Assembly: GCF_028201475.1 (NCBI RefSeq)
Contig: NZ_CP116383.1
Coordinates: 1,178,001 to 1,242,000 of the forward strand
From: Vibrio sp. SCSIO 43137
Lineage (GTDB): Bacteria > Pseudomonadota > Gammaproteobacteria > Enterobacterales > Vibrionaceae
Reading direction: 5' to 3'
DNA length: 64,000 nucleotides
Shown in pieces: positions 1 through 64,000 of this stretch. Within the stretch, counting starts at the first letter, position 1; the number at the start of each line of letters is the position of its first letter. The position numbers and the translations under genes were made by a program. The notes under the pieces are model-generated. The model did not search any database and was not told where the DNA came from. It saw only the letters and a program-made list of their open reading frames with translations.

Positions 1-546
1 CGTGAATATTATCAGCAGCTTACACAGATTGACGCCTCCATTGCACTTGTTGAACAGGACCTGATTAAAGCAGAAGAAAAATCAAGGTTGCAGGTTTTAA
101 AAGCGCCGGTAGATGGGGTAGTGCAACAATTAGCGATTCACACGATAGGAGGAGTGATAGAGCCGGCAAAGCAATTGATGGTTATCGTGCCTGATGATAG
201 CGCTATAGAGGCAAAAGTCATGGTGTTGAACAAAGATGTCGGATTTGTTCAGGCCGGACAACACGTAGAGATAAAAGTAGATGCTTTTCCTTATACTCGT
301 TACGGAACCATCAGTGGTGTTGTCGCCCATGTTTCAAAAGACTCGGTAGAAGATGAAAGAATGGGTTTGGTCTTTCCGGCACGTATACGGCTGAATCAGA
401 ACTATATCGTAGTTGAGGAGAGTGAGAGCAAACTGCAGGCGGGAATGAGTGTGACCGGCGAAATCAGAACCGGAAACCGCAGAGTCATCGATTACCTGTT
501 AAGCCCGTTACAACAATACCAATCTGAAGCATTGAGAGAGCGATAG
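1..546 (+). CDS. HlyD-family type I secretion adaptor (5' end outside window)
   Basis: This is the periplasmic membrane-fusion subunit of a type I secretion system. The family links an inner-membrane ABC exporter to a TolC-type outer-membrane channel. The frame is open from base 1, so the true start lies upstream; 181 C-terminal residues are visible. They show the end of the coiled-coil hairpin, then the lipoyl-like segment with VLKAPVDGVVQQL, then the beta-barrel part with VMVLNKDVGFVQAGQHVEIK and the YTRYGTISG motif typical of HlyD proteins. The stop lies 4 bases before the ABC exporter gene, so the two are almost certainly co-transcribed and translationally coupled. The RTX exoprotein gene downstream is the obvious substrate. 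The family call is sure; the substrate is inferred from position. Confidence 0.93.
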   Translation, partial: REYYQQLTQIDASIALVEQDLIKAEEKSRLQVLKAPVDGVVQQLAIHTIGGVIEPAKQLMVIVPDDSAIEAKVMVLNKDVGFVQAGQHVEIKVDAFPYTRYGTISGVVAHVSKDSVEDERMGLVFPARIRLNQNYIVVEESESKLQAGMSVTGEIRTGNRRVIDYLLSPLQQYQSEALRER

Positions 547-550
547 ATTT

Positions 551-2695
551 ATGGTTGCTGTTTGCGAAAGCCTTACTGAAAAAATAGAGATGAGTCAGAA
601 AGAAACAGCCATGCAGGCTGTTACTTATGTTGCGGGTCATTTCAATCTTTCCGTTGAACCAGAGCAGTTGGCACACAAACTGGGCAAAGCCGGGAAAAAG
701 GTCAGCGGTGATGATTTGTGTCGTATTGTCCGCTGGACTGGGCTTCGGGCGAAACGAATTAGCACTAACTTTGAACGTCTGGAGTTTTTACCGACTCCGG
801 TTTTGCTGAACACAAGCCAGGGTTGGCTGGTGCTGAAAAGTGTAAGTAAAGAAAGAGTAACTCTTTACCATCCTGCCACCGATAGTAGCCGGCAATATCC
901 GAAGACACTATTGAGCCAGTATTGGGATGGGGAGAGCATCCTTATATCTGTGGTTAAGGAGCATCATAAGGCTCATAAATTTGGTTTTCAGTGGTTCCTG
1001 CCCTCCATCCGTAAGCATGCAAGCCAGTTTAAAGTGGTGTTGATAGTATCTTTGATGCTGCAGCTTATTGCACTGGTTACTCCAATGCTGTTTGAAAATG
1101 TAATTGACAGAGTATTAGTAAGCCGAAGTCTAACCAGTCTGGAAGTTTTGGGTTTTGCGATGCTGATGCTGGCTATTTTTGAACCAGTATATGGCTTTAT
1201 ACGCTCTTGGTTGTTTTCTAATCTAGCCAGTAAAGTAAATTCTGAACTGTCCGCCCGGTTGTATCAGCACTTAATTGCTCTTCCACTGAACTATTTTCAG
1301 CAGCGCCAGACCGGGCAAATTATCGCCCGGGTTAAGGAGATGAATCAGATACGGCAGTTCCTCACGGGCTCTGCATTAACCATGTTGCTGGATCTAATTT
1401 TTATCGCTCTTTTTGTCGCAGTGATGTTCAGCTATGCCCCTAAGCTGACTTGGCTGGTTTTAGGTTCATTGGTGCTGTATTTCGTATTCTGGCTTGCCGT
1501 CGGACCAGGTTTGAGAGCGCGCGTAACCAGAGAGTACGAACTCTCGGCAGATAATACGGCTTTTTTGGCTGAATCTGTCACCGGGATTGAGACAATTAAA
1601 ACCACAGCGACAGAAGAAAAATTTCTTCAGCGTTGGGAGAAACAGCTGGCAAGCTTTATCAGGGCCGCATTCAAGGCAAAAGTGGTTGGTATTTGGGCCG
1701 GACAGGGAATTGGCTTGATTCAGAAGCTGACTTCTGCACTGGTGCTTTGGTGGGGAGTGACTCTTGTTATGGAAGGGCAGTTAAGTGCGGGCGAATTGGT
1801 CGCATTTAATATGCTATCCGGTCATGTTACGCAGCCTATTTTAAGGCTCGCTCAGGTCTGGCAGGACTTTCAACACACTCTTATTTCTCTTCGGCGGGTC
1901 GGTGACATTCTGGATGAAAAGACTGAAAGCGGCTCTTCGGGTTTAGCATCTGTTCCAAAGTTGAGCGGAGAAGTGAGCTTTTCCAATGTGCGTTTTCGTT
2001 ACAGTGAAGATGGAAAAGAGATTCTGCGTAATCTGAATCTGGATATTAAGGCTGGTGAATTTGTAGGTGTGACAGGCCCTTCCGGTTCAGGAAAGTCCAC
2101 TTTAACCCGATTACTGCAGCGCCTGTATGTACCTCAGAACGGGCATATTCTAATTGACGGAATTGATTTGGCTATTGCTGATCCGGTAGCACTTCGGCGC
2201 AACATGAGTGTTGTTCTGCAAGAAAGTATTCTCTTTTCCGGCACCATTGCTGAAAACATCAGTCTTTGCCGCCCCGATGCCAACATAGAAGAGATAGTGC
2301 AGGTTGCCACCATTGCCGGTGCTGATGGTTTTATCCGTGAAATGGCTGATGGTTACGACAGTCAGGTAGGCGAAAAAGGCAGCCGCCTTTCCGGCGGTCA
2401 ACGGCAGAGAGTCGCCCTTGCCCGTGCATTACTTACCAACCCCCGAATATTGTTACTTGATGAAGCTACAAGCGCTCTCGACTATGAGTCAGAGGCGGCC
2501 ATTATGTCCAACATGAGTGAAATATCACAAGACAGGACAGTAATCAGTATCGCGCACCGCCTGAACACCATTCGTCATGCAGACCGGATTTTGGTGATTG
2601 ATCAAGGGGATATTGTTGAACAAGGCACACATGACGAACTGATTCTCAAAGGTGGAATATATTCAGGCTTGTGGAAAAAACAAGCCGGAGGTTGA
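551..2695 (+). CDS. HlyB-type type I secretion ABC exporter
   Basis: This 714-residue inner-membrane exporter should pump the RTX protein out of the cell with the upstream adaptor. Order of domains: an N-terminal C39-like domain (about 20-140) that lacks the catalytic Cys of true C39 peptidases, as in HlyB; a six-helix membrane domain (about 155-440) with LPLNYFQQRQTGQI in the coupling region; and a nucleotide-binding domain with Walker A GPSGSGKST near 510, LSGGQ near 612 and Walker B LLLDEATSALD near 633. The length is normal for the family. The start 4 bases after the adaptor stop was kept; an in-frame ATG at 590 is possible. No dedicated TolC or HlyC acyltransferase gene is visible here. 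Confidence 0.94.
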   Translation: MVAVCESLTEKIEMSQKETAMQAVTYVAGHFNLSVEPEQLAHKLGKAGKKVSGDDLCRIVRWTGLRAKRISTNFERLEFLPTPVLLNTSQGWLVLKSVSKERVTLYHPATDSSRQYPKTLLSQYWDGESILISVVKEHHKAHKFGFQWFLPSIRKHASQFKVVLIVSLMLQLIALVTPMLFENVIDRVLVSRSLTSLEVLGFAMLMLAIFEPVYGFIRSWLFSNLASKVNSELSARLYQHLIALPLNYFQQRQTGQIIARVKEMNQIRQFLTGSALTMLLDLIFIALFVAVMFSYAPKLTWLVLGSLVLYFVFWLAVGPGLRARVTREYELSADNTAFLAESVTGIETIKTTATEEKFLQRWEKQLASFIRAAFKAKVVGIWAGQGIGLIQKLTSALVLWWGVTLVMEGQLSAGELVAFNMLSGHVTQPILRLAQVWQDFQHTLISLRRVGDILDEKTESGSSGLASVPKLSGEVSFSNVRFRYSEDGKEILRNLNLDIKAGEFVGVTGPSGSGKSTLTRLLQRLYVPQNGHILIDGIDLAIADPVALRRNMSVVLQESILFSGTIAENISLCRPDANIEEIVQVATIAGADGFIREMADGYDSQVGEKGSRLSGGQRQRVALARALLTNPRILLLDEATSALDYESEAAIMSNMSEISQDRTVISIAHRLNTIRHADRILVIDQGDIVEQGTHDELILKGGIYSGLWKKQAGG

Positions 2696-2845
2696 TCTTG
2701 CTTTGTTATTTACCCTAAAAATGCCGCGTGTAACGCGTCAATTTTGTGTGAATGACGTTTCGTTAACCCAAATGGATAAGGGTTCTTAAGTTGATGGTGT
2801 TTTTGTGTAAGGAAGCCAGAAACCCTACTACAAGGTATTCATAAT
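2696..2845 (+). promoter_or_regulatory. Leader region of the RTX gene
   Basis: This 150-base gap separates the exporter gene from the RTX gene and probably carries the RTX promoter or a read-through control. An AAGG-type ribosome site sits a little over 10 bases before the ATG at 2846. A short AACCC/GGGTT inverted repeat lies around 2765-2785. I could not identify -35 and -10 boxes with confidence. Confidence 0.3.
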
Positions 2846-5800
2846 ATGAGTTCAAGTAGTTTAAACAATGCTATTCAGGCGTCGTTTCAGAAGCATTTTA
2901 ACCGAGCTTTAATTCAGGCGGTGACAGAGTCTGTAACCTCTGGCAAAGACAGTCTTGATCCCAATTTGGCGATTAAGGCAATGGAGCTTGCATTAGAAGA
3001 GAATGGCGTAAGCAAAGATGCCGTTGATGCGGTAGCGCTGCTTAAAACCGATCAAAAAGTGATCGAGCAGTTTGATCAATTCGATAAAGTATTGAGCAGT
3101 GATGAAGCTCCGTCTTCTGCCTCCTCAATCGACCAGGATAAGTTTAGTAAGGTTCAACTGAACAACAGTGAATTATCAAATCTGGTCAACAGTTTAAAAC
3201 AAGAGGCAGATTACAAGACACATACTGCAATTGGTAAAACAGTTAAAGGAGTAGCCAGTTCCGGGTGGGATTTAAAAGGCAAGTGGGGCGAGTTCAAAGA
3301 TGCCTCCAGAGCGCTCAATATAGAAACAGAACTGAGTAAAGCGCTGGAAGAGTTTGATAATCTTCCTTCAGAATATAAAACTGACTCTTTCGAAAAGTTA
3401 TTTGCCAAGCGTCATCCGCCAGTAGAAATTGAACTGGATGGAAAAATAATCACCAAAACGACACTTTCTCCAAAGCAAAAAGCGCTCAATCGTATTCAAA
3501 ATGCCCTAGATCAGTCTGATAGCTTTATCAAAGAGATGAATGTCAAGAACGCTCCAGGTCAGGACTTACTATCAAAAGCAGGCAAATATGGTAAGAAAGT
3601 CTGGGCTGTTGGTGGCCCTCTGACAACTGCTGGTGGTGGTGTATATACTGCTGTATGGGCTCAGGATAATGTCGATAAAATTCATGACTTGTACGAAAAA
3701 GGCATTATCTCAGAAAGTGAGTATAAGGCCCGAAAGGCTCAATTTGATTTGATGACAGCATCAGGAGCACTAACGATCACATCAGGTGTTGTCGAAGGCT
3801 CGAAGACGATAGCGACTCAGATTGTGAAGCACACTTCTAAAGGTGTAGCGAATACGGCAGCAAAAAACTTTGTGAAAATTGCACCTGGTATTGGCGATAT
3901 GCTGGCAATTGGTATGTCTTCAGTGTCACTGGCTAAGAATGCAATTGCGGCTGATCAGGCAAGAAAATCAGGAAATACAGGTCGTACAGCTGTGTACGGC
4001 ACCATGGCTGCATTAGACGGGGTTAACGTCGTTCTAAACAGTGTGGCTTTAGCTCTGGAGTTTGTTCCGGGAGCAGGCACCGCCTTGTCGTTTGCCGTTA
4101 ATATGGTTTCTGTGGCTGTTGAGTTTATTAAGTCTACGATAGAACATTTCTCCAAACTATTTGATAACCGTACGGAAGCAGAGAAAGTGAACGAGAAGTT
4201 CACTCAACTGGTTGAATCCGATGCCTTTAAAAAGCATGTTGATGTGCTGGCAGATGACTTTAAGAAACAAGGCTACGACATCTTCGAATATGTTGTTGAT
4301 TCCCAGAGTGCAGGTGTAGAAGGTTCTGATTCTGCTCATGACAAAGTGCCGGTCAAAAAAGTACTTCGTTTATTAAGCGATGGCATGTTTAAGAAGAGTT
4401 TTGATGAGCTGAAAAAAGCTTATGTCGACACAAGTTATAAGGATGGCGACTATCACGGAATGAATGGTGATGATCTTATCCAGATTCTTGGTGGCGGTAA
4501 TCGTAATCTCTACGGTGAAGGCGGTGACGATATTATCATCGACGCCAAAGGCAACAGTAAACTGGATGGTGGTAAAGGTAATGACTATCTGGATGGCGGT
4601 GCTGGTGTTGATGAGTTCTACGGTGGAGATGGCGATGATATTGTTAACTTCCAGCCGGCAATTGATAAATCTGCAGATGGTGGTGCAGGTAAAGATACCC
4701 TTAAAGTGAACTTTGGCAATGGTGACCATATTTCGCTGCGCTCAGGGCAAATGCAGCATCAGTTAGGTGGTGTGCACCTTGATCTGGAAAACAAGCAGGC
4801 TGGTGTTGGTCTTGGAAAAGACTGCATTGTCGATACAGCTAAATACTCAGCAAGTGCTCCGTCTAACCTGACTAGCTACTTTACCGGTAGCGATGGGGTA
4901 AAAGCGTCGGCTCAGCTTGAGTCATTGATGAGCCGTGGATCGTCATCTATAGGCAGCTATGCCGATTTAGTTAAAGCGACCAAAGGGCATCAGTTGTGGC
5001 AGTTAGCTAATACCGGAAACGGTGTCCGCTACTACACTGACGGTGAACGAATCTATAAGCAGAACGCAGATGGCTCAGTTCATCAGGGGCAGTTCTCTAT
5101 AAAAGGGATTTCCGACTCAGTGGTAAGTTGGTCAGGGGATCACCGTACAGCCAATGTATCGAATGGTAATGAAGTAGAGGCATTACTGTACCTTTCATTC
5201 TCAAGTACTGATTGGGTGAAAAACTTCGAAAACGGAGACGTACAACTTTCTGGTTCTTCGTTAGCTAATATCTACGGTGACAGTCAGGACAATATGATCC
5301 GCATTGGATCTGGTGGATTTGCCGCAGTCGATGCAAGGGATGGCAATGACACGATTGTTCTTGAAGCGGACAGTAGTCATGTAAACGACTTTCACAATAA
5401 CTTTATTTATAAAAATGCGATACAAGGCGGTGATGGCTACGACTCATTAGTTCTTAAGAACATTAATACTAACCATGATTCTTTAGATAACAAGTACCAC
5501 GCCTATTACCTTGTTGATCATGGTCATAAATCTCTTAGTGAGTTCGGTCAGTTTTATGGTCACTCTTATGGCAATAAAAACTACAGAATGGTTGCGGTTG
5601 ATGGCATAGAGTCTGTAGTACTAGATGACTCTGCTGCATCGGGCGTAAGAGGATCAACAACCCTTGATGCTTCTGCACTTGGTAAAGGAATGACCTATGT
5701 AACCAACCTTGAGCGTCAGGCCGATATCGTTACTTCAAAGCATGATGATAAGGTCAAAGTCAACTCAGCGGCGGATGGCAGCCAGTTCAGAAGTTCAGGT

Positions 5801-8224
5801 GGTCAGGATATCCTCGATTTTGGCGGATACCAAAAAGGTGCCGTTAAAGTGAACTTAGAAAATGGTCAGATTCACGGCAGTCTGACAGGGCTGGTGCATA
5901 ACTTTGATAACGTCTTCGCTTCCCGCTATAGCGGTGATGTACTGACAGGCAGCAGCCGGTCAAACACATTGGTTGCTCAGGGTGGCAGTGATACTTTGTT
6001 CGGCATGGGCGGTGATGATCATCTGGTTTCCCGTCAGGGAACTCACACTCTGATAGGCGGTGAAGGTTCAGACCTCTATACTGTAATGGGGCCTGTAAAC
6101 AGTGGTTCAGTCTCTATTGTTGCTCAGGCTGACTCCAAAGGAAAAGTGACCATTATGGTCGACTTTGGTCAGGGAATGAAAACCCTACAACCGGGTAAAC
6201 ATAACCTGAATGTACTTGGCGTTGATAAGTCTGCACTCACCCTATTATCAGGGCTGACACTGAAAGACAGTGCAGGTAAAGATGTAAGCAACAATGGATT
6301 GATTTCGGTTGTTGATAATCAGCTTGTAATTAATACTCAAGGGCATTTTGCTAATCTGAAAGCGAATGAGAAAGTTCAGCTTTCTGCTGGTTATGAATCA
6401 GCGGGTTCAGTTACCCGTATCGATGAGTCAGGCATTAATAATGTACTTCGCCTTGGTGGTATCAAAGACATCAATGATATTCAGTTTGCACTGGATAAAG
6501 ACAATAATCTGGTTATAAAAAATAAGCAGGGACAGGATGTTATTGTTGATGTTCAGTTCGGTCGCGAGTTCTCAGCCGGTAAAACAACGCTAGCAGAGTT
6601 AAGTAGTAACTTTGTGAAGCGTTTCCCTCAAATTAATCTGCTGAGTACCCAGAAGAACCTCGATATGGCTCAGTTCAATACCAAGTTATCGACATTTGTA
6701 AACTCTCTGAAAGGCCATGAACTTGCGGTAAATGATCGTATTATTCAAAGCCAGTCTAAGCAGGCGACCATCAACAGCAAGCTAGGGGATGACATTATTG
6801 TTGCTGACGGTTTTGCAGGAAACAGCGTTGATCGTATAGATGCAGGGGCGGGAGACGATATTATTCTTGCCAACCGCAAATGGAAGGGACGTACGTCGTA
6901 CGACAATCCGGTCTCTACAACTATTGTTGCCGGAGCCGGCAGTGATACTGTGGTGCTGGGTGATGACAGCCGTAGCGTTTTTGTTGACTTTACTACAGGT
7001 GCCCAGGAAGGGGATAGAGATACTCTGGTTCTGAACTATGCGGATATGAAAGATATTGCCTTTATGTCTTCGGGTGACCGACTAAGTGATGTAACCATCG
7101 TATCAAGAAAAACGTTCCGTTCGTCATTTATTAAAGGTATGCCTGCTAAGTTAGCCATAAAAGCAAATGGCAATACCTACATCACTGATAACGCTGAGCA
7201 GATCAGTAATATCTTGACTGGTAATACACCGTTCTCTCCATCCGGTTTTACTCACTATCTGGATAAGGATGGCAACCCGTCCCTAAACCTGGAGTCGGTT
7301 AACAGCAATGGCCTTAAAGTCTGGATGGGCAGTACTAAGGACGGATTGCATGTCAGATTACAAGGTAACAGCCGGACGCTGGCTAGTTTCGATTTCTCTG
7401 AAATTAACCATTCGTATATCAATAGAGCTGACCTGATCAAAGGAATTGCCGCAGATGCTCAGGGTAGTCTGAAGTTTGGTGATAAAACGCTTACCGGTAA
7501 AGAGGTTCACGCTTATCTGCAAACTCTTCTTTCTGACAGTAGTAAAGTTCACCTTGAACCGGGGCTGACTCTTACCGATAAACAGGTTGTTGTAGAGCAG
7601 CCAGTTAAGGATAAGGGTAAAGAAGAACAGTTACGCCTTACCAATGCATCCTTTGAAAATGGTAACTATAGGTATGTTCAGGACTGGCTTGGAACTGGAG
7701 GAGTTAGCTCTTTCAGTGACAGACAGAAAATTAATGGTCACGGAAGTAAAGCTTTGCGCCTTTCTGGTGGGCAAGAAGCATCACATACCTTGCATCATGA
7801 ACTCATTGATACTTCAGCGGATTATAAGCTGAAGATCAATATCGCACATGAAACCCTTATAAAGTCGACTCTAAGTATTCGTCTGCTGGCAGGGCATACG
7901 GTAGTCGGTGCAGTAACGTTCAGTCCTGAACAATACTGGGACAGTATGTCAAGTTACTGGAAAGAGCTGGAGGTGCATATTGATGGTTCTAACCTGAAAG
8001 GAACGGCGGATCAGAACCAGAAGCTGACTATAGAAATCGTGCAAGGGAAAAATATCTACCCTAGTCAAGGTGGTGAACCTGTCACCGTGTTTGACAACGT
8101 GCGCCTGTCGAAACTGACGGGAGCAATGGCGACCTTTGATAAAGATGCAACATCAGCTGATGGCAGCAGTACCAGAGGCACAACCTATACGTTTAAGAGT
8201 CTGATAGCACCACCACAGGTTTAG
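2846..8224 (+). CDS. Large RTX exoprotein, putative pore-forming toxin
   Basis: This 1792-residue protein is very probably exported by the type I system encoded just upstream. The N-terminal 250 residues are mostly helical and lack a Sec signal. Residues about 255-430 hold several hydrophobic, Gly/Ala-rich segments (near 256-272, 304-317, 349-369 and 380-428), the pattern of membrane-inserting toxins. Calcium-binding RTX nonapeptides such as LDGGKGNDYLDGGAGVD and FYGGDGDDIV cluster at 546-600. Smaller groups lie near 820-870, 1030-1078 (LFGMGGDDHL, LIGGEGSDLY) and 1310-1375 (DAGAGDDIIL). The last 200 residues form a beta-rich domain. A hairpin at 8235-8261 separates it from the lipase gene. 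The toxin role is inferred; an adhesin or surface-layer role is possible. I do not recognise a named homologue. Confidence 0.85.
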   Translation: MSSSSLNNAIQASFQKHFNRALIQAVTESVTSGKDSLDPNLAIKAMELALEENGVSKDAVDAVALLKTDQKVIEQFDQFDKVLSSDEAPSSASSIDQDKFSKVQLNNSELSNLVNSLKQEADYKTHTAIGKTVKGVASSGWDLKGKWGEFKDASRALNIETELSKALEEFDNLPSEYKTDSFEKLFAKRHPPVEIELDGKIITKTTLSPKQKALNRIQNALDQSDSFIKEMNVKNAPGQDLLSKAGKYGKKVWAVGGPLTTAGGGVYTAVWAQDNVDKIHDLYEKGIISESEYKARKAQFDLMTASGALTITSGVVEGSKTIATQIVKHTSKGVANTAAKNFVKIAPGIGDMLAIGMSSVSLAKNAIAADQARKSGNTGRTAVYGTMAALDGVNVVLNSVALALEFVPGAGTALSFAVNMVSVAVEFIKSTIEHFSKLFDNRTEAEKVNEKFTQLVESDAFKKHVDVLADDFKKQGYDIFEYVVDSQSAGVEGSDSAHDKVPVKKVLRLLSDGMFKKSFDELKKAYVDTSYKDGDYHGMNGDDLIQILGGGNRNLYGEGGDDIIIDAKGNSKLDGGKGNDYLDGGAGVDEFYGGDGDDIVNFQPAIDKSADGGAGKDTLKVNFGNGDHISLRSGQMQHQLGGVHLDLENKQAGVGLGKDCIVDTAKYSASAPSNLTSYFTGSDGVKASAQLESLMSRGSSSIGSYADLVKATKGHQLWQLANTGNGVRYYTDGERIYKQNADGSVHQGQFSIKGISDSVVSWSGDHRTANVSNGNEVEALLYLSFSSTDWVKNFENGDVQLSGSSLANIYGDSQDNMIRIGSGGFAAVDARDGNDTIVLEADSSHVNDFHNNFIYKNAIQGGDGYDSLVLKNINTNHDSLDNKYHAYYLVDHGHKSLSEFGQFYGHSYGNKNYRMVAVDGIESVVLDDSAASGVRGSTTLDASALGKGMTYVTNLERQADIVTSKHDDKVKVNSAADGSQFRSSGGQDILDFGGYQKGAVKVNLENGQIHGSLTGLVHNFDNVFASRYSGDVLTGSSRSNTLVAQGGSDTLFGMGGDDHLVSRQGTHTLIGGEGSDLYTVMGPVNSGSVSIVAQADSKGKVTIMVDFGQGMKTLQPGKHNLNVLGVDKSALTLLSGLTLKDSAGKDVSNNGLISVVDNQLVINTQGHFANLKANEKVQLSAGYESAGSVTRIDESGINNVLRLGGIKDINDIQFALDKDNNLVIKNKQGQDVIVDVQFGREFSAGKTTLAELSSNFVKRFPQINLLSTQKNLDMAQFNTKLSTFVNSLKGHELAVNDRIIQSQSKQATINSKLGDDIIVADGFAGNSVDRIDAGAGDDIILANRKWKGRTSYDNPVSTTIVAGAGSDTVVLGDDSRSVFVDFTTGAQEGDRDTLVLNYADMKDIAFMSSGDRLSDVTIVSRKTFRSSFIKGMPAKLAIKANGNTYITDNAEQISNILTGNTPFSPSGFTHYLDKDGNPSLNLESVNSNGLKVWMGSTKDGLHVRLQGNSRTLASFDFSEINHSYINRADLIKGIAADAQGSLKFGDKTLTGKEVHAYLQTLLSDSSKVHLEPGLTLTDKQVVVEQPVKDKGKEEQLRLTNASFENGNYRYVQDWLGTGGVSSFSDRQKINGHGSKALRLSGGQEASHTLHHELIDTSADYKLKINIAHETLIKSTLSIRLLAGHTVVGAVTFSPEQYWDSMSSYWKELEVHIDGSNLKGTADQNQKLTIEIVQGKNIYPSQGGEPVTVFDNVRLSKLTGAMATFDKDATSADGSSTRGTTYTFKSLIAPPQV

Positions 8225-8234
8225 TAAAGGCAAA

Positions 8235-8261
8235 GCGGCTCTTCTGTTCCGGAAGAGCTGC
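8235..8261 (+). terminator. Hairpin between RTX gene and phospholipase gene
   Basis: GCGGCTCTTC at 8235-8244 pairs with GAAGAGCTGC at 8252-8261 with one G-T pair. No T run follows, so it may be an attenuator, an mRNA-end stabiliser or a weak terminator. Confidence 0.45.
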
Positions 8262-8296
8262 ATTCACCATATTTATTAATTAAGAATCGGTAAAAA

Positions 8297-9547
8297 ATGA
8301 AAATTAAATTATTAGCTTCGTTAGCCCTGCTTGGCAGCACGTTTACTTATGCGCAGGAAACTCCTTTAACTGCGGAGGCCATCTCCGCCGCTCAGGTAAG
8401 CAGCGCACAGGAATCAGAAACTTATACCTATGTCCGCTGTTGGTATCGCCCACACACTTCTCATGATGACTCTGCCAGTGATTGGGAGTGGGCACTTGAT
8501 AGTGATGGCAATTACTTCACATTAGATGGGTACTGGTGGTCGTCAGTATCATTTAAGAACATGTTTTACACCGATGTTGCCCAAAGCACGATTATGCAAC
8601 GTTGTAAAGAAACCCTTGGCGTAGATCATGCTACCGCAGATATCACTTTCTTTGCGGCCGATAACCGTCTTTCATACAACCACTCTGTATGGACAAACGA
8701 CAAAGCTAGTCAGCCTTCAGAGATAAATAAAATGGTAGTGTTCGGCGACAGCCTTTCTGACACCGGAAACATGTTTAATGGTTCGCAGTGGCTTTTCCCT
8801 AACCGTAACTCATGGTTTTTAGGCCACTTTACCAATGGATTTGTCTGGACTGAGTACATTGCCAGAGACAAGGATATTCCGGTATACAACTGGGCAGTAG
8901 GTGGTGCTGCCGGAAGTAATAAATACATAGAGTTAACGGGGGTTAAAGATCAGGTTGAATCCTATCTTGTCTACCGAAAACTGGCAAAAAACTATAAGCC
9001 GGAAAACACTCTGTATGCCATGGAGTTTGGTCTGAATGACTTTATGAACTATGACCGAACCGTGGATGAAGCAAAAGCGGACTACATCAAAGCACTAACC
9101 CGCTTAGTGGATTCAGGAGCTAAAAACATCTTACTTCTGACACTACCTGATGCAACAAAAGCGCCTCAGTTTAAGTATTCAAGTAATGAGAAAGCAATTG
9201 AAGTTAAGAACAAAATTCTGGCTTTCAATCAGTTTATTCGTGAGCAGGCAAACCTGTATCCTCATCTGAATATGGTTCTGTTTGATGCTTATAACTTATT
9301 TGAAGACGTGACAACTAACCCTGAAAAACATGGTTTCAAAGTGGTGTCTGAGCCTTGCCTAGACATCAACCGCAGCTCAGCGCGTGATTACTTGCTATCA
9401 CATAGCCTAACCAATGATTGTGCATATCATGGTTCAGATAAGTTCGTTTTCTGGGGAATAACTCACCCTACAACTGCCATGCATAAGTTGATGGCCAATA
9501 AGATTATTGCCACCTCACTGGGTAAGTTTAGGTTCTCAGGTAATTAA
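8297..9547 (+). CDS. tlh: Secreted GDSL phospholipase, thermolabile haemolysin family
   Basis: This 416-residue exported SGNH/GDSL hydrolase belongs to the Vibrio lecithin-dependent/thermolabile haemolysin family, which has phospholipase A and lysophospholipase activity on host lipids. A signal peptide (about 1-19) ends in TYAQE. A small Vibrio-specific N-terminal domain rich in Trp and Tyr follows. Block I is FGDSLSDTGN with nucleophile Ser152, block II is VGGAAG and block III is FGLNDF. In block V the usual DxxH reads WGITHP, so Gly387 replaces the Asp and His390 remains. A structural study of the V. vulnificus homologue described a Ser-His-chloride triad with the same Asp-to-Gly change. 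It lies 72 bases after the RTX gene and may be read from the same message. Confidence 0.92.
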   Translation: MKIKLLASLALLGSTFTYAQETPLTAEAISAAQVSSAQESETYTYVRCWYRPHTSHDDSASDWEWALDSDGNYFTLDGYWWSSVSFKNMFYTDVAQSTIMQRCKETLGVDHATADITFFAADNRLSYNHSVWTNDKASQPSEINKMVVFGDSLSDTGNMFNGSQWLFPNRNSWFLGHFTNGFVWTEYIARDKDIPVYNWAVGGAAGSNKYIELTGVKDQVESYLVYRKLAKNYKPENTLYAMEFGLNDFMNYDRTVDEAKADYIKALTRLVDSGAKNILLLTLPDATKAPQFKYSSNEKAIEVKNKILAFNQFIREQANLYPHLNMVLFDAYNLFEDVTTNPEKHGFKVVSEPCLDINRSSARDYLLSHSLTNDCAYHGSDKFVFWGITHPTTAMHKLMANKIIATSLGKFRFSGN

Positions 9548-9866
9548 CCCAAAATAGTTCAGGCCCGGCGTTTGGTTATCAGGCGCTGGCCTGACATTAA
9601 GTTGCTTAAATAATAAAAGGAGTTTCAAACTTTAAATTAATTTCAAGGAAGAGTGTTCTCAAAAAGCAATTACTCAGCGCTCTTTTAATTAGAATAAATT
9701 AGATAAAACGTGAAGCTTAAAATAGCATACTAAGTCATTGATTATATTAATAGCCAGGATGGCACTTTGTCAGGTTTGTTGGATGGGATTGTTGTTTATG
9801 CAACCTTTTTTAATTTTTATTTGTATCAACGTCAAAGTAACAGTTACTTAGACAGGATAATTGTAT
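9548..9866. other. Intergenic region before chemoreceptor gene
   Basis: About 320 bases without a supported gene. A loose CAGGCC/GGCCTG hairpin at about 9561-9595 could end transcription of the lipase gene, but no T tract follows. The rest is AT-rich and should hold the chemoreceptor promoter. I see no further clear signal. Confidence 0.4.
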
Positions 9867-11771
9867 ATGAAACATCTCGGATTAAAAAAAATACTAGTCT
9901 TATCAGTGGTATTACTGGTGAGTTTATCGGTGACTATTTCCAGCTTAATCTTGTATTCACAGGAAGAAAAAGCGTTAACTGATTCAATCATAAGCGAAAG
10001 TCAGGGGTTTGCTAAGGCTAAAGCTGCGATTGTAGAAACAATGATTAATGAAAAAGTAGGAGGCATCAATAAGCTGGCTGATCAGTTTCGTTTTAAACAA
10101 CTAAAGGGAAATGAGGCTGACATTATTGAGCAAACTAAGTTCTTAGCGAATGCAATGAATCTGAATAGTGCAGTTTTGGCTTTTGAATCAGGTGATGCCT
10201 ATTGGAATCAGAGTGCGGCAGACTGGCCGGACAATAAGTTCAATGGTGATGTTAAGCAGAGGAAATGGTATCAGGAAGGACGACGCGCTGAAGATGTAAC
10301 TGTGACTGAGCCTTATATGGGATCAGGAAGCAGCTACTGGCTGACCATTATCGAAAAGATCAAAGGAGGGACAATTTCGGTAGATATGAAACTGGAGTTT
10401 CTTAATGATCTTGTCGCAGTAGCGGCTGATTTTCCCGGAGCGACTGCTGTAATACTCAATCAGGATACAACCGTATTGGCATCTTCACTGGGAGATCTTA
10501 AGGTTGGAAACACTGCGAACTCCTATGTTTGGTTTCGGGATATTGTTGCTGAAGTGGTGAACAACAAAAGTACAGTTATTGACTATCAGTACAACAGTGA
10601 AGAAAAAATTCTTTTCTCTTACCGCATAAATGCCGGAGATAAGAACTGGTATTTCGCCATAGGACTGGACAGAGCCGTGGCATTTGAAAAGCTGGAAGAA
10701 TCGAAAAACAACGCAATAATGGTTGTTCTACTGTCGGCCATAGTGAGCGCATTAATTGCATTTGCCTTGATACATGTTTTATACAGACCGATTCTGGCTC
10801 TGAAAGAGACAATATCTGGTTTATCTCAGGGAGACGGTGATTTGACGCAAAGATTACAAGTTACATCTAATGACGAGCTTGGAGAGATTTCGCAGGGAGT
10901 AAACCTGTTTATCGAAAGCTTACAAAACATGATGATAGAGATACAGATAGCTTCGACAAAGTTACAGTCTAATGTAGGACTTATGCGAGAGCAGTCTGAG
11001 AGGAACAGTTCCATTCTTCAGGGGCATGTGTCTGAGACGGAGCAGATTGTTACTGCTATTGAAGAAATGAACGCCACAGCAAGTGCGATGGCAACAGATG
11101 CTGCAAATACTGCCAGCCTGACAAATCAGGCAAACGAGACAAGTTATGAGTCTCGTGTAACGGTAGAAAGATCACAACAAACAGTATCAACACTGATTTC
11201 AGACGTGGAAGAATCTTCAGATAACGTACAGAAGATGAATGATGAAACACAGAGTATAAATGCTATTTTGGCAGTTATAGGAGATATCGCTGAACAAACC
11301 AACCTGCTTGCCCTGAATGCAGCAATAGAAGCAGCGCGGGCAGGAGAGCAAGGGCGCGGATTTGCGGTTGTTGCCGATGAGGTGCGTAATCTGGCCAGCA
11401 GAACAAAAGACAGCACAGAAGAGGTCGAAGTTGCCCTGAACCGATTGGTAAAAGGTTCTCAGGCTGTTGTTGAATCGATGGAAAATACTAAACATCGTTG
11501 TAAAGAGACAGCGGAAGAGTCGGGCAACGTAGCGGATAGTTTAGGGACGATGACAAGCTATGTTGATGAGATAAATAACCTGAGTACCCAAATTGCAACA
11601 GCAGCTGAAGAGCAGAGTAGTGTTACTCAGGAGCTTAGCCGGAATATGTCAACAATTAACGAAATAGTCGGAGAGCTGGATAGTAATGGACATCAGGCCC
11701 TTGCCAGTGCAGAAGAGATTGCTGACATTAACAATCAACTGTCAGAGATAGTAGCCCGATTTAAGTTGTAA
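9867..11771 (+). CDS. Methyl-accepting chemotaxis protein
   Basis: Inner-membrane chemoreceptor that passes ligand binding to CheA/CheW. The ATG at 9867 is preferred over the in-frame TTG at 9861, giving 634 residues. Order: first membrane helix (about 7-28), a periplasmic sensor (about 30-280) with the [17 protein letters not shown] stretch typical of Cache domains, a second helix (about 285-308), a HAMP domain, then the signalling domain. Its hairpin tip carries the conserved [20 protein letters not shown] motif and [13 protein letters not shown]. There is no C-terminal CheR-binding pentapeptide. A strong terminator follows at 11799. The ligand cannot be told from sequence. Confidence 0.93.
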
Positions 11772-11798
11772 AATGACGGTGAGATAACAGCAAATAAA

Positions 11799-11837
11799 AA
11801 AGGGCTTTCCGGCAGTGTGGAAAGCCCTTTCGTTTTT
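11799..11837. terminator. Bidirectional intrinsic terminator
   Basis: A perfect 12-bp stem, AAAGGGCTTTCC at 11799-11810 with GGAAAGCCCTTT at 11819-11830, is closed by an 8-base loop. It is flanked by an A run on the left and CGTTTTT on the right. It can end both the chemoreceptor gene and the convergent minus-strand operon. Confidence 0.92.
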
Positions 11838-11850
11838 AACTTTGGCTAAC

Positions 11851-12222
11851 TTATGTTGCCTGATAATGAGCGGCTATCAGCACAGCAGCAATAACCAGCT
11901 CCAGCAATAGAGGCGGGATAACGGCTTTATCTGCCCCATCCAATACAAGGCCGACCACGCGGCCGATAGCGACGGCCAGCATCATAATGGCGACGGGAAT
12001 GTAACCAAGAGTCTGGCTGGTGATCTGACTAAACATCAACATAGTGACCGCTGCCAGAAAAAAGCCGCCGATAACGGAGCGAACTGTGTTCATTCCAGCC
12101 TTGCCCACTGGCTCCAGTGCAAAATTAGCCAGCATCTTTTTTGGGGCAAACATGGACATAACACCCAACATGGTAAGCATAAAAGTGGTCAGTATGACCA
12201 GTATCTGTAGAGTAAACTGCAT
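11851..12222 (-). CDS. Small four-helix membrane protein, DUF4345-like
   Basis: A 123-residue protein made almost entirely of four hydrophobic helices, near residues 5-24, 48-65, 70-90 and 100-120. The segment APKKMLANFALEPVGKAGMNTVRSVIGGFF resembles the DUF4345/YiaA-type small membrane family, whose function is unknown. It lies 31 bases after the short-chain dehydrogenase gene on the same strand, so the two form an operon that is probably controlled by the divergent LysR regulator at 13293. The family name is a recollection of pattern, not a search result. Confidence 0.75.
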   Translation of the reverse strand: MQFTLQILVILTTFMLTMLGVMSMFAPKKMLANFALEPVGKAGMNTVRSVIGGFFLAAVTMLMFSQITSQTLGYIPVAIMMLAVAIGRVVGLVLDGADKAVIPPLLLELVIAAVLIAAHYQAT

Positions 12223-12253
12223 AGTTTTTTCCTTTTAATAACTGACTGAGTAA

Positions 12254-13177
12254 TTATGAGAACTGCTCTATGGCAAAGCGGGCATTATCTTGCGCCTGTT
12301 TGTCGCCAAAAGCGGGTTCAATAAACACCTGATCGACTACCGGACCAGTTGGTGCGCCCTGACGGCTGGCGTAGAAGCTGCCGCTTTCGAATCTGGGATC
12401 AAACAGGCCGTCAACATAGCGTTTTGCGCCTTTCTCAACACTGTGCATCATGCCCAGAATCGGCATAAACAGGCCACCGATATACTTAAAGAACAACTTC
12501 TTAGCAAAGGGCAGATCATCCGCGCCGTTAGTGCCTGTTGTGCCGCCGGGGCTCATGGTGACGAAACGGATATGAGGATACTGGCGTGCCATGGATGACA
12601 TCCAGAGGGTGGCGGTCAGTTTAATTGTGCCGTAGACGGTCATAAGGTCAGCGTTAGCGGCGAATCTGCTACCGTTAGCAACCGAGGTAAATTCATCTTT
12701 TGAGTAATTAACTAAATCTGGTTTAGCGACGCCCATTTTAGGAACGCCACGGGCAGTCTCTGAACCGGCGTAAAGCACTGTAGAAGTAATCATCTGACGC
12801 TTTAGCAGCTCATCAACAAAAATAGTGTGGCCTAGTACATTGGCGGCAAAAATAGTGGTTACGCCATCTTTGGTCAGTGAGTTGGGTGTTTTACCTCCGG
12901 AACCACCAGCGTTGAGAATCACTGCGTCTATCGGCGCATTAAGGTTTTTAACTGCGTTGCGTACCGACTGAGAATCAGACACATCAATGATCACAATCTC
13001 AAAAATGTCCTTACCTGTCCGGGCAACCAGCTTTGATTTGGCTGTTTCGGCTTTGGCAAGGTTGCGGCAACCTAAATAAATCTTCTTGATACCTTTCTGC
13101 TCAGCCAGTTGGCGTGCAGATTCAAAACCCAGTCCGGCGTTTGCACCGGTAATAAAAACAGTCTGAATAGAACTCAT
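12254..13177 (-). CDS. Short-chain dehydrogenase/reductase
   Basis: A 307-residue cytoplasmic NAD(P)-dependent oxidoreductase of the SDR superfamily. The N-terminus carries the cofactor motif TGANAGLG at about 10-17. The NAG-type motif reads VILNAGGSGG near 88. The active-site YxxxK is present as VYGTIKLTA near 180. Length and layout resemble the light-dependent protochlorophyllide reductase/WW-domain oxidoreductase branch of SDRs, but the substrate is unknown. A good ribosome site (AGGAGAG) precedes the ATG at 13177. It is first in an operon with the small membrane protein and divergent from a LysR gene 115 bases away. Confidence 0.9.
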   Translation of the reverse strand: MSSIQTVFITGANAGLGFESARQLAEQKGIKKIYLGCRNLAKAETAKSKLVARTGKDIFEIVIIDVSDSQSVRNAVKNLNAPIDAVILNAGGSGGKTPNSLTKDGVTTIFAANVLGHTIFVDELLKRQMITSTVLYAGSETARGVPKMGVAKPDLVNYSKDEFTSVANGSRFAANADLMTVYGTIKLTATLWMSSMARQYPHIRFVTMSPGGTTGTNGADDLPFAKKLFFKYIGGLFMPILGMMHSVEKGAKRYVDGLFDPRFESGSFYASRQGAPTGPVVDQVFIEPAFGDKQAQDNARFAIEQFS

Positions 13178-13292
13178 CTCTCTCTCCTAAGGTGTGACTG
13201 AACAAGTGAGATAAAATTAACATGGTTGAAAAATGTGTTGTATCCGGGTAAAAGTGAACATTGTGTTTCAAAAATGAACCAAGGTAAGCAGC

Positions 13293-14225
13293 ATGTCGGG
13301 AAGTGAAAGCCACGCATTTAACTGGGATGATCTGAAATTTTTTCTAGCCGTAGTCCGCACTGGAACGTTGAGGGGCGGGGCAGAGAGTATTCATGTTAAT
13401 CACACCACAATGACCCGCCGTCTATCTGTGATGGAAGAGCGTATCGGCAGCCGTCTGTTTGATCGTTCTAAACAGGGGCTGGTGCTAACTCAGCTCGGTG
13501 AAGAACTTCTGCCTTATGCTGAAAGGGTGGAAGAGGAGATGACCTCGGCATCACGTATGATTGTCGGCAGGGATGCAGAACCCAAAGGGACAGTTTACCT
13601 GTCAATGCCTCACGGACTGGCGATGACCTCAATAATGGATGATCTCACCGCCTTTTCACAACGCTACCCCGAGATCACCCTTAACCTGCAGTTTGGTAAT
13701 GAGATTGCTGATCTGACCCGACGTGAAGCGGATGTTTCTATCCGTATAGCAGACAGTGTAAGTGGCGATATCGTCGGGCGAAGGCTGGTGCAGATGTCTC
13801 AGGCAGCCTATTGCACAAGAGAGTATGCGCAGAAGATACAAAATAATGGCGGAGAAGGGCTGCACTTTATCGGCTGGCATGAACCGGAAGGTGAAACCTC
13901 TTCAAAGTGGCTGCGCCAGAGTTACTATCCCAAAGCGCAGTTAAAACACAGAGTGTCTGAACTGGTACCTTTAATTACGCTTGCAGCCTCCGGATTGGGC
14001 ATGGCCTATCTGGCCTGTAACCTTGGTGACCGGCATCCTGATCTGGTGCGGGCTCCGTTTCAGAAGCCTCTACCTTACCGCAGCATGTGGTTACTGCTGC
14101 ACCGGGATTTGCGCCGTACTGCCCGGATACGCTGTCTGGTGGATTTCCTCGCCGAGCGGATTCAGTCAAGAGAGAACGAGTTCTGGGTGGCTGAAACCGT
14201 TAACTCGGCTCCGGCAGGTTCTTAA
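13293..14225 (+). CDS. LysR-family transcriptional regulator
   Basis: A 310-residue DNA-binding regulator. Residues about 8-70 form the winged helix-turn-helix (NWDDLKFFLAVVRTGTLRGG, then HTTMTRRLSVMEERIG), followed by a helical linker and a periplasmic-binding-like effector domain. LysR proteins usually control the neighbouring divergent gene, so the SDR/membrane-protein operon is the likely target; the shared 115-base gap would hold the operator. The end overlaps a possible small antisense ORF (14200-14409). Effector unknown. Confidence 0.9.
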   Translation: MSGSESHAFNWDDLKFFLAVVRTGTLRGGAESIHVNHTTMTRRLSVMEERIGSRLFDRSKQGLVLTQLGEELLPYAERVEEEMTSASRMIVGRDAEPKGTVYLSMPHGLAMTSIMDDLTAFSQRYPEITLNLQFGNEIADLTRREADVSIRIADSVSGDIVGRRLVQMSQAAYCTREYAQKIQNNGGEGLHFIGWHEPEGETSSKWLRQSYYPKAQLKHRVSELVPLITLAASGLGMAYLACNLGDRHPDLVRAPFQKPLPYRSMWLLLHRDLRRTARIRCLVDFLAERIQSRENEFWVAETVNSAPAGS

Positions 14226-14409
14226 CTCTTCTACTCCGCAAGCGGGTTGGAGAGCAAAGTACTTTTAAGGAGAAAGACTTCAGTCCTGCACAACATCCTG
14301 CAACAGCTTTAAGCTGAGCGTAAAAGCGGAAAATATCATCGGATCCAAACTCCTGATAAAACTGTTGCTCTTTGTCTGCTTGTCTTAATCGTTTTGATTC
14401 AGTTTTCAT
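14200..14409 (-). CDS. Possible small protein, 69 residues
   Basis: A short ORF read leftwards from 14409. A strong ribosome site (GGGGA) sits about 6 bases before the ATG. The product begins MKTESKRLRQADKEQQFYQE and has a charged, helical first half and a basic C-terminus with two adjacent cysteines. It overlaps the last 26 bases of the LysR gene. I know no homologue. It could equally be the 5' remnant of a longer gene. Divergence from the next LysR gene (14535) would fit a regulated target. Confidence 0.4.
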   Translation of the reverse strand: MKTESKRLRQADKEQQFYQEFGSDDIFRFYAQLKAVAGCCAGLKSFSLKVLCSPTRLRSRRVKNLPEPS

Positions 14410-14534
14410 TTTGTTTCCCCGTCAATTGTGATGCAAGGGCGTATTGCCAGTCGAGGTTGTTGACACAGACAAGGATTACAGGTGAAGCTTGTTTCATCAA
14501 TAAAATGAAATGGTAAGGCCTTTTCATAAATGAA

Positions 14535-15356
14535 ATGACTGAGGTGAGTGAAGTGAGTGTCGACTGGAGTGATCTACAACTTTTTCTTAGTGTTGCAAGG
14601 GAAGGAGGATTATCAGCAGCGGCAAAATCCTGTAACCGGAGCCCTGCTACGCTGGGACGAAGGATGATTGCCCTTGAGCAGAGCTTAGGCAGGGAGTTGT
14701 TTAAACGGCATGATCGCGGTTATGAGTTGCTGGCTGAGGGAAAAACACTTCTTGACGGTTTAACCGCAATAGAATCGGATATCGCAAAGCTGGTTCAGCC
14801 TGCGACTGAGCAACAAAAACCGCTTGTTAAGATATCTGCAGGTACATGGACAACCCAGCGGCTGATTGAAAATGTGGATAAGCTTTCAGCGACGTTAAAT
14901 GATGCCCGCTTGCGTTTTATTTCTACGGAGCAAACCTTAGATATTTCACACCGGGAAGTTGTCATCGGGATAAGAAATCAGCGGCCAGTTGAAGAGCATT
15001 TGGTCTGTCGCAGGCTTAAACGAGTGGAGTTTGCCCCTTATGCCGTTGATGCTTCAATACAGCACTGGATAAAAGTGCTGGCGGATGTTCCTTCCGGCAG
15101 ATGGCTGGATGAACATATAGGAACTAATGCGATTTGTGAGGTTAGCGTGCCCCGCAATAGTCTGGATTTAGCCTTGGCCGGACAAGGTATTGCACTATTA
15201 CCAACTTTTATCGGGGATGAACAACCTAAGCTGCAAAGGGTGGGGAAGGTAATTGAAACCCTAAGCCATGATCAATGGTTGGTTACTCATCATGAAGACA
15301 GGTATTTGCCTGAGGTTCGAAACTTAATTAGTCAGCTCGGACAGATTCTGGGATAA
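14535..15356 (+). CDS. LysR-family transcriptional regulator
   Basis: A 273-residue LysR regulator, slightly short for the family. The winged helix-turn-helix occupies about 8-66 (VDWSDLQLFLSVAREGGLSA, RSPATLGRRMIALEQSLG). The C-terminal effector domain is reduced; SVPRNSLDLALAGQGIALLP is the typical hinge segment near the end. The stop is 9 bases before the nucleotidyltransferase-like gene, so the two are probably one transcript ending at the terminator at 15929. Effector and targets are unknown; the small ORF at 14409 is the divergent neighbour. Confidence 0.88.
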   Translation: MTEVSEVSVDWSDLQLFLSVAREGGLSAAAKSCNRSPATLGRRMIALEQSLGRELFKRHDRGYELLAEGKTLLDGLTAIESDIAKLVQPATEQQKPLVKISAGTWTTQRLIENVDKLSATLNDARLRFISTEQTLDISHREVVIGIRNQRPVEEHLVCRRLKRVEFAPYAVDASIQHWIKVLADVPSGRWLDEHIGTNAICEVSVPRNSLDLALAGQGIALLPTFIGDEQPKLQRVGKVIETLSHDQWLVTHHEDRYLPEVRNLISQLGQILG

Positions 15357-15365
15357 CAGGGCATT

Positions 15366-15923
15366 ATGGCAAAAGAAGATACTTATCAAACCACCATCAT
15401 CCACTTAGTTTCGCAAGACAAACTGCGTAGTCAGGCGCTTGAAGTTGTTCGTCAGCTTAGTTTGCCGGACTGTTATATCGGCGCGGGTTTTGTGCGTAAT
15501 CTGGTGTGGGATTATCTGCACTCGCGGCAGTCAGCAACCAATCTGAATGATGTAGATGTAGTTTATTTTGACCGGCAGGAGCAGAATCCACAGCAGTATC
15601 TGCTTTATGAACAGCAGCTTAAACAGTTAATGCCGCAGCTAAACTGGCAGGTGCGCAATCAGGCACTGATGCATGTGCGAAATGGCGATAAACCCTACAG
15701 CAGCACATTGGACGCCTTAAGCTACTGGCCGGAGAAAGAGACGGCGGTTGCTATAAGGTTGAGCGATGAAAAGCAGATTGAGTGTATTGCGGCATATGGT
15801 TTTGACAGTCTGTTTCAGGGGCATATCACTTATAACCCGAAACGCAGCAGAGAGGTTTTTCAGCAAAGGGTAGATACAAAGGGCTGGCTGGAGAAGTGGC
15901 CTAAGCTGGAGGTCAGGTATTAA
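15366..15923 (+). CDS. Nucleotidyltransferase-like protein (NTP_transf_6 family)
   Basis: A 185-residue cytoplasmic protein of the small NTP_transf_6 family, a branch of the polymerase-beta-like nucleotidyltransferase fold with no known substrate. The core motif is present as YIGAGFVRNLVWDYLH near 39-54, with NDVDVVYFD near 61-69 supplying the two metal-binding acids. The C-terminus has the family pattern in which YNPKRSREVFQQRVDTKGW precedes WPKL. It follows the LysR gene by 9 bases and is followed by a perfect hairpin terminator. Confidence 0.85.
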   Translation: MAKEDTYQTTIIHLVSQDKLRSQALEVVRQLSLPDCYIGAGFVRNLVWDYLHSRQSATNLNDVDVVYFDRQEQNPQQYLLYEQQLKQLMPQLNWQVRNQALMHVRNGDKPYSSTLDALSYWPEKETAVAIRLSDEKQIECIAAYGFDSLFQGHITYNPKRSREVFQQRVDTKGWLEKWPKLEVRY

Positions 15924-15928
15924 TTAAA

Positions 15929-15957
15929 AGGGGACGCTAACTGCGTCCCCTGATTTT
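15929..15957. terminator. Intrinsic terminator
   Basis: AGGGGACGC at 15929-15937 pairs perfectly with GCGTCCCCT at 15943-15951 around a 5-base loop, followed by GATTTTA. It lies between convergent genes and can serve the LysR/nucleotidyltransferase unit on the plus strand and the RND operon on the minus strand. Confidence 0.85.
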
Positions 15958-15976
15958 ATAGTTCAAAAGCCTTGCT

Positions 15977-18900
15977 TTATGCCTCTTCCAATACCAGTGA
16001 CTCCTCTGCCGGAGCTGGTGCTTTTCGGGTAACAATGCCCAGCAGGATCGGAATCAACAGCAAGGTAACGGCGGTTGCGAACAGTTCACCAAACACCAGC
16101 GATACCGCAGCGGGTTTCAGGTACTGAGCCTGCTCTGCCGTTTCACTCAGCAGTGGCAGCAAACCACATACCGTAGTAATGGTGGTGAGGAATATCGCCC
16201 GTAAACGGCTGGTTCCGGCAGTCACCAGAGCCTGCTTTAGCGGCACTCCGCTGCGGTACTCAGAGTTAAAGCGGGTAATCAGTACCAGCGAGTCATTAAT
16301 CACAATCCCTGTCATGGCCATCATACCGAACATAGAGAGCAGGCTGATAGGCAATCCCATCAGATAGTGGCCGAAAATAGCACCGGCAAAACCGAAAGGT
16401 ATCACCGCCATAATAATAAACGGCTGCCAGTAAGACTTAAGCGGCACAGCAAGCAGGATATAGATGAGCAGAATGGTGAGAACCATAGCGGAACGGAACC
16501 CGCCGGATACTTCGCTAATCTCTTCAAACTCACCACCTGCTTTGATGCGTACACCGGGGTATTGCTGCTGCAAGGTCTCAATGCTTGTGTCTAGCTGCTC
16601 CATGGTTTGCTCAGGAGCCTGAATATCGCGGTTTTGCCGCCAGTAGAGGTTAACAACCTGTTCGCGGTTACGACGGTACAGGGTTTCCGGTACTTGCTCA
16701 TGATGGAAGATCGCAATATCACCAAGTAGAACGCTCTTGCCTTCCGACAGTAATACCGTGCTCTGTTTTAGCTGAGCTAAGGTTTTCTTCTCTGAACGCG
16801 GGTATTTCAGCAGAACTTTGATCTCCTGCCCCTGCTCAAGCAGACGGTGGATCTCCCGCTCACCAAATGCCTCACCGGCAAGTTGTGCCAGCTTATCCTG
16901 CGTCAGACCTAACTGGCGGCCATACTCATTCAGAATCAGACGAATTTGCGGCTGGCCGCTTTTGCCATCGTCATAGACATCAGAAACCCCCGGTAGGGTC
17001 GTCAGCTTGTCTGCTAACTGACTGCTGACACGTTTGGCTAGATCCCTGTCCCGTGATGAAACAGAAATATAAGTTCCGCCTGCAGGGGCTTCAGCCGCAT
17101 TAAACTGAACAGAGTAGGCTCCTTCAATCTCGCCCGACTGACTACGCCAGCTATCTGTCAGCAGGTTAGCAGGCAGGGTACTCAGTGCTTCGCTGGTCAG
17201 CTCCGCCGTTATCTCAATTTCGCCGTAACCGTCAGACCATGCCAACAGGTTGACGATAGGTGGTTCACTTAGCGGATACTCTTGCATCAGGCTCTTTTCA
17301 ACCGCTGTCATAGCGTGTTCCACCTGATCAAGTGCCTTTTTCTGCAATGGCAGGGGAGCACCATCTTCCAGCTCGATTTTCGCAGTAACATAACGACCGG
17401 GAATTTCCGGGAACATGGCACTGCGGATTGTGCCGTTCGACCACATACCGTAAGCCAGAACAATGGCAGCGACAAAACCCAGCAGAGAAGCGAGTTTGTA
17501 ATCCAGCACCTTTTCCAGAGTCGGTTTATAGATGTTCTGATTAAACCAGTCGAGGCCACCCTGAGCCGCAGACTGAATGCGGAATAAAATGCCTTTAGAC
17601 GGCTTGCTTACTGATAGCTGAGCCAGATGCGACGGCAAAATAAACTTACTTTCAATCAGTGAGAACGCCAGAGCAAAGATAACCACCGCAGAGAAGCCAG
17701 CCAGTACTTTGGCAAAGTCGTTATTAATCCACAACATAGGCGAGAAGGCGGCGATAGTAGTCAGCACACCGAATACCGTTGCCACGGATACCGAGTGAAC
17801 ACCATGCCATGCGGCTTTGCGGCCGCTACTCTGTTTGCCACGCTGTTCATGAATGGCTTCGCCCACTACTACGGCGTCGTCCACCAGAATACCCAGCACC
17901 AGAATAAAGCCGAAAAGGGTAATGTCGTTAATGCTGTAGTTAGCCAACTTCATAGCCGCAAGAGTACCGGCGAGGGCAACAGGAATACCGACTGCCACCC
18001 AGAAGGCCAGTTTCACTTCCAGAAAAATACCCAGAAGAATCAATACGATCAACAGCCCCTGCCAGGCATTGTCACCCAGACGGAACAATTGCTCTTCAAT
18101 GTAAGGCGCCATATCCGCCATGGTATCCAGCTCGATATCTGCCGGCAGCAGTTTGCTTTCTTCTTCCAGAGTCTGCTCGATGGCGTCACTCACTTTAAGC
18201 AGGTTATCGGTCTGGCTGGTGCTGACCAGCAGGGCAATGGCATTAATACCGTTATTACGCACAATAGCACCGCTATCTTCGTAGCTGCGGCTCAGTTTGG
18301 CAATATCGCCAAGATACACGGTTCCCGCAGGGCTTGAATCAATAACCAGATTTTTTAGTTTCTGGATATCATCGGCATAACCGTCACCACGGATAACCAT
18401 ACGGCCTTTATCACTGACCAGCTCACCAGTGCGTGATTCCAGTGACATGCTGCTGATTTTTCCGGCCAGATCCTCAAGGCTAAGCCCCAGTTTTTTAAGC
18501 TGTGCAGGGTCTGGTTCAATCAGTAACTGAGGGTCACGGCTGCCCCAGTTCGTTACCTTAGAGATACCGGGATTGTTTTTCAGAGCCTGCTCTACCTGCC
18601 TTGCAACGGGCTGAAGCTCTTCATCACTGCGCGGCCCGGAGACAATGACAAAAGCAGCAAGGTTAGTGAACTCATTGCGCACCACCTGAGGCTTTTCCGC
18701 CTGCTCGGGAAAGCCGTTGATGGCATTAACCCGGTTACGCACATCATCAAGCAGCTTATCCAGATCGGTATCGCTGGTCTTTCGCACGGTAATGCTGGAC
18801 GAGCCGGCACTGGACTGGCTGGTTATCTTCTTAATGCCGGCAACACCGCTGAGAGACTCTTCGATTCGCTGAGTAATACTCTCGTCAATTTGCTTAGCCG

Positions 18901-19066
18901 TACCACCCGGATAAGCGACATTGATACTGATGGAAGAGGGTGCAATCTGCGGAAAAGACTTAACCCGCAACTGACCAAAGGACATCAGGCCGCTGGTAAT
19001 AATAGCCAGCATCAGCAGATTGGCTCCGACCGGGTTATCAATAAACCACTTTGTCAGCCAGCTCAT
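15977..19066 (-). CDS. RND-family efflux pump inner-membrane transporter
   Basis: A 1029-residue resistance-nodulation-division transporter of the hydrophobe/amphiphile (AcrB-like) group, a proton-driven pump that works as a trimer with a periplasmic adaptor and an outer-membrane channel. It has twelve predicted membrane helices and two large periplasmic loops, after helices 1 and 7. The N-terminus WFIDNPVGANLLMLAIITSG and the paired Asp in GILVDDAVVVGEAIHE (proton relay in helix 4, near residue 395) are diagnostic. Its start overlaps the adaptor stop by 4 bases, so the two are translationally coupled. The substrate cannot be told from sequence. Confidence 0.93.
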   Translation of the reverse strand: MSWLTKWFIDNPVGANLLMLAIITSGLMSFGQLRVKSFPQIAPSSISINVAYPGGTAKQIDESITQRIEESLSGVAGIKKITSQSSAGSSSITVRKTSDTDLDKLLDDVRNRVNAINGFPEQAEKPQVVRNEFTNLAAFVIVSGPRSDEELQPVARQVEQALKNNPGISKVTNWGSRDPQLLIEPDPAQLKKLGLSLEDLAGKISSMSLESRTGELVSDKGRMVIRGDGYADDIQKLKNLVIDSSPAGTVYLGDIAKLSRSYEDSGAIVRNNGINAIALLVSTSQTDNLLKVSDAIEQTLEEESKLLPADIELDTMADMAPYIEEQLFRLGDNAWQGLLIVLILLGIFLEVKLAFWVAVGIPVALAGTLAAMKLANYSINDITLFGFILVLGILVDDAVVVGEAIHEQRGKQSSGRKAAWHGVHSVSVATVFGVLTTIAAFSPMLWINNDFAKVLAGFSAVVIFALAFSLIESKFILPSHLAQLSVSKPSKGILFRIQSAAQGGLDWFNQNIYKPTLEKVLDYKLASLLGFVAAIVLAYGMWSNGTIRSAMFPEIPGRYVTAKIELEDGAPLPLQKKALDQVEHAMTAVEKSLMQEYPLSEPPIVNLLAWSDGYGEIEITAELTSEALSTLPANLLTDSWRSQSGEIEGAYSVQFNAAEAPAGGTYISVSSRDRDLAKRVSSQLADKLTTLPGVSDVYDDGKSGQPQIRLILNEYGRQLGLTQDKLAQLAGEAFGEREIHRLLEQGQEIKVLLKYPRSEKKTLAQLKQSTVLLSEGKSVLLGDIAIFHHEQVPETLYRRNREQVVNLYWRQNRDIQAPEQTMEQLDTSIETLQQQYPGVRIKAGGEFEEISEVSGGFRSAMVLTILLIYILLAVPLKSYWQPFIIMAVIPFGFAGAIFGHYLMGLPISLLSMFGMMAMTGIVINDSLVLITRFNSEYRSGVPLKQALVTAGTSRLRAIFLTTITTVCGLLPLLSETAEQAQYLKPAAVSLVFGELFATAVTLLLIPILLGIVTRKAPAPAEESLVLEEA

Positions 19067-20205
19067 TGGTTAGCCTCCTTGTTAGCCATCAGCAATTTTG
19101 CCGGTTGCGGGGCAATCTGCTTACCTGGCAGCATAGAGAGCAACGGATAGACCACCACCTGACGCGATTTATCACTCTGTTTTTCAAATCGTACAAAAAC
19201 CTGATTAGCTGACTGGCCGGTCAGGGTTACCCACTCTTTTTGTAGCTTGTCCTGACTATCAATAGTCCAGACATAGCCGTCGCGGGTCAGGGCGCTTAAA
19301 GGCAGAGTGACAATTTCCGGCTGTTGTCCAAGGCTGATGTTTACCTTCACCTGCTGATTCGGCAGCAGACGGTTATTACCCTGATAAGGCTGGCTGACAG
19401 AGAGCACCACTTCTCTCTGGCGGCTGGTGGAGTCGGCTTGAGGTGCAATGTAACGAACCTTTGCCGGCCATTGATTTCCGCTACGGTTGCCAACCTGAAG
19501 AGCTGGATCCATTAATGCAGATTTAACCTGCGGCCAGTTGGTTTCAGAAACAGGAAGTTTTACATCCAGAGAGTCACTGGCCGCCAGTTCAAAGGTAACC
19601 TGACCCGCTTCCAGCCATTCACCCGGGCTGACATTGCGCGACAGAATCACCGCATCAAACGGAGCTTCAATATTCGCTTCCTTCAACAGGGTTTCTGCAC
19701 TGGTGAACGACTGCTTTGCCTGAGCAAGGGCGGCTTTTGCGGCTTCCACCTGAGGTTCACGACGGGCAAAAGGCGAGCTGTTGCTTGGTGATAACATTTT
19801 CAGGGCTACGGTCTGCTCATGCAGTGCCTGCTTCAGGTTGAGTTCAGCCTGCTTAACGCTGTTGTTTGCCTGAGCGAGATTAGATTCAAGGGCGCTGGTA
19901 TTTAGCTTTGCCAGTGAAGAGCCTTTTGTTACCAGCACTCCCGGTTCAATGTCCGGATTCAGCCACGCAAGCTGGGCACTGCTGGATGCCTTAAGTTTTA
20001 CCGGCCAGCGTGCTGCTGTGGTTGCCAGTAGCGTCAGGCTGGATTTATGGTTTTCGGGGGTTACTTTTAATACGGAAACCGGTGTTTTTACCTCTGGTTT
20101 CTCAATAGCTTCAACCGGTTCGGGCTGCAAAATATCCAACACAACGATTGCTGCGAAAATCGCTCCGCAGCCCGCCAGAATTGCGAGAATATTTTTTAAC
20201 TTCAT
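19063..20205 (-). CDS. RND efflux periplasmic adaptor
   Basis: A 380-residue membrane-fusion protein partnering the RND pump. An N-terminal membrane anchor (about 5-25) is followed by a lipoyl half-motif, a coiled-coil hairpin (about 95-175, rich in Ala, Gln and Leu), the second lipoyl half with NIEAPFDAVILSRNVSPGEW, and beta-barrel and membrane-proximal domains. It lacks the lipobox of AcrA-type adaptors. It is first in a two-gene operon with a 4-base overlap. No outer-membrane channel or local regulator accompanies the pair. Confidence 0.92.
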   Translation of the reverse strand: MKLKNILAILAGCGAIFAAIVVLDILQPEPVEAIEKPEVKTPVSVLKVTPENHKSSLTLLATTAARWPVKLKASSSAQLAWLNPDIEPGVLVTKGSSLAKLNTSALESNLAQANNSVKQAELNLKQALHEQTVALKMLSPSNSSPFARREPQVEAAKAALAQAKQSFTSAETLLKEANIEAPFDAVILSRNVSPGEWLEAGQVTFELAASDSLDVKLPVSETNWPQVKSALMDPALQVGNRSGNQWPAKVRYIAPQADSTSRQREVVLSVSQPYQGNNRLLPNQQVKVNISLGQQPEIVTLPLSALTRDGYVWTIDSQDKLQKEWVTLTGQSANQVFVRFEKQSDKSRQVVVYPLLSMLPGKQIAPQPAKLLMANKEANQ

Positions 20206-20430
20206 ATATGGTTCCTTTGCCTTCGAATAAATGTGCCGTCAGGGGTTAGTGCGGCGATTTATATCATGGCGGAGGTTACCTTTAAGTTATCGGTAGGTAA
20301 CCGGAGGGTTTATGGTGGAAGGCAGGTGCCTGATAAAAGGAGAGAATGGATTTTTGATCGACTATACAGGGACAAAAAACTTAATGATGTGTTAATGCAA
20401 TCTATACGAGTAAAGCGTCTACCTTATCTG
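20206..20430. promoter_or_regulatory. Upstream region of the RND operon
   Basis: This 225-base gap between the HigA-type gene and the adaptor gene should contain the efflux operon promoter, read leftwards. I found no convincing operator or -35/-10 pair. A 141-residue frame on the plus strand across it runs antisense into the antitoxin gene and looks like a shadow. Confidence 0.3.
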
Positions 20431-20733
20431 TCAGGCAATAGCGTCAATACCCTTTTTCTTAGCAAGAGAGAGGAGTTTGAGTGCAGCGCCTTTTGGCTGG
20501 CTTACATTCTGTTCCCATTTTTGCACCAGCTTTGTGCTTACATTCAGGTATTCCGCCAGAACGGCCTGACTAAGATTAAAACGGCTTCGCAGGGCTTTAA
20601 CATCATTCGCATCAAATTCATTAACCGGAGTAAGGCACATTGCATCAAACTGGCGTAATGTCTGTTTATCCAGCTTCCCCTGCTTATGCAAACCTGTTGC
20701 TGTTTCATGAATGGTATTAAGGATATCACTCAT
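20431..20733 (-). CDS. HigA/NadS-type antitoxin-like helix-turn-helix protein, no toxin beside it
   Basis: A 100-residue protein with a C-terminal Xre/HTH_3 DNA-binding domain (about 43-95: NDVKALRSRFNLSQAVLAEYLNV, then KLVQKWEQNVSQPKGAALKL). This is the standard shape of HigA2/NadS antitoxins, which bind and neutralise a RelE-like toxin encoded immediately upstream. Here the upstream 125 bases contain only a hairpin and then a LysR gene, so no toxin is present on either side. It may be a stranded antitoxin or a plain repressor. Confidence 0.85.
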   Translation of the reverse strand: MSDILNTIHETATGLHKQGKLDKQTLRQFDAMCLTPVNEFDANDVKALRSRFNLSQAVLAEYLNVSTKLVQKWEQNVSQPKGAALKLLSLAKKKGIDAIA

Positions 20734-20773
20734 AATCTTATTACTCGTTTATCTGAATTCTGCTGAGATTGTG

Positions 20774-20798
20774 AAAGGGCGGTTATTTATCGCCCTTT
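20774..20798 (-). terminator. Hairpin after LysR gene
   Basis: AAAGGGCG at 20774-20781 pairs with CGCCCTTT at 20791-20798 around a 9-base AT-rich loop. It lies between the LysR gene end and the antitoxin-like gene on the same strand. The T tract is short, so its strength is uncertain. Confidence 0.5.
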
Positions 20799-20858
20799 AT
20801 GCTGAATGATAAAAGCAGAGTTTTGTAATGAAATATGTTCCCTGACTTGCTTACCCAC

Positions 20859-21758
20859 CTACCTAACCTCACCCCCCTCCTGCTTTAGAAAGTTAATCAA
20901 CGTCCGTATTCTCAGGGGCATATGGGCTTTGTTTTGATAAACGGCGTACATAGGAATGGTAGTGTTGTGTACATGGGGCAGGATCCTGACCAGCTTGCCG
21001 CTTGCCAGCTCATCCTTTACGGCAAAGTCGGGCATAATGCCAAACCCCATATGATTACAAAGAAACTCTTTTAGTGCGCTGGAGGTGCGGACCAGCACCT
21101 TAGGCTTTTTGCTTAGCTTAATGACATCACCCTGAGCCGATTTTAACGTCAGTACTTTGTCACCGTGTACTATCTGGTGTGTTACCCAGTCCAGTTTAAG
21201 CAGATCTTCTGCTGATTTAAGCTCATCAAAACGTTTCAGGTATTCAGGTGAAGCACAAAGAATATCAGTAAACTCGCTGGTTTTAGTGGCATACAGGCTG
21301 GAATCTTCAAGCATTGACGAAGCGCGGATAGCAATATCACAACGTGATTCAATCAAGTCGCTGTAACTGTCACTCTCAATAATATCCAACTGGATTTTCG
21401 GATACTGACTGAGAAACTGGCTAAAAAGGCGGATGTAAGCCGCATTGCCTATTGGCGTTGAAACCCGGATTAACCCGCTTGGTATGCTGGCGGACTTTTG
21501 CGCCTCGGTATTGGCCTGCATGGCCAAGTCCTGAATCATCTGGCACTTGTTGTAATAACTCTGCCCGGCTTCCGTCAGCGACAGCGACCGTGTGGTGCGC
21601 TGCAACAGGCGGGTATCTAAATTCTGCTCCAGCTTTGTGACTATCTGAGAAATCCTCGCCTTACCGACACCGAGTTGCTCCGCCGCTTTAGTAAAAGAAT
21701 GAGTTTCCACCACCTTGGTAAAGACCATCATGTCATCAATCGAGATCATTATTTTCAC
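20859..21758 (-). CDS. LysR-family transcriptional regulator
   Basis: A 299-residue LysR regulator of the CrgA/DhcR-like group. The N-terminal helix-turn-helix reads MMVFTKVVETHSFTKAAEQL, then ARISQIVTKLEQNLDTRLLQ. The frame starts with GTG at 21758; an in-frame ATG at 21749 gives MISIDD and is an equally good start. It is divergent from the QorB-like reductase gene across a 108-base gap, and LysR proteins of this group often repress such quinone or aldehyde reductases. The effector is unknown. Confidence 0.9.
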   Translation of the reverse strand: MKIMISIDDMMVFTKVVETHSFTKAAEQLGVGKARISQIVTKLEQNLDTRLLQRTTRSLSLTEAGQSYYNKCQMIQDLAMQANTEAQKSASIPSGLIRVSTPIGNAAYIRLFSQFLSQYPKIQLDIIESDSYSDLIESRCDIAIRASSMLEDSSLYATKTSEFTDILCASPEYLKRFDELKSAEDLLKLDWVTHQIVHGDKVLTLKSAQGDVIKLSKKPKVLVRTSSALKEFLCNHMGFGIMPDFAVKDELASGKLVRILPHVHNTTIPMYAVYQNKAHMPLRIRTLINFLKQEGGEVR

Positions 21759-21866
21759 ATAGTTTAGCCAGAGTTAACGATGAGTTTATCTTGCAGGTAA
21801 TTATTAATCAAACCGGAAACGATATAGTGGTCTCAACAAAACAGAGATGAACACGAGGAACAAAAC

Positions 21867-22721
21867 ATGATTGTAGTTACAGGCGCAACGGGTCAACTTG
21901 GCCGCTTAGTTATCAAACACTTAATCAATAAAGTAGATGCTTCAAACATCATTGCAGCGGTTCGCACACCTGCAAAAGCAAGTGACTTAGCGGATTTAGG
22001 CGTACAAGTTCGTGAAGCCGATTACTCAAAGCCGGAAACGCTGAACTCCGCATTTAAAGGTGCTGAAAAAGTGCTTCTGATTTCATCGAGTGAGATTGGG
22101 CAAAGGGCCGAGCAACACAAAAACGTTATTGATGCAGCAAAAGAGCAGGGCGTATCACTCGTGGCTTACACAAGCTTGCTGAATGCAGATACATCTCCGC
22201 TGGCGCTGGCTGAAGAACATATTGAAACTGAGAAACAGCTAAGCCAGAGCGGAGTGCCTTATGTGCTGCTACGCAACGGCTGGTATACAGAGAACTATCT
22301 GGCGAGTGTTCCTGCTTCTGTTGAACATGGTGCCTTTATTGGTAGTGCTGAAGCGGGAAAAATTAGCTCCGCTGCAAGAGAAGATTATGCTGAAGCAGCC
22401 GCGGCCGTGCTTACCGCACAAGCCCCACAGGCCGGAAAAGTGTATGAGTTAGCGGGAGATGAGTCTTACACGCTAACAGAGCTTGCAGCCTTAGTTAGTC
22501 AGGTGGCGGGCAAAGAGGTGCCTTATGTAAACCTGCCTGAAAACGAGTTTGAACAAGCTCTTATCGGCGCAGGGCTACCTGAACCACTGGTGGCATTGCT
22601 GGCAAACTCAGATGTTGGTGCATCAAAAGGCGGCCTGTTTGATGACAAAAAACAGCTAAGCACATTAATCGGCCACCCGACAAAAAGCCTGATTGCCATG
22701 CTCAAAGAGACAGTTCAGTAA
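21867..22721 (+). CDS. qorB: NAD(P)H:quinone oxidoreductase, QorB-like
   Basis: A 284-residue atypical SDR of the NmrA/HSCARG type, matching QorB (YtfG) of E. coli in length and motifs. The dinucleotide-binding start is VVTGATGQLGRLVIKHL. LLISSSEIGQRAEQHKNVIDAA and LLRNGWYTENYL are characteristic of QorB. It reduces quinones with NADPH in the cytoplasm and is thought to guard against redox stress. The divergent LysR gene is the probable regulator. The stop codon abuts a decayed fragment of a SnoaL-like gene (22721-22831). Confidence 0.88.
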   Translation: MIVVTGATGQLGRLVIKHLINKVDASNIIAAVRTPAKASDLADLGVQVREADYSKPETLNSAFKGAEKVLLISSSEIGQRAEQHKNVIDAAKEQGVSLVAYTSLLNADTSPLALAEEHIETEKQLSQSGVPYVLLRNGWYTENYLASVPASVEHGAFIGSAEAGKISSAAREDYAEAAAAVLTAQAPQAGKVYELAGDESYTLTELAALVSQVAGKEVPYVNLPENEFEQALIGAGLPEPLVALLANSDVGASKGGLFDDKKQLSTLIGHPTKSLIAMLKETVQ

Positions 22722-22831
22722 ACACAGCATTTTACGACCTGTTCCGCATTGAAAACGGCAAAATAGTAGAGCACTGGGATGTTATTCAGGAAATCCCTGA
22801 GAAAATGGCACATAGCAACGGTATGTTCTAA
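22721..22831 (+). pseudogene. 3' remnant of a SnoaL/NTF2-like gene
   Basis: Directly after qorB, in a different frame, 36 codons plus a stop encode NTAFYDLFRIENGKIVEHWD followed by VIQEIPEKMAHSNGMF. This matches the C-terminus of the SnoaL-like polyketide-cyclase family, where FRIENGKIVEHWDVIQ is highly conserved. There is no start codon or ribosome site, and the 5' part is missing. I read it as what is left of a gene removed by a deletion whose junction lies at the qorB stop. Confidence 0.75.
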
Positions 22832-22845
22832 GTCTAAATATACGA

Positions 22846-22865
22846 AGAGCCTCAATTGAGGCTCT
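22846..22865. terminator. Hairpin after qorB
   Basis: AGAGCCTC at 22846-22853 pairs perfectly with GAGGCTCT at 22858-22865 around AATT, followed by CTGGTTTTGG. It probably ends transcription from the qorB side. Confidence 0.7.
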
Positions 22866-22995
22866 CTGGTTTTGGGGGAGGGTAATAAAGGTCGTTTGTC
22901 CTTTTTCTTTATTCCAAATAGTCTTCGGGTATTTGTTAGGTGCTAATGTGATATATGAACTGGTGAAATGAAAGATAGTAGTGTCGGGCTCAGTC

Positions 22996-23777
22996 TCAGC
23001 TAGAGGATTGACTCTGATGAACTTCCTGAGCTGCATTTGATATCTCTGTAGTTAACTCATCTAAAAACTTATCTAGATCTGAAAAGTCGATTTCATCTGG
23101 TTTAATCCTCTTCTCGGTTAAAACCTGTTTGCATTCCTTAAAGTCGTTACTGCCACAATGCTCAGCTAAAAGCAGTATATCTTGGTCTAAAGAATCAATT
23201 AATTCAGATATGTTATTTTCTTTTAGGTTATCTGAACTGTTATGTAGTATTTCTTTAAACCATTCTTCCTCTACTTGATTTTCTATTGCTTTTTTACAGT
23301 TTTGGCGATAACTATTTGTATGCGATACTAAGGCGTAAAGTTTCTCCTTGCCTCTAAGTTTATAGGCCAACACAGGTTTTACGGAGGCAAATTCTAATAG
23401 AGCTTCTTCAAATGGAGGCAATAATTTTTTTGTATATCTGTACTCATTGCATCGACAAGATTTTGAAAGTGAGTGTTGATTAAATCGTAGGCAAACTGCT
23501 TACTTTTGTAGAAACCATCTAAATCTCCAAGCTGACTAGCCCTTTTTTCTACGTGATCAAAATACGCATTGGTAGCATCCTCTGGATCATATAGAGAGTG
23601 TATTATCGAGTAACGTATTTCTAACAGTTGATAAAGTACTCTTTTCGCGCTTTTTTTCGTATCTAGTTGTGTTTTATATAAATACCCAAAGCTACTCAGT
23701 ATTGCCGTTATCAGTATTCCGATTATACCAATTAAGGCTGCAATAATTTTTACATTGAACATATCTATGTTTTCCAT
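22996..23777 (-). pseudogene. Membrane-anchored protein of unknown function, split by a frameshift at an A7 run
   Basis: Two overlapping frames read leftwards (23777-23394 and 23421-22996) look like one gene. The first begins MENIDMFNVKIIAALIGIIG, with one membrane helix at about 7-31, and ends soon after an A7 run at about 23426-23432. A -1 shift there continues smoothly as KKLLPPFEEALLEFASVKPV into the second frame, giving about 260 residues: one helix, then a soluble, acidic, helical domain. The zero-frame codons CAA AAA AAT contain A AAA AAT, a possible slippery heptamer, so programmed slippage, mutation or a read error could each explain it. It is AT-rich and unlike its neighbours. No family recognised. 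Confidence 0.65.
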
Positions 23778-23828
23778 AATCTCTCACTTTAGCGCTTAAA
23801 CAAACAAGGTTTTAGAGCTTAAATCTAC

Positions 23829-25367
23829 TCAATCAACCACCCGCAGTGCGCGGTACTCATCATAGGCGAACTGGTCTGTCATACCGCTGATGTAGTCCTG
23901 AATAAGGCGTACGCGGAAGTAGAACTCCCAGACATCATCATCAAAATCGTATGGCAGAAAAGCGATATCCGGTTTTGTGCCTTTCTCTTCTTGCAGTGTT
24001 TTCATTGCAATGTCATAGGCTTTGAGGTGCTTGTTAGGCAGTTTTTTGTGCAGCCTTCTTTCGTAGAGCGGGGCAGTTTTGATATCGGCAAAAGTGGCTC
24101 TGTCGAGTAGCAACAACGGCTTATAGGCTTCCAGTAACCCCGTAATAATGGTGTAACCCTGAAGCTCACTTTTTTCGACATCGGGATCGCAGAAGGCGTA
24201 GTTCATTGCTACATTCTTAAGGGTTTTCACAATTGCATGGTTTTCGCTTTGGTCTTCAATTAGAGCGCGGTTAAATGAGCCGTTAAAAACCTGTTCGATA
24301 TTGTCTATGAACTGTTGGCAGGCATGCTGTGGTAAACGCTTATTGATCTCTACCCGTAAAGAAATAAAGAACTGACTGTCGGCACAGTTTTCAGCTTTTC
24401 GGGCGCTTGCTTCGGCGACAGCAACAATACTCTTCATGGCCGATTTATCATCAAGGTTGTATTCAGCCGCTACTTTTTGAAACTCTTCATCTAATACGCT
24501 ACTTAGTTGTTCAACGGTTAGAATGCCTTTCTCAACAGCGTCTTCAATATCGGCGATACCGTAAGAGATATCATCAGCGGCTTCCATAATGTATGAGAAG
24601 GGAGAACGGCAGTGAGAGTCCATAGATAACACGGTTTTCAGCGATTCTACATAGCGGTGCTCACTCATGTAGTAGCCGACCTTTTTCATCAGGTAGTTGT
24701 AGTTTTCCAGTTCGGCTTTCTGTTCATCGTTTTGATGTTTAGGCGCAGGGGTATCTGCCCTGCGGGTATACTTAAAAATGCCCGACACCTGAGAGTAGGT
24801 AAGGTTAAGGGCAAGAAGAGTATGTACTAAGCGAATCGCCTGAGCGTTGCCTTCAAAGTTAGAGAGATCCTGACGCACTTCCGGAGGCAAATCTAATCTT
24901 GGTTTATCGTCTTCACCAAGCGCTAATGAGGTTAAGTTGCGCGAGAACCAATCGTTAATGGCCTGCTCACCAAAGTGGCCGAAAGGAGGGTTGCCGACAT
25001 CATGCATCAGACAGGACATTTCTACGATGGATTCAAACTGGCGTTCAAGATCAGTTAGCTTGTATTGCTCGCGTTCTTCTTTACTCAGATTCTGAAAAAC
25101 AAGCTGGGTGATATAGCGCCCGACCTGCTGTACCTCAAGAGAGTGGGTGAGCCTGCTGCGTACAGCGGCATTTCTTTCTAACGGGAATACCTGAGTTTTT
25201 TGTTGTAAGCGGCGAATGGCGGCAGAGTTAAGAATCCGCCCGCGATCACTTTCAAAACTGCCTTGCAATGCAACTTTATCAGGCTCATTAAGGGGGCGAG
25301 GACGTGAGAGCGCACCATTGTGAAAGACTCTGGTGCCTCTGATTTTCTGATTAAAATTAATACTCAC
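23829..25367 (-). CDS. dgt: Deoxyguanosine triphosphate triphosphohydrolase
   Basis: This HD-domain enzyme hydrolyses dGTP to deoxyguanosine and tripolyphosphate, tuning dNTP pools. The GTG at 25367 is chosen because GGAGAG lies 8 bases upstream and because it gives 512 residues, close to the 505 of E. coli Dgt. The longer frame from 25427 has no ribosome site. Conserved blocks shared with E. coli Dgt include FESDRGRILNSAAIRRLQQK, THSLEVQQVGRYI, the HD motif MHDVGNPPFGHFGE, METALS-like IMEAADDISYGIADIEDAVE, and QDYISGMTD near the C-terminus. dGTPases of this type can also limit phage growth by depleting dGTP, relevant to the next two genes. Confidence 0.95.
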   Translation of the reverse strand: MSINFNQKIRGTRVFHNGALSRPRPLNEPDKVALQGSFESDRGRILNSAAIRRLQQKTQVFPLERNAAVRSRLTHSLEVQQVGRYITQLVFQNLSKEEREQYKLTDLERQFESIVEMSCLMHDVGNPPFGHFGEQAINDWFSRNLTSLALGEDDKPRLDLPPEVRQDLSNFEGNAQAIRLVHTLLALNLTYSQVSGIFKYTRRADTPAPKHQNDEQKAELENYNYLMKKVGYYMSEHRYVESLKTVLSMDSHCRSPFSYIMEAADDISYGIADIEDAVEKGILTVEQLSSVLDEEFQKVAAEYNLDDKSAMKSIVAVAEASARKAENCADSQFFISLRVEINKRLPQHACQQFIDNIEQVFNGSFNRALIEDQSENHAIVKTLKNVAMNYAFCDPDVEKSELQGYTIITGLLEAYKPLLLLDRATFADIKTAPLYERRLHKKLPNKHLKAYDIAMKTLQEEKGTKPDIAFLPYDFDDDVWEFYFRVRLIQDYISGMTDQFAYDEYRALRVVD

Positions 25368-25687
25368 TGCTAACTCTCCATCGGACAACACCAAAGCAAT
25401 GTAAACCGGATATGCCTCAATATCCATATCAGCTTGCTGGCGTTGTGATGTAGGTGAGTGAATAGGCTTTTAATTCAGTGGGTTGTGGTTGAGATTACGT
25501 CATTGGTGTTAGAAGTAACTAAAGTTAATCCAGTGAATGTGATTTAAATAGATTGAGTCAAGTTCCGGTATCACGGATTGTCAGTGTGTATTGGTATCAG
25601 TTTTCAGCCTTACACTATTCTGGAGCTGTTCTTTTCCTATAAAAGTATTAAAATCTGTGGATTATGTTCTTTTAAAGTGAAAAACAG
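25368..25687. promoter_or_regulatory. Divergent gap between dgt and the NUDIX gene
   Basis: About 320 AT-rich bases between the start codons of two divergent units. It must hold both promoters. I see no strong inverted repeat or recognisable operator in it. Confidence 0.35.
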
Positions 25688-26080
25688 ATGAAATCGATAG
25701 AAGTAGTGGCAGCCATAATTCAGCATGAAGATAAAACGTTGTGTGTTCAGCGTGGACCTGCGAAATATGACTATGTTCACCATAAATTTGAGTTTCCGGG
25801 TGGAAAGATAGAAGAAGGTGAAAGTGGTGAGCAGGCGATTATCCGTGAGCTGAAAGAAGAGCTTCATCTTGATGTTTCTACAGCTGATTACTTTATGACT
25901 GTCGATCATACTTATCCAGACTTCCATATCACGATGCATGCCTATATTTGTCCTGTAGAGAATCGAGATATTGTTCTAACGGAACACATTGATGCTAAGT
26001 GGTTGTCAGTTGAAGAGTTACCAAATTTAGATTGGGCTGCGGCAGATATTCCTTTTGTTGAAAAACTAAAGGAAGCTTGA
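25688..26080 (+). CDS. NUDIX hydrolase, MutT-like
   Basis: A 130-residue nucleotide pyrophosphohydrolase. The NUDIX box is complete: GGKIEEGESGEQAIIRELKE followed by ELHLDV (about 38-63), matching GX5EX7REUXEEXGU except for a Leu-His at the end. Length and the N-terminus KSIEVVAAIIQHEDKTLCVQRG resemble MutT/NudG-type enzymes that clean modified dNTPs. The stop overlaps the helicase ATG by one base (TGATG), so the two proteins are translationally coupled and probably act together. The exact substrate is unknown. Confidence 0.92.
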   Translation: MKSIEVVAAIIQHEDKTLCVQRGPAKYDYVHHKFEFPGGKIEEGESGEQAIIRELKEELHLDVSTADYFMTVDHTYPDFHITMHAYICPVENRDIVLTEHIDAKWLSVEELPNLDWAAADIPFVEKLKEA

Positions 26081-28980
26081 TGGTCAATGCAGTGAGCGAA
26101 TTGTCAGATGCTTTAACGGCAGGCTATGTTGATAGCAGTCATGCTTGTAAACATGTACTTAAACCAGATTTACTATTCAATGATGGTCAAGGACGAAAAG
26201 TTTTAACCGCTATTAGAAATCAATTGAATTATTGTGATCGATTTTGGTTTTCTACCGCCTTCGTTACTACTAGTGGTATTGCCTGTATCAAGCAAGAACT
26301 GATTGAGTTGGAAAAAAGAGGTGTTCGAGGGAAAATTCTGGTATCTCAATATCTAAACTTTACCCAACCAGAAGCTTTAAGAGAGTTGCTTAAATTTGAC
26401 AACATTGAGGTGAAAATAGCTACCGATTCAAATTTTCATGCTAAAGGCTATTTGTTTGGGGATGCAGATACTCATCAGTTGATCATTGGGAGTAGTAATT
26501 TAACGGCAAACGCTCTGACTACGAACAAAGAGTGGAATTTAAAAGTTGCTACTACTGAAAAAGGCGCCATTTACCTTCAGTCTCTCGCCCAATTTGAACA
26601 TGAATTTGAAACTGCTGTACCTGTAACAGATAAATTCGTTTCAGACTACGAAGCTATTTATTCGCAAGCGAAAACGTTTGAAAAGGAAGTTCAACAGCTA
26701 GGAAAAAACCATAAAAGTATAGAGATAAAACCGAACCAAATGCAGAAAGAAGCATTAAACAATCTTTCTGAACTTCGGGACTCTGGTGCAGACAAAGCGT
26801 TACTTATTTCTGCTACAGGAACAGGAAAAACTTACCTATCCGCGTTTGATGCCCTTCAGGTAAAACCAAAACGCTTATTATTTGTCGTTCATAGAGCAAA
26901 TATCGCAAAAAAAGCGATGGAGACATTTCGAAGCTTATTTCCTAATGATGTTAGCTTTGGATTTTATAGCGGATCTGATGCTAATACAGATAGTGACTTT
27001 ATCTTCACAACGGTGCAAACCCTATCCAGAGATGAGCATCTAGCTAAATTTGCATCGGATTCTTTTGATTACATCATTATCGATGAGACCCATAGAGCTA
27101 GTGCAAAGTCTTATCAAAAAATTCTAGATCACTTTGATACTCGATTTCTTTTGGGTATGACTGCTACTCCTGAAAGAACAGATGATTTAGATGTATATAA
27201 GATTTTTGATCACAACATTGCGTATGAAATACGTCTTCAACAAGCTTTAGAGATGGATATTCTGTCTCCTTTTCATTACTACGGTGTAACGGATCTAACG
27301 ATTGATGGGGAATCTGTAGATGATGTTTCGGCTATCAATTTCTTGGTTAGAGAAGAACGTGTTAAGCATATTCTGAATTATCTTGATCGGTATGGTTGTG
27401 ATAACGGAAGAGTAAGAGGATTGGTCTTTTGCTCAAACATCGAAGAATGTACAGCTTTAGCATCGGCCTTTAACGATAATGGACTTCGCTCAGTTGCTTT
27501 AACTGGAAAACATAACGAAACAGCAAGAGACGAGGCAATTTCCCGCCTAGAGTCAGACAATGAAGATGAAAAGCTCGACTACATATTTTCAGTAGGAATC
27601 TTCAATGAAGGGATTGATATTCCATCGGTGAATCAGATTGTGATGTTACGCCCTACAGAGTCAGCCATCATTTTTGTGCAGCAATTGGGTCGTGGACTTC
27701 GAAAGGCAGATAACAAAGAGTACTTAACTGTTATTGATTTTATAGGTAACTACAGGAACAACTTTATGGTGCCGATTGCACTGTACGGTGACCGATCTTA
27801 CAACAAAGACAACTTACGTCGTTTAGTCTCTGGTGATGACTGTTACATTCCGGGAAGTTCGTCAGTTAGCTTTGATAAGATTTCTAAAGAGCGTATTTAT
27901 GACTCAATTGATACAACAAACCTCCAGACTAAACGTGACTTAGTTAAAGACTATAACTTATTGAAATATAAGTTAGGTTACGCACCAAAGATGATGGATT
28001 TTGTTGAGTTTGGTAGCCGCGATCCTTTTGCTTATGTTGAGTATGCTAAATCTTATTACAACTTTTCAAAGCAGCAAGAAGGGGAATCTCTTCCAAGGCT
28101 TAGCGAGATTCAAACCGATTTATTGGCTGTTCTTTCGAAAGAAATTAATAATGCCAAGCGTGTAGAAGAAAGCATTATTCTGAAAGCACTTATCGAAAAT
28201 AGCGCTTGTACTATCAATGATATTTCGGCTGAGCTTCTACGTAGATTTGGTTTTGAACTAACTTTAGGAACTGCAACGTCAGCAGTACATAATTTAAATC
28301 TTCGTTTTGTAACTGCTCGTAGTGGTGGTAAAAACGTTGCTGTTGGAGACAAACTTAATATATCAATAGTTAACCTAGATGATAATGTTCTCTCATGGAA
28401 CGACAGTTTTTCCCCATTATTAGAAGATGACACATTTGTTCGTTATTTGCTTGATAGTACTGAATATGCAATTTCCAAGTACTCCGAAGGTTTCAAGCTG
28501 AATGACTTCCGAGATGGATTTCAGTTATATAGGAAGTACTCACGAAAAGATGTCTTTAGAGTTTTAGGGTGGTCAGAGAATCCTAACCCGCAGAATGTAG
28601 GAGGCTACATGGTTAGCAAGGACAAAACTAACTGTCCGATATTTGTTAATTACCATAAAGCTGACGATATTGCTGATACTACAAAATATGAAGACCATTT
28701 TATCAATGAATCAATGTTTGGCTGGATGTCTAAATCTAAAAGAACGTTAAATAGCCCTGAAATAAGGTTGTTTGCTTCAGAGAATTCCGTTCCTCGCTTA
28801 CCATTATTTGTTAAAAAGCATAATGTTGAGGGTAACGACTTTTATTATATGGGAGATCTAGAGCCGAAGAAGGATAGCTTTGAGCAAACTGAAATCTCGG
28901 GTACATCTGTGGTTAAAGTTGTTTTTGATATGGTTGATGAAGTTAGACAAGATATATATTCCTATATTGTTGAAAAATAA
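26080..28980 (+). CDS. PLD-nuclease/superfamily 2 helicase with C-terminal DUF3427-like region
   Basis: A 966-residue multidomain protein, likely acting on nucleic acid. Residues about 30-190 form a phospholipase-D-like domain with one HKD-type motif (HAKGYLF, then GSSNLT). A DEAD/DEAH helicase follows: Walker A ATGTGKTY near 246, DETH near 335, TATPERT near 360 and motif VI QQLGRGLRKADNKEYLTVID near 533. The last third (about 640-960) matches the DUF3427 layout, with FSKQQEGESLPRLSEIQ and LGWSENPNPQNVGGYM. The ATG at 26080 has AAGGAAG upstream; a TTG one codon earlier is less likely. It is AT-rich. With the coupled NUDIX gene it resembles defence-island modules. A terminator follows. Confidence 0.9.
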   Translation: MVNAVSELSDALTAGYVDSSHACKHVLKPDLLFNDGQGRKVLTAIRNQLNYCDRFWFSTAFVTTSGIACIKQELIELEKRGVRGKILVSQYLNFTQPEALRELLKFDNIEVKIATDSNFHAKGYLFGDADTHQLIIGSSNLTANALTTNKEWNLKVATTEKGAIYLQSLAQFEHEFETAVPVTDKFVSDYEAIYSQAKTFEKEVQQLGKNHKSIEIKPNQMQKEALNNLSELRDSGADKALLISATGTGKTYLSAFDALQVKPKRLLFVVHRANIAKKAMETFRSLFPNDVSFGFYSGSDANTDSDFIFTTVQTLSRDEHLAKFASDSFDYIIIDETHRASAKSYQKILDHFDTRFLLGMTATPERTDDLDVYKIFDHNIAYEIRLQQALEMDILSPFHYYGVTDLTIDGESVDDVSAINFLVREERVKHILNYLDRYGCDNGRVRGLVFCSNIEECTALASAFNDNGLRSVALTGKHNETARDEAISRLESDNEDEKLDYIFSVGIFNEGIDIPSVNQIVMLRPTESAIIFVQQLGRGLRKADNKEYLTVIDFIGNYRNNFMVPIALYGDRSYNKDNLRRLVSGDDCYIPGSSSVSFDKISKERIYDSIDTTNLQTKRDLVKDYNLLKYKLGYAPKMMDFVEFGSRDPFAYVEYAKSYYNFSKQQEGESLPRLSEIQTDLLAVLSKEINNAKRVEESIILKALIENSACTINDISAELLRRFGFELTLGTATSAVHNLNLRFVTARSGGKNVAVGDKLNISIVNLDDNVLSWNDSFSPLLEDDTFVRYLLDSTEYAISKYSEGFKLNDFRDGFQLYRKYSRKDVFRVLGWSENPNPQNVGGYMVSKDKTNCPIFVNYHKADDIADTTKYEDHFINESMFGWMSKSKRTLNSPEIRLFASENSVPRLPLFVKKHNVEGNDFYYMGDLEPKKDSFEQTEISGTSVVKVVFDMVDEVRQDIYSYIVEK

Positions 28981-29003
28981 TACTCGTTTCCTAAAACTAA
29001 AAT

Positions 29004-29040
29004 AGCACCAATACTAAGGTCAAGTATTGGTGCTTTTGGG
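29004..29040 (+). terminator. Terminator of the NUDIX-helicase operon
   Basis: AGCACCAATACT at 29004-29015 pairs perfectly (12 bp) with AGTATTGGTGCT at 29023-29034 around a 7-base loop. Only TTT follows, so the T tract is short, but the stem is strong and well placed 24 bases after the stop. Confidence 0.75.
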
Positions 29041-29074
29041 CAATATTATAACCCCTCATTAACTAGTTATATTT

Positions 29075-29247
29075 CTAGTCTACGAGATGTAAGCTCGAAT
29101 CCTTCGCCTGTTCCTTCTCATCAAACGTGATCAAATCATGCAGATAAACCAGTACGGTGTATAGCTCGTCTTGGTCGGTGCCGGTTTGGGTGGCGTGCAG
29201 GGTGGCGAGATAGTCGCGTGCCAGCAGGGGAAGGTTACCCCCTCTGG
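29075..29247 (-). pseudogene. C-terminal part of a small gene split by the IS3 element
   Basis: Reading leftwards from the left inverted repeat of the IS, an open frame of about 55 codons ends at the stop at 29075-29077. It encodes RGGNLPLLARDYLATLHATQ, then TGTDQDELYTVLVYLHDLI, then a charged tail ending LHLVD. It is GC-richer than the helicase. The matching N-terminus lies on the other side of the IS (30867-30912). The joined product would be roughly 75 residues. I do not recognise the family. Confidence 0.65.
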
Positions 29248-29303
29248 CAGGATAGTTGTCACTGTTAAAATTTAACCAGTTAGGGGCGGTAACAGAGTAA
29301 AGA

Positions 29304-29804
29304 ATGGCTCGTTATTCCCAAGAAAGAAGAGAAGCAGTACTGAAGAAGTTGTTACCTCCGTACTCCCGGTCAGTGGCAGAAGTGGCGCTCGAAGAAGGAA
29401 TTCATGAAGCAACCCTGTACAATTGGCGAAAACAACTCAGAGAATCAGGAACCGTTGTGCCAAACAGTAATACTTCTTCCGAGCAGTGGTCAGCTCAAAC
29501 TAAATTGGCCGTTGTGGCAGAAACTTATTCCATGACAGAGAACGAACTAAGCCAGTACTGTCGTGAGAAAGGACTTTATCCCGAGCAGATTAAAGAGTGG
29601 CGCGGTGAGTGTATGCAAGGCTTCATGTCCAGTAAGGAACGAGAAGCCCAAGCGAAGAAACAAGCCAAAGAAGATAAAAGAGAAATCAAAGAGTTAAAGA
29701 AAGAACTCCGCCATAAAGAAAAAGCCTTAGCTGAAACTGCCGCCTTGCTGGTGCTGAGAAAAAAGCTGAGAGCCTTTTACGGGGAAGAACCAGAGGACGA
29801 TTAA
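29304..29804 (+). CDS. IS3-family transposase OrfA
   Basis: A 166-residue protein with an N-terminal helix-turn-helix (MARYSQERREAVLKKLLPPY, SVAEVALEEGIHEATLYNWR), a second HTH-like segment (about 65-105) and a charged coiled coil at about 110-150 for dimerisation. In IS3 elements OrfA regulates transposition and is joined to OrfB by -1 frameshifting. The zero-frame codons AGA AAA AAG at 29757-29765 contain the classic A AAA AAG heptamer. The long first helix-turn-helix part makes this OrfA longer than the usual 90-120 residues. Confidence 0.92.
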   Translation: MARYSQERREAVLKKLLPPYSRSVAEVALEEGIHEATLYNWRKQLRESGTVVPNSNTSSEQWSAQTKLAVVAETYSMTENELSQYCREKGLYPEQIKEWRGECMQGFMSSKEREAQAKKQAKEDKREIKELKKELRHKEKALAETAALLVLRKKLRAFYGEEPEDD

Positions 29805-30837
29805 CCTCGACCTATGAAAGGCAAAGCCTGATCACACTTATACACGAGGCTCGCCAAAGCGGCTGTAGGTTGGAAAACGCATGTCACGAAGTTGAGATAG
29901 ATCTCCGAACTTACCGCCGCTGGTATCAAGATGGAGAGGTTCAGGAAGATCAACGGCCGATAGCTCCGCGACCAGTGCCAGTTAACAAGCTCACAGAGCT
30001 AGACGACAAGCCATCATCGATGTGAGCAACAACGCAGAGTACGCAAGTCTGCCACCGACTCAGATTGTACCAACGTTACTGGACAAAGGTGACTATATAG
30101 CTTCAGAGTCGAGCTTCTATCGCGTACTGAAAGCAGCAGGACAACTTAACCGCAGAGGACGCCAGCGTAGTCGACAAAAGGCATCTAGGCCAACGAGCTA
30201 CACCGCAACAGCTCCTAATCAGGTTTTTACTTGGGATATTACCTATCTCCCGTCAGGTGTCCGCGGGCAATATTATTATCTGTATGTGATAGAAGACATC
30301 TACAGCAGAAAAATCGTAGGTTACGAGGTGCATGAACGTGAATGCGGAGAGCTGGCTTCGCAGTTATTACAACGTACGCTGATGCGTGAACAGTGCTTCA
30401 ACCAGCCTCTGGTTCTGCACTCAGATAACGGTGGACCGATGAAGTCGTTTACGTTAAAAGCGAAAATGGAAGAGCTGGGGATCACACCTTCTTATAGCCG
30501 TCCAAGAGTCAGTGATGATAATCCTTATGTGGAATCGCTGTTCCGTACGCTTAAGTATGTGCCAAGCTGGCCGTCTGGCGGTTTTAATAGTCTTGAAGCA
30601 AGCCGTGTGTGGGTAGAGACCTTCGCTAACTGGTACAACACGGAACATAAGCACAGCCGATTAAACTATGTGACCCCATCGGAGCGTCACAACGGTAAAG
30701 ATATGGAAATCTTGAAGCATCGTGAAAGAGTGTTGATGGAACACCGAAGGCAAAAGCCAGAACGCTGGTCACGGAATATCAGGAACTGTGAACCGATCGG
30801 AGAAGTTCATCTGAACCCAGAAAAAGAAGTTGCTTGA
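29765..30837 (+). pseudogene. IS3-family transposase OrfB, frameshifted
   Basis: After a -1 shift at 29759-29765 the frame reads through the HTH_21-like part (SLITLIHEARQSGCRLENAC, LRTYRRWYQDGEVQ) to a stop at 30023-30025. The DDE domain resumes in another frame (30022-30837): TWDITYLPSG with the first Asp, VLHSDNGGPM with the second and VESLFRTLKY with the Glu. The natural join would read LTELDDKQAIIDVSNN; loss of 4 bases from an AAGC-type repeat near 30008-30013 would produce exactly what is seen. The transposase is therefore probably inactive. The catalytic residues themselves are intact. Confidence 0.82.
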
Positions 30838-30866
30838 AAACTAAGCAAATAGTGACAACTATCTTG

Positions 30867-30912
30867 AAAAACGCCGGTTATCTATTTCTCGTTTAAGTTT
30901 TAAATCAGCCAT
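30867..30912 (-). pseudogene. N-terminal part of the small gene split by the IS3 element
   Basis: Reading leftwards from an ATG at 30912, preceded by CGGAGGCCAAT (a strong GGAGG ribosome site), the frame encodes MADLKLKREIDNRRF and then meets the right end of the IS. Together with 29075-29247 this describes one small gene interrupted by the insertion. Confidence 0.62.
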
Positions 30913-31350
30913 ATTGGCCTCCGTAGGTAATTGTTTATAAATCACCACACAGAAGGTACCAATCTAAAGGGTGGTGAACTGAACGGGGTTGGTACTACCA
31001 CTACCTACGAGAGCGGCCAGCATAATGCTGCCCCGCCCAGCTCACCATAATTTTGTACAAATCGAATATAACTTCATCAATTTGCTGAAAATCAGGTATT
31101 AGAAGCTACGCAGTATCAGAATGCTAGTTCTGCTGCGCTGTAGGTAAACAGGTCGGGGTACCAATCCCGTCACTGGATTTTGCCAGTGCCGGAACAGGGT
31201 ATAAAAACATAGGCTTAGGTGCAATGGCTGTTTTGTCGGCTGGCTCGTAGCTTTACGTTTTATTGCTAGTTTCCAAAGCGAACCAGTTTGTTCGTTTTGC
31301 CCTGTGTTCTATATTAAGGGTCACAGTCGCCCCAAATTTTTCCCCATAGA
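30913..31350. other. Intergenic stretch with possible decayed coding remnants
   Basis: About 440 bases without an intact gene. It should hold the promoter of the IS-split gene (leftwards) and of the ribokinase fusion (rightwards). On the plus strand 31078-31143 encodes QFAENQVLEATQYQNASSAA then a stop. In a neighbouring frame 31143-31250 encodes GKQVGVPIPSLDFASAGTGY then KNIGLGAMAVLSAGS and a stop. These look like the tail of a decayed gene with an indel, but I cannot name it. Confidence 0.35.
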
Positions 31351-32586
31351 ATGCCCAGTATGAAAAAGCTAAGTTCAAACGAAAGGCTGTCGGCCATTTT
31401 AAAACTGGTAAACGTTCACCAGAAAATTGATAACAACACGCTGGCAAAGCTGCTTAAGGTGTCGGTTAAAACCATACGTTGCGATGTGCGCCAACTGGAG
31501 CAGGAGCAGCTTATTAAGCGTGTGCACGGCGGGGTCACTAAGGCCAGCCATTATCAGGCCGGTCGCTACAGTCTGGACGCCAGCTTAATGTCGATTGTGA
31601 TGGAAAGCAGTTATCTGCATCTCAGTCCGCACAGCAATAAAAGCACTATGGGGTTAAACAGCATGGGTAATAAGGTTTTTGTTTTGGGTTCATTTAACGT
31701 GGACATCACCTCCAATGTGGACAGGTTCCCTGTTCCCGGAGAAACGGTCAGCTCGCACAGCAGCGGTTACGGGGCGGGTGGTAAAGGTGCCAATCAGGCT
31801 TATGCCGCCGCCAGAAACGGTGCCGAGGTAACCTTTATGACCAAAATCGGTAACGATCAGTTTAACCTGTTCGCTAAAGAGCACCTGAGTAAAACCGGCA
31901 TTAATCACAATATCATTCTGGAGTCAGAAACCCAGCCTACAGGTAACGCTCTGATTATGGTCAGCAGCGAAAACGGTGAGAATATGATTGCGGTTAACTC
32001 CGGTGCCAATGTGCACATTCAGCCTGAAGAGGTGGCCGCCGCAGAGAGCCGTATTGTGGCGTCGGACATTCTGGTTACCCAGTTGGAAACCAATACCGAT
32101 GCCATTCTGGCTGCCATGCGTATGGCAAGTGGCAGCGGGGTTAAGGTGGTGCTAAACCCTGCGCCGTTTAAGCCGGAGGTAAACCAGCTTATCCCTTATG
32201 TGGATATCATCACCCCTAATGAAACTGAGGCTTCAGAGATTGCTGGTGTGCCGGTAGAAACACTGGACGATGCCAAAAACGCTGCCAAAATCATCCATAA
32301 CCTCGGGGTTGAGAGTGTGGTGATCACCCGTGGCTCAAAGGGCGCTTTGGTTTATGAAAACGGCCGCTTTACTGAGGTGCCGGTGTTTAACTCCGCCGTG
32401 GTTGATACCACAGGCGCGGGTGACTCCTTTAACGGTGCTCTGGTTTCCCAGTTGGGGCAGGGCAGAAGGCTGGAAGATGCCGCCAAATACGCCTCGGCCT
32501 ACGCCTCACTGAAGGTTGAAAGGGTAGGCGCCGCCAATATGCCGGACTCATCGCTGGTGGAGCAGCGGCTGGTAAGTTTGCGTTAA
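31351..32586 (+). CDS. rbsK: DeoR-type helix-turn-helix fused to ribokinase
   Basis: A 411-residue fusion. Residues about 6-65 are a DeoR-family winged helix-turn-helix (SSNERLSAILKLVNVHQKID, NTLAKLLKVSVKTIRCDVRQ). After a 40-residue linker, a full-length ribokinase begins near 106 (NKVFVLGSFNVDITSNVDRF). It has the sugar-binding GAGGKGANQA near 140 and the PfkB signature DTTGAGDSF near 351, with the catalytic Asp. Ribokinase makes ribose 5-phosphate from ribose and ATP. Here the kinase takes the place of the usual DeoR sensor domain, so the protein may sense its own substrate. It heads a nucleoside locus in which the hydrolase would release ribose. The ribosome site is weak. Confidence 0.9.
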   Translation: MPSMKKLSSNERLSAILKLVNVHQKIDNNTLAKLLKVSVKTIRCDVRQLEQEQLIKRVHGGVTKASHYQAGRYSLDASLMSIVMESSYLHLSPHSNKSTMGLNSMGNKVFVLGSFNVDITSNVDRFPVPGETVSSHSSGYGAGGKGANQAYAAARNGAEVTFMTKIGNDQFNLFAKEHLSKTGINHNIILESETQPTGNALIMVSSENGENMIAVNSGANVHIQPEEVAAAESRIVASDILVTQLETNTDAILAAMRMASGSGVKVVLNPAPFKPEVNQLIPYVDIITPNETEASEIAGVPVETLDDAKNAAKIIHNLGVESVVITRGSKGALVYENGRFTEVPVFNSAVVDTTGAGDSFNGALVSQLGQGRRLEDAAKYASAYASLKVERVGAANMPDSSLVEQRLVSLR

Positions 32587-32645
32587 CGGGTGTTCTATAC
32601 TCACCATCAAAGGTTGTTTATTAAAGAAAGTTATTAAGGAAAGCT

Positions 32646-33311
32646 ATGGAGCGGGTTGCTAATCACAAGTTAAAGATGAGGTTTGCCAGGCAGTTTCATC
32701 TCGACAGCGAGCTACCCGCCTATATTCTGGATAACCTTCAGCTTACTTATCTGGAAAAGGGCGAACACCTTTACCACCAGAACAATAAGCTGGAGTTCAT
32801 TTATTTTCTGTTGCAGGGAAAGTTGCAGGTCGACAGCAGCCACAAGGACGGCTCTCATACCACCTTCTCATTCGAGACGCCGTTCTCTATTCTGGGGGAT
32901 TTGGAGCTGTTTGAGGAGATGAATATCCTCAGCAATGTGATTGCTCTGGAAAACTGTTATCTGTTCTCGTTAAGCACTCAGTTCCTGAAAAAAGAAGCCT
33001 ATAACGATCCGCTGTTCCTGCGTTTTATCATCCGTTATATCCGCAAAAAGCTGAACTTCTCTGTCAGCATTCACAATAAGGTTGCCCAGCCGCTGGAATA
33101 TCGTGTCGCATGTTACCTCTCTGAAAAAATGAAGTTTGAGGGGGAGGAATTCATGCTGGAAAGCCGCAGCTCCATCGCCTCTATGTTCGGGGTGTCTGTC
33201 AGGCATCTCAACCGGGTGCTGAAAAAACTGGAGCAGCAAGGCGCTATCGAACTCAGGCGTAAACAGGTGCGTGTAATAAGCCACGATACCTTGTTTAGCT
33301 CATTCCGTTAA
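32646..33311 (+). CDS. Crp/Fnr-family regulator, YeiL-like
   Basis: A 221-residue regulator with an N-terminal cyclic-nucleotide-binding-like beta roll (about 20-125) and a C-terminal winged helix-turn-helix (about 150-215: ESRSSIASMFGVSVRHLNRV, LKKLEQQGAIELRRKQV). In E. coli the YeiL regulator sits beside the nucleoside hydrolase gene rihB and a nucleoside transporter; the same arrangement occurs here. It lacks the four-Cys cluster of FNR. It starts 59 bases after the ribokinase fusion. A TTGA-N6-TCAA site at 33392, upstream of the hydrolase gene, is a plausible target. Confidence 0.85.
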   Translation: MERVANHKLKMRFARQFHLDSELPAYILDNLQLTYLEKGEHLYHQNNKLEFIYFLLQGKLQVDSSHKDGSHTTFSFETPFSILGDLELFEEMNILSNVIALENCYLFSLSTQFLKKEAYNDPLFLRFIIRYIRKKLNFSVSIHNKVAQPLEYRVACYLSEKMKFEGEEFMLESRSSIASMFGVSVRHLNRVLKKLEQQGAIELRRKQVRVISHDTLFSSFR

Positions 33312-33391
33312 ACACACTCAGTTAAGCCGTCAAAGGGCAATTTCTCAGTCTGATTCAGACCTATTTTCACTTCTGTCAACAAAGCAATATC

Positions 33392-33405
33392 TTGATCGAC
33401 TTCAA
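33392..33405 (+). promoter_or_regulatory. Candidate Crp/Fnr-type operator
   Basis: TTGATCGACTTCAA fits the TTGA-N6-TCAA pattern bound by many Crp/Fnr-family regulators. It lies 143 bases before the hydrolase ATG and 81 bases after the YeiL-like gene. A 12-base perfect palindrome, GGACATATGTCC, follows at 33425-33436 and could be a second site. Confidence 0.4.
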
Positions 33406-33499
33406 ATTTCTTATGCAGTCAAAAGGACATATGTCCACTTAGCCATCAGGCAAAATCCTTACACTGATGCTGAATTATTTATTAACGCTATTTGTAGTC

Positions 33500-33543
33500 A
33501 AGGTATGAGTAAGCAAGGTATGAGTAAGTAAGGTATGAGAAAG
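33500..33543 (+). repeat. Triplicated ribosome-site/start unit before the nucleoside hydrolase
   Basis: The 14-base unit AAGGTATGAGTAAG occurs at 33500 and 33515, and as AAGGTATGAGAAAG at 33530, with a 15-base period. Each copy has a Shine-Dalgarno-like AAGG and an ATG (33505, 33520, 33535), all in one frame. The first two ATGs encode MSKQGMSK and stop at 33529-33531, four bases before the hydrolase ATG. Confidence 0.8.
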
Positions 33544-34461
33544 TTTTTAATTGATACAGATACCGCCTCCGATGATGCAGTCGCCCTGTTGATGGCACTG
33601 AGGGAGCCGGAAGTCAGCATTGAGGCCATTACAACGGTATGTGGTAACTGCCCGCTGGATACCGCCAGCAAAAATGCGCTGGTGACGATTGAGAAGGCAG
33701 CGACTTATGCGCCGCCGGTTTATAAAGGCATGGCCCGCCCGATCCTGCGTGACCTTCACACCTGTGAAAATGTGCACGGTGAAGACGGCATGGGCGATAT
33801 GAACCTGCCGGAGCCTTCATTGATGGTGGCAGAAGGGAACGCGGTAGATAAAATTATCGAATATGCCTACGCCTTTCCCGGTGAACTGGAGATTATCACT
33901 ATCGGGCCACTGACCAATGTTGCGATGGCTATACGTAAAGATCCGGCCATTCAGGGGCTGATTAAACATATTTATATTATGGGCGGAACCGGCTTAGGCC
34001 CGGGCAACATTACCCCGGTGGCGGAGTTTAACTTCTGGGTTGATGCAGAGGCCGCTAGCATTGTTATTCAAGCCGATGTTGAGAAAACCGTGATTGGCTG
34101 GGATGTCTGCATGGATGAAACCTTCCTTAACCAACAGGATATCGCTCAGCTTAATGAGTGTGGTGAACTCGGGCAGTTCTCTGTGCGTTGCAACAAGACG
34201 TTGATTGAGTTCAATAAGTCGTTGGGCAAGGATGGTTTTGACCTGCCGGACCCGACGGCGGTTGCTGTGGCGCTTTACCCGGAGTTGATTGTCAGCCAGT
34301 TCAGCACCTTCGGTGAAATTGAGCATAAGAGTGACAAGTGTTACGGCCAGTTTATGCTGGACAGGTTTAATGTTACCGGTAATAAGCACAACGTAAATAT
34401 TATTACCAAAATAGATGCCTCCGGATTTAAAAATAAACTGATTGAACTTCTTTCAGATTAA
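33535..34461 (+). CDS. Inosine-uridine-preferring nucleoside hydrolase
   Basis: A 308-residue cytoplasmic N-ribohydrolase that splits nucleosides into base and ribose. The calcium-binding signature is clear at the N-terminus (FLIDTDTASDDAVALLMAL, the DTDxxxDD motif). Further family marks are GPLTNVAMAI, the IYIMGG segment and EFNFWVDAEAA, followed by DPTAVAVAL near the C-terminus with the final metal-binding Asp. The start is the third ATG of a triplicated leader. Neighbours give its role: Tsx/NupC bring nucleosides in, this enzyme frees ribose and the ribokinase fusion phosphorylates it. Base preference (RihA, B or C type) is not decided. Confidence 0.93.
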   Translation: MRKFLIDTDTASDDAVALLMALREPEVSIEAITTVCGNCPLDTASKNALVTIEKAATYAPPVYKGMARPILRDLHTCENVHGEDGMGDMNLPEPSLMVAEGNAVDKIIEYAYAFPGELEIITIGPLTNVAMAIRKDPAIQGLIKHIYIMGGTGLGPGNITPVAEFNFWVDAEAASIVIQADVEKTVIGWDVCMDETFLNQQDIAQLNECGELGQFSVRCNKTLIEFNKSLGKDGFDLPDPTAVAVALYPELIVSQFSTFGEIEHKSDKCYGQFMLDRFNVTGNKHNVNIITKIDASGFKNKLIELLSD

Positions 34462-34473
34462 CAGGTGAATATT

Positions 34474-34725
34474 ATGTTTGCTGACTATATAGGTTATCTG
34501 GCTTCTGTTTTTATTATAATCTCGTTACTAATGAAAGATTTCAGAAAGTTCAGGTATATAAACATTGTGGGCTGTTCAGTGTGGGTGTACTACGGTTTTG
34601 TAATCAATGCCTTACCTGTGATGCTGTTTAACTCGGCCTGCATTGTTATTAACCTTTTTTATCTATTTAAATTGTATTTTCAAAAAACAATATTCACAAA
34701 GAAACATTCACAAAAAGAGAAATGA
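34474..34725 (+). CDS. Small membrane protein, YgjV/SemiSWEET-like
   Basis: An 83-residue protein with three hydrophobic helices (about 3-18, 27-46 and 49-66) and a basic tail. FADYIGYLASVFIIISLLMK and RYINIVGCSVWVYYGFVINA resemble the three-helix half-SWEET/YgjV family of small membrane proteins, some of which carry sugars. The ATG at 34474 has AGGTGA upstream and is preferred to the GTG at 34465. It is coupled to the hydrolase (12-base gap) and upstream of the NupC transporter, so a role in moving ribose or a base is possible but unproved. Confidence 0.75.
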   Translation: MFADYIGYLASVFIIISLLMKDFRKFRYINIVGCSVWVYYGFVINALPVMLFNSACIVINLFYLFKLYFQKTIFTKKHSQKEK

Positions 34726-34793
34726 ATAAATAATTTAATCCATTGTTTTATTTATTCCGTTAAACGTACCCAAATAAACAAAAGGTAACTGTT

Positions 34794-36041
34794 ATGGATG
34801 CTATCATCAGTATAGTAGGGATAATTGTATTATTATTCCTTGGATATTTATTATCAGACAATAAAAAGGCGATTAAATTACGCACTGTGGGTGGCGTATT
34901 TGCCATTCAGGCTATGTTTGGTGCCTTTGTACTCTACATTCCGGTCGGAAAGGACATTTTATTTGCTGTCTCTTCCGCGGTGAACAACGTTATCGCTTAC
35001 GGAAACAGCGGTATTGGGTTCCTGTTCGGCAATCTGGTTAACTTCAGTGTGCCGGGAGTGGGCTTTATTTTCGCCTTTTCCAGCCTGCCAATCATCATCT
35101 TCTTCTCTGCCTTAATCAGCACTCTTTATTACCTCGGCATTATGGGCCGGGTGATCAACTTTCTTGGTGGCGGCCTGCAGAAGGTGCTTGGCACCTCAAG
35201 GGCTGAATCCCTTTCAGCCACGGGCAATATTTTTGTCGGAGCGACAGAGGCACCTCTGTTAGTACGCCCTTATGTTATGGGCATGACCAAATCTGAATTC
35301 TTTGCCGTTATGTGTGGCGGTATGGCATCGGTCGCCGGTGGCGTACTGGCGGGGTATGCCGCTATGGGCGTAAAGATGGAGTATCTGGTGGCGGCTTCGT
35401 TTATGGCTGCACCTGGCGGGCTTCTGTTTGCCAAGCTGATTAAGCCGGAAACCGAAGAGGTGAACGATAAAGCTGATCCTATGGCGGACATTGCACCGGA
35501 TGACAAGCCAAGCAATGTGTTTGATGCCGCTGCGGGCGGTGCCTCTGCCGGTCTTCAGCTTGCCCTTAACATTGGCGCCATGCTTATCGCCTTTATCGGC
35601 CTGATCGCTCTGATTAACGGCATGCTTTCTGGTATCGGCGGGGTATTCGGCTTCGAAGGGCTGACCCTTGAGCTGATTCTGGGATACATCTTCTCGCCAC
35701 TTGCTTTCATTATTGGCGTGCCTATGGATGAGGTGCTGATCGCCGGCTCGTTTATCGGCCAGAAGGTGGTAACTAACGAGTTTGTTGCTTACGCCAACTT
35801 CGCCCCGTATCTGGCCGATGCCGCGGATGTAATTCTGAGCGAGCGCACTAAGGCGATCATCTCTTTTGCCCTGTGTGGTTTTGCCAACCTTGGCTCTATT
35901 GCCATTTTGCTTGGCGGCCTTGGCTGCATTGTGCCTCAGCGTCGTCATGAAATTGCCCGCTTCGGCCTTAAGGCCGTTATCGCCGGCACGCTTTCCAATC
36001 TTATGTCTGCAACTCTGGCAGGCCTCTTTCTGGCTCTGTAA
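34794..36041 (+). CDS. nupC: Concentrative nucleoside transporter, NupC family
   Basis: A 415-residue inner-membrane cation-coupled nucleoside symporter of the CNT family. It has an N-terminal helix cluster, then the gate-domain segment [17 protein letters not shown], the family core [20 protein letters not shown] with PLLVRPY near 145-160, and the C-terminal NEFVAYANF and [17 protein letters not shown] motifs that form the substrate site. Length is normal. It lies 68 bases after the small membrane protein and 39 before the porin gene, in the middle of the nucleoside operon. Proton or sodium coupling cannot be decided here. Confidence 0.94.
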
Positions 36042-36080
36042 CTGGGCAAAGCCAGTTCATTTAACAAAAGGAACAGTAGC

Positions 36081-36893
36081 ATGAAAAATCACATACTCAC
36101 TTTGTGCCTCGGAGCGGCAGTAGCAGGCGGTGCTTTGTCTGGTCAGGCTGTAGCGGCAGATTACACCGATGGTGATATTCATAAAAATGATTATAAGTGG
36201 ATGCAGTTTAACCTGATGGGAGCGTTTAACGAAAAGGGTTTTACTGAGTCCAGCCATGACTATCTGGAGATGGAATTTGGCGGCCGTTCCGGCATTTTCG
36301 ACCTGTATGGCTATGTGGATGTGTTTAATCTCACCTCCGACAGCAACAGCGATAAAAATGGTGCAGAGAAGATCTTTATGAAGTTTGCACCGCGTGTTTC
36401 TCTGGATGCCTTAACAGAGAAAGATCTGTCATTCGGAGCGGTGAAAGAGCTTTATATTTCTACCCTGATGGAGTGGGGCGGCAACAGCAATGTGAACAAC
36501 CAGAAGATAGGCCTTGGTGCAGATGTAGAGCTGCCATGGCTCGGCAAGGTTGGCGTAAACCTTTATCGCTATTACAACGGCAACGATAAAAAGTGGGACG
36601 GTTATCAGTTATCGGCCAACTGGTTTAAGCCTTTTTACTTTTTCGACAACGGTTCGTTCCTCTCTTATCAGGGCTATTTCGATTATCAGTTTGCTATGGA
36701 CGATAAACCTGTAACCAAAACTTCCCGTGGTGGCGCTATGTTCCATGGCCTCTACTGGCATTCGGAACGTTACGCGCTGGGTTACGGCCTGAAAGCCTAT
36801 GATGATGTGTTCGGCCTTAAAGACGGAGCACTGGGTGATAAGCCTCAGTCTTCAGGGATTGGCCACTATATCGCAGCAACGTATAAGTTCTGA
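36081..36893 (+). CDS. Nucleoside-specific outer-membrane channel, Tsx/OmpK family
   Basis: A 270-residue beta-barrel with a signal peptide ending QAVAADYTDG (cleavage near 25). The barrel begins with the DIHKNDYKWMQFNLMGAFNE block typical of Tsx and Vibrio OmpK. It has DYLEMEFGGRSGIFDLYGYV and ends with IGHYIAATYKF, the terminal Phe needed for outer-membrane assembly. Tsx passes nucleosides; OmpK homologues serve as phage receptors in Vibrio. The adjacent NupC gene supports a nucleoside channel role. A strong terminator follows at 36953. Confidence 0.93.
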   Translation: MKNHILTLCLGAAVAGGALSGQAVAADYTDGDIHKNDYKWMQFNLMGAFNEKGFTESSHDYLEMEFGGRSGIFDLYGYVDVFNLTSDSNSDKNGAEKIFMKFAPRVSLDALTEKDLSFGAVKELYISTLMEWGGNSNVNNQKIGLGADVELPWLGKVGVNLYRYYNGNDKKWDGYQLSANWFKPFYFFDNGSFLSYQGYFDYQFAMDDKPVTKTSRGGAMFHGLYWHSERYALGYGLKAYDDVFGLKDGALGDKPQSSGIGHYIAATYKF

Positions 36894-36952
36894 TGATCCG
36901 CTGTTAAGCACCAATGATCCACTGCTAAGAAAATCAGCGGTGCTTTTTATCC

Positions 36953-36975
36953 GGCGCAGTGAATGCGCCTTTTTT
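36953..36975 (+). terminator. Terminator after the porin gene
   Basis: GGCGCA at 36953-36958 pairs with TGCGCC at 36964-36969 around GTGAA, followed by six T. A weaker AGCACC/GGTGCT hairpin with TTTTT lies just upstream (about 36907-36948). The chemoreceptor ribosome site begins only 7 bases after the T tract. Confidence 0.85.
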
Positions 36976-36994
36976 CTTCCCGGGAGGTAAGGTG

Positions 36995-38388
36995 ATGAAT
37001 GAAGTTAAGTTTCGTTGGATAGACGGCCAGTTAATCAGGTTAAAACTGCGTGAGAAGTTTTTGCTGTTAATTGGCTTGATGCTCTTGCCCTTGCTGCTTC
37101 TGAAATCTGTGTTTGATAGTGCTAACGATGGCCTGATCGAGACCTTGATTAAAAATGAGCGGGAGTTTGCCCCTGCCATTGCAGCAAGGGTGAACCAGTT
37201 TGTTGAAACGAATGGTTCTGAAGCACTTGATAGCCACGGGGATCGGATTCAGACCATAGTGGCAGAAGAGATCCATAAAACGGTAATGAAAAACGGCGAG
37301 ATAGATATCTACGGTTACGTTACGGATCTTCACCTGCTTTGCATCGGTGCTGTGGCGGTTATGGTCACCGTTTTTGCCTACTGGATCGTCACCAATATCA
37401 GCGGCGCAATGTTTAGCATTAACAGGGCGCTGAATGAACTGGCCGATGGCGACTTAACAACCCGTACCCACTTTATGCCCTCCCGGGATGAGTTCAGCAG
37501 CATTGGTATGGCAGTCGACAGGGTGGCAGAGAGGGAGGAAAATCTGGTGCGGGAGAGCAGAAACATTGTTGAATTGGTGCGCGATCTCAGCCAGCGGATA
37601 GAACGTTCTGTTGAAAGCAGTGAAAAGATGGCTGCCCATCAGCTTAAGGGGCTGGAGAGCCTGAGTACGGCAACGGAACAGTTGGCTACATCGGTAAATG
37701 ATGTTGCCAGTTTTTCGTCCGGTTCTTCTGAGCTGGCAGGGAGCTCTTTGCAGATGGTCTCTCAGGGTTGCAGTGAAGTTGAAGCGACAAAACTGGCGCT
37801 CAATGAACTCTCCGGCAGTATTTATAAAGTCTCTGAGGCCGTTACCTCACTGGATCAGATCAGCGAAGTGATAGATAAATCTGTGTCGGCTATCAATTAC
37901 ATTTCTGAGCAGACTAACCTGCTGGCCCTGAATGCAGCGATTGAAGCGGCAAGAGCCGGTGAGCTTGGCAGAGGCTTCGCTGTTGTCGCTGATGAGGTAA
38001 GAAGCCTAGCCGGCAGCGCGCAAAAGTCTACCGAAGAGATTCAGAACAAGACAGTGTTTCTGAAAGAGCATTGTCAGGCTCTTAGCTCGCTGACAGGGCA
38101 TATTGTCAGCAACGTTGAAAACTGCGGGCTCTGCTGGAAAGGGTGGACACTAACAACCTTTCTGTAGCGGAGAAGAGCCAGTTGATCTCTGAACACAACG
38201 GCGACATTGCCCGCTCTACCAAAGAACAAAGAGAGGTAACAGAAGAGATTGCCCGCCACGCAATCAGTATCCGTCAGGAATCGGACAGTATTGTGCAGCT
38301 TATCTCAGCCACCAGAAGTGAAATCAGCACTCTTAACATTCAGTCCGATAAAATCAGCCTGCTAATGAACGATGTGGAGGTAGGGTGA
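36995..38388 (+). pseudogene. Methyl-accepting chemotaxis protein, frameshifted near the C-terminus
   Basis: A chemoreceptor whose ATG at 36995 follows GGGAGGT. It has one helix near 20-36, a short periplasmic part (about 40-105), a second helix (about 110-130), HAMP, and a signalling tip [20 protein letters not shown] with [15 protein letters not shown]. The frame then runs to an early stop at 38165-38167. Another frame from about 38130 continues as [20 protein letters not shown] to 38388, finishing a normal coiled coil. One missing C in AACTGCGGGCTC (about 38121-38132) explains it. Intact length would be about 464 residues. Position after the nucleoside genes suggests a nucleoside or ribose receptor. 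Confidence 0.85.
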
Positions 38389-38667
38389 GGGTGAACAGTT
38401 GAGGTTGGCAATCAAATAACAAAGGTGAATAGTTTTGTCGTGTCTGAGGCTTTCGTCAGAAAGGCGAGTTACAAAACGGTTCTGCCTAAGCCAAATAACA
38501 CTCTAAACAAACGGCTTTTTTGGTAACTTTTGCAGCCGCAGGCAAAAGTTGCTCGCCCGGGCAGGGGCGAAACCAAAAGGTGGGTCAGAAAGACAAATCA
38601 GGCTAATGTCCTTTAAATCAACCTACTGTATACACTCCAACGCGAAGCATTGGAGCGAGAGGGAGTT
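38389..38667. repeat. Structured intergenic repeat region, copy 1
   Basis: No gene. AACTTTTGC at 38525-38533 pairs perfectly with GCAAAAGTT at 38542-38550. A stretch from about 38602 to 38644 (GGCTAATGTCCTTTAAATCA through CTCCAACGC) recurs identically at about 41270-41312. It ends in an imperfect CTCCAACGC/GCATTGGAG hairpin. The two copies bracket the AbiE pair and the pilin gene. Confidence 0.75.
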
Positions 38668-39594
38668 TTACTTAAGCCACTCATCAAGCACTTTTTTCAG
38701 TTTTGATAACTGTTCATCGTGCTTCGTCTGATTCTGAGCTAAACGGGAGATGTTATGTAACTTCCAGCGAACCGCAGGTAGTTCGGCTACGTCGGGGTAG
38801 TCAAACAGTGTCCAGTCGGGATTTCCTTGTTTGAAGGACAACAAAAAGTCATGATCACGCTTTGTGAAATGCACTTGTAGTGCTTCTATCATTTGTTGTC
38901 TCACCTGTTTCAGTTCGTCTAAGCTAACAGCTGAAACCGTCATTCCTTCAAATTCAATATGAAACTCTTTATCTAACGAACGCCAGTTTGGTGTCATTAA
39001 CTCATTTATCGGCCTCGGATGGCCTAATGCGTAAGTAATGAAGCCGACAAATATCTCTCTGGAAATACCCTCATTTTTAATCAGCACCAGAACATCAAAT
39101 AGATCACGAGGATGCTGCCTGTCCATAGCTGCACATAACTTCCCGCCATAGAGATCCGGGATACTTACAACGGGTATTTCGGCGTAACCAAACTCATCTT
39201 CTACGGACTCTTGTACTGTTAGGGTTTGAGGCTTATGCAGACATCCTCTCGCAACTGGTGACACTTCTATTTTTATTGTTGCTTGCGAAGTGGTGACAAT
39301 AATTCTGAGCTCATCCGTTTTGTTGTCCTGAACGACCGCTTTTGTGTTTGGCTGTTTGTTTATCTGTACCGCTATTCGTTGTAGGGCTGTCCGGATATTG
39401 GTTAAAGCTTCATCTCTGGGTTCTTTGGGTAAGTAGGTAAGGTCAATATCTACGGAAAGGCGGGGAAGATCTCTGACAAACAGGTTGATGGCAGTGCCAC
39501 CTTTGAGGGCGAATGCTGGTTCTGATGCCACTATAGGCAGTATTCGGACAAGCAAAGCGACTTGTTTGTAATAGCTAGCTTCCCTCTCCATCAT
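38668..39594 (-). CDS. abiEii: AbiEii/AbiGii-type nucleotidyltransferase toxin
   Basis: A 308-residue toxin half of a type IV AbiE toxin-antitoxin pair. The nucleotidyltransferase core is clear: KGGTAINLFVRDLPRLSVDI with the following DLTYL supplies the glycine motif and metal-binding Asp pair (about 31-54). YGGKLCAAMDRQHPRDLFDV, near 150-170, is the second family motif. AbiEii/MenT-type enzymes add nucleotides to tRNA ends and stop growth, for example on phage infection. The start overlaps the end of the antitoxin gene by 20 bases, the usual antitoxin-first order. Confidence 0.93.
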   Translation of the reverse strand: MMEREASYYKQVALLVRILPIVASEPAFALKGGTAINLFVRDLPRLSVDIDLTYLPKEPRDEALTNIRTALQRIAVQINKQPNTKAVVQDNKTDELRIIVTTSQATIKIEVSPVARGCLHKPQTLTVQESVEDEFGYAEIPVVSIPDLYGGKLCAAMDRQHPRDLFDVLVLIKNEGISREIFVGFITYALGHPRPINELMTPNWRSLDKEFHIEFEGMTVSAVSLDELKQVRQQMIEALQVHFTKRDHDFLLSFKQGNPDWTLFDYPDVAELPAVRWKLHNISRLAQNQTKHDEQLSKLKKVLDEWLK

Positions 39595-40375
39595 AATAAT
39601 GGCTCTCTTTTATGCTCAGCCCCTTCGGCACTGTGATCTGATAGCGTTGGTCAAACTGTCCGTTTTCTACAATTTGCCGCTTTCCCGAGCCTAGTTGGAT
39701 AGCCGTTTCATCAAGGTGTTTTGCCCATTGATGCCCGTGGTAATGGCTCAGAAATAAAAATACCCGATTGGTTTGTACTGAACTACTGCGCTCAAGTATG
39801 GATTGCACTTTTCTTGGACTCAAATTAACTAATCCCTGAAACAGCTCTGCGGCATGCTCAAAAGAAATTTGCTTTCCGACAGCATCAATCACTTCATAGG
39901 CTGCTAACTCAGGGCAGCTGGCTTTTAGTTCTTTTCCTTTGATGGTTATGGTTTTGAAATCTCGTTCAGTAAGTAACGGAACCTTATGGCTACCGCTGTA
40001 GAACCAGTTTTGCTCAGGGAACTCACGGAACCATTTAGGTAGCGATTGTCTGTTTTTGCTTCCGACCCAGACACGCTCTTCTGTTAATGGCAAGTAATGG
40101 CTTAACCCCTGATGGTTGAGGCTGCTTAAACCTGCAAGGTGAACAGGTAGATGTAATTGCTGGTCTATGGCCTGAATCGCGTCAACCCAGTCTGGTTTAA
40201 CCTCCTCTGTTGCCCCCGGACGATAGTAAACACCCGCACTTAGCTTTTTAAGCCAGCCACTTTTTGTGTACCTTTGCGCCAGTGAATAGCTGATGCCATT
40301 TTCAGTCAGCCAAGGCTGAAGCACCAATGAACCCGCTGATGTATGCGTAACAAGCCAGTTTATTTTTGAGTTCAT
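39575..40375 (-). CDS. abiEi: AbiEi-type antitoxin/repressor
   Basis: Antitoxin half of the AbiE pair. The ATG at 40375 is chosen because AGGACATAAAA precedes it; the frame could extend to 40417 but without a ribosome site. The product has 266 residues: an N-terminal winged helix-turn-helix (about 10-75, with LTENGISYSLAQRYTKSGWL and KKLSAGVYYRPG) and a C-terminal antitoxin domain. AbiEi proteins repress their own promoter by binding inverted repeats. A 9-bp inverted repeat at 40437-40459 fits. Confidence 0.92.
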   Translation of the reverse strand: MNSKINWLVTHTSAGSLVLQPWLTENGISYSLAQRYTKSGWLKKLSAGVYYRPGATEEVKPDWVDAIQAIDQQLHLPVHLAGLSSLNHQGLSHYLPLTEERVWVGSKNRQSLPKWFREFPEQNWFYSGSHKVPLLTERDFKTITIKGKELKASCPELAAYEVIDAVGKQISFEHAAELFQGLVNLSPRKVQSILERSSSVQTNRVFLFLSHYHGHQWAKHLDETAIQLGSGKRQIVENGQFDQRYQITVPKGLSIKESHYYDGEGS

Positions 40376-40436
40376 TTTTATGTCCTGAGTATGAATATTG
40401 CTGATTCTATAAACCATAAGTTTATTATGGATGATA

Positions 40437-40459
40437 TTTTAATACTTTAGGTATTAAAA
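40437..40459 (-). promoter_or_regulatory. Candidate AbiEi operator
   Basis: TTTTAATAC at 40437-40445 and GTATTAAAA at 40451-40459 form a perfect 9-bp inverted repeat around TTTAG, 62 bases before the antitoxin ATG. AbiE antitoxins are known to bind such repeats for negative autoregulation. Because it is AT-rich, it could instead be a terminator-like or incidental palindrome. Confidence 0.5.
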
Positions 40460-40724
40460 AGTAGTATAAAAGAAACTAAATGAGAGATGCTGGCAGAAAG
40501 TGAGTTAGGTTTCTTCTGATCATCTCGTTCCGCACGCTGCGCGTCGGAATGCAGACCGGAGCGGAATAAGTTTTGTCGCTAGTCTTCCTAGAAAAATACC
40601 AATAAATTGCCGGTAATGACTAAATTTTACGCTTCCATACATACTCTTACTTACTTGTCGTTTTTTTTGTGTTTAATTTTATCTGTCGGTTTTGGTACGT
40701 ATCGGGTAGAGGTAAATACAGTTT
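40460..40724. other. Intergenic region before the pilin gene
   Basis: About 265 bases. At 40524-40562 there is an imperfect palindrome, TTCCGCACGCTGCGCGTCGGAA, inside a GC-rich block unlike its AT-rich surroundings, which looks like an interspersed repeat. The rest should hold promoters for the AbiE operon (leftwards) and the pilin gene (rightwards). Confidence 0.45.
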
Positions 40725-41177
40725 ATGAAAGTGAATGGTTTCACATTGATAGAGTTGATTGTCGTAATAGTGATTTTATCGGTGCTGTCCGTTACTGCTG
40801 CGCCTAAAGTATTGGGGTTCCAATCCGATGCGAGAAAAGCGACGCTGAAAAGCATCGCTGCGGCAATAAGAAGTGGTTCAGATATCGTCCACTCCAAGGC
40901 AGTTATAGATGGTGTTGATGGTAAGCAGTATGTCTTTTTAGACGACATCTATATAACAAATGGTTATCCCACGGCACATATCGAAAATATGAAAAGGGCC
41001 TTTTCAATAAATAACCCTGATGTCTATATCACGAATAGAGGAAGTGATGCTGACGGAAGAGAGGCCTTTATTAGTTTTACAAAAGAGCAAGCGTGGTATG
41101 GCAAATGTTATGTGAGTTATAAAGATGCTGTGTCAGCAGCCACTCCCGTTACGACAGTTGTATCTGATGGTTGCTGA
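40725..41177 (+). CDS. Type IV pilin-like protein, MSHA type
   Basis: A 150-residue prepilin. The leader is very short (MKVNG); cleavage before Phe6 leaves FTLIELIVVIVILSVLSVTA, the classic hydrophobic pilin helix with Glu at +5. The globular head includes LKSIAAAIRSGSDIVHSKAV, as in MshA-type mannose-sensitive haemagglutinin pilins. It ends with two Cys (WYGKCYVSY and VSDGC) able to form the D-loop disulphide. GAGG precedes the ATG. There are no prepilin peptidase, ATPase or other mannose-sensitive haemagglutinin genes here, so it must use an assembly machine encoded elsewhere. Confidence 0.9.
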   Translation: MKVNGFTLIELIVVIVILSVLSVTAAPKVLGFQSDARKATLKSIAAAIRSGSDIVHSKAVIDGVDGKQYVFLDDIYITNGYPTAHIENMKRAFSINNPDVYITNRGSDADGREAFISFTKEQAWYGKCYVSYKDAVSAATPVTTVVSDGC

Positions 41178-41507
41178 TTATCACAGTCAATAAACATCGC
41201 CTCTGACATGCTCAGCTCCTTTCTGTAAAGCAATGGGCGAACCCAAAAATGGTTCAGAAGGATAAGCCTGGCTAATGTCCTTTAAATCAACCTACTGTAT
41301 ACACTCCAACGCAGAGCGTTGGAGTGAGGGGTGGGGGTGCACATCGATGCTGGAGCGTTGGAGCGAATGGAAGCTATACATTTATGCTGGAGTAAGGGCG
41401 CGAGGGGGCCTAGGAATATTTCAGCTTAATATCTGACAAACAATGGCTTACACTTGAAACCTCATTGCTGAGCAATTTATGCCTCCAATCAATAAGCGGG
41501 TTTAGAG
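41178..41507. repeat. Intergenic repeat region, copy 2
   Basis: No gene. From about 41270 to 41312 it repeats the 43 bases seen near 38602. The end here is a perfect hairpin, CTCCAACGC-AGA-GCGTTGGAG (41304-41324). The preceding 30 bases also match copy 1 loosely (AACCCAAAAATGGTTCAGAA against AACCAAAAGGTGGGTCAGAA). Further GGAGCGTTGGAG-like pieces follow around 41350. The eda promoter should lie in the last 100 bases. Confidence 0.75.
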
Positions 41508-42131
41508 ATGAAAAGTATTGTAGAGAAGTTGTCGGAACTGAAGGTAGTTCCTGTTATTGCTATTGAAGACGCTGATAAAGCGGTAAAGCTTGCTGAAACC
41601 TTATCTGAAAACGGCCTGCCTTGTGCTGAGGTTACTTTCAGAACCAAGGCGGCGGCTCAGGCAATTAAAAATATGCGTAAAGCCTTTCCTGAGATGCTGA
41701 TTGGTGCCGGTACTGTACTGACCACAGAGCAGGTAGATGAAGCTATTGATGCTGGCGTCGACTTTGTTGTCAGCCCCGGCTTTAACCCAACTATCGTTAA
41801 GTACTGTCAGCAGCGCAAAGTGGTGATTGTTCCCGGGGTAAACAACCCGAGTCTGGTAGAGCAAGCGATGGAAATGGGGCTTAAAACCCTTAAGTTTTTC
41901 CCTTCCGAGCCTTCTGGCGGCGTGGCCATGCTAAAAGCAATGTCTGCTGTGTATCCTGTCTCCTTTATGCCAACCGGCGGTGTCAGCCCTGCCAATGTTA
42001 AAGACTATCTTGCCGTTAAGTCTGTATTTGCCTGTGGCGGAACATGGATGGTGCCGGGTGCACTTATTGATGAAGAGAAGTGGGACGAGCTGGCGGAGCT
42101 GGTTAAACAGGTGGGAGATATTCTGGCTTAA
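41508..42131 (+). CDS. eda: 2-dehydro-3-deoxy-phosphogluconate aldolase (KDPG/KHG aldolase)
   Basis: A 207-residue class I aldolase that cleaves 2-keto-3-deoxy-6-phosphogluconate to pyruvate and glyceraldehyde 3-phosphate at the end of the Entner-Doudoroff and hexuronate routes. The catalytic Glu sits in CAEVTFRT (near 39-46), the Schiff-base Lys in LKFFPSEPSGG (near 128-138), and the phosphate site is PTGGVSPANV. Length is standard. There is no edd or gnt gene alongside; the neighbours are an AEC transporter and outer-membrane proteins, so this may be a second, sugar-acid-specific copy. Confidence 0.94.
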   Translation: MKSIVEKLSELKVVPVIAIEDADKAVKLAETLSENGLPCAEVTFRTKAAAQAIKNMRKAFPEMLIGAGTVLTTEQVDEAIDAGVDFVVSPGFNPTIVKYCQQRKVVIVPGVNNPSLVEQAMEMGLKTLKFFPSEPSGGVAMLKAMSAVYPVSFMPTGGVSPANVKDYLAVKSVFACGGTWMVPGALIDEEKWDELAELVKQVGDILA

Positions 42132-42202
42132 GCTTTCTTTGCCCTGCCTGACAGGGTAGCTGTTCATCAGCCACAATACGCAGTATATTGAACAACTGAA
42201 TG

Positions 42203-42222
42203 CCACCGGCGGAGTCCGGTGG
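42203..42222 (+). terminator. Hairpin between eda and the AEC transporter gene
   Basis: CCACCGG at 42203-42209 pairs with CCGGTGG at 42216-42222. No T tract follows, so it may only modulate read-through into the transporter gene. Confidence 0.4.
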
Positions 42223-42244
42223 TTAAATCTAAGGAATGGTGAGC

Positions 42245-43123
42245 ATGTTTGAGCAGGTTGTCGGAATACTGTTTCCGGTGTTTTTTCTGGTGTTGGTCGG
42301 TTTTATTACCGGACGGTGGTTAAAGCCGGACTTTGCCCCTATAAACCGCATCAATATGGATATTTTAATCCCTGCTCTGGTGTTTGCTTCCCTCACTTCC
42401 ATGCCGCTGGATATTAGCCAGCTTCCGCTGATATACTCCGCAATAGTTGCTGTTCTGCTGCCCGGTTTGCTGTTGATACCAGTCTGTCGTCTGGTCAATA
42501 TCAACTACAAAGCGTGGGCGCCGCCGCAGATGTTCCGCAATAGCGGCAACCTTGCTATCCCTCTGTTTAACTATACCTTCGGTGAAACAGCACTGGCTCC
42601 GGCAGTGCTGCTGTTTGTGGTGTCGGCCTGTCTGCATATCAGTATCGGTGTGTCGGTGATGAGCAAAGGAAATCCGCTGCAACAGATTCTGCGAACGCCT
42701 ATGTTCAGTGCTGCGGTTATTGCACTGGCGTTAAACCTATCGGGCGTTACTGTCTGGAAACCTCTGTATGAAGCAACCTCTTTGTTGGGGCAGGCGGCTG
42801 TGCCTGTTATGCTGCTTTCCCTCGGCAGCCAGATGCGCTTTATTCAATTGAGTGGTTTAAGGGTAGGGCTGCTCAGTTCTCTACTTTCCCTTTCCAGCGG
42901 CGCGGTCTCTTTTGCGGTTATCTATTTCCTGATCCCGCTACCTGCCATGCAACTGCAAATGATGGTGCTGTTCACCATGCTGCCTCCGGCCGTGATGTGC
43001 TATCTGTTCGCCGAGCGATTTAAAATCGAACCACAAAATGTGGCTTCCATGGTGCTGTTCGGCAACTTCTTCAGCATTCTCTCTCTTCCGTTACTGCTTA
43101 CGCTGGCGTTGTCGTTGGGGTAG
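42245..43123 (+). CDS. AEC-family (auxin efflux carrier-type) transporter
   Basis: A 292-residue inner-membrane transporter with about ten helices in two five-helix repeats. Bacterial AEC carriers move small organic acids such as malate or malonate. Marks are LVLVGFITGRWLKPDFAPIN, NMDILIPALVFASL, the crossover PPQMFRNSGNLAIPLFNYTF and the C-terminal MLPPAVMCYLFAERF. The ATG at 42245 lies 10 bases after AAGGA; the ATG at 42236 sits too close to the ribosome site. Being next to eda suggests a sugar acid or its breakdown product as substrate, which is inference. Confidence 0.9.
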   Translation: MFEQVVGILFPVFFLVLVGFITGRWLKPDFAPINRINMDILIPALVFASLTSMPLDISQLPLIYSAIVAVLLPGLLLIPVCRLVNINYKAWAPPQMFRNSGNLAIPLFNYTFGETALAPAVLLFVVSACLHISIGVSVMSKGNPLQQILRTPMFSAAVIALALNLSGVTVWKPLYEATSLLGQAAVPVMLLSLGSQMRFIQLSGLRVGLLSSLLSLSSGAVSFAVIYFLIPLPAMQLQMMVLFTMLPPAVMCYLFAERFKIEPQNVASMVLFGNFFSILSLPLLLTLALSLG

Positions 43124-43146
43124 ATCTTCGTTTTTCACGTTTTTGG

Positions 43147-43170
43147 CTTTTTCATGAATCATGAAAAAAG
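43147..43170. terminator. Palindromic hairpin before the DUF2860 gene
   Basis: CTTTTTCATG at 43147-43156 pairs with CATGAAAAAAG at 43160-43170 across AAT. It can act as a terminator for the transporter gene; its symmetry also fits a regulator site for the next gene. Confidence 0.4.
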
Positions 43171-43256
43171 TGCATTCGTGAAAATTATCTTTCACCGCCC
43201 ATTCACAACCCCCGATTTAGGATCAAGTCTCAATTAAATAGCAGGGACAATATCCT

Positions 43257-44195
43257 ATGAAAAAAATCTGTCTGGCGGCGGCAAGCCTTTTAGTCACTCA
43301 ATCTGCATTCGCTGAGCTGGGAGAAGAGGGCTTTGGCGGTAATGTTGGCATTTTTGCCGGTTACGAAAGCTCAACCTCAAACTTCAACACTGATAACGCA
43401 ACCATTAAGGGCAACCTGAACAAGAAGGGCAAGTCTGAATCTGACGCTGTTTTTCTGCCTTTCGGTAACCTGACATATACCTTTGGTGACGATAATAACC
43501 ATCAGGTGATGTTGGGAACTGACGGCCTTGGTTACCTGTTTGAAGTTGAAGAAGATTCGGTTGTTTCGCTAATGCTGATGCCGGGTCTGGTTAAAGATGA
43601 AACCTGGCAGGATCCTTATGTAACGGGCTCAGCCAGAAAGAAAACCGACGTGAAGATGACGGGTTTTGAGCTAGGTTACGAGAACTTTAACCAGATGGGT
43701 ACCTCGGTTACTGCCGGCTACTTTACCGTAGATGTAGATAAAGAGAAGTCAGGCAGCAACTTTGCCGGTGCGGCTTCTAAGCTGAAGCGTGACGGTAAAG
43801 GCTACAATCTTGGTATTTCTCAGATGATTCCGGTTAGTGATGTGTCCATGGCGGGTGCAGGCCTGAGCTATGAGAAGTTCTCTGCCGACGGTAAGGCAAT
43901 GAGCTACAACAAGTATGGTCTGGACTTTACTTATATGCTGGAGCTTGATGCCCATATGATCATGATGGAAGCGGGCTACTTTAACCAAACCTTTAGTGCG
44001 ACTAACCCTGTGTTTAATAAGAAGCAGAAGAACAACGGCTACTTTGTCGGTGTCAGCCACGGTTATGAGCAGCCATTTGACTGGGAAAACTGGTATATCG
44101 AGACCAGCCTGAACTACTCGGCTACACAGTCCAACATCAATTTCTACGACACTAAAGAGCTTGGTTTAGGCGTTGCCCTTAGCTACGAGTTTTAA
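43257..44195 (+). CDS. DUF2860-type outer-membrane protein
   Basis: A 312-residue beta-barrel protein with a signal peptide ending SAFAELGEEG (cleavage near 19). It has alternating strands such as LPFGNLTYTFGDDNNHQVML and FELGYENFNQMGTSVTAGYF and ends with GLGVALSYEF, a terminal Phe for barrel assembly. The pattern matches the DUF2860 family found in Vibrio and relatives, of unknown function and perhaps a diffusion channel. It is followed 30 bases later by a lipoprotein gene and is probably co-transcribed with it. Confidence 0.82.
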   Translation: MKKICLAAASLLVTQSAFAELGEEGFGGNVGIFAGYESSTSNFNTDNATIKGNLNKKGKSESDAVFLPFGNLTYTFGDDNNHQVMLGTDGLGYLFEVEEDSVVSLMLMPGLVKDETWQDPYVTGSARKKTDVKMTGFELGYENFNQMGTSVTAGYFTVDVDKEKSGSNFAGAASKLKRDGKGYNLGISQMIPVSDVSMAGAGLSYEKFSADGKAMSYNKYGLDFTYMLELDAHMIMMEAGYFNQTFSATNPVFNKKQKNNGYFVGVSHGYEQPFDWENWYIETSLNYSATQSNINFYDTKELGLGVALSYEF

Positions 44196-44225
44196 TAGCG
44201 AACGATAACTAAGCAGGAGTACTTT

Positions 44226-45479
44226 ATGACCCCTTTTAAAGCGGCAATACTGCCCGTTGCGATAGCTTCTCTGATTGGCTGTGGATCATTGTTTTCCGGT
44301 TCTGCATCTGCTCTGCCGCCTGTTAATTTTTCGATTTCGCAGGCTCAGCACAATTTGGGTATTTCTGAAGTGCCGGTTGCTCTGGCGGATCAGTTTACCG
44401 GTGAGCTGCGTTTTAACCGTTATACCTCTGTAGTGGCTCCGAACGGTAAAGCGATACATATTGTGTCGCAGGATCAACTGACCGATAACCAGATTATTCG
44501 CGCCCGCTCTGTGTTGGAGCATTATCTGACGGATTTTAAGGGGTCGAAATTTGGCAGCAACAAGAGTGCGGTGGCCAATAAAATGGCCGATAACGGTGCT
44601 GTGTTGATGTTGCTGAACGGTAGTGACGACGGCACTAACGACGCAGCAGAGCTCGAAGCTCAGCCTCTGTTTCATGATGAGATTCAGGTAGAAGGCGGCC
44701 CATGGTATATGGCTCAGAATTATGAGCACAGGGACGCCACCTTTGAAGAGATCCTGCATCTGGTGCACGACTACGGTATCGGCGTAGACGGTTACGACCA
44801 GTTTATCGGTGCGCTTCCGGCTTATCAGGCGGAGATCCGCCGTGCTCAGGTGGCCGCCCTTGACGGTAAAATCTGGGCAATGAGCTCAGAGGTGCAAGAT
44901 TGGCTGGAGGAGTTAAGGCAAGAGAACAGTTTGTCGCAAGAGTATCTAGCCTCGGTGGCGGACTCTTACTACGGGCTGTGGGGCGCGTATAAACATCAGC
45001 CTCTGCGCATGTTAGATGAGTATACCGGCGGCTGGGGCATGTGGGGTTTTTACATCGCTTCAACCCGTGAAGAGGTAGAACAGCGTGACCCGAGAGGTTA
45101 CAGGGTAATGACGGACTTTTTCCAGCCTTACCTTACTTACAATGCCCGCATTGATGAGAGTTTCAACGGCACCTTCAGCCTTAAGTTCGACAGTGAACTG
45201 TTATACACCAATCAGTCGCGTTATCTGAAGGACATTACCCTGACAGGTAATAATCCGGTAAATGTAGTGGTGAATGAGTTAGACAACAATATCAGCGGTA
45301 ATCAGGGTGAAAATACTGTGGTCTTCTCCGGTTTACGATACGAGTACGATATCCGCCGTGAGGGCGCAACGCTTGTCGTGGACGATCACCGCGCTAACCG
45401 CGATGGCGTTAACCGCTTAACCAGTATTGAGGCTCTGAGTTTTACCGATGGGGTATTGCCGATATCGGTGATTAAATAG
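44226..45479 (+). CDS. Predicted lipoprotein of unknown function
   Basis: A 417-residue exported protein. The N-terminus has a hydrophobic stretch and a lipobox LIGC with Cys19. The middle contains FEEILHLVHDYGIGVDGYDQ (near 178), a metal-site-like run of Glu and His that is not a canonical HEXXH, and many acidic residues. The C-terminal 70 residues (about 345-417) carry the NTVVFSGLRYEYDIRREG, NRLTSIEALSFTDGVLP pattern often found at the end of secreted calcium-binding and serralysin-like proteins. It follows the DUF2860 gene by 30 bases. I do not recognise the family. Confidence 0.7.
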   Translation: MTPFKAAILPVAIASLIGCGSLFSGSASALPPVNFSISQAQHNLGISEVPVALADQFTGELRFNRYTSVVAPNGKAIHIVSQDQLTDNQIIRARSVLEHYLTDFKGSKFGSNKSAVANKMADNGAVLMLLNGSDDGTNDAAELEAQPLFHDEIQVEGGPWYMAQNYEHRDATFEEILHLVHDYGIGVDGYDQFIGALPAYQAEIRRAQVAALDGKIWAMSSEVQDWLEELRQENSLSQEYLASVADSYYGLWGAYKHQPLRMLDEYTGGWGMWGFYIASTREEVEQRDPRGYRVMTDFFQPYLTYNARIDESFNGTFSLKFDSELLYTNQSRYLKDITLTGNNPVNVVVNELDNNISGNQGENTVVFSGLRYEYDIRREGATLVVDDHRANRDGVNRLTSIEALSFTDGVLPISVIK

Positions 45480-45802
45480 CTGATATTTATGACTTAACCT
45501 CAGTCATTGAGTTCTCTTATAAGGGACTGTCCTTTTAACGCTGGTCCTTTTAACGCTGTTTTAACGGGATCTTTTTTCTTAATCGGGCTGCCGGATGTGT
45601 TATCGCGGCAGCTTTTTCGTTTGTCCTAAGTCATCACCAGTAAGGATGAAAGCGTTTGAATATTCCGCCCGCTTAATTGCCCCTCAGTATCAGCATTGGG
45701 ACGCGCTTTGCTTGATCTTGACCGCCAACAGCGGCCATAGTTAAACAGGAAGAGTGCAAATGAGAGTTGTTTGCCTTTAATGTTTGTCCGGAATTTCATG
45801 TT
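45480..45802. other. Intergenic region before the sigma-54 activator gene
   Basis: No intact gene. It holds a 15-base tandem direct repeat (TCCTTTTAACGCTGG at 45530, again at 45545) and a terminator at 45587-45617. A well-placed AGGAAGAG precedes an ATG at 45760 that encodes only MRVVCL before a stop. This mini-ORF lies just before the activator start and could affect its translation. Confidence 0.5.
45587..45617 (+). terminator. Intrinsic terminator
   Basis: GCTGCCG at 45587-45593 pairs with CGGCAGC at 45606-45612 around a 12-base loop, followed by TTTTTCG. It ends the DUF2860/lipoprotein transcript. Confidence 0.75.
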
Positions 45803-47170
45803 ATGGCTGGGTCATCAATCGATAATCAGTGTGGTCGAATCAGGAAGGTATTGTGCCTTAACCTGAGCGTGCATCCGGATTTCGATTGTGAAGACGAACT
45901 GGCAAAAATCGGCTGGCAGAGTGTCTATGTCAGTTCACTGGAACAAGCCAGAGAGGCTATTGCATCCCACAAAATCTCTGTTGCTATTGTGGCCATCTGT
46001 TCTGATTCTCAACAGCGGGTTTTTAACGGTTTGACTGCTCTTATCCGCCAGCATAAAAACCTCATCTGGATTGCATTGTCTTGTGATAACAGCTTTTCTG
46101 AATACGGTCAGGTAAAGCGCAACCCCATGCTGTTTTTCGATTATCATCACTATCCTGTCGACTGGGATAAGCTGGCGCATACCCTTGGTCATGCCTACGG
46201 TATGGCAAGGTTACGGAACAAAGCCTATGCAAGGACAGAAAAACAGAGCAGCCCCAAAGCGGTGATGTCAGGCCGCTCTGCTGCGATGCAGAAACTGAAA
46301 AAGCTGCTGGAGAAGGTGGCGTCTGTGGATGCTACGGTATTGATCAACGGCGAAACTGGCTGCGGTAAAGGCTTATGCGCCCAGTGGATTCATGAAAACT
46401 CGGCTCGTGCAGATGGGCCTTTTGTTATTGTGAACAGTGCTGCTTTACCTTCTAACCTGATCCATTCAGAGCTGTTCGGATTTGAGAAGGGCGCGTTTAC
46501 CGGCGCAGCGAAACGGCATATCGGCTATCTGGAGCGGGCTGATAAGGGAACCCTGTTTTTGGATGAAATCGGCGATCTCAGCCTTGAGTCTCAGGTGAAT
46601 CTGTTGCGTTTTCTGGAAGATAACACCATAGAGAGGCTAGGCAGCGGTAGCAGAATAACAGTCGACTGCCGTATTGTATTTGCCACTCACGTAGACATTG
46701 AGCAGGCAGTAGACAGAGGCCAGTTTCGTGAAGATCTTTATCACAGGATTAATATCCTTCCCGTTCAGGTGCCGGCGTTAAGAGAACGAAGGCAGGATAT
46801 TGAACTGCTGGCCAATGATTTTCTATCCCTGTATCAGAAACAGGGGCCGGATATAACATTTTCTGATCAGGCTATTGAGGCCATGTTGAGTTACTCCTGG
46901 CCCGGTAATGTCCGCGAGCTGAAAAACCGTATCCAGAGGGCTGTGGTGCTGTGCGAGAACAGCATGATTTCTGCGGCAGATCTGGGTATCCGCTATTCGC
47001 AAAACCGAAATCCGGAAAAAAGAAGCAGCAATAAAGTTCATCTGGAAACAGAAGCCCTGCTGGCGGCCATTCAGCGCAATAACAACAATATTTCCGCCGC
47101 CGCCAGAGAGCTGCAAATCTCCCGTACCACTCTCTATAAACTGGTCAGAAAGTGCAATATTAAGATCTGA
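45803..47170 (+). CDS. Sigma-54-dependent transcriptional activator with degenerate receiver
   Basis: A bacterial enhancer-binding protein, about 455 residues from the ATG at 45803 (the frame is open from a TTG at 45767). Residues about 15-130 resemble a response-regulator receiver but lack a clear phosphoacceptor pocket. The AAA+ domain follows: Walker A GETGCGKG near 200, the sigma-54 contact loop [10 protein letters not shown] near 235, Walker [11 protein letters not shown] near 258, an arginine-finger region and [16 protein letters not shown] Fis-type helix-turn-helix closes it ([20 protein letters not shown]). The intact GAFTGA means it can activate sigma-54 polymerase. Its likely target is the next gene, which has a -24/-12 promoter and three repeated boxes. 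The layout recalls VpsR, but I cannot claim orthology. Confidence 0.92.
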
Positions 47171-47268
47171 CTGTTCACGCTTAACAGATCCCTTGTTCAA
47201 CTGTTCACTCTTGTTACTCTTTGATTGTTATGAGCTTTTTCTGTGTTTGCACGATAAAAACTGTTCAC
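47170..47268 (+). promoter_or_regulatory. Three ACTGTTCAC boxes, candidate enhancer
   Basis: ACTGTTCAC occurs at 47170-47178, 47200-47208 and 47260-47268, spaced exactly 30 and 60 bases, close to whole helical turns, so all face the same side. The first overlaps the activator stop codon. The last ends 58 bases before the -24 element. This is the usual position for enhancer-binding protein sites. Confidence 0.75.
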
Positions 47269-47326
47269 CTTATCTTCTTTAGCAAATCAATTTCTTTAAC
47301 GTATTGTTTATAAAGAGAAAAATATC

Positions 47327-47342
47327 TGGCCTGTCTTTTGCT
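47327..47342 (+). promoter_or_regulatory. Sigma-54 (-24/-12) promoter
   Basis: TGGCCTGTCTTTTGCT matches the consensus TGGCAC-N5-TTGCW at the essential GG and GC with the correct spacing (TGGC at 47327-47330, TTGC at 47338-47341). Transcription should begin near 47353, about 105 bases before the start codon of the secreted protein. Confidence 0.8.
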
Positions 47343-47457
47343 CTATTCCTGCATTGTTGCGGTGGCTACTGCTCAGCAGCAAAGAATAAACGGAATAATG
47401 ATTACCGGTTTGCTGGCTTCAGTGATGTTGTCTGGTGAAAGGATGAGGAGATTTATT

Positions 47458-49095
47458 ATGCAAATTTGCAGTATTGAACAGGCTTTGAAAGTCTTCTTTC
47501 TTAGCTTGCTACTGGCACTGTTCAGCCCGCTGGCGTCAGCGGTGCACGATGACGGCGCGTTTGAACTGGATGGCAATCCGGCAGCCGAAGAAGAGGTGGA
47601 AGGTGATGACTGGGATCAGCTTAGTAATGCCGTTGAATTTACCGGGATTATTGCTGACCCGTCACCTGTCTCTATTTTTACCGGCGGACGCAAGGATATT
47701 CAGGACATTCCGCAATGGTCTCATAAGCATGGTTCGGTGCCGGATAAGGATGATCTGACGAATGCTTACGCGGCAGCTTATGCGGTGCCAAGTGATGCTG
47801 ACCCTGAAGTGAATGATTTAGTGATTTACTTTGGTGCAGACCGCTTCGCAAATACCGGTGATGCCTTTATGGGCTTCTGGTTCTTCCAGTCTCAGGTTGT
47901 GGCAATGGAAGATGGCTCGTTCTCCGGTCAGCATGTAAAAGACGACACCCTTGTGTTGGTGGATTACCCGCAGGGCGCCAACGAGGATCCTTATATCGCA
48001 GTGATTGTCTGGGACACTACCTGCAGCAAGGCGGCCAGTAATGATCCTTCCCCCGGTGATTGCGCCGCTAAAAACTTAAGGATGAAAGCTGAATCAGACG
48101 ATGGTAGTGACGCCGCTAACTGTGCCTTTGCCGCAGATGACGACCATGTATGCGCTATTACTAATGCCGATGAAGAGCCTGCCCCTTGGATTTATACGCC
48201 TAAAGCAGGCGTTTCTGGTACCTTCCCTATTGAGAGCTTCTATGAAGGTGGTATTAACTTAACTCAGTTGGTAGGTAATGCCTGTTTCAGCAGCTTTATG
48301 GCTGAAACCCGCTCTTCAAGCTCTTTTACCGCTTCGCTGAAAGACTTTGTATTGAAGGATTTTGAGTTGTGCGATCTTGAGATAGTGAAAACCTGTCCGA
48401 CCGGTACTCTGACGCCAGACGGGGATATGATCATTTATGACTACTCAATTACCGTAACCAATACTGGATTTGGTGCCCTGCATGATATCGAAGTTATAGA
48501 TGTCACTGCCGGTGAGCAAACTCCGGTTGGTAACTATATATTTGATGTCGGAACCTTAAATGCTGGTGAGTCGGAAGTCGTTTCTGGTTCATTTAAAACC
48601 CTGACTAGTTCTATTCTGAACAAAGCGACGGTAACGGCTGCACTTGTGCCGGGTGGTGAGACTAAAGTGAGTAAAGAGAGTACAGCAACTTGTCCCGGCT
48701 TCTCTGTTCCCGGCAAACTGAATGTCACTAAAGAGTGTGATGTTGTCGTTGCTGATGTGGGCGGGGCCTATGGGTTGAAAGTAAACTATAACGGTATGGT
48801 TTGTAATGACTCTGCCGTTAAGATCCTTGATGTGACTCTCTTTGAAGAGCATGACGGTATTGTTGTTCCACTTGGTAATATTGGTGACTTAGCGCCGGGA
48901 AGCTGTAAAAACTATGCTGATAGCTATGTACCTGCACCTATGGGGGCAGAGGTCGATGGTGAGGTTTCTTCTGCTAACCTGAGAACCTTCTCTGACACCA
49001 TTCAGGCCTTTGGTACAACGGCGATATTTAATGATGATGTAGAATCAATGGTGGTTGAGGCAAGTTGCGACTTATGTCCTGCACCTGAACTCTGA
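47458..49095 (+). CDS. Secreted protein of unknown function with DUF11-like repeats
   Basis: A 545-residue exported protein. The ATG at 47458 follows GAGGAGA; the upstream in-frame codons lack a ribosome site. The signal peptide (about 1-30) ends PLASAVHDDG. The first half has the FELDGNPAAEEEVEGDDWDQ, KDIQDIPQWSHKHGSVPDKD and LVIYFGADRFANTGDAFMGF blocks seen in a widespread group of uncharacterised surface proteins. The second half has Cys-bearing immunoglobulin-like repeats (LEIVKTCPTGTLTPDGDMI, NVTKECDVVVADVGGAYGLK) of DUF11 type. A sigma-54 promoter and the neighbouring activator should control it. It may be a surface or matrix protein. Confidence 0.82.
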   Translation: MQICSIEQALKVFFLSLLLALFSPLASAVHDDGAFELDGNPAAEEEVEGDDWDQLSNAVEFTGIIADPSPVSIFTGGRKDIQDIPQWSHKHGSVPDKDDLTNAYAAAYAVPSDADPEVNDLVIYFGADRFANTGDAFMGFWFFQSQVVAMEDGSFSGQHVKDDTLVLVDYPQGANEDPYIAVIVWDTTCSKAASNDPSPGDCAAKNLRMKAESDDGSDAANCAFAADDDHVCAITNADEEPAPWIYTPKAGVSGTFPIESFYEGGINLTQLVGNACFSSFMAETRSSSSFTASLKDFVLKDFELCDLEIVKTCPTGTLTPDGDMIIYDYSITVTNTGFGALHDIEVIDVTAGEQTPVGNYIFDVGTLNAGESEVVSGSFKTLTSSILNKATVTAALVPGGETKVSKESTATCPGFSVPGKLNVTKECDVVVADVGGAYGLKVNYNGMVCNDSAVKILDVTLFEEHDGIVVPLGNIGDLAPGSCKNYADSYVPAPMGAEVDGEVSSANLRTFSDTIQAFGTTAIFNDDVESMVVEASCDLCPAPEL

Positions 49096-49117
49096 TTAAT
49101 AATTATCGGCTCATAAT

Positions 49118-49153
49118 AAAAATGCCTGATACGACATGTATCAGGCATTTTTT
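49118..49153. terminator. Strong bidirectional terminator
   Basis: A near-perfect 15-bp stem (AAAAATGCCTGATAC with GTATCAGGCATTTTT) around a 5-base loop ends in T6. It lies between convergent genes and can serve both. Confidence 0.95.
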
Positions 49154-49185
49154 CTTGGGCTTTTTATTCTTTGCTTGTTTAAAAA

Positions 49186-51006
49186 TTAGCGTTTCTTACC
49201 TTTACCGCCTTTGGTGCTGTCACTGTCGCTTCCGTCATCGCTGCCACTATCTGAGCCGCCATCTGAACCTGAGCTCTCTTGTAATGTGATGGTAACCGTT
49301 GCGCTGGATGTCGATGTGCCGTCGCTGATGGTATAGCTGAAACTATCAGTTGTTTTAAATCGTTTGCCCGGTGTATAGCGGAAAGTTCCGTCACTCAGCA
49401 GGGTGACGCTGCCTTTGTTACCCTGAGTAAAGCCAGTAACTGATACCAGTTCAGGCTGTGGCATTATGTCGTTTACCAGTACGTCGAACTCAACAGCGGT
49501 TTTAGAGCTGATAATAATGCTGTCATTTTGTGCCACCGGTGGTGCTGCCTGTACTTCAGTAACCGTATAGCTGTTGCTGGTTTGTGTGGTGGACGACTGT
49601 TCAACATGATAAACCGTGAAGTCCAGGTTGTACTCTCCGGCAGTCGCACTGTCTGTTGAGGTGACATCAATAGTCACTTGTGCCGTTGCACCTGACGCCA
49701 GCGATACTGAGTCACTGGTAGATACCCAACCAGACGGAGTGTTGGCCTGAAGGTCAAAGGTGGCTGCGGAGCAGTTTGCACTGTTGTTATTGGTGATGTT
49801 TACGTTGTAACTCAGGGTTTGTCCTGCTGCTGCTTCCGTTCCGTTTACTGCAGATGAAGAAAGCGTCGGTGCGTGATAGGTACAAGTGTTATTGCTGCCA
49901 AAGTTAACCTCAACTTCCGCAACGCCGTTAGCGGCGCTGACAAGGCTGAAGGTTACGCCGGAAAGAGGGTCGGTGTAGCTGCTGCCTACCTTCATCGCCG
50001 GGTCTTTCCAGTCATTACGGCCATAAATCTCTTTATACTGTGAGTTAGTGTTCATATGTAGCAGATAGCTGCTGTCTGCATCGCCTTCATTTGCCATACG
50101 TACCACGATACCGTCGGTAACGTCTTCGCGGAAAGAGGTGTAAGAACGCTCTGCAAGAAAATCATCGAAGCCGACAGCTTGTCTGTACTCGATATAGAAG
50201 AAGCTTGGCAGGCCTGATTCAGGGTCTGTTCCTCTCGGGATTTTAATCGCAACAGGCTGCTGGCTGTCTGTAGATTCGTACTGAACGATAGGGTAGATAC
50301 CGCTGTTGCTTACCTGATTAACGGCAGTGGCGTGTTCGCCGTTCAGCCAGCCCATCTGCTCTTTCTGAAAGGTGTTGAAATAGCCGATATCATCTTTACC
50401 CATTACATCATAGGTGTCGCCATACTCTTTATGAGTGCAGTTACTCGCCAGTGTAACGTCTCCGCAGTCCAGAGCGTGTGAGTGGAAAAGACCAAAGTTG
50501 TGGCCAAGCTCGTGGGCAATCAGGCGTGAAGTAAATACGCCGTTGATATAGGAGCGGGAAGGAGTTCCGTCCATTGTCGCCATGCCTTCTTCCAGACAAG
50601 CAGTTTGAGTCATCAGATAGACGATGCGCTGGTAGTTTTCCAGAACCACGCCGTCAGCAATGGCGGCGTTATCGGCGGCAACCTGTACGGCACCATAATT
50701 GCACTCCTGATTTGACAGCGGCAATGTGTACCAGCCGGCAGTCTGCCCAGCCAGCCATGTCTGGCCGTAGGAACCCTGCTGATAAAACTGGTTTACTTCG
50801 CCAAACACAAGGTCATTTGCCTGAGTCGCTGAAATAGGGTTTTCGTTCGGGTTTTCCTGAAAGTTAACCAGAATAACCAGCGTAGATTGCTCTCCTGTGG
50901 TTGACGGAGTTGCCAGAACAGCAGCAGAAAGAGCGATAGAGCCGATTAAAAAACAGTTAGCTATCTTAGAAAGGGTAGAAAGGAGCCGGGTGCGGATAGT
51001 TGCCAT
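49186..51006 (-). CDS. Secreted zinc metalloprotease, M11/gametolysin-like
   Basis: A 606-residue exported protease. After a signal peptide (about 1-33, ending AVLATPSTTG) comes a catalytic domain with the metzincin site AHELGHNFGLFHSH (near 166-179: HExxHxxGxxH) and a Met-turn in DTYDVMGKDD (near 205), as in peptidase family M11. Downstream are a NEW3-like beta domain (about 365-480), a cadherin-like tandem domain with VAQNDSIIISSKTAVEFDVL and FSYTISDGTSTSSATVTITL, and a Ser/Gly/Asp-rich tail ending KGGKGKKR. The basic end is unusual for a secreted Vibrio protease. It is a monocistronic minus-strand gene. Confidence 0.9.
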   Translation of the reverse strand: MATIRTRLLSTLSKIANCFLIGSIALSAAVLATPSTTGEQSTLVILVNFQENPNENPISATQANDLVFGEVNQFYQQGSYGQTWLAGQTAGWYTLPLSNQECNYGAVQVAADNAAIADGVVLENYQRIVYLMTQTACLEEGMATMDGTPSRSYINGVFTSRLIAHELGHNFGLFHSHALDCGDVTLASNCTHKEYGDTYDVMGKDDIGYFNTFQKEQMGWLNGEHATAVNQVSNSGIYPIVQYESTDSQQPVAIKIPRGTDPESGLPSFFYIEYRQAVGFDDFLAERSYTSFREDVTDGIVVRMANEGDADSSYLLHMNTNSQYKEIYGRNDWKDPAMKVGSSYTDPLSGVTFSLVSAANGVAEVEVNFGSNNTCTYHAPTLSSSAVNGTEAAAGQTLSYNVNITNNNSANCSAATFDLQANTPSGWVSTSDSVSLASGATAQVTIDVTSTDSATAGEYNLDFTVYHVEQSSTTQTSNSYTVTEVQAAPPVAQNDSIIISSKTAVEFDVLVNDIMPQPELVSVTGFTQGNKGSVTLLSDGTFRYTPGKRFKTTDSFSYTISDGTSTSSATVTITLQESSGSDGGSDSGSDDGSDSDSTKGGKGKKR

Positions 51007-51429
51007 AACAGTTGTCTTACCAATAAAAAAGCGTCCTTGTGAAATATAAATAAACCAAATCCGTTGTGATTTCTAAATGGGTTACATGAATGTTAACAAA
51101 TGATGCGATTAAATATTAAGCAATAAATGGTCGGTATTTGACCTTTGTTCCAAATTTAATTGATAATTGTCTCAGTAAGAAGAATAAGGCTGTGAAGCTG
51201 AAATCGGACTTGAAAAATAGCAAAAACTGAACGCCAAAAATGTCGCTTTGTTACATGGAGCTAAAAGGGGTGTAGGGGAAGAGAAACCGGTAATGTTAGC
51301 AGGGAGTTAACGGCTATCGGTTCAGTTAGCCGCTGGGGAAACTCAATTAAATGAGCGATTGAGTAAATTATGAGCTTTTAGTAAAAAAGCCTCCGGATCA
51401 CTCCGAAGGCTTTACTTGGATTTTGTTCT
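51007..51429. other. Intergenic region between protease and chemoreceptor genes
   Basis: About 420 bases. The left part must hold the protease promoter (leftwards) and is AT-rich. The right end holds the chemoreceptor terminator at 51388-51411. I see no gene, repeat or clear operator in between. Confidence 0.4.
51381..51411 (-). terminator. Terminator of the minus-strand chemoreceptor gene
   Basis: Read leftwards, AGCCTTCGGA (51411-51402) pairs with TCCGGAGGCT (51397-51388) with one mismatch, followed by TTTTTTAC. Confidence 0.85.
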
Positions 51430-53301
51430 TTACACTTTAAAACTGTTTAACAGCTTATCTTGAGCATTTACGTTCTCTATCTGAGTCACCATAGCGACGT
51501 TTGCGTTAGAGGCTGCGTCGGCCACCTGCTCTGACAGGCTCTTAATATTCAGGGTATTGGTGTTCACCTCTTCCGCCACCAGACTCTGCTCTTCCGCAGC
51601 GGAGGCGATATGAGTGTTCATATCACTGATGGTGACAATCAGTTGCTGAATATCATCAAGCGCCGAATTAGCACCGGATGCCTGTTCTACAGCTAATTGC
51701 GCAGCCTGCTGGCTCTCACCCATAGCAAGGGAAACAGAATGGGCACCAGACTGAAGCTGGTCAATCATCGCCTTGATCTCTGTGGTCGACTCTTGTGTCT
51801 TCTGTGCCAGTGTTCTTACTTCATCGGCTACCACGGCAAACCCTCGACCTGACTCACCGGCACGCGCTGCTTCGATTGCGGCATTCAGTGCCAGCAGGTT
51901 AGTCTGGTCGGCGATATCGTTAATCACTTTCAGGATGGATTCGATATTGTCCGATGCCATGGCCAGTGATTTAACTTCTTCAACGGCATGTTCAATTTTT
52001 AGCGACAGGCTCTCGATGGTCTGAGAGGTGTTACTAACCAGTTCGCTGCCGTTGTTGGTGGCGTTCTCTGCGTCTTTTACTGAGGTCGCCGCTGACTGGG
52101 CATTGCTTGCCACTTCTGAAGAGGCGAGGGACATCTGGTTCATCGCTGTTGCCAGCTGTTCCAGTTCACTTAGCTGGGTGCTCATTGCCATGGCGGAGTT
52201 TTTCGCACCTTCCGCTGTCATCTCTGTGCCCTGCTTGATGCTGACACTTAACTCTTTTGACTGCTTAAGCTGACCTTGTAGCTTGGCGACAAAGGTGTTG
52301 AAACCGGAAGCGAGAACAGAGAACTCTTGATCGGTATTCGGGTTAAGGCGTTGGGTCAGGTCTCCGTCACCAGTGGCGATATCTTCAATGGCGCTGTTTA
52401 CATCGTTCAGCGGGCGCATAAAACGCCGGATAAGATAAGTCAGGGCAAGAATACTCAATACCAGCGCGATAACAGAGTAGATAATCGAGCTGTTTCTCAG
52501 ATCGTCGATGGCAGAGTAGGCCATATCTTCATCAACTACCGCACCTACATACCAGTCTAGTTCCGCAATACGGCTGAAGGTGATCTGAAGATCATCGCCA
52601 TCCAGTACGATATGCTGAACGCCTTCTTTAATCGCAACGCCGGGAAGAAATTCTGACAGGTTTTTACCGTTATAGTCACTTTGCGGGTGGGCGATAGTGT
52701 TTCCGGAACGGGTTACAATAAAGATGTAGCCGGATTCAAAAGCGTTAAACTGGTTTACTGCATCAGAAAGGTTGGTAAGGGATACATCAAAGAACATACT
52801 GCCGACAAAACGGCCGTTGCTCTGTACCGGGCTGCCGATAGAAACATTAATTTCACCGGTTGAGTTGTTCAGGTAGGGTTCGGTCAGCACCACCTGCTGC
52901 TTCTGTTCAGCCAGCTGATACCAGGGGCGGACTCTCGGGTTAAAGCTCGCGTCGGCTTCCCAACTGTCAACGTTCTCCAGCATTTTTCCGTTAGCTTCGT
53001 AGCCCATGCCGGCGGCAAGGAAAGATTTTTTTACCTGAGGCTGTTCAACAATCTTCTGAACATGGTCGTAATCTTCAGCGGATAGTTGAGTAAATTCAGT
53101 GATGGTTTTTGCCAGCGCTTTTTGTGCCGACAGTTCTGAGTTGGTGTAGTTCTTTACACTGGTCAGCATTTCGCTGATATCGGCTTTCACCTGATTAGCG
53201 ATATGAGCTTTCACTGTATAGAGTTGTTCCACCGTTAAAAACACGACGGTCAGAACCAGCATCAGTGAGGATGCTGCAACGATCTTATAATTAAACTTCA
53301 T
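51430..53301 (-). CDS. Methyl-accepting chemotaxis protein with dCache sensor
   Basis: A 623-residue chemoreceptor from the ATG at 53301; an in-frame TTG at 53319 is less likely. A first helix (about 5-25) is followed by a periplasmic dCache_1-type domain (about 35-270) with [20 protein letters not shown] and [20 protein letters not shown], the amino-acid or carboxylate binding type. A second helix (about 273-293) leads to HAMP with DGDLTQRL and the signalling domain with [20 protein letters not shown]. No CheR pentapeptide. It is a single-gene unit with its own terminator. The ligand is unknown. Confidence 0.94.
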
Positions 53302-53667
53302 GGTTTGAATTCCAAACAAACAAAATAATATGCAATAAGTTGCTATTTGTAATATTGAGTAAGCATTTTAATATGTAAGGCTATGTGTTTTTGATACATA
53401 TATCACTGAATTATATAAATAAATTTTTATATCAACTCGTTCGGTTAACATTCATACGTATAACTGTGTTTTGTTGCATAGGCGGTTTTTGTTTTCTTTC
53501 TAGCCTGTACTAGTCGGCTGAAATGAGCTGATAAGGAAAACCTGAAGCGAAAGAAATGGAAGAGATAATTATTGGGTATCCTTCAGTTCAGAGCGACGGA
53601 CTATTACTTCTTTCTATCGCGATTTATGCTATAAGCAGTACAAATTATTCAGGTTGATGGAGCGGTG
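53302..53667. other. Divergent intergenic region
   Basis: About 365 AT-rich bases between the chemoreceptor (leftwards) and amidohydrolase (rightwards) genes. It should hold both promoters. No repeat, hairpin or recognisable operator stood out. Confidence 0.4.
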
Positions 53668-55347
53668 ATGAGACAGAATATTGTGCATATTGCAGTTACA
53701 ATATTTGCCTTAATGGGTGCAGTAAACGCTTCTGCAGCCCAGAAAGCAGATACTATTATCACCAATGCGACTATTTATGGTCACCCTCATGCTGATACCC
53801 TTGCCATTAAAGACGGCCTGTTTCTCTATATTGGCAGTGAAAGAGAAGCCGGAGGTATGTTCTCCCCGGAAACGGAAATTATTGACGCTGAAGGCGCCTT
53901 TGTTATGCCCGGTTTTATTGATAATCATAACCATGTTTTTGAGGCAGCATCGCAGGCGGCTGGTGTATGTGAACTGAGTGGTAATGCGCTGTTAAAAGGG
54001 CAGATCCCCTATCTGAAGAAGTGTCGTGCCGAGGCGGACTCTGACAACTGGCTGCTGGGTTACGGGTTTTCCCTTGATACCGTGCTTAGTGAAGAGAACA
54101 GAGAGACACCGTTACAGGTACTTGATGCTATCTTTCCTGATCAGCCGGTTATTCTGATGGAGCAGACATCTCACTCTATGTGGGTTAACTCTCTTGCACT
54201 GGATCTGGCTGGTATCAGCAAGTCCACTCCTCGGCCGCAGGGCGGTCGTATTTTAAAAGATAGCCGTAGCGGCGAGCTAAACGGTATTTTACTGGATAAC
54301 GCCGGTGATTTAGTGATGGAGCAGGCGTGGAACAGTATCAGCAATCAGTTTGAGCTTAGCTATCAGGGGCTGATGGCCGGGCTGGAAGAGGCGGCAGCCA
54401 ACGGAATTACTACCATAGGTGACGGGCGCATGTACTGGAAGCGGGGTTGGTTTGATATCTGGCAGGCTGCTGAACAACAGGGCGAGTTAACGGCACGGGT
54501 GTCTGTTCGTCCTTGGATCTATCCGTCCGATAAACTGCAGACTCAATTAGCGTACCTGAAGTCTATACAGTCTGATGATCCTTCCCGCTTGTTGCTGGTG
54601 GATCAGGTTAAGATGTACAGCGACGGCATTATTATCAACGGCACGGCAAAAATCCTTCAGCCATACCGCTTTAGTTATCTGAAAGATGCACCGTACGGGC
54701 TGAACTATATCCCCATGGAGCAGATGAAAGTCTGGCTGAGAAGGCTGGATCAGATTGGTTACAGTGCTCATATCCATGCCATCGGTGACGGAGCAGTGCG
54801 TGAATCCCTTGATGCTATTGAATATGTGCGTGATCTGGGGGCGGACAAGCCGTATACACTGACCCATATTGAACTGGTCAATAAGCAGGACAGGCAACGT
54901 TTTTCACAGCTGAAGGTGAGTGCCGATTTTCAGGTTGGCTCTGACTATATTGTCTACCATGATCACCAGTGGGCAGAAGCCTTTATCGGTGCTCAAAGGG
55001 CAAGAAACCTGATGAACCTCAGGGCGCTGTTTAATACCGGCGCCAATGTTACCTTAAGCAGCGACTGGGATGTGAATAGTATTAATCCCCTTGTCGGTAT
55101 TGCCAATAGCCTGAAGATGGGTAAAACCGGTCTGCCGGATATCGATTCTGCTATCCGGGCTTACACCATTAATGCCGCCAGAAGTCTGGGTTTAGACGCT
55201 GTCACAGGGTCAATAGAAGTCGGGAAATCTGCTGATTTGGTCATGTTGGATAGCAATATTACCCGATTGGCTCCTGATGTAATTGCTGATGCTCAGGTAT
55301 TGATGACTCTGCTTCAGGGTAGGGTTGTGTTTGAAGCAGAGTATTAG
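53668..55347 (+). CDS. Exported amidohydrolase, YtcJ/Amidohydro_3 family
   Basis: A 559-residue metal-dependent hydrolase. The signal peptide (about 1-23) ends NASAAQKADT, so the enzyme acts outside the cytoplasm. The amidohydrolase fold is complete: the metal-binding HxH in MPGFIDNHNHVFEA (near 90), the VKMYSDGIIINGTAK segment near 313, His residues in YSAHIHAIGDGA and TLTHIELV, and the final Asp in TLSSDWDVNSINPL. The C-terminal GSIEVGKSADLVMLDSN is typical. The ATG at 53668 has GGAG upstream; a GTG one codon earlier is possible. Members act on amides, carbamates or formamides; the substrate here is unknown. Confidence 0.9.
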   Translation: MRQNIVHIAVTIFALMGAVNASAAQKADTIITNATIYGHPHADTLAIKDGLFLYIGSEREAGGMFSPETEIIDAEGAFVMPGFIDNHNHVFEAASQAAGVCELSGNALLKGQIPYLKKCRAEADSDNWLLGYGFSLDTVLSEENRETPLQVLDAIFPDQPVILMEQTSHSMWVNSLALDLAGISKSTPRPQGGRILKDSRSGELNGILLDNAGDLVMEQAWNSISNQFELSYQGLMAGLEEAAANGITTIGDGRMYWKRGWFDIWQAAEQQGELTARVSVRPWIYPSDKLQTQLAYLKSIQSDDPSRLLLVDQVKMYSDGIIINGTAKILQPYRFSYLKDAPYGLNYIPMEQMKVWLRRLDQIGYSAHIHAIGDGAVRESLDAIEYVRDLGADKPYTLTHIELVNKQDRQRFSQLKVSADFQVGSDYIVYHDHQWAEAFIGAQRARNLMNLRALFNTGANVTLSSDWDVNSINPLVGIANSLKMGKTGLPDIDSAIRAYTINAARSLGLDAVTGSIEVGKSADLVMLDSNITRLAPDVIADAQVLMTLLQGRVVFEAEY

Positions 55348-55382
55348 CTAATAAGTAAGTTGAGAAGAAACAGCGCGAAGCA

Positions 55383-56417
55383 TTACACTTCGCCTGTTGA
55401 ATCTCTTACTACAATTTCTGACTCTACCTTGGTAACACGGATATTTTTCTTTCTGTCCGTTAGCTGAGTAAACAGCTCTTCTAGCGCAAAGCGCATCATA
55501 TCTGCATACGGAATCGTCATAGAGGTCAGGGCAGGAGAGAGTGTCTGGCAGATAGGCAGATTATCGTAGCCGATTAGCGCAATCTGACTGCCTATCTCCA
55601 CCTTAGCTTCCGTCAGAGCCAGATAAGCACCAACGGCCGACATATCGTTGCCGCAGACAATGGCATCGGGGATCTCATCTAAGTCCAGCAGTACCTTGGT
55701 TGAGTCGTAACCGTGGTTAAGGGCCCATCCGCCATGAACAATCAATCGGTGATCTACTGCGATATCATGGGAAATCAGGGCGCGGCGGTAACCGCTAACC
55801 CGCTCTTGTGCGGCGACATCATTCATATCACCGGTAATATGGGCAATGCGCTTGCGTCCGGTGTTTATCAGGTGGCTGGTGGCATCGTAGGCACCGGCAC
55901 TGTCCCCCGGCAATACTGTCGAGTAGAGGGTTTTTCCTTCCGTATAACAGTTAAGCAGAACAACTGGCACCTGAATGTTCGACAGCATCTCACAGTCAAT
56001 ATCCCTTGTTCTGTGGGTAGCAAAGATAACCCCGGTGGTATCACTGGCATTGATATTACCAATGATACGATCCAGCCGGTTCGGGTTGTCGCCTACTTCA
56101 TACACTTCACTGATATAGCCGTGTTTGTCCGTTACCTCACGCAGTGCGGCAAACACCTCAAGAAAGGGGTCAGAAATACAGATCTCATCGATAATCAGCG
56201 CAATACCCGGCGTGCGTACATGGGATAAAGCGGACTTTGCGGCACTGTTTTTTCTTCTCGGTTTTTTTACATAGCCCAGCTCTTCTACTGCGTTAAGCAC
56301 CTTCTTTCTGGTGGCCAGGGAGATGCTGTTAGGTTTGCCTTCCGACAGAACCAGAGAGACGGTGGTTACCGAAACACCTGCCTTTTCGGCTACATCATAG
56401 CTAGTTGGTTTCTTCAT
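55383..56417 (-). CDS. LacI-family transcriptional regulator
   Basis: A 344-residue repressor-type regulator. The N-terminal helix-turn-helix and hinge helix read TSYDVAEKAGVSVTTVSLVL and ATRKKVLNAVEELGYVKKP. The rest is a periplasmic-binding-like sugar domain with HLINTGRKRIAHITGDMNDV, DAIVCGNDMSAVGAYLAL and IGYDNLPICQTLSPALTSM. It is divergent from the glycosidase/ABC operon, which it most likely controls through the 212-base shared gap. Confidence 0.93.
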   Translation of the reverse strand: MKKPTSYDVAEKAGVSVTTVSLVLSEGKPNSISLATRKKVLNAVEELGYVKKPRRKNSAAKSALSHVRTPGIALIIDEICISDPFLEVFAALREVTDKHGYISEVYEVGDNPNRLDRIIGNINASDTTGVIFATHRTRDIDCEMLSNIQVPVVLLNCYTEGKTLYSTVLPGDSAGAYDATSHLINTGRKRIAHITGDMNDVAAQERVSGYRRALISHDIAVDHRLIVHGGWALNHGYDSTKVLLDLDEIPDAIVCGNDMSAVGAYLALTEAKVEIGSQIALIGYDNLPICQTLSPALTSMTIPYADMMRFALEELFTQLTDRKKNIRVTKVESEIVVRDSTGEV

Positions 56418-56556
56418 CCGCTTTATCCGTTAATTTGTTTACTTAATATCTTACTTTGTTTAATTGATAAAGTTTAGTAAAGAATGTGCTGTGTTTATTT
56501 GAGCGAATCACAATTACTGATATTACTCTTGGTTATACGCTCAAAAGGGCTTGTAA

Positions 56557-56572
56557 GGCGATTTTGATCACA
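56557..56572 (+). promoter_or_regulatory. Possible Crp site before the glycosidase gene
   Basis: GGCGA-N6-TCACA resembles the Crp consensus TGTGA-N6-TCACA: a perfect right half-site and a 3-of-5 left half. It lies 58 bases before the GTG start, in the shared gap with lacI. Catabolite control of a sugar operon would be expected. Confidence 0.3.
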
Positions 56573-56629
56573 AAAATAGCGCCGTTTGTAAGCTAAATTC
56601 TTCGCAACTTGATTATGTAAGGTGATGTT

Positions 56630-58501
56630 GTGAAAGGTTTATTTAGTAAACAAAGTGAATCTATACCCATCGGGCAGATAAAACCGCAGGGCTGGCTGAA
56701 GGAGCAGCTTGAGATTCAGATGAGCGGGTTGAGCGGTAATTTAGACCTGTTCTGGAAAGATGTTTCTGAGAGCGCATGGATAGGGGGAGAGTCAGAAGGA
56801 TGGGAGCGTTTCCCTTACTGGCTGGACGGTGCGATTCCTCTTGCATGGCAACTGGACGATGCTGAACTAAAGCAGCGTATTAACGGCTATATGGATTATA
56901 TCTTCAGCCATCAACTGGAAAATGGCTGGCTGGGGCCACTGCCTGAACAAGACGAGCAGGCTCACGATATCTGGTCTCAGTTTCTGGCAGTAAAAATGCT
57001 GGTGGTTTATTACGATGCCACTGGTGATAAAAGAGTAGAGCCTGCGGTACGTCATGCACTGAGAAATATCGAATCCCATATCGAACTTAAGCCGGTTACT
57101 CACTGGGCTCATTCACGCTGGTATGAAGTGTTAATTGGTATCTGGTGGCTGTATGACTTATGTGGTGAGCAGTGGCTGCTGCAACTGGCCGCAAAGCTAA
57201 AGGCACAAGGCTTTGACTGGAACGGCTTTATTCAGCCGGGCTGGCCGTACGGCAGACCTTCCCGTCAGGGCGAATGGAACTATATGAACCATGTGGTCAA
57301 CAATACCCAGTGCCTGAAAAGTGGTTCGCTCTGGTACAGGTTCAGTGGTAATGAGCTGGACAGAGATGCATGGAAACAGATGCAGTCGGTTCTGGACAGT
57401 GCACACGGTTTGCCGAGCGGTACTATTTCGGGTGATGAGTGTCTGGCAGGAAAAAGCCCGCTGGCAGGCACCGAGCTCTGTTCCATCGTGGAGCATATGT
57501 ACTCGCTGGAAGTGATCTCCGATTACAGTGATGACACCGAAATTGGTGACCGCCTTGAGAAGCTGGCTTATAACGCTCTGCCGGCCACACTTACCAGCGA
57601 TATGTGGGCACATCAGTATGTACAGCAGATCAATCAGGTTGAGTGCAGCGTTAAACCTGATCATCTCTATACCACCAACAGCGATGAATCCAATATTTAC
57701 GGGCTGGAGCCACACTTTGGCTGCTGTACTTCTAACCTGCATCAAGGTTTCCCTAAGTTTGTTGCCTCTCTGTGGAAACGACAGGGTAACAGCCTGCTGG
57801 CGCTGGCGTACGGGCCTAACCGCCTGAGCACTCAAATTGACGGTAAGCCGGTGGTTATTGAGACGGTAACCGACTACCCGTTTAGCGAGCAGATCCGCTT
57901 TGTGATTCAGGCACAGCAGCCGGTTCAGCTTGACCTTAAGCTACGTATACCGGGCTGGTGTCCGCAAGGTGAGCTGAAGTGGCAGGGTGGTAGCCTGAAA
58001 GGGCGCGACTATCTGAACTTTTCGCAAATCGTTGAAGACAAACTGGAGCTGGTTCTGACACTGCCTATGCATGCTGATATCCGTACAACACAAGGGTATG
58101 GCCTGTATGTGGAACGTGGACCACTGCTTTACTCCTACAATATTCCGTCCCGTTTCAATCAGATAAACAGAGAAAAAGAAGGACGCGAGTTCCCGCACTG
58201 TGACTACGAAGTGATAGCTACTCAGCCGTGGAACTATGCTCTGCTGGAAAAAACCGAGCTGAAGCATATCAGCCAGCCTTTGAATGACGGTGCAGCATTC
58301 AGTGCCGGTAACCGTTCAAACCGTATACAGGTCAAAGCGGTGAAGGCTGAAAACTGGCAAAGCCAGAACGGCAATGCCAACCCGTTACCTATTCAGGTAC
58401 TGACAACACAACAGCCACAAAGCATAGAACTGGTGCCATACGGATGTACCGACCTGCGTATCGCAGAGTTTCCCGCCTATAAAGCGGACAAGCAGCACTA
58501 A
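56630..58501 (+). CDS. Glycoside hydrolase, GH127/DUF1680-like (beta-L-arabinofuranosidase type)
   Basis: A 623-residue protein with an alpha/alpha-barrel N-terminal part and beta-rich C-terminal domains. No signal peptide, so it acts in the cytoplasm on imported oligosaccharides. The start is a GTG with TAAGGTGA upstream. GH127 enzymes use a zinc-bound Cys nucleophile. The expected ligands are present as GTELCSIVEHMYS (Glu282, Cys284) and PHFGCCTSNLHQGFPKF (Cys365, Cys366), matching the Glu-Cys-Cys-Cys set of the Bifidobacterium enzyme HypBA1. The nearby ABC importer genes suggest uptake of an arabinose-containing or similar glycan. The related GH146 or uncharacterised branches are possible. 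Confidence 0.88.
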   Translation: MKGLFSKQSESIPIGQIKPQGWLKEQLEIQMSGLSGNLDLFWKDVSESAWIGGESEGWERFPYWLDGAIPLAWQLDDAELKQRINGYMDYIFSHQLENGWLGPLPEQDEQAHDIWSQFLAVKMLVVYYDATGDKRVEPAVRHALRNIESHIELKPVTHWAHSRWYEVLIGIWWLYDLCGEQWLLQLAAKLKAQGFDWNGFIQPGWPYGRPSRQGEWNYMNHVVNNTQCLKSGSLWYRFSGNELDRDAWKQMQSVLDSAHGLPSGTISGDECLAGKSPLAGTELCSIVEHMYSLEVISDYSDDTEIGDRLEKLAYNALPATLTSDMWAHQYVQQINQVECSVKPDHLYTTNSDESNIYGLEPHFGCCTSNLHQGFPKFVASLWKRQGNSLLALAYGPNRLSTQIDGKPVVIETVTDYPFSEQIRFVIQAQQPVQLDLKLRIPGWCPQGELKWQGGSLKGRDYLNFSQIVEDKLELVLTLPMHADIRTTQGYGLYVERGPLLYSYNIPSRFNQINREKEGREFPHCDYEVIATQPWNYALLEKTELKHISQPLNDGAAFSAGNRSNRIQVKAVKAENWQSQNGNANPLPIQVLTTQQPQSIELVPYGCTDLRIAEFPAYKADKQH

Positions 58502-58517
58502 TCGAGGAGAGGATGAG

Positions 58518-59606
58518 ATGGCAGCATTAACACTAAGAAATATTAATAAAACATACCCTTCAGATTTTACTGCGATTCCGCAACTGGATCTGGATATTCA
58601 GGATGGCGAGTTTGTGGTGTTTGTCGGCCCCTCTGGCTGTGGCAAATCTACCCTGCTGCGGATGATTGCCGGTCTGGAGGAGATCAGCGGCGGCGATCTG
58701 ATGTTTGACGGCGAGAAGGTAAATGATCTGGCGCCCGGCAAGCGGGGTATCTCCATGGTTTTCCAGAACTATGCCCTTTATCCGCATATGACGGTATACG
58801 ACAACATGGCGTTTGGTCTGCGTAACCTCAAGGTTGATGAGGCAGAGATAGAAAAGCGTATCCGCTATGCCACCAAACAACTGAAGATGGAACATTTGCT
58901 GGAGCGTCGCCCGAGAGAGATGTCCGGTGGTCAGCAGCAGCGTGTCGCTATCGGCCGTTCAATAGTACGTAAACCACGGGTATTTCTGTTTGACGAACCT
59001 CTATCGAATCTTGATGCCGCATTGAGGCAGGAGATGCGTACCGAGATTGCCCTGCTGCACTCCAAGCTGGATGCCACCATGATCTATGTGACTCATGATC
59101 AGGTCGAAGCCATGACCATGGCCGATCGCATTGTGGTGCTGAAAGACGGCCTGATTGAACAGGTTGGAACACCGATGGAGATCTATGAAAAGCCGGCCAC
59201 CAAGTTTGTGGCGGAGTTTATCGGTGCGCCTAAGATGAACATCTTCTCTTGTCATCTGATAGAGGAACACAATGAGCAGAAGCTGCTGTTTGATGCCGGT
59301 ACCAAAGTAAGCCTTGGCAACCGTCGTATTGCCGGCCATCAGGTGTACGTAGGAATCAGGCCTAAACAGATTAGCTTTGCAGAAGACGGAAATCTCGGCC
59401 GTGCCAGAGTTGAGGTAATAGAGCGTCTGGGTGATGAAACCAACTATCTGGTACGCACCAATGCCGGCGAAACAGTACTGGTGAAATCCTCTGTTTATAA
59501 CGGCGAAGCGGTCGGAGATCAAGTCACCCTCAATTTTGATATTAAGGACACACACCTGTTCGACATGGACGGTAAGCGACTGGAAGAGGTGGCTTATGAA
59601 CAGTAA
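58518..59606 (+). CDS. Sugar ABC transporter ATP-binding protein, MalK/UgpC type
   Basis: A 362-residue ATPase of the CUT1 carbohydrate importer family. It has Walker A GPSGCGKST (near 38), a Q-loop in VFQNYALYPHMTV, signature MSGGQQQR (near 135), Walker B VFLFDEPLSNLDA and the H-loop VTHDQVEAMTMADR. The last 120 residues form the TOBE/MalK regulatory domain (PATKFVAEFIGAPKMNIFSC, YVGIRPKQISF). It follows the glycosidase by 16 bases, and its stop overlaps the original start of the permease gene at 59596, so this was one continuous operon before the IS insertion. Confidence 0.95.
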   Translation: MAALTLRNINKTYPSDFTAIPQLDLDIQDGEFVVFVGPSGCGKSTLLRMIAGLEEISGGDLMFDGEKVNDLAPGKRGISMVFQNYALYPHMTVYDNMAFGLRNLKVDEAEIEKRIRYATKQLKMEHLLERRPREMSGGQQQRVAIGRSIVRKPRVFLFDEPLSNLDAALRQEMRTEIALLHSKLDATMIYVTHDQVEAMTMADRIVVLKDGLIEQVGTPMEIYEKPATKFVAEFIGAPKMNIFSCHLIEEHNEQKLLFDAGTKVSLGNRRIAGHQVYVGIRPKQISFAEDGNLGRARVEVIERLGDETNYLVRTNAGETVLVKSSVYNGEAVGDQVTLNFDIKDTHLFDMDGKRLEEVAYEQ

Positions 59607-59690
59607 AACCAGTTCAGAATTACCGGGACACACACCTCTGAAAGGTGAAGAATTTAAAAGGACACACACCTCAGATTTAAAAGGACATAT
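59596..59690 (+). pseudogene. N-terminal fragment of the first permease gene, cut by the IS
   Basis: An ATG at 59596, overlapping the ATPase stop and preceded by AAGAGG, encodes MNSKTSSELPGHTPLKGEEF then KRTHTSDLKGH and meets the IS at 59691. The same kind of frame resumes after the IS (61122) as QHTPKDLKGQAPLDSEKFSL and runs into the permease. Both edges contain repeats of GGACACACACCT and ATTTAAAAGGACA. Confidence 0.7.
59626..59687 (+). repeat. Short repeats at the IS target
   Basis: GGACACACACCT occurs at 59626 and 59660, with the near copy CAACACACACCT at 61122 beyond the IS. ATTTAAAAGGACA occurs at 59652, 59675 and 61138. They lie inside the permease N-terminal frame and look like an inserted interspersed repeat that the IS then targeted. 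Confidence 0.7.
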
Positions 59691-60018
59691 ATGGTCACTC
59701 CAATCAAGTAAAGATTGAAGGTTTGTTAGTTACAAAGCCATAGTCGTTTGTCCGTTACATAAGATTCACCTGATTAATGGTATTGGCATCAGTTAAGAAT
59801 ACGGTCTTTTGACATATATCCGGCGTCTCTGTTTCGCTTTAGTGCGAAGCGCCCTAATGAGATTCAAGAGCCCTGTTTGCCTGTTACACACACTATGCTT
59901 TCACTATCAAGCAGTTGTCCTCGACGAGGTTCTAAACAGGGCGAATGCCGTTTTTTCATTAACTGTGTTGCTACCGTTTCCTGTTTGTTGTCTGGTTTTC
60001 AGTATTTTGTGTTGCTAA
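59691..60018 (-). ncRNA. Candidate seekRNA/bridge RNA region of the IS110-family element
   Basis: IS1111-type elements carry their targeting RNA in the non-coding end downstream of the transposase. This 328-base end holds no gene. It contains GACATATAT at 59811-59819, identical to the left insertion junction (59684-59692), and ACACACAC at 59886-59893, also present in the right flank (61124-61131). These may be guide segments, but the second is low-complexity and the expected strand sense is not confirmed. Confidence 0.5.
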
Positions 60019-61044
60019 CTAAGCACATGCTTTAGAAGCTTGGAACTCTGTTTTCGTTGCTAATACCACCCAGATAATACGAGCAAGCTTATTAGCTAAA
60101 GCTACGGTACATTTACATGGGTGCATACGCTCTTTTAAGCCATTCATCCACTGGCTGAGGCGGTCGTCTTTGCCCGAGCTTCTGCTTAGTATTGCTCGCG
60201 CTCCATGAATGAGAAGCTTTCTGAGTGTCCGGTTTCCCCGTTTGCTGATTTTACCCAGCCGGTTGATATCTCCACTGGCGTATTGTCGAGGCGTTAATCC
60301 AACCCAGGCGGCGAACTGGCGGCCATTTTTAAAGCAACCAATGTCATTGATATAAGCCAGAAGTGCTGAGGCCACTATCGGCCCAACTCCGGGAACATTA
60401 AGCAGCCTTTGATAGTCATTTCGCTGGGCAAGAAGATGCTGTAATTCTATTTCGATGTCTTTAATCTGCTTAGAGCATAAGCGAATATTAAGCGCAATTC
60501 TGGTGATAAAACCACGCGAGACAGGCGTCAGTTCATTGCTGTTATCTTCTAAAATTAAAGGTAACTGACGTTTTATATGCGCAATGCCCTTGGGAAGTAC
60601 TTCACCATACTCGGCAAGTAATCCCCTGAGCTGGTTCATCCAAGCACCACGCTGCTTAATGAGTAACTCCCTGATTTTATGAAGAGACTGAACATCTTGT
60701 TGCTCAATCGATTTGATGGGAACAAAACGCAGTGTTGGCCGGAATGAGGCTTCAGCGATTGCCAGTGCATCGTTGTTGTCGTTTTTATTGCCAATAACGA
60801 ACGGCTTCACCGCAAAAGCAGGAATACACTTAACGGTATGGCCGAGCTTCTGAATACGACGCCCCCAAGGGTTGGAAGAGTAGCAGGCTTCCATAACGAC
60901 CAGAGTCGGTTCGAACTGTCGTAGCTCATGCAGCAAGTTAGAGCGTTTTACTTTCTTGTTGAACAAGACTGTTCTTTCGTTACTGAGTGCGCAAATTTGA
61001 AAGACATTCTTTGCTAAATCGATACTAATAACACTACATTTCAT
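60019..61044 (-). CDS. IS110-family transposase
   Basis: A 341-residue DEDD recombinase from the ATG at 61044; the open frame extends upstream to 61131 but only into the IS end. The N-terminal RuvC-like domain has SIDLAKNVFQICAL (first Asp), TLVVMEACYSSNPWGRR (Glu) and GNKNDNNDALAIAEA (Asp pair). The C-terminal Tnp_20 domain has VPGVGPIVASALLAYI, FAAWVGLTPRQYASGDINRLGKIS and the catalytic Ser region. No frameshift or stop is visible, so it may be active. Confidence 0.94.
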   Translation of the reverse strand: MKCSVISIDLAKNVFQICALSNERTVLFNKKVKRSNLLHELRQFEPTLVVMEACYSSNPWGRRIQKLGHTVKCIPAFAVKPFVIGNKNDNNDALAIAEASFRPTLRFVPIKSIEQQDVQSLHKIRELLIKQRGAWMNQLRGLLAEYGEVLPKGIAHIKRQLPLILEDNSNELTPVSRGFITRIALNIRLCSKQIKDIEIELQHLLAQRNDYQRLLNVPGVGPIVASALLAYINDIGCFKNGRQFAAWVGLTPRQYASGDINRLGKISKRGNRTLRKLLIHGARAILSRSSGKDDRLSQWMNGLKERMHPCKCTVALANKLARIIWVVLATKTEFQASKACA

Positions 61045-61214
61045 AATGGTCACTCCGTTAGATTGTCGCTGTAACACTTCAATCTTGGCACATTGCGATG
61101 CCGGTTGCGGAGTGACCATCTCAACACACACCTAAGGATTTAAAAGGACAGGCACCGTTAGATAGTGAAAAGTTCTCGCTTTTTAAGCTGGCTGACAGCA
61201 ACAACAAGACCTTT

Positions 61215-62048
61215 ATGGCCTATCTGTTTCTGGCTCCGTTCCTTAGTTTGTATGTGGTGCTGATTGTCTATCCGCTGTTTAAAGGCTTTTATATTAGCCT
61301 GCATGACTGGGATCTGGTGGGCTTTACCAAGGAATACATAGGGCTGGATAACTACCGCGAAATGTTTGCTGATGACATGTTCCGCACCGTTATCTACAAC
61401 ACTTTTAAGTTTGTGTTGTTCGGCGTCACTCTGATGACCAGTTTGTCGCTGGCACTGGCGTTGGCACTGAACCGGCAGGGACGTTACTTCTCTTTTGTTC
61501 GCACCATCTTTTGCTGCTCAGGTGTGTTGTCGGTAACGGTTATTGCCATTATCTGGCAGAAGGTGCTGACACCAAACAGCGGCCTTATCGCCAACATACT
61601 GCAGAGTTTTGGTCTGGAAGCGATTCCTTTCACAGGAAGCATCGACTGGGCTGCAGCCTCCATTATCGTGGCAACCCTTTGGTGGGGTGTGGGTTTCCCG
61701 GTAATGCTCTTTCTGGCCGGATTACAGCAGATACCCCATGAGCTGTATGAGGCGGCGCTTATAGATAATGCTGGTCCATGGAAGAGGTTCACCAGTATTA
61801 CTTTGCCGTCACTGTCACGCACCCTGATTTTTGTGGTGCTTACCCAGACGGTCGGCCATTTTCAATTCTTCGGACAGGTACAACTACTGACGGCCGGCGG
61901 GCCGGCTAACTCAACACGAACCATTGTTCAGTACATCTATGAAACCGGCTGGCGTGACTGGTCATTGGGTTACGGCTCATCTATGTCAATGATTCTGTTC
62001 ATTATTATGGCCGCCGTTAGTTTTTTACAGTTTAAGACTCAGAAGTAG
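61215..62048 (+). CDS. Sugar ABC transporter permease, MalF/UgpA type (5' end displaced by IS)
   Basis: A CUT1-family permease with six helices, starting at the first in-frame ATG after the IS (277 residues). The frame is open back to the IS edge at 61122, so the original N-terminus was about 20-30 residues longer. The first helix, AYLFLAPFLSLYVVLIVYPL, is intact, so a shortened protein could still fold. The EAA loop is YEAALIDNAGPWKRFTSITL (near 178). There is no good ribosome site before 61215, and the IS with its opposing transposase should reduce expression. The second permease follows 11 bases later. Confidence 0.88.
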   Translation: MAYLFLAPFLSLYVVLIVYPLFKGFYISLHDWDLVGFTKEYIGLDNYREMFADDMFRTVIYNTFKFVLFGVTLMTSLSLALALALNRQGRYFSFVRTIFCCSGVLSVTVIAIIWQKVLTPNSGLIANILQSFGLEAIPFTGSIDWAAASIIVATLWWGVGFPVMLFLAGLQQIPHELYEAALIDNAGPWKRFTSITLPSLSRTLIFVVLTQTVGHFQFFGQVQLLTAGGPANSTRTIVQYIYETGWRDWSLGYGSSMSMILFIIMAAVSFLQFKTQK

Positions 62049-62059
62049 GGAGAGGCACA

Positions 62060-62917
62060 ATGGCATTTGCAAAAACGATAGCAGATATCGATCCGGCAAC
62101 CAGAAAACTGAACTGGGTAACCGCCGTGGCAGTAGGGGTTCTGGCCTATGTGTGGATCTACCCATTGCTGTGGATCCTTAGCCTGTCCTTCCGCTCAAAC
62201 TCGTCTCTGAGACTGAGTACTAACGGGCTGTTTCCGTCGGAGTTTTCTTTCTCTCACTATGTGGAGATATTTACTAACTCAGAAACACTTACCTGGTTTA
62301 TTAACAGCATGACCGTCGCTCTTGTGGTTACCCTTGTGCACCTGGTGATTGCCTCGCTGGCCGGTTACGCCTTTGCCCGGCTGGAGTTTAAGGGTAAGCG
62401 TTTTGTGTTCCCTTTTGTTATCGCTGGGTTGATGGTTCCGGAGCAGGCGATTTTTATTCCCCTGCACACCATGTTCGCTGAGTGGGGTATACACAACAGC
62501 TACCTTGGCCTGATATTGCCACGACTACCGCTGGCCTTTGGTGTGTTCCTGATGACTCAGTTTTTTAAAGGGATACCCAAAGATATTGATGAAGCGGCGG
62601 CGATAGATAACGCCACTCAGTTCCAGATTTTCTACAAGCTGATACTGCCGCTGTCGAAGCCGGCACTGACTACTCTGGGCATCTTTACCTTCCTAGGTGC
62701 ATGGAACGATTACCTGTGGCCGTTGGTATCGGCAACCGATTCAAGCATGTACACGGTGACTATCGGTCTGGCTTCAATGTTGGGGCCATATGGCGGCACA
62801 GAGCAGCTCGGCACCCTTGGTGCAGCAGCAGTAACCGCCTGCCTGCCGATGCTGATTATGTTCATTATTTTTCAACGCTACCTCGTTCAGGGCATCTCTA
62901 TGAACGTAGGAAAGTAA
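62060..62917 (+). CDS. Sugar ABC transporter permease, MalG/UgpE type
   Basis: A 285-residue CUT1-family permease, second half of the importer channel. It has six helices, beginning with VTAVAVGVLAYVWIYPLLWI, and the EAA loop DEAAAIDNATQFQIFYKLIL (near 175-195), which docks on the ATPase. The C-terminus QRYLVQGISMNVGK is typical (family QGLTAGAVKG). It follows the first permease by 11 bases and precedes the binding-protein gene by 48. Intact. Confidence 0.94.
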   Translation: MAFAKTIADIDPATRKLNWVTAVAVGVLAYVWIYPLLWILSLSFRSNSSLRLSTNGLFPSEFSFSHYVEIFTNSETLTWFINSMTVALVVTLVHLVIASLAGYAFARLEFKGKRFVFPFVIAGLMVPEQAIFIPLHTMFAEWGIHNSYLGLILPRLPLAFGVFLMTQFFKGIPKDIDEAAAIDNATQFQIFYKLILPLSKPALTTLGIFTFLGAWNDYLWPLVSATDSSMYTVTIGLASMLGPYGGTEQLGTLGAAAVTACLPMLIMFIIFQRYLVQGISMNVGK

Positions 62918-62965
62918 TAAAGCAAGTAAACAGACAATAACGAAATAACTTAAAAAGGAATATTT

Positions 62966-64000
62966 ATGAAACAACAACTTCTGTCAATTTCCGTTATCGC
63001 GGCAATGGGGCTGGCATTCAGTGCCAACGCTTCGGCCAGCACTATCGAAGTGAGCCACTTCTTCAGCGGATGTTCTGCAAAATGGGCGGCTAATGCTGAC
63101 CTTGAAGCGGCGCGTGGTCAGGGTGAATGTGCCATCGTAAACGCTCTGATTAACAGCTACAACAAAACCAATAAAGATGGTGTTGAAGTTAAGTACAAGG
63201 CGTTGCCGGAAAACACTTATTACGATTCGTATCGTGCCTCTTTTGCCACGGGTGATCAGCCGGATATTTCCATTATGCACAGCTCAGTTATGCCGGGTTA
63301 TGTGAAACGTAAGCTGATTACTTCTGTAGAGCCGGTGATTCAGGGAGCCGCTATCGATAAGAAAGACTTCTTTAACACGGTAAAAGAGTCTGTAAGTTAC
63401 AACGGTGATATGTATGCTATTCCGTTTGATTCTCACTCTCTGCTTTGGCACGTGAATGTTGATCTGTTTGAGAAAGCTGGCCTGATCAATGATTTAGGCG
63501 AGCCAATTATGCCCCACAGCCGTAAAGAGCTGCTTGAGCAGGCAAAATTGATTAAAGAGAAAACCGGTAAAGACTACATCACTATGTCGATGAACGACGT
63601 AAACATGTCTAACCCTGTTTGGTTCTGGCAGTCTCTGGTTGGTCAGCAGGGCGGGCACTACACTAACAACAGTAACGACAAAGCAACCTTTAGCACGCCG
63701 GAAGGTCAGGAAGCACTGTCACTGATTAAAGAGCTGGTGGATAAGGGATATGTGAAGCCGTATACCGAGTATAACGCCTCAGAACAGGCCTTCCTGAATG
63801 GTGAAGCAGCGGTGTTTGCCAACGGTACCTGGGTGGTGGATTACTACAACAGCCAGACCAAGAAAGACGGCGCACTACTTAAGCAATACAGTGCTCAGGC
63901 ATTCCCTAAAATCTACAATAAAGATGGTGTGTGGCAGGACAACCACAACTGGGTAGTGAGTAGCAAAAAAGGCAGAACCAATGAACAGAGCAAAGCTATT
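62966..64000 (+). CDS. Sugar ABC transporter substrate-binding protein (3' end outside window)
   Basis: The first 345 codons of a periplasmic family 1 solute-binding protein. AAGGAA precedes the ATG at 62966. The signal peptide (about 1-25) ends FSANASASTIE. Binding-protein features follow: YRASFATGDQPDISIMHSSV, YNGDMYAIPFDSHSLLWHVN, FEKAGLI, and FLNGEAAVFANGTWVVDYY near 275. The frame is open to base 64000. It delivers the glycan to the two permeases; together with the GH127-like enzyme it defines the sugar uptake locus. Substrate unknown. Confidence 0.95.
   Translation, partial: MKQQLLSISVIAAMGLAFSANASASTIEVSHFFSGCSAKWAANADLEAARGQGECAIVNALINSYNKTNKDGVEVKYKALPENTYYDSYRASFATGDQPDISIMHSSVMPGYVKRKLITSVEPVIQGAAIDKKDFFNTVKESVSYNGDMYAIPFDSHSLLWHVNVDLFEKAGLINDLGEPIMPHSRKELLEQAKLIKEKTGKDYITMSMNDVNMSNPVWFWQSLVGQQGGHYTNNSNDKATFSTPEGQEALSLIKELVDKGYVKPYTEYNASEQAFLNGEAAVFANGTWVVDYYNSQTKKDGALLKQYSAQAFPKIYNKDGVWQDNHNWVVSSKKGRTNEQSKAI

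Follow-up and report, generated by a model that had tools for sequence, protein, structure and literature searches.

Results

The window, by which we mean the whole 64-kb stretch of DNA from a marine Vibrio analysed here, holds a compact locus in which a sigma-54 activator gene, three candidate activator boxes, a -24/-12 promoter and a gene for a secreted protein follow one another, with a protease gene converging from the opposite strand (Table 1). An earlier sequence-only reading had described an activator with GAFTGA, boxes, promoter and a secreted DUF11-like protein as a self-contained sigma-54 switch, and all of these were recovered at the positions claimed. The convergent protease was missing from that reading.

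Table 1 Features of the locus, with positions in the window.
Feature	Position	Strand	Basis or remark
VpsR-type sigma-54 activator (degenerate receiver, AAA+ with GAFTGA, Fis-type HTH)	45803..47170	+	Pfam profiles, alignment
Candidate activator box 1, ACTGTTCAC	47170..47178	+	exact match; TGT core starts 155 bases before TGGC
Candidate activator box 2, ACTGTTCAC	47200..47208	+	exact match, 30 bases past box 1
Candidate activator box 3, ACTGTTCAC	47260..47268	+	exact match, 60 bases past box 2; TGT core starts 65 bases before TGGC
IHF-like element AATCAATTTCTTT	47285..47297	+	42 bases before TGGC; one consensus base missing
-24/-12 sigma-54 promoter TGGCCTGTCTTTTGC (TGGC-N7-TTGC)	47327..47341	+	sequence; predicted +1 near 47353
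Secreted protein: signal peptide, beta-rich N-terminal region, two Ig-like C-terminal domains (DUF7507/DUF11)	47458..49095	+	
Convergent secreted metzincin-type protease (HELGHNFGLFH, NEW3 and Big_9 domains, basic Gly/Lys tail)	49186..51006	-	

The activator reading frame spans 45767-47170, with its start at the ATG at 45803. Pfam profiles identify Sigma54_activat (PF00158, 218 bits), HTH_8 (PF02954, 38.5 bits) and the VpsR domain (PF20161), the last at 42.2 bits, above its curated cut-off of 23.7. All nine linked activators that were scanned also exceed this cut-off (39-55 bits), far below the 169.8 bits of the host's own VpsR. The two proteins differ at two diagnostic sites: the GAFTGA loop is intact in the window activator and absent from the host VpsR, while the receiver Asp column of the alignment reads AIVAIC, with Ala, in the window activator and GIVDLS in VpsR. 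The proposal that the receiver has no clear phosphorylation site is thus borne out, and it extends to relatives, as a phosphorylatable Asp at this position was seen in none of the 20 readable linked activators (19 distinct). The loop appears as GAFTSA, GAFTNA or GAFTDA in the activators of V. albus, V. gelatinilyticus and Aeromonas. By domain criteria, as read from its sequence, the window activator is both a VpsR-domain regulator and a sigma-54 enhancer-binding protein. A second VpsR-like protein scoring above 40 bits occurs in 4 of 41 genomes (the window's own included), all of which carry the secreted gene, and in none of the 33 genomes that do not carry it. The best NCBIfam match of the activator is the PEP-CTERM response regulator PrsR (TIGR02915); we rejected this assignment, since its 347.9 bits fall below the equivalog cut-off of 502.6, and the match begins at residue 108, leaving most of the receiver outside it.

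The frame of the secreted protein opens at 47338, but the ATG at 47458 is the better start, giving 545 residues: a signal peptide ending in ASA can be recognized by eye, and the database copy P0001 begins there. DUF7507 is matched at 33.9 bits (cut-off 27) and DUF11 at 22.9 bits, below its cut-off of 24.6. The conserved N-terminal region returned no Pfam match, and the protein as a whole no NCBIfam match.

Taken alone, the window promoter reaches only p = 0.025 against dinucleotide shuffles. Sigma-54-like promoters were nevertheless found at p<=0.05 upstream of 33 of 67 relatives of the secreted gene, as against 0/13 for gspE and 1/20 for activator genes used as control regions; the two deltaproteobacterial secreted genes had none (p = 0.985 and 1.0). 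Recurrence across the family is stronger evidence for the promoter than the p value of the window and, together with nearby activator homologues and the intact GAFTGA loop, it upholds the reading of a sigma-54 switch for the secreted protein. An AT-rich pattern, [AT]ATCA[AT]N4TT[AG], starts 17-19 bases before the -24 element in 17 of 64 regions (0.56 in shuffled sequence); the IHF-like copy of the window lies outside these 17.

The three boxes lie at the spacing of exactly 30 and 60 bases first described, and box 1 overlaps the final base of the activator stop codon. Single 9-mers of this kind are not rare: with up to one mismatch ACTGTTCAC occurs at 23 places in the 64 kb, with 14.8 expected and a count this high in 4 of 100 shuffles, and three of its six exact copies there lie away from the secreted-gene promoter. 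What stands out as rare is the cluster. A pair of exact boxes separated by 15-25 bases occurs once in the 4.94-Mb genome (reversed-pattern control, 0), and CTGTNNAC-N40-70-TGGC-N7-TTGC occurs three times (control, 0). Loss of the boxes from relatives had been named as grounds for abandoning the model, and here the outcome is divided. The exact 9-mer is not conserved, while the CTGTNNAC core, a pattern picked after inspection of the sequences, is enriched in 18 Vibrio/Alteromonadales regions (21 against 2.1 shuffled, 3 of the 21 being the window's own) and in that set only: we counted 1 against 1.1 in Pseudomonas, 0 against 0.3 in Aeromonas/Tolumonas and 4 against 1.6 in Oceanospirillales-type regions.

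Among 45 named loci, a relative of the protease lies within 6 kb of the secreted gene in 33, an activator homologue in 19 and type II secretion genes in 14. Of 16 genomes chosen for inspection, 13 have a dedicated type II secretion cluster with gspE upstream on the same strand, and contiguity was checked in all 13. Such clusters stand beside the secreted gene in Pseudomonas, Oceanospirillales and Zobellella/Oceanisphaera relatives. The strict motif RLGxx...LxxxLxxQ of MshEN c-di-GMP-binding secretion ATPases (PMC5013675) was found in none of 14 GspE reading frames, including the host's own GspE and one that is short at the N-terminus. The secreted gene stands without an adjoining activator homologue in Vibrio G007 and G010 and in the genomes of loci L021, L022 and L029, which hold little VpsR-domain sequence besides VpsR itself; another activator would therefore be needed in these genomes. 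The description of the switch as self-contained thus finds no support in its original wording, both for this reason and because the unit includes the convergent protease and, in many relatives, a type II secretion cluster of its own.

The protease of the window carries the HExxHxxGxxH zinc motif, as do 33 of 41 reading frames of its family; the other eight are seven cut frames and one from V. albus with a single change. Family members bear their own signal and Ig-like domains. The pairing of protease and secreted protein recurs in gamma- and deltaproteobacteria, and the protease is also paired with a second, different DUF11-type protein.

We searched for c-di-GMP-I riboswitches as matches to Rfam RF01051/RF03167 at gathering score. 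Neither the window nor the Vibrio loci gave a match. Of 32 relative proteases with a visible 5' side, 17 are preceded by one and 15 are not, and each of the 17 matches within the 45 loci precedes the protease and no other gene. Across 14 whole genomes, chosen for having a riboswitch there, 23 of 30 precede the protease; in nine Pseudomonas genomes chosen for the module, 14 of 15 precede the protease family. At 6 of 7 further places an activator homologue adjoins a riboswitch-controlled protease. Folding of the leaders pointed in the OFF direction in 14/16, clearly so in nine. An alternative helix beat shuffles at p<=0.05 in only 4/16, the forced alternative paired the flank with the ribosome site itself in 5/16, and it had no effect in two Pseudoalteromonas leaders. 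The OFF logic is thus soft, and its direction is inferred from these modelled folds.

Discussion

Our preferred reading, towards which we lean by a little, is that the biofilm signal c-di-GMP turns on an exported protein by way of a sigma-54 activator of the VpsR type, and that in many lineages it also turns off the partner protease. The activator would bind CTGTNNAC-type boxes and open the promoter at 47327 through its GAFTGA loop, switching on the DUF7507/DUF11 protein. The likeliest signal is c-di-GMP, suggested as a possibility in the earlier reading, because the activator has no phospho-Asp and its receiver is of the VpsR type; the riboswitches that other lineages carry at the partner protease point the same way, if indirectly. 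Export would probably proceed by type II secretion, using the general system in Vibrio and the dedicated one beside the gene in the Pseudomonas, Oceanospirillales and Zobellella/Oceanisphaera relatives. The convergent protease may act as the off-arm, releasing or remodelling the secreted protein at the surface. High c-di-GMP would shut the protease off through the riboswitch in many relatives, and the two arms would therefore move oppositely.

A chance resemblance of promoter and boxes, with the secreted gene read from an ordinary promoter, would agree with the abundance of single boxes and the modest p value of the window, but the promoters found across the family, the gspE and activator-gene controls and a box pair unique in the genome make it very improbable. 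There is a substantial minority chance that the switch is real and that the activator answers to a partner protein or some other ligand instead, c-di-GMP entering only through the riboswitch where one is present. This would fit the nine linked activators scanned, which score far below the host VpsR on PF20161, and the riboswitch-free Vibrio loci. Against this, the receiver belongs to the same family as that of VpsR, reported to bind c-di-GMP (PMC12564702), it has no phospho-Asp, and activator homologues adjoin riboswitch-controlled proteases at most of the further places.

A similar minority chance attaches to a different role for the protease, in maturing or processing the secreted protein or in degrading an outside protein rather than in releasing a surface layer, with the pairing a matter of co-inheritance. 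The proteases' own signal and Ig-like domains would suit such a role, but the predicted OFF riboswitch would withdraw a maturing enzyme at the very time at which the VpsR-type activator is expected to be active, and a pairing that recurs in gamma- and deltaproteobacteria and extends to a second DUF11-type protein argues against simple co-inheritance.

Returning to c-di-GMP control of both arms, partial precedents exist. VpsR of Vibrio cholerae shares the receiver-like VpsR domain, AAA+ and Fis-type HTH with the window activator; it is reported to bind c-di-GMP, to regulate matrix and type II secretion genes (PMC12564702, PMC9303241) and to work with sigma-70 or without RpoN (PMC9303241, PMC5552954). 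The host VpsR has no GAFTGA and VpsR keeps its Asp, whereas the window activator shows the reverse. BerB of Burkholderia cenocepacia, an enhancer-binding protein reported to turn on a biofilm regulator gene with RpoN and c-di-GMP, offers a precedent for that combination, but is described as lacking an N-terminal input domain, which the window activator has in VpsR-type form (PMC5552954). In Clostridioides difficile the surface protein CD2831 is reported to rise with c-di-GMP while the metalloprotease ZmpI/PPEP-1, under a class I c-di-GMP riboswitch, falls (PMC6366702). By analogy the module would work similarly without homology, and we do not class it as a member of that system: its protein arm uses a sigma-54 activator where C. 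difficile has a class II riboswitch (PMC6366702), and it comprises DUF7507/DUF11 proteins, an HExxHxxGxxH metzincin and, probably, type II export. No c-di-GMP module of VpsR-type activator, DUF7507/DUF11 protein, riboswitch-bearing metzincin and type II secretion system was found in the literature searched.

We put forward tentatively, with less than even confidence, that gamma- and some deltaproteobacteria share a c-di-GMP module. In it, VpsR-type regulators of a sigma-54-competent subfamily would turn on secreted DUF7507/DUF11 proteins, which would be exported by a dedicated type II system and shed by a convergent metzincin that a c-di-GMP-I riboswitch turns off. It would be an independently built, Gram-negative counterpart of the C. 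difficile adhesin/PPEP-1 pair, with the window as its riboswitch-free Vibrio form. If the module is real, the c-di-GMP-I riboswitch class gains a main job in the nine Pseudomonas genomes chosen for the module. An uncharacterised and widespread secreted family is thereby tied to sigma-54, type II secretion and a protease, and in relatives to c-di-GMP, in one readable unit, and the pair of protein and protease may determine at what point cells retain a surface layer or let it go.

Organization of the locus

The activator, the three exact boxes, the -24/-12 promoter and the secreted gene are all present in the order that the sequence-only reading had proposed, and that reading missed a convergent protease gene, whose end on the minus strand lies 90 bases past the end of the secreted gene.

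Features of the locus in the window
Feature	Position	Strand	Basis
VpsR-domain sigma-54 activator	45803-47170	+	ORF + Pfam
Three exact ACTGTTCAC boxes	47170, 47200, 47260	+	exact sequence match
TGGC-N7-TTGC promoter	47327-47341	+	sequence
Secreted protein, likely start 47458	47458-49095	+	ORF + domain matches
Secreted metzincin-type protease, HELGHNFGLFH, NEW3 + Big_9 domains	49186-51006	-	ORF, motif, domains

Directly 5' of the activator, 44226-45479 encodes a protein of 417 aa that looks secreted and matches no Pfam family. Elsewhere in the window, a C4 antisense RNA (Rfam, 67 bits; 30967-31052, minus strand) lies close to an rve integrase-core ORF (30022-30837).

A sigma-54-like promoter recurs in the family

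Of 7999 candidates scored, 831 proved to be relatives of the secreted protein (120 listed), and a scan with one genome per species gave 45 loci. The upstream 300 bases of 67 family genes were scored for a -24/-12 element, with weights following the sigma-54 consensus, against 200 dinucleotide shuffles each. The score reached p<=0.05 in 33 of the 67 genes, and the window promoter gave p = 0.025; the combined p for the 67 genes (1e-28) is no true probability because they share descent and include near-duplicates. Two deltaproteobacterial secreted genes (at loci L023 and L028) are without such a promoter by this scoring. With the same scorer and 100 shuffles, the controls gave 0 of 13 gspE upstream regions and 1 of 20 activator upstream regions, a set that takes in a duplicate, the gene of the host VpsR and that of another regulator; the single hit belongs to the window's own activator. 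This family recurrence is the best test that the promoter exceeds chance. A sequence 5' of the window activator, TGGGACGCGCTTTGCT (45697-45712), scores as a sigma-54 promoter at p = 0.03, and no such match was seen in the other 19 activator regions.

Upstream of the promoter, 17 of 64 regions have the pattern [AT]ATCA[AT]N4TT[AG], which resembles an IHF site, at a start 17-19 bases ahead of TGGC (mean 0.56 and maximum 5 over 50 shuffles). A similar stretch in the window starts 42 bases before TGGC and failed the strict pattern. In a 12-pair consensus of 14 secreted-gene leaders of Pseudomonas, a 7-pair hairpin begins 3-5 bases past the predicted sigma-54 start; 7 of the 12 pairs changed on both sides, and pairing is broken in 7 of 165 cells.

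The linked activator and its candidate boxes

The receiver of the window activator matches PF20161 with 42.2 bits, as do all nine linked activators scanned (39-55 bits). GAFTGA is intact in the window activator, as claimed, and the loop reads G(A/S)FT(G/S/N/D)A in 23 of 23 linked activators showing it. The reported lack of a phosphorylation site extends to the family, the phospho-Asp being missing in all 20 readable linked activators (19 distinct); the host's own VpsR keeps it and has no GAFTGA-type loop.

The secreted gene occurs in 8 of 41 genomes, its own included, and a further VpsR-like protein scoring more than 40 bits is encoded in 4 of these 8 versus 0 of the 33 without the gene. No activator homologue lies beside the secreted gene in two Vibrio relatives (G007, G010) or in the genomes of L021, L022 and L029, and these five cases count against the pairing. 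A PF20161 search of 18 genomes, 17 of them from loci with no activator found within 6 kb, gave a match in all 18, over the cut-off in 16; for three of the 16 this is chiefly the VpsR protein itself.

A single ACTGTTCAC box is common in the window; the genome scan placed a box pair at this locus only, once in 4.94 Mb, and box plus promoter pattern occurs 3 times in the genome versus 0 for the reversed control. In relatives the core is enriched within the Vibrio/Alteromonadales set, and the exact 9-mer is not conserved, recurring at one V. diabolicus gene among the 17 other regions of that set. The core CTGTNNAC, a pattern chosen post hoc on sequences already inspected, has 21 copies across the 18 regions of this set (three being the window's own) versus 2.1+-1.4 in shuffles (maximum 7). 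The other sets show no enrichment of it: Pseudomonas (1 vs 1.1 shuffled, 20 regions), Aeromonas/Tolumonas (0 vs 0.3, 4 regions) and Oceanospirillales-type (4 vs 1.6, 18 regions). In V. albus, where the genes stand in the same order, CTGTAAAC occurs twice and CTGTACAC once; V. superstes has five CTGTAAAC in tandem at a step of 8 bases. A pattern-free repeat scan of 23 similar regions ranked ACANNNTGT and TGTNACA top.

A larger module with protease and type II secretion genes

The unit had been called self-contained. Its activator-promoter-gene adjacency stands, and relatives extend it: the protease lies no more than 6 kb from the secreted gene at 33 of 45 loci, an activator homologue at 19 and type II secretion genes at 14, with none of the three at 2, counts that include several loci ending at contig edges. 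In 13 of 16 chosen genomes gspE lies 5' in the same orientation, 3-9 kb past the edge of the retrieved locus and by our reckoning ~9-10 kb ahead of the first secreted gene, its stretch overlapping the locus in 13 of 13 by a contiguity check; upstream gspE is absent at L013, L016 and L024. The cluster at locus L067 comprises GspE, F, H, other N_methyl pseudopilins, K, a PilN-like protein, M subtype b and D. In the host, no secretin adjoins the window, and its one GspD-size secretin lies elsewhere, adjoining a gspE.

In many protease family members the C-terminus is a basic tail rich in glycine (GKGKNK, GKGNGKNR and similar), perhaps a retention or export signal. A second DUF7507/DUF11-type secreted family recurs at four loci (L018, L019, L026 and, by eye, L087), with a sigma-54-like sequence upstream in three of the four, scored without a chance control.

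Cyclic-di-GMP riboswitches precede the protease in many relatives

In the 45 loci Rfam identified 17 aptamers, 8 c-di-GMP-I and 9 c-di-GMP-I-GGC, and all 17 lie directly 5' of a protease of the module family. Among 41 protease ORFs the 5' side is visible within the locus for 32, of which 17 carry an aptamer, in Pseudomonas, Marinobacterium, Tolumonas, Pseudoalteromonas and one Desulfobacteraceae genome. The window's own protease, outside these 32, has no aptamer by Rfam search. All 17 aptamers have A where the GGC model has G and therefore look like ordinary c-di-GMP aptamers.

A whole-genome search of 14 genomes, picked for having such an aptamer, with 150 candidates scored in each, found at least 30; coordinates identify 16 of them as locus aptamers. 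Of the other 14, 7 likewise stand 5' of a protease of this family, and 6 of the 7 have an activator homologue as neighbour. At L087 (Pseudoalteromonas) the second protease of this kind is convergent with another DUF11-type protein, behind which lie the activator and a DsbA-like gene (by eye); a sigma-54-like sequence, again scored without a chance control, precedes this protein.

The sole c-di-GMP-I riboswitch found in the host genome (L064, C1:1979119) precedes a 198-aa ORF that resembles TfoX/TfoY. By eye, the L013 and L052 protease leaders are similar, with GGAT..TTGGT...AGGTAA ahead of the start codon; the window leader resembles them less clearly and has no Rfam match for such a leader.

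One strand of aptamer helix P1 has an alternative pairing partner, a stretch further downstream by which the ribosome site is otherwise covered. In equilibrium folding of 16 leaders (L016, with no clear start, was omitted), forcing P1 kept the site closed in 14 (unpaired 0.00-0.17) and forcing the alternative helix left it more open (0.14-0.65); in two Pseudoalteromonas leaders opening was unchanged. The alternative was the expected anti-sequestering helix in 9 of the 14 (0.32-0.65). In the other five the helix picked by the script involves the ribosome site itself (0.14-0.17), and the opening there is weak evidence for the switch logic. Against shuffles, the alternative duplex reaches p<=0.05 in 4 of 16 leaders.

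Comparison with Clostridioides difficile

Among the open PMC papers that our searches turned up, none describes this module in its title or opening abstract lines. In C. difficile, c-di-GMP switches surface proteins on, and their metalloprotease ZmpI/PPEP-1, which has a class I riboswitch, is switched down (PMC6366702). The likeness of that pair to the module here is functional, and one arm here, unlike in C. difficile, is a sigma-54 activator.
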